A stretch of DNA of 21,423 nucleotides from the IMG/VR virus record IMGVR_UViG_3300042691_017515, positions 1 through 21,423 of that record; one strand, given 5' to 3'. A program made the position numbers and the translations under genes. Each line of letters begins with the position of its first letter. The first letter of the stretch is position 1. The stretch comes from a virus. Shown piece after piece: positions 1 to 21,423 of the stretch. A model generated the notes under the pieces. That model had not been told where the DNA came from. It searched no databases and saw nothing but the letters and a program-made list of their open reading frames with translations.

Positions 1-2
1 AT

Positions 3-713
3 AGAGTTGCTGATATACTAGAGTATGCTGACTTTAGGGATGACTTTGCAAATAAGATTGGCAAGTACAATGTATCTATACTTGATGAGATAAAAGATTT
101 GTATATATACGATTTTGGAATATTTATAGAAATTTCTCCTGATGAAGAACAAAAGGCTCAACTTGAAGCCAACATTCAGATGGCATTGTCTAAGGGTGAT
201 ATTAACCTTGAGGATGCTATTGACATACGTGAAATTAAAAATATAAAACTTGCTAATCAGCTTCTTAAAATGAAACGTGTTAAGAAGCAAGAAAGGGAAG
301 AAAAAATGGCTATGCAACAACAGGCTATGGTAGCACAGCAGCAATTAAAATCACAAGAACTTGCAGGTCAGGTTGCTATGCAAAAGATTCAAATGGAGTC
401 TCAGTCTAAAATGCAAATCAAACAAGCTGAAGTAGCTTTTGATATTGAGAAGCTTAAGGCTGAAGCTGAGATGAAGAGTATGCTAATGAATCAAGAGTTT
501 CAATATCAGATGCAACTTGCAGGAGTAAAAGAAACTGCTATTACAACTCGTGATAACATGAAAGAAGATGCCAAAGAAAAAAGAATAGCTGTTCAAAATA
601 CACAGCAATCAAAGCTTATAAACCAAAGAAAGAATAATCTACCTCCATTAAACTTCGAGTCTAATGAGGATAGCTTAGATGGTTTTGATTTGGCTGAGTT
701 TGAGCCTAGATAA
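3..713 (+). CDS. Portal protein, C-terminal part (5' end outside window)
   Basis: The reading frame is open from base 3, so the gene began upstream; the in-frame ATG at 99 lies inside continuous coding sequence and is not the start. The visible 236 residues begin with a helical stretch (VADILEYADF), then an acidic segment with ISPDEEQKAQLEANIQMAL, then a long Gln/Met/Lys-rich helix that ends in an acidic tail. The pattern SPDE-x-helix-'KG(D/Q)I..EDAI.IREI.N.KLA' matches what I remember of the C-terminal region of crAss-like and other Bacteroidota podovirus portals. Portals form the dodecameric DNA channel at one capsid vertex and dock the tail rings. Position directly before scaffold and major capsid genes supports this. 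The long Q/M/K helix may form the inner-capsid barrel seen in P22-type portals (inference). It could instead be another portal-adjacent head protein, but order and sequence favour portal. Confidence 0.72.
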   Translation, partial: RVADILEYADFRDDFANKIGKYNVSILDEIKDLYIYDFGIFIEISPDEEQKAQLEANIQMALSKGDINLEDAIDIREIKNIKLANQLLKMKRVKKQEREEKMAMQQQAMVAQQQLKSQELAGQVAMQKIQMESQSKMQIKQAEVAFDIEKLKAEAEMKSMLMNQEFQYQMQLAGVKETAITTRDNMKEDAKEKRIAVQNTQQSKLINQRKNNLPPLNFESNEDSLDGFDLAEFEPR

Positions 714-732
714 AAAGTTAATAATTTTTGTA

Positions 733-740
733 TAATTTTG
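733..740 (+). promoter_or_regulatory. Candidate Bacteroidota -7 promoter box (TAATTTTG)
   Basis: TAATTTTG fits TAnnTTTG, the -7 consensus of Bacteroidota housekeeping promoters. It lies in the 48-base gap after the portal stop, 21 bases before the ATG at 762. A matching TTG/TTTG -33 box at the usual spacing was not found, so this is a candidate only. It could drive scaffold and capsid transcription. Confidence 0.4.
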
Positions 741-761
741 TAATAAATTAAATCTAATCAA

Positions 762-1862
762 ATGGAAATCAAAGTAAGAGCGCTCGATGCGGCAGAAGAA
801 AAAAGTGTTCAACAGGTAGAAGAAGAACTGCTTAAAAAACATGAGCAAGAAATAAGCGGCCAAGTTGAACCTGAAGTTAAAATTGACACTACTGCAATTG
901 AGCCACAAACACTTATGGTAGAGCCTGAAGAGGAACTATCTGAAGAAAAAGTTCTTTCATATATAGGTAAAAGATACAATAAGCAAATCAATTCATTTGA
1001 TGAATTGATGGCCGAACGTCAGGAGAGCGAGCCTCTACCTGAAGATGTGGCTGCTTATATGAAATATAAGAAGGATACGGGACGTGGATTTGAGGATTTT
1101 CTCAAGTTGAGAAAAGATTATGATTCAATGAACCCCGATCAACTTCTTAAAGAATATCTTTCTTCTACGCAAAAAGATCTTGACGAAGAAGACATTAATA
1201 CTTTAATGGAGGAGTACTCTTATGATGAAAGTATTGATGATGAATCTAGCGTCAAGAAAATTAAAATTGCTAGAAAAAAAGCTATTGCCGAAGCTAAAAA
1301 CTTCTTCAATGAACAAAAGGAAAAATATAAACTTCCGCTTGAGTCAAGTGGTACAGGTTTATCTCCTGATGAAAAAGAAGAGTATGAAGCATATCGTCAA
1401 TATACGCAACAGGCAAAGACCATAGAGGAAGAGAATAATCGCAAGCGTCAGTGGTTTGAGCAAAAGTCTGAAGAGATCTTTAGTAAAGATTTTAAAGGAT
1501 TTGAGTTTGACATTAATGATAAAAAGGTTGTTTTTACTCCGGGCAGTGCGGCTGAATTAAAGAAGCTACAATCAAATCCAATGAATTTCATAGGGAAGTT
1601 CTTGGATGAAAGTGGATTGATTAAAGATGCTGCAGGGTATCATAGGGCTTTGTCAGTGGCAATGAATCCCGAAAAGTTTGCTAAACACTTTTATGAACAG
1701 GGTTTGGCAGATGCAACAGAAGATGTTTTACGTAAGACAAAAAATATAAATATGTCAGAACGCAGGGCACCTGAAGTTGTAAATAAGGGGGGTATGCAGG
1801 TAAAAACTGTAGCACCTGATTCCGGAAGGAGTCTTAAGATTCGTAGTATTAGAAAAGTATAA
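762..1862 (+). CDS. Capsid scaffold-like protein
   Basis: This 366-residue protein lies between portal and major capsid protein, the usual place of a scaffolding protein. It is highly charged and predicted almost entirely helical. Residues 1-80 are very acidic with runs of Glu, the middle holds long Glu/Lys/Gln helices (for example AIAEAKNFFNEQKEKYKLP), and the C-terminus turns strongly basic (GRSLKIRSIRKV). An acidic helical body with a short basic C-terminal end is the design of phage scaffolds, where the basic end binds capsid subunits. No protease motif was seen, so self-cleavage cannot be claimed. The ATG at 762 follows an A/T-rich leader (AATCTAATCAA) without a Shine-Dalgarno sequence. 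The call is based on position and composition; an internal head protein is the alternative. Confidence 0.68.
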   Translation: MEIKVRALDAAEEKSVQQVEEELLKKHEQEISGQVEPEVKIDTTAIEPQTLMVEPEEELSEEKVLSYIGKRYNKQINSFDELMAERQESEPLPEDVAAYMKYKKDTGRGFEDFLKLRKDYDSMNPDQLLKEYLSSTQKDLDEEDINTLMEEYSYDESIDDESSVKKIKIARKKAIAEAKNFFNEQKEKYKLPLESSGTGLSPDEKEEYEAYRQYTQQAKTIEEENNRKRQWFEQKSEEIFSKDFKGFEFDINDKKVVFTPGSAAELKKLQSNPMNFIGKFLDESGLIKDAAGYHRALSVAMNPEKFAKHFYEQGLADATEDVLRKTKNINMSERRAPEVVNKGGMQVKTVAPDSGRSLKIRSIRKV

Positions 1863-1882
1863 CAATTTAAAAATTAAAAAAA

Positions 1883-3304
1883 ATGGCAGTTTTACCAAGT
1901 CCCGGTTATCAGCTCCAACCAAGTGCGGAGCAGGTACCATTATCAACAAACTATATTACCAACTTCAACTTCTTGAATCAGTATCTTCCTGATACTTATG
2001 AGAAGGAGTTCGAGCGTTATGGTAATCGTACAGTAGCATCTTTCCTTCGTATGGTAGGTGCTGAAATGCCTTCTAACTCAGACATGATTAAGTGGGCAGA
2101 ACAAGGTCGTCTTCATACTAAGTATGTAGATTGCGCATCTTCAGGTGTAGCAGGTGATGATACCGCTACTATCACAGTAAGTGATCCTAACGTGAGTGGC
2201 ATTGCTATTCGTGTTGGTCAAACTGTATACATCTCTGATAACGCTACAGGTCTTTCTAATAAGGGTATCGTTACTGCAGTAAACACTACAGCAGGTACTT
2301 TCGATGTTGCTTATTACGAAGCTGCAGGTCAGAGTTTTGCTGATACAGATACTCTTTCAGTTTGGATTTACGGTTCTGAGTTTAAGAAAGGTACCAATGG
2401 AATGATTGGTTCTCTTGAGTCTCAAGACGAAATCTTCGACAACTCTCCAATCATCATCAAGGACAAATACGCTGTAAGCGGTTCTGATATGGCTCAAATT
2501 GGTTGGGTAGAAATTACAACTGAAAACGGTGCTACAGGATACCTTTGGTATCTTAAGAGTGAGCACGAGACTCGTCTTCGTTTCGAGGATTACCTTGAGA
2601 CTGCAATGATCGAGGCTGTTCCTGCTGAGTCAGGATCAGGTGTTGCTACACAAACATCAAATACTCAAGTTGGTAACAAAGGTTCAGAAGGTATCTTCTA
2701 CGTTGTTAACGACCGTGGTAACGTATGGGGTGGTGGTAACCCAACTACTCTTGCTGATTTTGATGCTATCATCTCTCGTCTTGACAAGCAAGGTTCTATC
2801 GAAGAGAACGTAATCTTCGTAAATCGTGCCTTCAGCTTTGACATTGACGATATGCTTGCTGCTCAAAACAGCTACGGAGCAAATGGTACATCTTATGGTC
2901 TTTTCGACAACGATAAGGATATGGCGTTGAATCTTGGTTTCACAGGTTTCCGTAGAGGTTATGACTTCTACAAGTCTGATTGGAAATACTTGAACGACCC
3001 AACCATGCGTGGTGGATTGCCAACAGGTGCTTCTGCTTCAGGTACTGTAACAGGTCTTTTGGTTCCTGCAGGTTCTACAACCGTGTACGACCAAATCCTT
3101 GGCAAAAATGCTAAGCGTCCTTTCTTGCATGTACGTTATCGTGCATCTGAGACTGAAGACCGCCGTTACAAGACTTGGATTACAGGTTCTGCCGGAGGTG
3201 CTCAAACAAGCGATCTTGATGCAATGGAGGTTAACTTCCTATCTGAGCGTTGCGTTTGTACTCTAGGTGCTAACAACTTCGTATTGTTCCGTTACGGTTC
3301 TTAA
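1883..3304 (+). CDS. Major capsid protein
   Basis: A 473-residue protein placed right after the scaffold. The N-terminal segment (STNYITNFNFLNQYLPDTYEK, then RYGNRTVASFLRMVGAE) and the overall length resemble crAss-like major capsid proteins, which have the HK97 fold and form the icosahedral shell. Residues about 84-164 look like an inserted small beta-barrel (VGQTVYIS...GIVTAVN...FDVAYY), probably in the E-loop or surface region. Codon choice is sharply different from all neighbours: 18 of 20 Arg codons are CGT, with one CGC and one AGA, and Asn/Phe/Lys favour AAC/TTC/AAG, the mark of a very highly expressed gene. The leader is a run of A and T (AAAAATTAAAAAAA) directly before ATGGCA. The gene is closed by a hairpin terminator, which fits a separate abundant transcript. 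High confidence from order, length and codon bias; exact family unverified. Confidence 0.88.
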   Translation: MAVLPSPGYQLQPSAEQVPLSTNYITNFNFLNQYLPDTYEKEFERYGNRTVASFLRMVGAEMPSNSDMIKWAEQGRLHTKYVDCASSGVAGDDTATITVSDPNVSGIAIRVGQTVYISDNATGLSNKGIVTAVNTTAGTFDVAYYEAAGQSFADTDTLSVWIYGSEFKKGTNGMIGSLESQDEIFDNSPIIIKDKYAVSGSDMAQIGWVEITTENGATGYLWYLKSEHETRLRFEDYLETAMIEAVPAESGSGVATQTSNTQVGNKGSEGIFYVVNDRGNVWGGGNPTTLADFDAIISRLDKQGSIEENVIFVNRAFSFDIDDMLAAQNSYGANGTSYGLFDNDKDMALNLGFTGFRRGYDFYKSDWKYLNDPTMRGGLPTGASASGTVTGLLVPAGSTTVYDQILGKNAKRPFLHVRYRASETEDRRYKTWITGSAGGAQTSDLDAMEVNFLSERCVCTLGANNFVLFRYGS

Positions 3305-3321
3305 TCCGAAGTATTATATAT

Positions 3322-3358
3322 AGTGTGGAGGGCATTAAAATCCTCCACACTTATTTTA
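3322..3358 (+). terminator. Hairpin terminator after the major capsid gene
   Basis: Stem GTGTGGAGG (3323-3331) pairs perfectly with CCTCCACAC (3342-3350) around a 10-base loop; one more A-T pair (3322/3351) extends it. It is followed by TTATTTT, an interrupted U-rich tail. It starts 18 bases after the capsid stop codon. The imperfect T tract suggests partial read-through to the next gene, which has no obvious promoter of its own. Confidence 0.8.
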
Positions 3359-3380
3359 AATTTTAATTAAATTATATCAA

Positions 3381-4124
3381 ATGAAACAGAATAAAGTTCC
3401 TTCTGACAAGATTTATAAGTTAAAAGGAGAATCGGCTCCACTTTCATATACACTTCCATCGAGAAACACAAAAAGATACCCTCTTCTTTGGTTTGATGAA
3501 GCCAATAATCTTAATAAGCCACTAAGGTATGCCATCAATCAAAAGACGCCTTTTGAGGACGAACAAGATGGTAACGCTATAGTTGAGCCAATTATATTTG
3601 AAAATGGGTTCCTAAGAGTACCCAAAAATAATCCTGTTTTGCAGGAGTTTTTACATTATCATCCGCTAAATGGTCGTACCTTTATAGAGGTAGATCACGA
3701 AAGGGATGCGGCTAAAGAGGTAGAGAAGCTTGCTTCTGAGGTTGATGCTCTTATAGAAGCTCGCCAATTGAGTGTTGAGCAGCTTGAAACAGTGTCGAGA
3801 GTATTATTTGGTAAGGACCCAAGTAGGTTTACTACCGCAGAATTGAAACGTGACGTATTGGTTTATGCTAAAAAAGACCCACACGGATTCCTAAATATCT
3901 TGAATGATCCGATGTTAAGGTTGCAATCAAACGTACATGTGTTCTTTGAAAATAAATTATTGACTTTTAGAAACGGTCAAAAAGAAGTATGGTTTAATAC
4001 AGCTTCTAATAAAAAGAAGATGGTTACTGTACCTTATGGTCAAGATCCATATTTTACCGTAGCTGAATTTCTTAAAACTGATGATGGCATTGATGCCCTA
4101 AAAATGCTTGAAAATAGTTTATAG
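3381..4124 (+). CDS. Conserved post-capsid structural protein, function unknown
   Basis: This 247-residue soluble protein sits between two terminators just after the capsid gene. I recognise its type from Bacteroidota phages: residues 20-40 (LSYTLPSRNTKRYPLLWFDE), an acidic patch FEDEQDGN (58-65), and PVLQEFLHYHPLNG (85-98) are familiar landmarks. Residues 105-140 form a charged helix, followed by a helix-rich part (TAELKRDVLVYAKKDPHGFLNILND, split here by family memory only) and a beta-rich C-terminus that ends in a short helix. No enzyme motif, signal peptide or membrane segment is seen. Position suggests a capsid accessory or head-completion role, but I cannot assign one. The gene has its own terminator, so it is either read through from the capsid promoter or driven from the A/T-rich gap before it. 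ATG at 3381 follows AATTATATCAA. Confidence 0.6.
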   Translation: MKQNKVPSDKIYKLKGESAPLSYTLPSRNTKRYPLLWFDEANNLNKPLRYAINQKTPFEDEQDGNAIVEPIIFENGFLRVPKNNPVLQEFLHYHPLNGRTFIEVDHERDAAKEVEKLASEVDALIEARQLSVEQLETVSRVLFGKDPSRFTTAELKRDVLVYAKKDPHGFLNILNDPMLRLQSNVHVFFENKLLTFRNGQKEVWFNTASNKKKMVTVPYGQDPYFTVAEFLKTDDGIDALKMLENSL

Positions 4125-4145
4125 TAGGTTTTAATGGTTGATTTT

Positions 4146-4174
4146 AGAGGGTATTTAAATACCCTCTTTTTTTT
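4146..4174 (+). terminator. Rho-independent terminator (perfect palindrome plus T8)
   Basis: Positions 4146-4167 form a perfect 22-base palindrome: AGAGGGTATTT followed at once by its reverse complement AAATACCCTCT. In RNA the central A/U bases would open into a loop on top of a GAGGGUA stem. Eight consecutive T (4167-4174) follow. It lies 22 bases after the stop of the preceding gene. This is the strongest terminator in the window. There is no T run on the opposite strand, so it should work only for + strand transcripts. Confidence 0.9.
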
Positions 4175-4177
4175 GTT

Positions 4178-4185
4178 TATATTTG
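4178..4185 (+). promoter_or_regulatory. Candidate Bacteroidota -7 promoter box (TATATTTG)
   Basis: TATATTTG matches the TAnnTTTG -7 consensus exactly, only four bases after the terminator T run and 13 bases before the ATG at 4199. No -33 TTTG lies at the normal distance because the terminator palindrome occupies that site. A terminator followed at once by a promoter would start a new tail-gene transcript here. The predicted leader would be only about 6-8 bases long. Confidence 0.5.
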
Positions 4186-4198
4186 TAAAAATTGTACA

Positions 4199-4942
4199 AT
4201 GATAAACTCAGTAAGAAATACCGTATTATCTGTTCTAAACAAGAACAATTATGGGTATATTTCTCCATCTGATTTTAACCTGTATGCAAAGCAGGCTCAG
4301 ATGGAACTATTTGAAGAAACATTTTCTTTATATAATAAGACTATAAATATGGAGAATGCCCGTATGTCGGGTACTTCTTATGCTGATTTTAAAAAAATTC
4401 TTGAAGAGGCTATAGAAATATTTTCTACAACATCTTCATTAACTCAAGTCTCAGCAGCAACAAATAGATATTATCTTCCATCAGTTACTACTACAGGATA
4501 TGATTACTTTATGATTAATAAAGTACTTTGTTATGATGCTTCAGGACCAACAAGAGTTTTAAAGGGAGAAGCCGAAAAGGTAAATCACAGTAAAATAACA
4601 ATGCTAAATACTTCTCTTCTTACAGCTCCAACAGAAACGTACCCTGCGTATGTTCAAGAAGGTAGTATAATGACGGTTTATCCTGATACCATTAATTTGC
4701 CAAATGAAGTTGATGCACAATACTTTAGATATCCAAAAGACCCTAAGTGGACATACATAACTCTCGCAAGTGGCGAGCCTGTATTTGATCAATCACAACC
4801 TGATTATCAAGACTTTGAGATTCCTATAGAAGATGAATATAAATTAGTCTTAAAGATACTACAGTATGCAGGTATCTCTATTCGTGAGATAACTCCTGTT
4901 CAGTTTGGCGCAGCACAAGAACAACAACAGCAACAACAATAA
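4199..4942 (+). CDS. Tail ring/adaptor-like structural protein A
   Basis: A 247-residue protein opening the tail block. Residues 1-75 are helical (SVRNTVLSVLNKNNYGYISP, KQAQMELFEETFSLYN), a start that I associate with a conserved Bacteroidota phage structural protein found next to the portal-binding rings. The middle (80-200) is beta-rich, with 'RYYLP' and 'YPAYVQEGSIMTVYPDT', and the C-terminal part has a helix (EDEYKLVLKILQYAGISI) before a Gln tail. The beta core between helices resembles head-tail connector/adaptor proteins that stack under the portal. It sits first in a run of three tail genes with gaps of 6 and 1 bases, so they are translated together. It ends in six Gln codons and two successive TAA stops. 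Ring/adaptor is inferred from position and fold pattern; no enzymatic feature is visible. Confidence 0.6.
   Translation: MINSVRNTVLSVLNKNNYGYISPSDFNLYAKQAQMELFEETFSLYNKTINMENARMSGTSYADFKKILEEAIEIFSTTSSLTQVSAATNRYYLPSVTTTGYDYFMINKVLCYDASGPTRVLKGEAEKVNHSKITMLNTSLLTAPTETYPAYVQEGSIMTVYPDTINLPNEVDAQYFRYPKDPKWTYITLASGEPVFDQSQPDYQDFEIPIEDEYKLVLKILQYAGISIREITPVQFGAAQEQQQQQQ
4922..4939 (+). repeat. Poly-glutamine codon run at the end of a tail gene
   Basis: Six consecutive Gln codons (CAA CAA CAG CAA CAA CAA) form the last residues of the preceding protein, followed by two in-frame TAA stops. A trinucleotide run like this can change length by replication slippage without breaking the frame. Confidence 0.85.
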
Positions 4943-4948
4943 TAAGAT

Positions 4949-5872
4949 ATGGCATATATATCACAATATCAGTATTATGAAAATGGGGGTAATCAACCCG
5001 AAAATAAAAATTGGGGTTCTTATCAATACGTAAGTTTATATGATATAGTCAATAATTTTTTATTGATGTATTCAGGCAACCATTCACTTGTTAACAATGA
5101 AGAGAGATATAAGATATTATTTCACGCAAAAAGGGCAGTCCAAGAACTCAACTATGATGCCTTTAAAGAGCTTAAAGTCTTGGAGCTTACCGTTGATGAC
5201 ACACTCAGGTACGTACTTCCATCGGACTACGTCAATTGGGTGCGAGTTAACTTATACAAAGATGGGTACTTGAGACCACTTACGGAAAACATTCAGGTTA
5301 TATCCTCATTGGCTTACCTTCAAGACCAAACGGGTAAGATATTATTTGACCAAGATGGTAATGCATTATCTCCTGAGTTCTCAGAGATTGATGTACAAAG
5401 ATTAGCAGGAACAAAAAAGAGTATTTATCTTAACCCGCAAAGTAAATATAATGGGCAAGAAGGTTGGAATGTTAATGGGGCTTGGTATTTTGATTATAGT
5501 CTTGGAGAGAGATATGGTCTCAATACTGAAACAGCTAACTTTAATCCAACATTTAATATAGATAAAAAACAGGGTGTTATTTACTTTAACTCTGATATGT
5601 ATAATCAATCTGTTATTCTTGAATATATTTCAGATGGTATGGAGAATGGTGATGATTCTCTTGTTTCTGTAAATAAATTGTTTGAGAAATACATATATGC
5701 TTATATTCAATACGAGATACTAAACTCTAAACTTGGTGTTCAAGAGTATGTTGTGAATAGGGCTAGGAAAGAAAAAAGTGCGTTATTAAGAAATGCAAAA
5801 ATTAGAATCAGTAACATTCATCCGGGTAGACTTCTTATGAATCTACGTGGTATGGACAAGTGGTTGAAATAA
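4949..5872 (+). CDS. Tail ring/tubular-like structural protein B
   Basis: A 307-residue protein 6 bases after protein A and 1 base before the large stabilization gene. Residues 28-75 (SLYDIVNNFLLMY, then RYKILFHAKRAVQELNYDAF) and LPSDYVNWVRVNLY (about 92-105) are landmarks of podovirus tail-adaptor proteins of the kind called tail tubular A-like in crAss-like annotations. The centre is beta-rich and variable. The C-terminal helix pair (KYIYAYIQYEILNSKLG, RARKEKSALLRNAKIRI) is strongly conserved in type and basic, and it ends RLLMNLRGMDKWLK. Such proteins form the second ring between portal and tail nozzle. No catalytic motif is visible. The start ATGGCA follows a tandem stop and AAGAT. Family assignment is from memory and position. 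Confidence 0.66.
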   Translation: MAYISQYQYYENGGNQPENKNWGSYQYVSLYDIVNNFLLMYSGNHSLVNNEERYKILFHAKRAVQELNYDAFKELKVLELTVDDTLRYVLPSDYVNWVRVNLYKDGYLRPLTENIQVISSLAYLQDQTGKILFDQDGNALSPEFSEIDVQRLAGTKKSIYLNPQSKYNGQEGWNVNGAWYFDYSLGERYGLNTETANFNPTFNIDKKQGVIYFNSDMYNQSVILEYISDGMENGDDSLVSVNKLFEKYIYAYIQYEILNSKLGVQEYVVNRARKEKSALLRNAKIRISNIHPGRLLMNLRGMDKWLK

Positions 5873-5873
5873 T

Positions 5874-8800
5874 ATGGCAAATATTACAAGGAACTTTACA
5901 GCAGGTAGAATGAATAAGGTTGTTGATGAACGCCTTATTCCTGATGGAGAATATATTGACGCACTCAATATTCGCATGGGTTCTACTGAGAACTCCGAGA
6001 TTGGTGTCATTGAAAATACAAAAGGAAACTTACCACTTACATCAATAAAATATATTGATGGGACACCATTAAGTTCTTCGGCTAAATGTATAGGAGCTAT
6101 TGATGATAGCGCAAACGAAACATTATATTGGTTTATACATGACTCAAATTTTACTGTAGGAGCTACGGGAAAGCTTGATATGATTGTGTCTTATAATACA
6201 AATACCAATATACTTACGTATCACGTAATTAGCGTAGATGATGGAGATGGTGTAAATACAACATTAAACTTTAATCCAAAATATCTTATAACAGGAGTTG
6301 ATATTGTTGAGAATTTAATATTTTTTACAGATCACTACAATCCTCCAAGATTTATAAATAGGAAAAGGAACTATGCAAATCCGCTACTTAATATAGACCA
6401 ATTTACAGCAGAGTCAATACTTGTTATTAAGAAGCCGCCAATTGCAGCTCCAACTGTACAACCAATAGTTACAGGAAGTCAAGATGATTTTTTAAAGACT
6501 AGGTATATATGTTTTGCTTATAGATACAGATACCAAGATGGTGAGTATACAGCAACATCTCAATTCTCTGATCCTGTTTTTATACCAAAACCATTTGAGT
6601 TTAGTATTAACAGTTTCTTGAACGAGGGTATGGTTAACCTTGCAAATGCTGCGAGTGTAACATATAATTCAGGAGGCCCTCTTGTTGTTGGTATTGACTT
6701 GCTTTTTAAAGAAGCTCAAAGTAATATTATAAAGGTTATTGAAAAGCTTGATAAAGCTGAGCTTGGACTTGTTGATAATACTGACTACACTTATGTATTT
6801 ACAAATAGTAAAATTTTTACAGTACTACCTGAGTCTGAGTTATTAAGACTATATGATAATGTACCACTTATAGCAAAAGCTCAAACCATTATGGGTAACA
6901 GGCTTATGTATGGTAATTATACTGAAGGATATGATTTGATTGATAAGTTTGGTCAACCTGTAAAATTTGAATACACAGCCAACTTGATTACTGAGCCTGT
7001 AGATAGTACTCAGCTTGTTGACACTACAGCAAGTGGTAATTATACAATTAATGGCTCTCAATCAATAGCAAACTCAGTACTATATTTTGATTTAACAGGT
7101 GCTGAATTAATTGCAGGATCTTCAATTAGTGCAGATATAAGGCTTAATCACGCTGATTTTACAGGAGATACTCCTGATCCAACAGAACAATCTCAAAATA
7201 TAGAGATTACATTTTCATTTATATTGAACAGAGATTATACATCTGTGTATGACTTAGCAACTAGTGTTGAATTTCAAGAAGCAGTAGGTACTGTAGCGAA
7301 CATTAATCCTGTATATCCATTTACTCCGGGAGGTACAACACTTACTGATCAATTAAATGACGCATTGCCATTAAACCTAGATGCATTAACAAAATATTCT
7401 AGTGGAATTAGTGCGGGTGGTCAACCTATAGCTATAATTACTACGCCTGCAAGTCAACTTATAGGTTTACAATTCATAGCAATGAGGTATGTTAATAATA
7501 CTGCCTCACCTACATTTAATGTATATGAATATTACTCTGTGACATTCGCAGAAGTAACGTATCAAAAGATAAATTCACCTCGCAGTTTACACAGCAATCG
7601 AGGATATGAGATTGGTATTGTTTATATGGATGAATATAATAGAGCATCAACTGCTTTGGTTAGTCCCAATAATACAGTATCTATTCCTTGTGCTAATTCA
7701 AGTACAAAAAATTCTATACAGGTTACAATACCATCAACTCAAAGAGCGCCTTATTGGGCTAAGAGATATAAGTTTGTCATCAAGCCTGATGAAGAAAATT
7801 ATGACGTTATTTATAGCAGCATATTCTTTAATGACCCTAACTCAAATGATGTGTACTTTTTACTTGAGGGAGAAAATGCAAGAAAAGTTGAACAGGGCGA
7901 TAGGCTTATTGTAAAGGCAGATACAGGAGGTCCAACAACATCTTGTGTATATGCAACTGTTCTTGAAAAGGAAGCAAAGGCTGAAGGGTTTATAGTAATA
8001 CCAAGTGAGCTTGATCCTACTGAAAATATAAATGTACCATCGGGCGTTTATATGAAAATGAACCCAAGCAACTTCGCTGTTGTAAAAGATGAGCTTTCTA
8101 TAATAGCTCCGGGTGTTATACAGGTTGATGAAAATACTCCAAATGATTTTCCTATTCTTTCTTATCCAATGAATAGATATGATACTGCTACTTCTGCTTG
8201 GGTTGATTATGATGTTCCTGCAGGAAGTAGAATAAGAATATCTTTTAAATTTCAAAGACTTGGTGTAGGAGGTGGTAGTAGTCTTTGTGAAAAAAGAATA
8301 TATACGTTAGAAAAAAACTTAGTATCTTCTGCAAGCTATGCCAATATGAAAGATTGGTGGGACGGGGAGAATGTTCAAAATGTTATTACGGAAGGAATAC
8401 AGGATGTTGGAGCAGGTGGTGGCGACATAGATAATGTATATGTATCAACTTTAGCTTCTACAAGCAATGATATACCAACAGCTATTGATACAAACTATTA
8501 TAGATTCTACAGAAATATTGCAACAAATCAACTTTCACTTTTATTAAGCGGAACAGTTAGATGTGGAGGTGTATTATCTAGAGAAAAAAGAAGGTCTACT
8601 ATTATTGCAAATGTAGAAGTGTTTAGGGCTGAAACAACTATTATATTTGAAACACAACCACAAGATGCTTTACCTGATGTATTCTTTGAAAATAATTTAT
8701 CTTTTTCTATTGACGCTAATGGAAACCATAGTGGCAATGTTCAAAATCAAAATATATCGGGTGGTACGTCAGCTATTGTAGATACAGAATTTTTTAACTG

Positions 8801-10292
8801 CTTCTGTTTTGGTAACGGAGCTGAGAGTTATAAGATACTTGATTCTATAGTAGGTAAGACATTTAACCTTGGCAACAGGGTAACATCTGTTTCAGCGCAA
8901 GACTATAAAGAAGCTAACAGATTTGCTGATATTACTTATAGTGGTATATACAATACTGAGTCAAACGTAAATAAGCTTAATGAATTTAACTTAGGACTAC
9001 TTAACTATAAATATCTTGAGCAGTCTTTTGGCCCAATATATAAACTAGATGGGAGAGAGACAGACGTACTAACATTGCAAGAGGATAAGATTTCGTATGT
9101 ATTGGCAGGAAAGAATTTGCTTTCTGATGCAGCAGCAGGTGGTGCAATTACATCTGTTCCTGAAGTATTAGGCACTCAGATAGCAAGGGTAGAGAAATAT
9201 GGTATTAGTTTTAATCCTGAGAGTTATGTTCAGTGGGGATACGACAGATACTTTACTGATGTTAAAAGAGGTGCTGTAATTCAAATAAGAGGTAACTCAT
9301 ATAGCAGTGATCAATTAAGAGTAGTATCAGAAAGTGGTATGAGGACTTGGTTTAGAGATACATTTATAGAAGGTTTGACTACTCAAAAGTTAGGTGGATT
9401 TGATCCATATCTCAATGAATATGTTTTAAGCACTAATGATACTCAGTTACCTGCAATAATTGAATGTGTAAACTGTGGTATATCTCAAACTGCTTCAATA
9501 GCTTCAGGTGATACCGTTGAGTATTGCGTAACAGTTGGTAACACTATTGGTGATGTCAATGTCAATTATGAAGTTCCCGCTGCTTCAACAGGTGAGTTTA
9601 TTGTTAATGCCACATATAATAGCGTTACCGTTAGCTCAGGCATTGTTGATAGCTCAGGGTTTATTACTGTAAATAAAGACTTAATTACAATTGACTTTGT
9701 TGACATACAGATTGTTGCTGTAGATGACATAACAATAAATGTAACTACAGACTGCCCATTATTTGAAGAGCTTACTATAATAGAGGTTTGTGTAACAAAT
9801 AGTGTTGATGCGGGTAAGTTTATACATAACGAATATAGGTATGCAAATGGAGCATTTATATCCCCTCTTCAATCTGCGTTGGTAACATTTGCTTCGGGTA
9901 CAGCCAATCCCCTTGTATCAAGATATAATGTAACAACAGGAGCTGTAGGTACAGGTGGATTCCCTCCTGCGGGTAGCGCAATGAGGCTTGCTTCAAATAA
10001 GATAAACTTTGATGATTTTGATTTTGATATAACTCAAGACAATTTTAGATACCATAGAAGCAATACTTTATATAATAATACACCTATACAGATAGCAAAC
10101 CTACTTTCGGTAGCAACAGAAGCTACTCCTGTAGTAGGCTCAACACCATATTTTTATGCTGATTTCACCGTACCTTCGGTGGGTCAATATTTGTATTTGA
10201 TATGGGATTATAGAAACGCATTACCTATTGAGTTGTGTTATTCTAATGTTGATGAGATTGATGCGTGTTGTGGATGTGAAGTACCTAATTGA
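5874..10292 (+). CDS. Large tail stabilization ('muzzle'-type) protein
   Basis: At 1472 residues this is the largest complete protein here. The N-terminus (TRNFTAGRMNKVVDERLIPDG, then EYIDALNIRMGS and GVIENTKGN) is the hallmark I recall for the crAss-like 'stabilization protein', which structural work on a crAss-like phage places in the tail muzzle. Residues about 40-340 show repeated beta blades (ETLYWFI, NLIFFTDHYNPPRFINRKR), consistent with a propeller or P22 gp10-like hub. Around 570-600 lies another typical block (SNRGYEIGIVYMDEYNRAS). From about residue 1190 the protein becomes a chain of beta domains with scattered Cys (ECVNC, YCV, DCP, EVCV) and ends CYSNVDEIDACCGCEVPN. No membrane segment or enzyme motif is seen. 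It follows the ring genes by one base. The Cys-bearing C-terminus and the next gene's Cys-rich repeats may belong to one surface assembly (inference). Confidence 0.8.
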   Translation: MANITRNFTAGRMNKVVDERLIPDGEYIDALNIRMGSTENSEIGVIENTKGNLPLTSIKYIDGTPLSSSAKCIGAIDDSANETLYWFIHDSNFTVGATGKLDMIVSYNTNTNILTYHVISVDDGDGVNTTLNFNPKYLITGVDIVENLIFFTDHYNPPRFINRKRNYANPLLNIDQFTAESILVIKKPPIAAPTVQPIVTGSQDDFLKTRYICFAYRYRYQDGEYTATSQFSDPVFIPKPFEFSINSFLNEGMVNLANAASVTYNSGGPLVVGIDLLFKEAQSNIIKVIEKLDKAELGLVDNTDYTYVFTNSKIFTVLPESELLRLYDNVPLIAKAQTIMGNRLMYGNYTEGYDLIDKFGQPVKFEYTANLITEPVDSTQLVDTTASGNYTINGSQSIANSVLYFDLTGAELIAGSSISADIRLNHADFTGDTPDPTEQSQNIEITFSFILNRDYTSVYDLATSVEFQEAVGTVANINPVYPFTPGGTTLTDQLNDALPLNLDALTKYSSGISAGGQPIAIITTPASQLIGLQFIAMRYVNNTASPTFNVYEYYSVTFAEVTYQKINSPRSLHSNRGYEIGIVYMDEYNRASTALVSPNNTVSIPCANSSTKNSIQVTIPSTQRAPYWAKRYKFVIKPDEENYDVIYSSIFFNDPNSNDVYFLLEGENARKVEQGDRLIVKADTGGPTTSCVYATVLEKEAKAEGFIVIPSELDPTENINVPSGVYMKMNPSNFAVVKDELSIIAPGVIQVDENTPNDFPILSYPMNRYDTATSAWVDYDVPAGSRIRISFKFQRLGVGGGSSLCEKRIYTLEKNLVSSASYANMKDWWDGENVQNVITEGIQDVGAGGGDIDNVYVSTLASTSNDIPTAIDTNYYRFYRNIATNQLSLLLSGTVRCGGVLSREKRRSTIIANVEVFRAETTIIFETQPQDALPDVFFENNLSFSIDANGNHSGNVQNQNISGGTSAIVDTEFFNCFCFGNGAESYKILDSIVGKTFNLGNRVTSVSAQDYKEANRFADITYSGIYNTESNVNKLNEFNLGLLNYKYLEQSFGPIYKLDGRETDVLTLQEDKISYVLAGKNLLSDAAAGGAITSVPEVLGTQIARVEKYGISFNPESYVQWGYDRYFTDVKRGAVIQIRGNSYSSDQLRVVSESGMRTWFRDTFIEGLTTQKLGGFDPYLNEYVLSTNDTQLPAIIECVNCGISQTASIASGDTVEYCVTVGNTIGDVNVNYEVPAASTGEFIVNATYNSVTVSSGIVDSSGFITVNKDLITIDFVDIQIVAVDDITINVTTDCPLFEELTIIEVCVTNSVDAGKFIHNEYRYANGAFISPLQSALVTFASGTANPLVSRYNVTTGAVGTGGFPPAGSAMRLASNKINFDDFDFDITQDNFRYHRSNTLYNNTPIQIANLLSVATEATPVVGSTPYFYADFTVPSVGQYLYLIWDYRNALPIELCYSNVDEIDACCGCEVPN

Positions 10293-10307
10293 TATAAAAT
10301 ATAAACA

Positions 10308-11678
10308 ATGGCTATTAGTGCAACATTTTATTTAGATGCTCCATCACTCGGTTCAGCCACGGTGATATATTCTGATATAAATTTAACCACAATTGCTCCT
10401 GATGGATTCTATTCTGATGGTGTAATAGTAAGGCAGCAGGTATCGGGTGTTCTTTTGCCTCAAGTTATATGTGAAGAGTGTCAGCCTCCTGTTACATACA
10501 ATTGCGTTGAAGGAACATGTATTGATCCCGGTGATGGAACAGGCACTTATGCTACACTAGCTGCATGTCAGGCAGTTTGTGGCGTACCACCACCTTGTGA
10601 ATGTCATGATGGTATAATTAATGATAACAATGCATTTAGCTACTATGATTGTGATGGTGTACTATTTGCAGCCGGTGCAGAACTTGGTTCAGAGATATGT
10701 TATAATATAAATGCTCCACATAGTTCTAATATTACAGATGTAGGACCTGCAGTATATTGCGTTTGTGGTGAACCTCCTCCTGTTTCATATAATTGTATTG
10801 AAGGTACTTGTATTGATCCGGGTAACGGGTCAGGAACTTATGCCACTTTAGCAGCTTGTCAAGCTGCTTGCGGTACACCACCACCTGTATCTTATGACTG
10901 TATTGAAGGTAGTTGTATAGATCCCGGTGATGGATCGGGAACGTATGCAACCCTAGAAGAATGTGAAGCTGCTTGCGGTACACCTCCTCCTGTCTCATAC
11001 AATTGCGTTGAAGGTATTTGCGTAAATCCGGGCGATGGTTCAGGTACCTATGCTACACTAGCTGCATGCCAAGCGGCTTGCGGTACACCACCACCTGTAT
11101 CTTATAACTGTGTTGATTATGTTTGTGTTGATCCCGGTGACGGTTCAGGTACGTATGCAACATTAGCAGCTTGTCAGTCTGCCTGCGTAGCTCCTGTATC
11201 ATATATTTGTGCTGATGGAAGTTGTGAAGACCCCGGTGATGGCTCAGGACCATACCCTACATTAGCTGCGTGTTTGGCAGCATGTGGTGAGCCCCCTCCT
11301 GTATCATATAATTGCGTTGAAGGCACTTGCGTAGACCCCGGAGACGGTTCGGGTACATACGCTACATTGGCTGCGTGCGAAGCAGCTTGTGGCGTACCTC
11401 CGGTATCATACAATTGTGTTGAAGGAACATGCATTGACCCCGGTGATGGTACAGGAACCTATGGAACATTAGCTGCTTGTGAAGCTGCTTGTGAACCACC
11501 TTGTAATTGTCATGATGGTGTAATAAACGATAATAACTCATTTAGTTATTATGATTGCAGTGGTGAACTAGTTGCGGGTGGAGCAGAACTTGGAAGTGAA
11601 ATATGTTTTGATGTTACTAAAGCAACAAGTGGAAATATAACTGACCTTGGACCATCAGCAATTTGTTCTTGTTCTTAA
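10308..11678 (+). CDS. Cysteine-rich tandem-repeat tail/surface protein
   Basis: A 456-residue modular protein. Residues 1-60 form a beta domain (ATFYLDAPSLGSATVIYSD, then APDGFYSDGVIVRQQVSG) ending CEEC, a module I recall at the head of Bacteroidota phage surface proteins. Next come eight copies of a 33-35 residue repeat with spacing C-x4-C-x15-C-x3-C and core DPGDGSGTYATLAAC; the first copy is separated from the other seven by a 58-residue module starting CECHDG. A second copy of that module (starting CNCHDG) closes the protein. There is no signal peptide, as expected for a virion protein made in the cytoplasm. Cys pairs could form disulfides after release or bind metal; the Asp/Gly-rich loop could bind calcium (inference). 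Location after the tail muzzle suggests a tail appendage or receptor-binding decoration. No enzyme motif was found. Confidence 0.7.
   Translation: MAISATFYLDAPSLGSATVIYSDINLTTIAPDGFYSDGVIVRQQVSGVLLPQVICEECQPPVTYNCVEGTCIDPGDGTGTYATLAACQAVCGVPPPCECHDGIINDNNAFSYYDCDGVLFAAGAELGSEICYNINAPHSSNITDVGPAVYCVCGEPPPVSYNCIEGTCIDPGNGSGTYATLAACQAACGTPPPVSYDCIEGSCIDPGDGSGTYATLEECEAACGTPPPVSYNCVEGICVNPGDGSGTYATLAACQAACGTPPPVSYNCVDYVCVDPGDGSGTYATLAACQSACVAPVSYICADGSCEDPGDGSGPYPTLAACLAACGEPPPVSYNCVEGTCVDPGDGSGTYATLAACEAACGVPPVSYNCVEGTCIDPGDGTGTYGTLAACEAACEPPCNCHDGVINDNNSFSYYDCSGELVAGGAELGSEICFDVTKATSGNITDLGPSAICSCS
10497..11501 (+). repeat. Eight-copy cysteine repeat array (protein-level repeats)
   Basis: Copy 1 covers 10497-10595. 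Copies 2-8 start at 10785, 10890, 10995, 11100, 11199, 11304 and 11406 and end at 11501, giving units of 105, 105, 105, 99, 105, 102 and 96 bases. Amino-acid identity between copies is high, but the codons differ widely (for example Gly-Asp-Gly-Ser-Gly is spelled differently in nearly each copy). Copy 5 is the shortest linker, copy 6 the most divergent (SYICADGSCEDPG). Confidence 0.9.
10596..10769 (+). repeat. CHDG module, copy 1
   Basis: A 58-residue module beginning CECHDGIINDNNAFSYYDC and ending YCVCG. It has conserved landmarks SYYDC, AGAELGSEIC and SNITD-x-GP that recur in copy 2 at 11502-11675. It interrupts the Cys-repeat array between copies 1 and 2. Confidence 0.85.
11502..11675 (+). 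repeat. CHDG module, copy 2
   Basis: A 58-residue module beginning CNCHDGVINDNNSFSYYDC and ending ICSCS at the C-terminus of the protein. It matches copy 1 at 10596-10769 over its full length at the protein level, with many synonymous differences. Confidence 0.85.
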
Positions 11679-11687
11679 AAATAAAAT

Positions 11688-12494
11688 ATGGCAAATTATA
11701 CATTATCATATAGTGAAGGAGTTCAAGGATGGCCATCATTCTATTCCTTTTATCCTGATTGGATGATAGGAATGAATAACTATTTTTATAGTTTTAAAGG
11801 TGGCAATCTTTATAGGCACAATGTAAATAATACTAGGAATAACTTTTATGGTCAACAGTACTCGTCTTCAATTCAAAGTGTATTCAATACATCTCCTCTT
11901 GAGAATAAACTTTTCAAGACATTAAACCTAGAGGGTGATGATACTTGGACGGCTAATATGGATACAGACCTACAATACTCAGGTTTTATTCAAGACACTT
12001 GGTTTGAAAAGAAAGAGCAGGCTTGGTTTGCTTTTGTTAGAAACTTAGGTTCTACGCCTGCCACTGCTGCCGAGTATCCGCTTAGATCTGTGAATGGTAT
12101 AGGTCGTAGTACAACAATTACAGGAACGGGAGCGGCAGTTCAGGTCAATTTTGCAATAGGGGCTAACCCAATAGATATAGGTAGTATTATAAGTATAGGG
12201 GATATATTGTATTACAATCTGCCTCCTACCTTTGCAACGCCTGTTCTATTTGGTGAAGTAACTGATATACAGGTTAACTATCCGACAGGATTAAACAGGC
12301 TAACTGTGGATACCACTATCCCCGGAGCTACTATTCCGGGAATACAGAACCCGTATATAATGTATATTAAAAACTCAGTGGCTGAATCGCATGGGGTGTT
12401 GGGTCATTATTGTGTGTTTACCCTTGAAAATAGTAATACGGATAAGGTTGAGCTATTTGCCGTTGAGTCAGAAATTATGAAAAGTTATCCTTAA
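11688..12494 (+). CDS. Tail-associated structural protein, Bacteroidota phage family
   Basis: A 268-residue protein whose N-terminus (SEGVQGWPSFYSFYPDWMIG, then MNNYFYSFKGGNLYRHN) is a signature I recall from many Bacteroidota phage structural modules, always near tail genes. It is rich in aromatic residues and predicted mostly beta. Residues 133-215 look like an inserted small barrel (ISIGDILYY...FGEVTDIQV...NRLTVDT). The C-terminal strand ends VELFAVESEIMKSYP. There is no membrane segment, signal peptide or catalytic motif. It sits 9 bases after the Cys-repeat protein, and its stop codon overlaps a promoter-like box before the acetyltransferase. It is probably a tail hub, plug or fibre-attachment component. 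The exact role is unknown. Confidence 0.62.
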   Translation: MANYTLSYSEGVQGWPSFYSFYPDWMIGMNNYFYSFKGGNLYRHNVNNTRNNFYGQQYSSSIQSVFNTSPLENKLFKTLNLEGDDTWTANMDTDLQYSGFIQDTWFEKKEQAWFAFVRNLGSTPATAAEYPLRSVNGIGRSTTITGTGAAVQVNFAIGANPIDIGSIISIGDILYYNLPPTFATPVLFGEVTDIQVNYPTGLNRLTVDTTIPGATIPGIQNPYIMYIKNSVAESHGVLGHYCVFTLENSNTDKVELFAVESEIMKSYP

Positions 12495-12499
12495 TTTTG
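12492..12499 (+). promoter_or_regulatory. Candidate -7 box overlapping a stop codon (TAATTTTG)
   Basis: TAATTTTG fits TAnnTTTG; its first three bases are the TAA stop of the preceding gene. Only five bases separate it from the ATG at 12505, so a transcript from it would start at or next to the start codon. No -33 box at the normal spacing was found. Confidence 0.33.
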
Positions 12500-12504
12500 T
12501 ATAG

Positions 12505-12915
12505 ATGCCATTTAATATACGACCATTGAACGAGAATGATTATGATGGTTTACTTGTGGGGTGGTGGAAAGATTGGGGATGGGAGCCTCCGCAAAAAGAC
12601 TTTCTCCCTGATGATGGCAAAGGTGGTATAATGATACTTGATGAGGATGAGCCTGTGTGTGCGGGGTTTATTTATACCACAAACTCAAAGGTAGCGTGGG
12701 TAGATTGGATAATATCAAATAAAGGGTATAGAAAAAAACCCGAAAGAAGTGAGGCCATCAAGTTGTTGGTCGAGACATTAACAAATATTTGTAAGAATAC
12801 AGGGCATAAATATAGTTATGCTTTAATTAAACACCCAAGCCTAATAGATACCTATAAAGAATTAGGGTATATAAAAGGTGATGGATATACAGGAGAAATG
12901 ATAAAAGTACTATAA
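12505..12915 (+). CDS. GNAT-like N-acetyltransferase family protein
   Basis: A 136-residue protein with the strand-helix order of the GNAT fold: IRPLNENDYDGLL (5-17), strands GGIMILDEDEPVCAGFIY (40-57) and KVAWVDWIISN (62-72), helix ERSEAIKLLVETLTNICKN (80-98), strand YSYALIK and the C-terminal signature SLIDTYKELGYIKGD (112-126), equivalent to GNAT motif B. GNAT enzymes transfer an acetyl group from acetyl-CoA to an amine. The usual acetyl-CoA loop (Q/R-x-x-G-x-G/A) is not clear: the matching site reads GYRKKPERSEA, so activity is uncertain. Trp-rich segment GWWKDWGWEPP (19-29) is where substrate specificity would be set. It is embedded in the structural operon and ends one base before the next gene. 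Small GNAT genes at this place occur in other Bacteroidota phages as far as I recall; the substrate is unknown. Confidence 0.7.
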   Translation: MPFNIRPLNENDYDGLLVGWWKDWGWEPPQKDFLPDDGKGGIMILDEDEPVCAGFIYTTNSKVAWVDWIISNKGYRKKPERSEAIKLLVETLTNICKNTGHKYSYALIKHPSLIDTYKELGYIKGDGYTGEMIKVL

Positions 12916-12916
12916 T

Positions 12917-13780
12917 ATGGCAGCATTTACAACTATAGCAGCAGGTGTCGGATTAGCTACTACAGCAGTCGGTACCGGTATGTCTTTTACTCAAGCCGCA
13001 AAGCAAAACAAACTTCAACGTGAAGCTGAAAGTGAAGCAACAAAAGCTATGGCTGAAGCTCGTAAAAAACTTGATGTAAATTTTTATGAGCAATTGGGTA
13101 TTCAAAAAGAGCCTTATGAACTTGAGCGTGAAGCTGCTCTTTCTTCAGGAGCTCAACTTATTGAAGCAGGAAGAGAGAGTGAGCGTGGTGCAGCAGCTAC
13201 AGCAGGTCGTGTTCAAATGATGCAGAACCAAGCACAGCGACAAATTGCTGCGGCAATGGGTCAAGAGATGCTCGGTCTTGAAAAACTAACAGCACAAGAA
13301 GAAAGTAGGCTAAGGGATATGGGTGTTAACCTTGATTTAGAAGAAGCTGCAGGTGCTTCATTAAGAGAAAGAGAGGCTGCTAGACTAGGAGCTGCAGCAA
13401 CAAAGCAGGGGATACAAGGCCTTCAATCTTTAGGTCAGCAAGCTATGAATCTTGTACCTCTATATCAAAAGACAGCATCATCAAGATTAGCTAGTAATAT
13501 AGATAAATCTGCTTTAGGAGCAGGTCTTAGTCAATCTGATTTGCAAAGAAGTGTTGCTTCATTAGGGACTGTTGGTGGTGTTGATTTTAGTGGTGTATCA
13601 AATATGAAGCCATTTGAGTTTCAGGATTTCATGCAAAGTAATTCACCTAGTGTATTAAAGGAAGTACAGACATTGTTACCTAATGTTTATAATTCTCAGG
13701 TTAGACCAAGTGGATTTGGACTACAGAATAATTATGGTATAGGATATAACCAATATAGAATACCCGGTATAGGTGGATAA
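12917..13780 (+). CDS. Probable internal virion (cargo/ejection) protein, Ala/Gln-rich
   Basis: A 287-residue protein, one base after the acetyltransferase. It starts with a short Ala/Gly/Thr hydrophobic helix (residues 2-22, FTTIAAGVGLATTAVGTGM) that could cross a membrane. A long Ala/Glu/Gln/Arg helical region follows to about residue 180, and then a Gly/Ser/Asn-rich tail (GFGLQNNYGIGYNQYRIPG). Small phage internal core proteins such as T7 gp14 have this plan: a membrane-insertion helix plus a helical body, ejected with the DNA. Order before two bigger internal-looking proteins supports it. An oddity is codon use: six of the first seven Arg codons are CGN, but all nine after residue 130 are AGA/AGG. 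The start ATGGCA follows TAAT, the same junction as at 5870. Confidence 0.58.
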   Translation: MAAFTTIAAGVGLATTAVGTGMSFTQAAKQNKLQREAESEATKAMAEARKKLDVNFYEQLGIQKEPYELEREAALSSGAQLIEAGRESERGAAATAGRVQMMQNQAQRQIAAAMGQEMLGLEKLTAQEESRLRDMGVNLDLEEAAGASLREREAARLGAAATKQGIQGLQSLGQQAMNLVPLYQKTASSRLASNIDKSALGAGLSQSDLQRSVASLGTVGGVDFSGVSNMKPFEFQDFMQSNSPSVLKEVQTLLPNVYNSQVRPSGFGLQNNYGIGYNQYRIPGIGG

Positions 13781-13795
13781 AAATAAATTTTAAAA

Positions 13796-15685
13796 ATGGC
13801 AAGGACGTTTTATAAATACGCTGAGAAACAAGCTGATAGTCAAATAAATTGGTTCCAAGTTGGGAAGGATATTACCGATATGCTCGGTAAAGAAGTAGAG
13901 ACTCGTGAGAAAAAGAAAGCGGCTCTTGATGAGGCATCTCGTAAATTTGGCGAAGAATTAGAAAATGCTCCTCAAGGTAATGCTGATGATGTAAATAAAT
14001 GGACTACTGATTTTGCAGGAGATATGCAAAGTTATAGGCTTATGACAGATAGGCTTTTTAAGTCAGGAAGACTTAAGGAAAAAAATTATACATTAATTCG
14101 TCAAAATACATTAGACGGAACAAAGAATCTATTTAATCTTTCTAAAGAATATCAAGCAGAGTACGATGATAAACAAAAAAGAAGAATGAATGGAGAAGCG
14201 TCTGCTAGCGAAACTCAGTTCATGGCAATGGTAGAAGGATTTGCTAACCTTAATGAAACTAAAGCTTTGATAAATCCAACATCGGGTGCAATCAGTGTTG
14301 GTAAAATGGTGGCAGGAAAAGATGGTGTTAAGGTTCTTGCGGAAGGACCAAACAACTATATGACTGTAAATCAATTAAGAAATAGAATAAAAGAAAAGAT
14401 TAATAAGTATCAGCTTAATGATGAATTAGAAGCTGAGACAAAATTAATGGGTGATGTAGTTAAAGAAGCTGTAACAAAAACAGGTAGCTCTACTGAGACA
14501 GGTTTTATGACTAAGATTACTGATCAAACATTACGAAAAGGTTTAAGTCAAGAAGGTCAACAAGCTGTTGATGCATATATTGGTCTTGAAAATAAAATAG
14601 TGCAAGCTAAATTATCAAATTCTTTTAATACATCTTCAATTCTTTTTGATTGGACAGGTGGTGTTGATCCTAAAACGGGTAAGCCATATCAAGTAACTCT
14701 TGACCCAAAAGAAGCAGAATCAAGTACACACTTTGTTCTTTGGACATACAAGAAAGGTGTATTTCAACCTGACTTTGAATCTACTGCAAATGGTAGAGAG
14801 CAATATAAAAATGCTGAAGATTATACCAAAAAGAAACTTCGTGGTATGCTTGAGCAGAAAACTGAAGTTGAGCCATTCTTCCAACCACGTAAAGAATATG
14901 CTCCATCTTATGTATATGAAAGGGGAGATGCTGCAAGAATAGCTCAAAATGCAGGAAATATGCTTGGTAAATTATATAGTGGAACTGCTGCAGAAGTTCA
15001 GTCTGCATCAGATTATTTCTATGGATTACCAAATGTAAGAACATTTAAGAGAAATGCAGATGGTATAACGTTGGTTACAACAAATGGAGTAGTAAAGGAT
15101 ATACCATTTAAAAATGCTGATGGTTCTCTTAAAACAAAAGAAGACTTTATCCGTTCAGCTACAAGTCTTTTGTTAGGGAAAGATGCAGATGTTGCTAATG
15201 TTGTTAAAGGTTCATTAAACACAACAAGCAATGTATTTAATGCTGATGCATCTACTGAATCTACTGCAGAATCTAACGACCCAAGTGTTCTTTACGGCAA
15301 GTATGTTACTGAGTCAATTACTGATTTGCCAAAAATTGAAGAAGAAGCTGTTCCTAAACTAAATCCAATATTAAGTAAAATAGGATTTGAGGCAGAAGAA
15401 GCTGTAGGAGGAGAAGACTATATAGTTATAAAAAGCACTAAAGATAAAAAAATTGTTTCACCAAATATAAAACTTGATGACCCCGAAGCCATTAAAAACA
15501 TACAAGGGTTTTTACTTTCAAATATACCGGGAGCAAAAATGGAAGACAAAGCTTTCTTCTTAAGTAATCTTATGAAAACAGGTGTGTTTGATGCACAAAT
15601 GAAGAAGCCAAAGCCAACTCCCGTTCCACCAACAAATACTCCTGTTATAAAACCAAATGGTGTAGGAAGTAAGTACAATAAATAA
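13796..15685 (+). CDS. Probable internal virion (cargo) protein, 629 residues
   Basis: A large soluble protein without recognisable catalytic motif. Residues 1-120 are charged helices (YKYAEKQADSQINWFQVGKD, then EVETREKKKAALDEASRKFG and related). A mixed middle follows, with DWTGGVDPKTGKPYQVTLDP near residue 287 and YAPSYVYERGDAARIAQNAG near 370. The end is a low-complexity Pro/Thr/Lys linker (KPKPTPVPPTNTPVIKP). It stands between the Ala/Gln-rich protein and the giant protein, 15 and 17 bases away, where crAss-like and other podoviruses keep proteins packaged in the capsid and ejected into the host. The leader AAATAAATTTTAAAA has no Shine-Dalgarno sequence. 'Cargo' is inferred from context and helical composition; a tail or scaffold accessory role is possible. 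Confidence 0.5.
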   Translation: MARTFYKYAEKQADSQINWFQVGKDITDMLGKEVETREKKKAALDEASRKFGEELENAPQGNADDVNKWTTDFAGDMQSYRLMTDRLFKSGRLKEKNYTLIRQNTLDGTKNLFNLSKEYQAEYDDKQKRRMNGEASASETQFMAMVEGFANLNETKALINPTSGAISVGKMVAGKDGVKVLAEGPNNYMTVNQLRNRIKEKINKYQLNDELEAETKLMGDVVKEAVTKTGSSTETGFMTKITDQTLRKGLSQEGQQAVDAYIGLENKIVQAKLSNSFNTSSILFDWTGGVDPKTGKPYQVTLDPKEAESSTHFVLWTYKKGVFQPDFESTANGREQYKNAEDYTKKKLRGMLEQKTEVEPFFQPRKEYAPSYVYERGDAARIAQNAGNMLGKLYSGTAAEVQSASDYFYGLPNVRTFKRNADGITLVTTNGVVKDIPFKNADGSLKTKEDFIRSATSLLLGKDADVANVVKGSLNTTSNVFNADASTESTAESNDPSVLYGKYVTESITDLPKIEEEAVPKLNPILSKIGFEAEEAVGGEDYIVIKSTKDKKIVSPNIKLDDPEAIKNIQGFLLSNIPGAKMEDKAFFLSNLMKTGVFDAQMKKPKPTPVPPTNTPVIKPNGVGSKYNK

Positions 15686-15690
15686 TTGCT

Positions 15691-15698
15691 TAAATTTG
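15691..15698 (+). promoter_or_regulatory. Candidate -7 box just before the giant gene (TAAATTTG)
   Basis: TAAATTTG matches TAnnTTTG exactly. Four bases separate it from the ATG at 15703, so a transcript would begin about at the start codon. No -33 box at the normal spacing was seen. It may be a promoter for a leaderless message or a start-site signal of another kind. Confidence 0.35.
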
Positions 15699-15702
15699 AA
15701 TA

Positions 15703-18700
15703 ATGAACGAACAGGCGATACAAGACTCATATAATCTTTTTGTACAGAACGGGTACACAAAGTCGATAGATGAATTTAAGAAATTAATTTCTTCAAATCC
15801 ACAAGCTTTAGATGATTCATATAATCTGTTTGTACAGAATGGATACAATAAACCTATTGAAGATTATAGGTCATTGATGGGTCTATCTCAGGCAGCGCCT
15901 GTAGTAGAAGAACCTGTTAAAAAAAAAGTCGGTCCAATACCCGCAGAAAAAGTACAAAGTTTTACGGAATTTCCTTCGGAAGTTGGTCCATCGGTATCAC
16001 CCGAACCTACTAAGCCCGTTGCTCCAACAGTAAGTCAAGAGCCTACTGAGACCCTTGCTGTGGGGCCGATGGGTATAACAGGTTTGCAAAGAACTAAGGA
16101 TTATGTTCCTGCAAAAGAAGAGGGAAGACAAGGTGATGTATTGAATTTAGTATCATCATTAGATAAAGGATTTTATAAGAATCTTATAGGTAGTCCTGTA
16201 AAAGGATTAGGAACTGCTCTTGAGGGTGTTACAGGTAAAGGATTTGTTAGTGATGCCCTTATTAGATTTGGAGATTATTTTAATAAAACAATTGATGAAC
16301 TAACTCCTCAAGATGAAGAGTTTAGGAACAGCTTAACTGATCAATTTGGTCAAGCATTTGGACAGGTTGCATCATTAATTATTACACAAGGAGCTGCAGG
16401 AGCATTATCAAAAGCTCCAACTGCAGTACAAATAGCAAAAGGAGCATTAGCATCACAGGCTGCACCTAAGGCAGTAGGAGCAGTAGAAGCATTAAAGACA
16501 TTAGGTTCTGAATTAATGAGTCCAACCGCAGTAAGTGCAGGACTATCAATGGGTCAAGGAGAATTTGATAGGGCAAAAGAGGCGGGTGCAACAGATGAGC
16601 AAGCATTTGAAGCGTTTTATAAAAATGCTGCAGTGGGTTCTGTTCTTGAAAAGATACCTGTAATGCAGTTCTTAAAACGATTTGATAAGGCAAGTGCGGG
16701 TGGTGTTGTAAATTATTTAAAAACAAAAGGTGTTGCGGGTGTAACAGGAGGTTTAGAAGAGATGACCACTGAAATTCTTCAAGGAATATATTCAAACCTA
16801 ACAGCTCAAGATATTTATAATGCAAACCAAGATATATTTGAGGGTCTTACCGAAGCAGGTGGTGTTGGATTTGGCGTTGGATTCTTACTTAATGCAATGG
16901 GCGCAAATGCAAAAATACTTAGAAAACAGGGCAAAGATGCTGAAGCAAACATTGTTGAACAGCAAATTAAAGAATTTCAAAATCAAGCAGAGAGGGGAGG
17001 TCCATCTTCTTATAGTATAAGTGGTATATTAATTAAGCCAATCATATCTGAAGGTGTAGTTCAGCAAGAGCCACGTGAAATTGTTAGTGGTATGATAGAT
17101 AATATGACTGCTGCTGATCTTTCAAAAATGAACATAGATATTACAAATGACCCTGAGCTTAAGATTAAGTTACAGGATAAAATTGTAACGTCATCTATTA
17201 AGGAGCAGGTTCGTGAGTCTAATCCTAATCTTAGTGAAGAACAGTTGGATGAGATAACCAATCTTGAAAAAGAATTAAGAAAGTTTGAAGGTAATACAAC
17301 GCAGTCAGGTAAAGATAGGGCAGCTGCCATCCGTACTCAGATTAAAAACATTCAAGAGAATCAACCGACCGAAGAAGTAAATAATTCAGCTAGGATTGCT
17401 GAGTTAGAGGGAGTGTTGTTAAGTGCTGATAAAAACCTTGCAGAGACAGGAACGAGTTCATTGTCTGAAGATGCAAGGCTTGAAATAGAAAAAGAATTAC
17501 AAACCTTAAAATCAGAACAAGATGCCATTCAAAAGCAAGCAGCAGGTGAAGTACCTGTACAGTCAAGAGCCGGAGTTAGCGAAACGTTGGAGGAAGGAAA
17601 ACCCCAAGCAGAACCTGAAGTCACTACCACAGAAGGTATCGAAGAAGTCGTCACCCCGCAAGAAGCGTTAAAGGATGTAGAAAGTACGGCAAAGGCATTA
17701 GAGCAAATTGAAGAAAGTAAAGTTGATGATTTGGAAGGTGATGCTAACGTGCGTATAAATGAAATGATAGGTGATACACTTAATAATATTATAGATGAAA
17801 AATCACTTACAGAAAAAGTAAAAAAAGCTGTTAAAAAATTCTTCTCTATATCTGAGCGTGGTGAGTATATACCATCAAGAGGTGCTGAATATGACATAAA
17901 ATCTTCAGATATTCCAAGGAGTAAAAGATTTGTAAAAGATGTTGGTGCTGCATTATTAACTGATAAGTTTGATGAGTCGAGCTTAGAGTATTCAAACGCA
18001 ATAGAACAATTAAATGATGAAATAGATAATTACTTTCAAGGTTTAGTAGATTCTGAACTAACCGGGAAGGCTCCTGAAACTAATGAAAATATAACACAAT
18101 TATTAAATATAATTTACGATATACAAGATAAATATAAAAATGCTGAGAAAAATATACCATCAAACTTAGCAGAACTATATCATGCTGATAAAAAAGAAAA
18201 TAGAGTAACTGATATTACAAAAGCTGTAGAAAATTTATTAACAGCACAAGAACCTGCGCCTATCCCTCAGGTAGAAGAACTACTTACCTTAGATACCAAG
18301 GATGCTACGGTGCTTGAAAGAGTGCGTGACTTCTTGGATAAGGCTGAGGCTGACTTGGATAAGTTTGGTCGTGAGACAACAGGTATCAATCTTGCTGTGC
18401 CTGTAATCAAAGCTGTAATTAAAACAGTAAAAGCTCTTGTCAATACGGGTATTACATTGCAAGAGGCAATACGTAGAGCAGCAGCAGAGAACAATGTAAG
18501 GGAAGAGGATGTAGTTGAGTCAATAAATTATATTGCCAAGCAGCGTGAGCTTGAAGCCAAGCCACAAGGGGTATCTGAGATGGAGCTTCCGGGATATAAT
18601 AGAATGATTGGAGAGCTTGAAGGTGTTATTGAAAAGTCAAGGCAGCGTGGCACAACAGAAGATGTTGCCATGCAGAATGCTATGGAATATCTACAGGGTT

Positions 18701-21423
18701 CAAAGGTATATGAATCTGCATCAGATACACAACGTGAGGCTATGGTCCGTGATCTACGCAAGATGTTTGGTAAAAGAGAAAAGGCTGCACCAAAACCTGA
18801 AAAGTTATTTGCTGAAACAAAAGATGTTAAAGAGATAACCATGGATGAATACGAGTTGCTAAAGAAGCAGCTAGCTGATGAAGCAAGAGGCGCCAAGAAT
18901 GCAAAGACTGTTTGGACCAAAACAAGTCAAGCGCTTGCAAAGTACTTGGGAAAAATGAAAGACGGTGGTTATGTAACTGCCAACCAAACGGCTTCAATAA
19001 TAAAGAAGTTTAGCAGCGTAAACATGTTTGATAAAAAGTCTATAGGAAAGTTTGTAGACTATATGGCTAAGGTATTTAATAATGCAAGCTATGCTGAGCA
19101 GATTGCTCAAGTAAGAGCAATGCTACCAACTGCAAAGAAAAATGCACAAACCAAGGTTGGTGTATCTCAAACGCTTAGTCCATTACTTAAGACTTTATTC
19201 GCTATAAATCCAACACTTATACCCGACTCTGTATTTGCAGAATATGTTGAAGTGGTATCAATGATGGGAGAAAGAAAGGCTGTGCTTGACCTTGAAGAGT
19301 CAGGAAAGCTTACAGACAAAGTAGATGAAATACTTAATGCAGTTGATGAAGAAGTTTCAAGAAGCGAAGAGCTTGCGGAAATGTTTGATAGCTATGAAGA
19401 TAAAGTGGTTGATGAGGAAGGAAATATAGATTTCAATGAGACCATTAAGAAGATGCTTAAGGAAGATGTTATCACAGAAGAGGATGCTGCGATAATGAAA
19501 AAGTATAGAAAGAATATTCTTCCAATGGTTCAAAAAGAAGCAAAGAGTGAAGAAGAATTGCAAGAAGAAAAAGATATACTTATTGAAGATATTAAAGAAG
19601 CAAGCATAGATTTCGATGGTCTTCCAATGAAGGACGAAAGAAATAAAGCACGTGAACTTCAGAAGCTAATTAAAACAGATGCGGTAAAAGGACTTGACAA
19701 TACACAGCTAAAAAATTTATTGCGTGTAATTGACAATATTAATAATGGTTACTTCCCCCACTTTGCACAGTTGATGGTTGAAAGACTTAATGCAATAAAC
19801 AATTCAAAGGTTCTTGATACTGCTGTGATGAATGCAAAACCATTGCCGTTATCTACAGTCTATTCAAAGTTGAAATCTTTGCTTACAAAGAAAGATAAGT
19901 TTTCTGAACTGATAAGGCGCAATCCACTTTATTATATAGACCAAGTATTTGGAGACTTTAAAACAAAGAATATATTTGATTCTATATTTGAGAAATCCGC
20001 AGAAGCTCAAGCTATGTTTAAAAGTGCAGTAACAAATCTAAATAATAGATTAGATAATGCACAAGAAGCTGTAGCAAAATCATTCAAGAATGATCCGAAC
20101 AAGACATTGATGTCAAAGTTTAAGATGATGACATATATGCTTCAGCTTGAGAATGATTCTAATCCCGGTAACAATCAGGTGAATCCTGCTGCCGATTATC
20201 TGAAGGCTACTATTGAACATATCAACAATGGCAAATCAACTTTTGGGGAAAGAGATGCTAATATGCTTCAGGAGATTCTTGATAAATACACAGATGCTGA
20301 TGGCAATATAGATAATAACAAGCTGTATAAATCATTTAATCCTGCAGAAAAAAATGCCATCAAAACTATTCAAGAAATAAACGAAGAGAATAGGGAGAAG
20401 GCTATATATACTGCTGCAGTAATTCGTGGAGATAAGATTCATCCTCTTAATAACTATATTCATTTGAATGTTCTTCATGAGTATAAACCTGATGAAGCAT
20501 TGTCAGGTGCATCGTTTGTTGATTCTTACAACAATTCACTTAGACCATCAACAAAGGCGAAGTCTCTTATTGCACGTACAGGTAAAGCATCACCATTAAA
20601 TTTTGATGTGTTTGCTTCTGCAAATAGGGGTGCTAAGTTTGTGTTAATGGACTACTATCTTACTGAACCAATAAGGACAGCACGTAAGACCATCAATGAG
20701 ACAAAGAAATTGATGAAGGAACAGAATGCAAGTAAGCAACAAAAGGATATATTTAATGCAATTGATAATGCGTTTGAAGAAGCAACTGACAATCTTCTTA
20801 CTAATAATTTTACTTCATCTTCTTTCATTGAAGATGCTGTTGCATTTGTTTCAAAACAAGGATACCGTGCAGTTCTTGCAAGTGTTCCAAGGTTTATAGG
20901 TGAGCTTATATCTAACGTGGCATTTGCTACCATTGCTGCACCTAAAGATTTTAAAACAGGATGGAAGTATCGTGGTGTTGTAATGTCTCCAAATGCTTCC
21001 AAGATTATGAATAACTTGGCGAGCAAGCAAACAAATAGGTTGTTTCCTAAAGATACATTAAGCGGAAGACTTATTGATACATCAATACTTAATCAAGCAA
21101 GTGGTGTAAAGGGTGGTAGAGCAAAATCTGATGTGGCAAATAAACTTCAGCAGATATATAATCTTTCATTAAAGAAAGCAAAGAACGTAGTAGAGCTACA
21201 AGCTGATGCGTTGATTGCTACTCCGGATAAAATGGTCATGAGACCAATGTGGTTTGGTACATTTGCCAATGCTTTTAAAGAACAGACAGGAAAGGATATA
21301 GACTTTGATAAGGTTGCTGAAGGTAATGAGAGATACATGGCAGAGAATAAAGAAGCACTTGACAAGGCACGGGACTTGGCTGACAAGAAAACAGTATTGG
21401 TTGGTGCTGCAGATAATGCATAT
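15703..21423 (+). CDS. Giant polyvalent/ejected virion protein, N-terminal 1907 residues (3' end outside window)
   Basis: I read frame 1 codon by codon from 15703 to the window end and found no stop, so at least 1907 residues are encoded. Segments: two copies of SYNLFVQNGY motif (7-58); Pro/Glu linker (60-130); an Ala/Gly-rich helical domain with hydrophobic patches (150-410) containing GGLEEMTTEILQ (349-360) and a GxxxG-like stretch AGGVGFGVGFLLNAMG (385-400); Glu/Lys coiled coil (480-700); AT-rich acidic region (700-850); a conserved-looking block DKFGRETTGINLAVP with a following amphipathic helix (877-940); long helices to 1700; and a final block with MRPMWFGTFANAFK (1846-1859). This resembles the multi-domain 'large polyvalent' or ejected proteins of phages, loaded in the head and injected to counter host defence or to start infection. 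No complete enzyme motif was recognised. The missing C-terminus may hold one. Confidence 0.72.
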   Translation, partial: MNEQAIQDSYNLFVQNGYTKSIDEFKKLISSNPQALDDSYNLFVQNGYNKPIEDYRSLMGLSQAAPVVEEPVKKKVGPIPAEKVQSFTEFPSEVGPSVSPEPTKPVAPTVSQEPTETLAVGPMGITGLQRTKDYVPAKEEGRQGDVLNLVSSLDKGFYKNLIGSPVKGLGTALEGVTGKGFVSDALIRFGDYFNKTIDELTPQDEEFRNSLTDQFGQAFGQVASLIITQGAAGALSKAPTAVQIAKGALASQAAPKAVGAVEALKTLGSELMSPTAVSAGLSMGQGEFDRAKEAGATDEQAFEAFYKNAAVGSVLEKIPVMQFLKRFDKASAGGVVNYLKTKGVAGVTGGLEEMTTEILQGIYSNLTAQDIYNANQDIFEGLTEAGGVGFGVGFLLNAMGANAKILRKQGKDAEANIVEQQIKEFQNQAERGGPSSYSISGILIKPIISEGVVQQEPREIVSGMIDNMTAADLSKMNIDITNDPELKIKLQDKIVTSSIKEQVRESNPNLSEEQLDEITNLEKELRKFEGNTTQSGKDRAAAIRTQIKNIQENQPTEEVNNSARIAELEGVLLSADKNLAETGTSSLSEDARLEIEKELQTLKSEQDAIQKQAAGEVPVQSRAGVSETLEEGKPQAEPEVTTTEGIEEVVTPQEALKDVESTAKALEQIEESKVDDLEGDANVRINEMIGDTLNNIIDEKSLTEKVKKAVKKFFSISERGEYIPSRGAEYDIKSSDIPRSKRFVKDVGAALLTDKFDESSLEYSNAIEQLNDEIDNYFQGLVDSELTGKAPETNENITQLLNIIYDIQDKYKNAEKNIPSNLAELYHADKKENRVTDITKAVENLLTAQEPAPIPQVEELLTLDTKDATVLERVRDFLDKAEADLDKFGRETTGINLAVPVIKAVIKTVKALVNTGITLQEAIRRAAAENNVREEDVVESINYIAKQRELEAKPQGVSEMELPGYNRMIGELEGVIEKSRQRGTTEDVAMQNAMEYLQGSKVYESASDTQREAMVRDLRKMFGKREKAAPKPEKLFAETKDVKEITMDEYELLKKQLADEARGAKNAKTVWTKTSQALAKYLGKMKDGGYVTANQTASIIKKFSSVNMFDKKSIGKFVDYMAKVFNNASYAEQIAQVRAMLPTAKKNAQTKVGVSQTLSPLLKTLFAINPTLIPDSVFAEYVEVVSMMGERKAVLDLEESGKLTDKVDEILNAVDEEVSRSEELAEMFDSYEDKVVDEEGNIDFNETIKKMLKEDVITEEDAAIMKKYRKNILPMVQKEAKSEEELQEEKDILIEDIKEASIDFDGLPMKDERNKARELQKLIKTDAVKGLDNTQLKNLLRVIDNINNGYFPHFAQLMVERLNAINNSKVLDTAVMNAKPLPLSTVYSKLKSLLTKKDKFSELIRRNPLYYIDQVFGDFKTKNIFDSIFEKSAEAQAMFKSAVTNLNNRLDNAQEAVAKSFKNDPNKTLMSKFKMMTYMLQLENDSNPGNNQVNPAADYLKATIEHINNGKSTFGERDANMLQEILDKYTDADGNIDNNKLYKSFNPAEKNAIKTIQEINEENREKAIYTAAVIRGDKIHPLNNYIHLNVLHEYKPDEALSGASFVDSYNNSLRPSTKAKSLIARTGKASPLNFDVFASANRGAKFVLMDYYLTEPIRTARKTINETKKLMKEQNASKQQKDIFNAIDNAFEEATDNLLTNNFTSSSFIEDAVAFVSKQGYRAVLASVPRFIGELISNVAFATIAAPKDFKTGWKYRGVVMSPNASKIMNNLASKQTNRLFPKDTLSGRLIDTSILNQASGVKGGRAKSDVANKLQQIYNLSLKKAKNVVELQADALIATPDKMVMRPMWFGTFANAFKEQTGKDIDFDKVAEGNERYMAENKEALDKARDLADKKTVLVGAADNAY
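15721..15876 (+). repeat. Tandem N-terminal motif of the giant protein
   Basis: Residues 7-28 (nt 15721-15786) and 37-58 (nt 15811-15876) are two copies of one motif with a 30-residue period: DSYNLFVQNGY, then T/N-K-S/P-I, acidic residue, aromatic and Leu. Eleven residues are identical in a row, while third codon positions differ (CTT/CTG, AAC/AAT, GGG/GGA). Confidence 0.9.

Follow-up and report, generated by a model that had tools for sequence, protein, structure and literature searches.

A modular cysteine-rich protein encoded in a slot of the muzzle gene of a crAss-like podovirus

Genomic context

The stretch of viral DNA analyzed here, referred to as the window, spans 21,423 nucleotides of IMG/VR record IMGVR_UViG_3300042691_017515 and is the structural module of a crAss-like podovirus. 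Its gene order is of the crAss type, running from the portal end through virion structural proteins and the muzzle to the gene under study, and on to the muzzle C-terminal domain (MUZ_C) and further structural or large proteins. A virion structural protein at 1883-3304 (phrog_13704, E 2e-104), which by gene order is the major capsid protein, is followed by two more at 4199-5872 (phrog_14543 and phrog_13977) that are ring-type by their position 5' of the muzzle. The muzzle itself is encoded in two parts that flank the gene of interest, an N-terminal chain of 1472 residues at 5874-10292 (crAss_MUZ, PF25731, E 1.4e-10; phrog_14478, E 5.5e-225) and a C-terminal chain of 268 residues at 11688-12494 that is a separate gene here (crAss_MUZ_C, PF25729, E 2e-17). 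All of these genes, and the gene between the muzzle parts, are on the plus strand. Further along the window are a small structural-module gene at 12505-12915 (phrog_17252), the equivalent of which in record MW202828 is labelled as an N-terminal acetyltransferase subunit, and a gene at 15703-21423 for a protein of at least 1907 residues (phrog_32588, no function), which is cut short by the end of the record.

The closest named record is MW202828 (Podoviridae sp. ctfjg026, from Manatee Spring), with identities of 52% in the muzzle and 62% in MUZ_C. The cultured relatives have hosts in the genera Cellulophaga, Flavobacterium, Tenacibaculum and Maribacter, and the host of the window phage is therefore likely an aquatic bacterium of the Flavobacteriales.

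Architecture of the slot protein

The gene between the two muzzle genes (10308-11678, plus strand) encodes a protein of 456 residues, here called the slot protein, that is built from a 58-residue N-terminal anchor domain, eight four-cysteine (C4) units and a second cysteine-rich domain that is present twice. A reading made from the sequence alone had reported eight four-cysteine repeats of 33-35 residues, with 32 cysteines in the array and no signal peptide. The translation bears this out: there are exactly eight units of the form C-x4-C-x15-C-x3-C, they hold 32 cysteines, and no signal peptide is apparent. The units begin at residues 64, 161, 196, 231, 266, 299, 334 and 368, corresponding to 10497-10580, 10788-10871, 10893-10976, 10998-11081, 11103-11186, 11202-11285, 11307-11390 and 11409-11492 on the plus strand. 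The array is not continuous, however, since the second cysteine-rich domain splits unit 1 from units 2-8 and the regular spacing of 33-35 residues between units is broken there by a step of 97 residues. This second domain is 57 residues long, contains the motif CxCHDG and follows both unit 1 (residues 98-154, 10599-10769, plus strand) and unit 8, where it forms the C-terminus (residues 400-456, 11505-11675, plus strand); the two copies are homologous to each other, and copy 1 also to sequences in loci L002/L033 and L075.

Each C4 unit starts with an aromatic residue and Asn or Asp (Ile in one), continues through an Asp/Asn-Pro-Gly loop that ends in Gly-x-Tyr, and closes with a short helix. The loop singled out earlier, DPGDGSGTY, does occur but is not universal, with DPGDGTGTY, DPGNGSGTY and NPGDGSGTY found as well. 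The whole protein contains 46 cysteines (10.1%), compared with 0-1.5% cysteine in the products of neighbouring genes, and at 10% cysteine the four-cysteine spacing would be expected by chance about 0.05 times (456 x 0.101^4). It further has 54 acidic residues, one Lys and one Arg. Proteins of this composition evade standard proteomics, and trypsin-based methods would miss the slot protein.

Pairwise comparison of the eight units gives a mean identity of 73.5% for DNA and 76.8% for protein, and the codons differ synonymously in 326 of 602 pairs that encode the same residue. DNA identity below protein identity, together with these synonymous differences, indicates that the array is old and has been kept by selection at the protein level. 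The synonymous divergence between units rules out a recent DNA-level expansion of the array.

The slot in the muzzle gene

The slot gene interrupts the muzzle, or tail-tip, gene just 5' of its C-terminal domain. The earlier assignment to the tail module thus stands, but what had been taken for a generic fibre gene occupies a slot inside the muzzle gene. Mapping of related muzzles places this position within a single chain in phi38:1, elemoF and Gundel, and in phi38:1 only about six residues separate the two muzzle halves. Residue 1185 of the window muzzle is instead followed by 287 extra residues (1186-1472) without counterpart in phi38:1, then by a stop, the slot gene and the remainder of the muzzle as a gene of its own. 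The muzzle of phi13:2 is cut at the same site, with the slot gene absent, and that of Panino is likewise split.

PDB profile searches with muzzle alignments did not reach the phiCrAss001 muzzle protein gp44, so the junction was placed by direct alignment, which is weak in this region and puts the cut near residue 1195 of gp44. The cut thereby falls past the domain thought to contact the host, the crass domain (453-904 and 940-1012). This placement counts against the host-contact reading, for which an exposed position of the slot protein has to be presumed.

An anchored protein is found between the two muzzle genes in 38 deduplicated loci, a sample that was found through the unit and the anchor and gives no frequency of empty slots. 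The slot ORFs in these loci range from 83 to 978 residues, and most muzzle C-terminal chains are 257-285 residues long where complete. Close relatives vary in unit number and in the modules that follow the anchor, and modules other than the C4 unit are also swapped in this slot. The ctfjg026 slot gene, labelled 'putative glycosidase', has the same position and an anchor 46.7% identical to that of the window protein over residues 1-89, whereas it carries no C4 units and its remainder is unrelated to the window slot protein. Loci L009 and L010 have tandem anchor genes just 5' of the slot gene, the first encoding 83-88 residues that are almost a bare anchor.

The anchor domain and a possible joint with the muzzle

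The anchor (10308-10481, plus strand) is a third conserved domain, separate from the C4 unit and the second cysteine-rich domain. It is conserved in 47 distinct relatives, 46 of which share its terminal CxxC, and AlphaFold predicts residues 1-50 with a pLDDT of about 81-95. A search of the PDB with a model of the anchor and the second cysteine-rich domain gave no match. Two internal cysteines, Cys29 and Cys47, are both present in 19 of the relatives and both absent in the other 28, never occurring singly. A Fisher value for this co-occurrence takes no account of how the sequences are related, but mapped on the muzzle tree the pair has changed at least four times, and two of these changes are forced by well-supported (starred) branches.

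On the muzzle side, the N-terminal chain ends in a cysteine cluster, LCYS-x6-DACCGC (10236-10289, muzzle residues 1455-1472). A cluster of the LCYS...CCxC type is present in the muzzle N-terminal chain of every slot-bearing locus examined, with the variant LCYC/VCYC in the L031/L053/L056 group, while the muzzle of phi13:2, which has no slot gene, is without it. In L048 and L034 the LCYS...CCxC segment is doubled at the chain end. The presence of the cluster in slot-bearing loci and the CxxC ending of the anchor make a cysteine joint between the two proteins possible.

Distribution of the C4 unit in phages and hosts

An exact DNA pattern for the C4 unit matched 91 stretches of IMG/VR, and the same pattern matched 69 stretches in GTDB genomes. 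Their record titles place all of them in the Bacteroidota, almost always in the Flavobacteriales. The host proteins that carry the unit, among them a PHB-type esterase and an M43 peptidase, are exported: many have signal-peptide-like N-termini and T9SS-type C-termini. These labels are our own pattern matches, unlike the Por_Secre_tail domain that profiles confirm in L141 (E 1.2e-13) and L147 (E 3.4e-10). Neither Pfam nor NCBIfam gave a Por_Secre_tail match for L112 or L153, and the phage slot protein is also without a sorting domain. A conserved C-terminal tail of about 40 residues, VVDILGRE...LFYIYDDGTVEKK, is shared by L112, L122, L126, L127, L153, L160, L163 and other host proteins, and may be a short variant of the T9SS signal.

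In phages, the unit is found not only on slot proteins. It sits directly on the muzzle N-terminal chain in loci L011-L015, L017 and many others, and loci L037, L100 and L108 encode giant single-chain muzzles (2781-3468 residues as read in the loci) that carry units C-terminal to MUZ_C. Of all the evidence, these fusions to muzzle chains speak most strongly for a place of the units on the tail tip. Phage units also occur on proteins of other kinds, one of them with SprB repeats; this protein, in L063 (1570-4887, minus strand), combines the repeats with a Hoc-like match and a C4 unit.

Searches with the whole slot protein gave no match above cut-off in Pfam, PHROGs or NCBIfam. Nine relatives gave nothing useful in Pfam or PHROGs, and the absence of any recognizable binding domain with a known function among these results counts against a role in host contact. 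PDB sequence searches with the slot protein and with a profile of the unit returned no credible match, and tblastn against annotated phage records found no C4 unit, the best match (0.1) being judged chance. The unit accordingly has no relative in Pfam, PHROGs, NCBIfam or the PDB. The sequence-only reading was right to call the mini-domain previously undefined in that it lacks a name in the family databases, but the unit is not specific to phages, being common in secreted proteins of Flavobacteriales.

Predicted fold and conservation of the unit

An AlphaFold model of three consecutive units, built with 38 sequences, has a pLDDT of 87.8 and a pTM of 0.44. Each unit is confidently predicted as two strands and a helix, with cysteines 1 and 2 in the hairpin and cysteines 3 and 4 in the helix. 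The second cysteine-rich domain is not confidently folded (pLDDT below 50). Essentially every one of 303 distinct units retains the four cysteines, and deviations are changes in spacing; none of these units was found to miss one cysteine pair, and apparent losses looked like length variants. Judged from this conservation and from the paired behaviour of the anchor cysteines, the C4 units are most likely stabilized by disulfides, as the sequence-only reading had allowed. A C1-C4 and C2-C3 connectivity would be our guess, drawn from the Kunitz domain as an analogue.

Discussion

The slot protein is best explained as a modular, disulfide-locked tail-tip adhesin or stalk on the muzzle of a crAss-like podovirus that infects aquatic Flavobacteriales, a reading to which we assign a probability of a little under 0.6. 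The 58-residue anchor would dock the protein to the muzzle, possibly through the terminal CCxC of the muzzle chain and the CxxC of the anchor, so that the slot protein would form part of the virion and display its eight C4 units and two second cysteine-rich domains outward. The string would be made reduced in the cytoplasm and would oxidize during or after assembly and release, yielding a stiff, protease-resistant arm that probably touches the surface of the host or the host's polysaccharide. Its stiffness is presumed, as the pTM of the three-unit model does not fix the geometry from unit to unit. Modules are swapped in the slot, which would let related phages alter the surface of the tail tip. 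The host-contact role proposed from the sequence alone is plausible for a protein in this tail-tip slot.

A more far-reaching proposal, which we offer tentatively and hold to be doubtful, is that crAss-like phages of Flavobacteriales have converted a muzzle loop into an exchange slot that holds a separate gene, and display there the disulfide mini-domains that their hosts carry on secreted proteins, clipped to the muzzle by intermolecular disulfides between the muzzle CCxC and the anchor CxxC.

The units could instead serve on the muzzle as a passive spacer or protective coat, with the same place and the same disulfide-locked fold but no ligand. Such a role would fit the variation in unit number, from 1 to 11 in phage ORFs, the finding that host units often separate the sorting tail from a catalytic or other domain (L112, L147), and the restriction of strong conservation to the scaffold positions Cys, Gly, Pro and Tyr. 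We consider it unlikely nonetheless, since the swapping of other modules in the slot suggests selection on surface identity and not on length alone.

Stabilization of the C4 units by bound zinc in place of disulfides is less probable still. Two cysteines in a hairpin and two in a helix resemble the layout of a zinc finger, C2H2-like with Cys for His, and the cytoplasm in which the protein is synthesized is reducing. The unit is, however, found in exported host proteins, and the nearest solved structures in Foldseek are Kunitz domains and not zinc fingers. All four cysteines are moreover retained while the C1-C2 spacing ranges from x4 to about x9 and that of C3-C4 from x3 to about x7, and the two anchor cysteines are acquired and lost jointly. 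Retention despite changed spacing and paired gain and loss favour disulfides over zinc without proving them.

The likeness to Kunitz domains raises the further reading of a protease inhibitor or protective factor, either free in solution or borne on the virion, in the form of an array of half-Kunitz domains. The modelled unit resembles half of a Kunitz/BPTI domain, with a predicted hairpin, a C-terminal helix and a C-x3-C pair (TdPI, rmsd about 1.7 Å over about 33 columns). Kunitz inhibitors are the top PDB matches in Foldseek, at a best E of 2.5 that is not significant, and one host protein with units (L141) has a marginal Kazal-type match. Yet the unit is half the size, with two cysteine pairs where Kunitz domains have six cysteines in three disulfides. 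It lacks the N-terminal half that carries the reactive loop and one of these pairs, and has no sequence match to Pfam PF00014, so that we regard an inhibitor as very improbable. Calcium binding through the Asp/Gly loop, raised by the sequence-only reading, is hardly credible: DPGDGSG is like a short Asp/Gly loop and its first Asp is 89% conserved, but loop position 13, the second Asp, is Asp in only 42% of units, with Thr in 41% and Asn in 14%, a variation that does not support a fixed calcium site.

The adhesin or stalk that we favour has partial parallels in known systems. The muzzle genes flanking the slot are homologues of gp44 of phiCrAss001 (crAss_MUZ and crAss_MUZ_C), a phage in whose tail insertions and disulfides are known: muzzle insertions there can change surface properties, and the tail barrel and fibre hubs are stabilized by disulfides (Bayfield et al., 2023, PMC10172136). 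While gp44 is one chain of 1371 residues, the chain in the window is interrupted, and the break holds a modular gene of its own. Tentaclins likewise combine a conserved anchor with variable strings of small domains and have phage-like copies in bacterial genomes (PMC10743442), but they are DGR-linked and carry C-type lectin and Ig domains; Pfam searches of the window protein (E up to 1) and of nine relatives (E up to 0.1) detected neither kind of domain. SprB-type surface proteins of Flavobacteria are repeat-rich and come from the same bacterial group, and the L063 protein unites their repeats with a C4 unit, although the repeat is a different one and shares no sequence with the window protein.

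These findings define a mini-domain, unnamed but widespread, that Flavobacteriales share with their phages. They also reveal a gene-sized site of exchange in the crAss-type muzzle, which is otherwise conserved. In the crAss-like phages, a very abundant and mostly uncultured group, this site is a concrete place in which to seek the determinants of host range.
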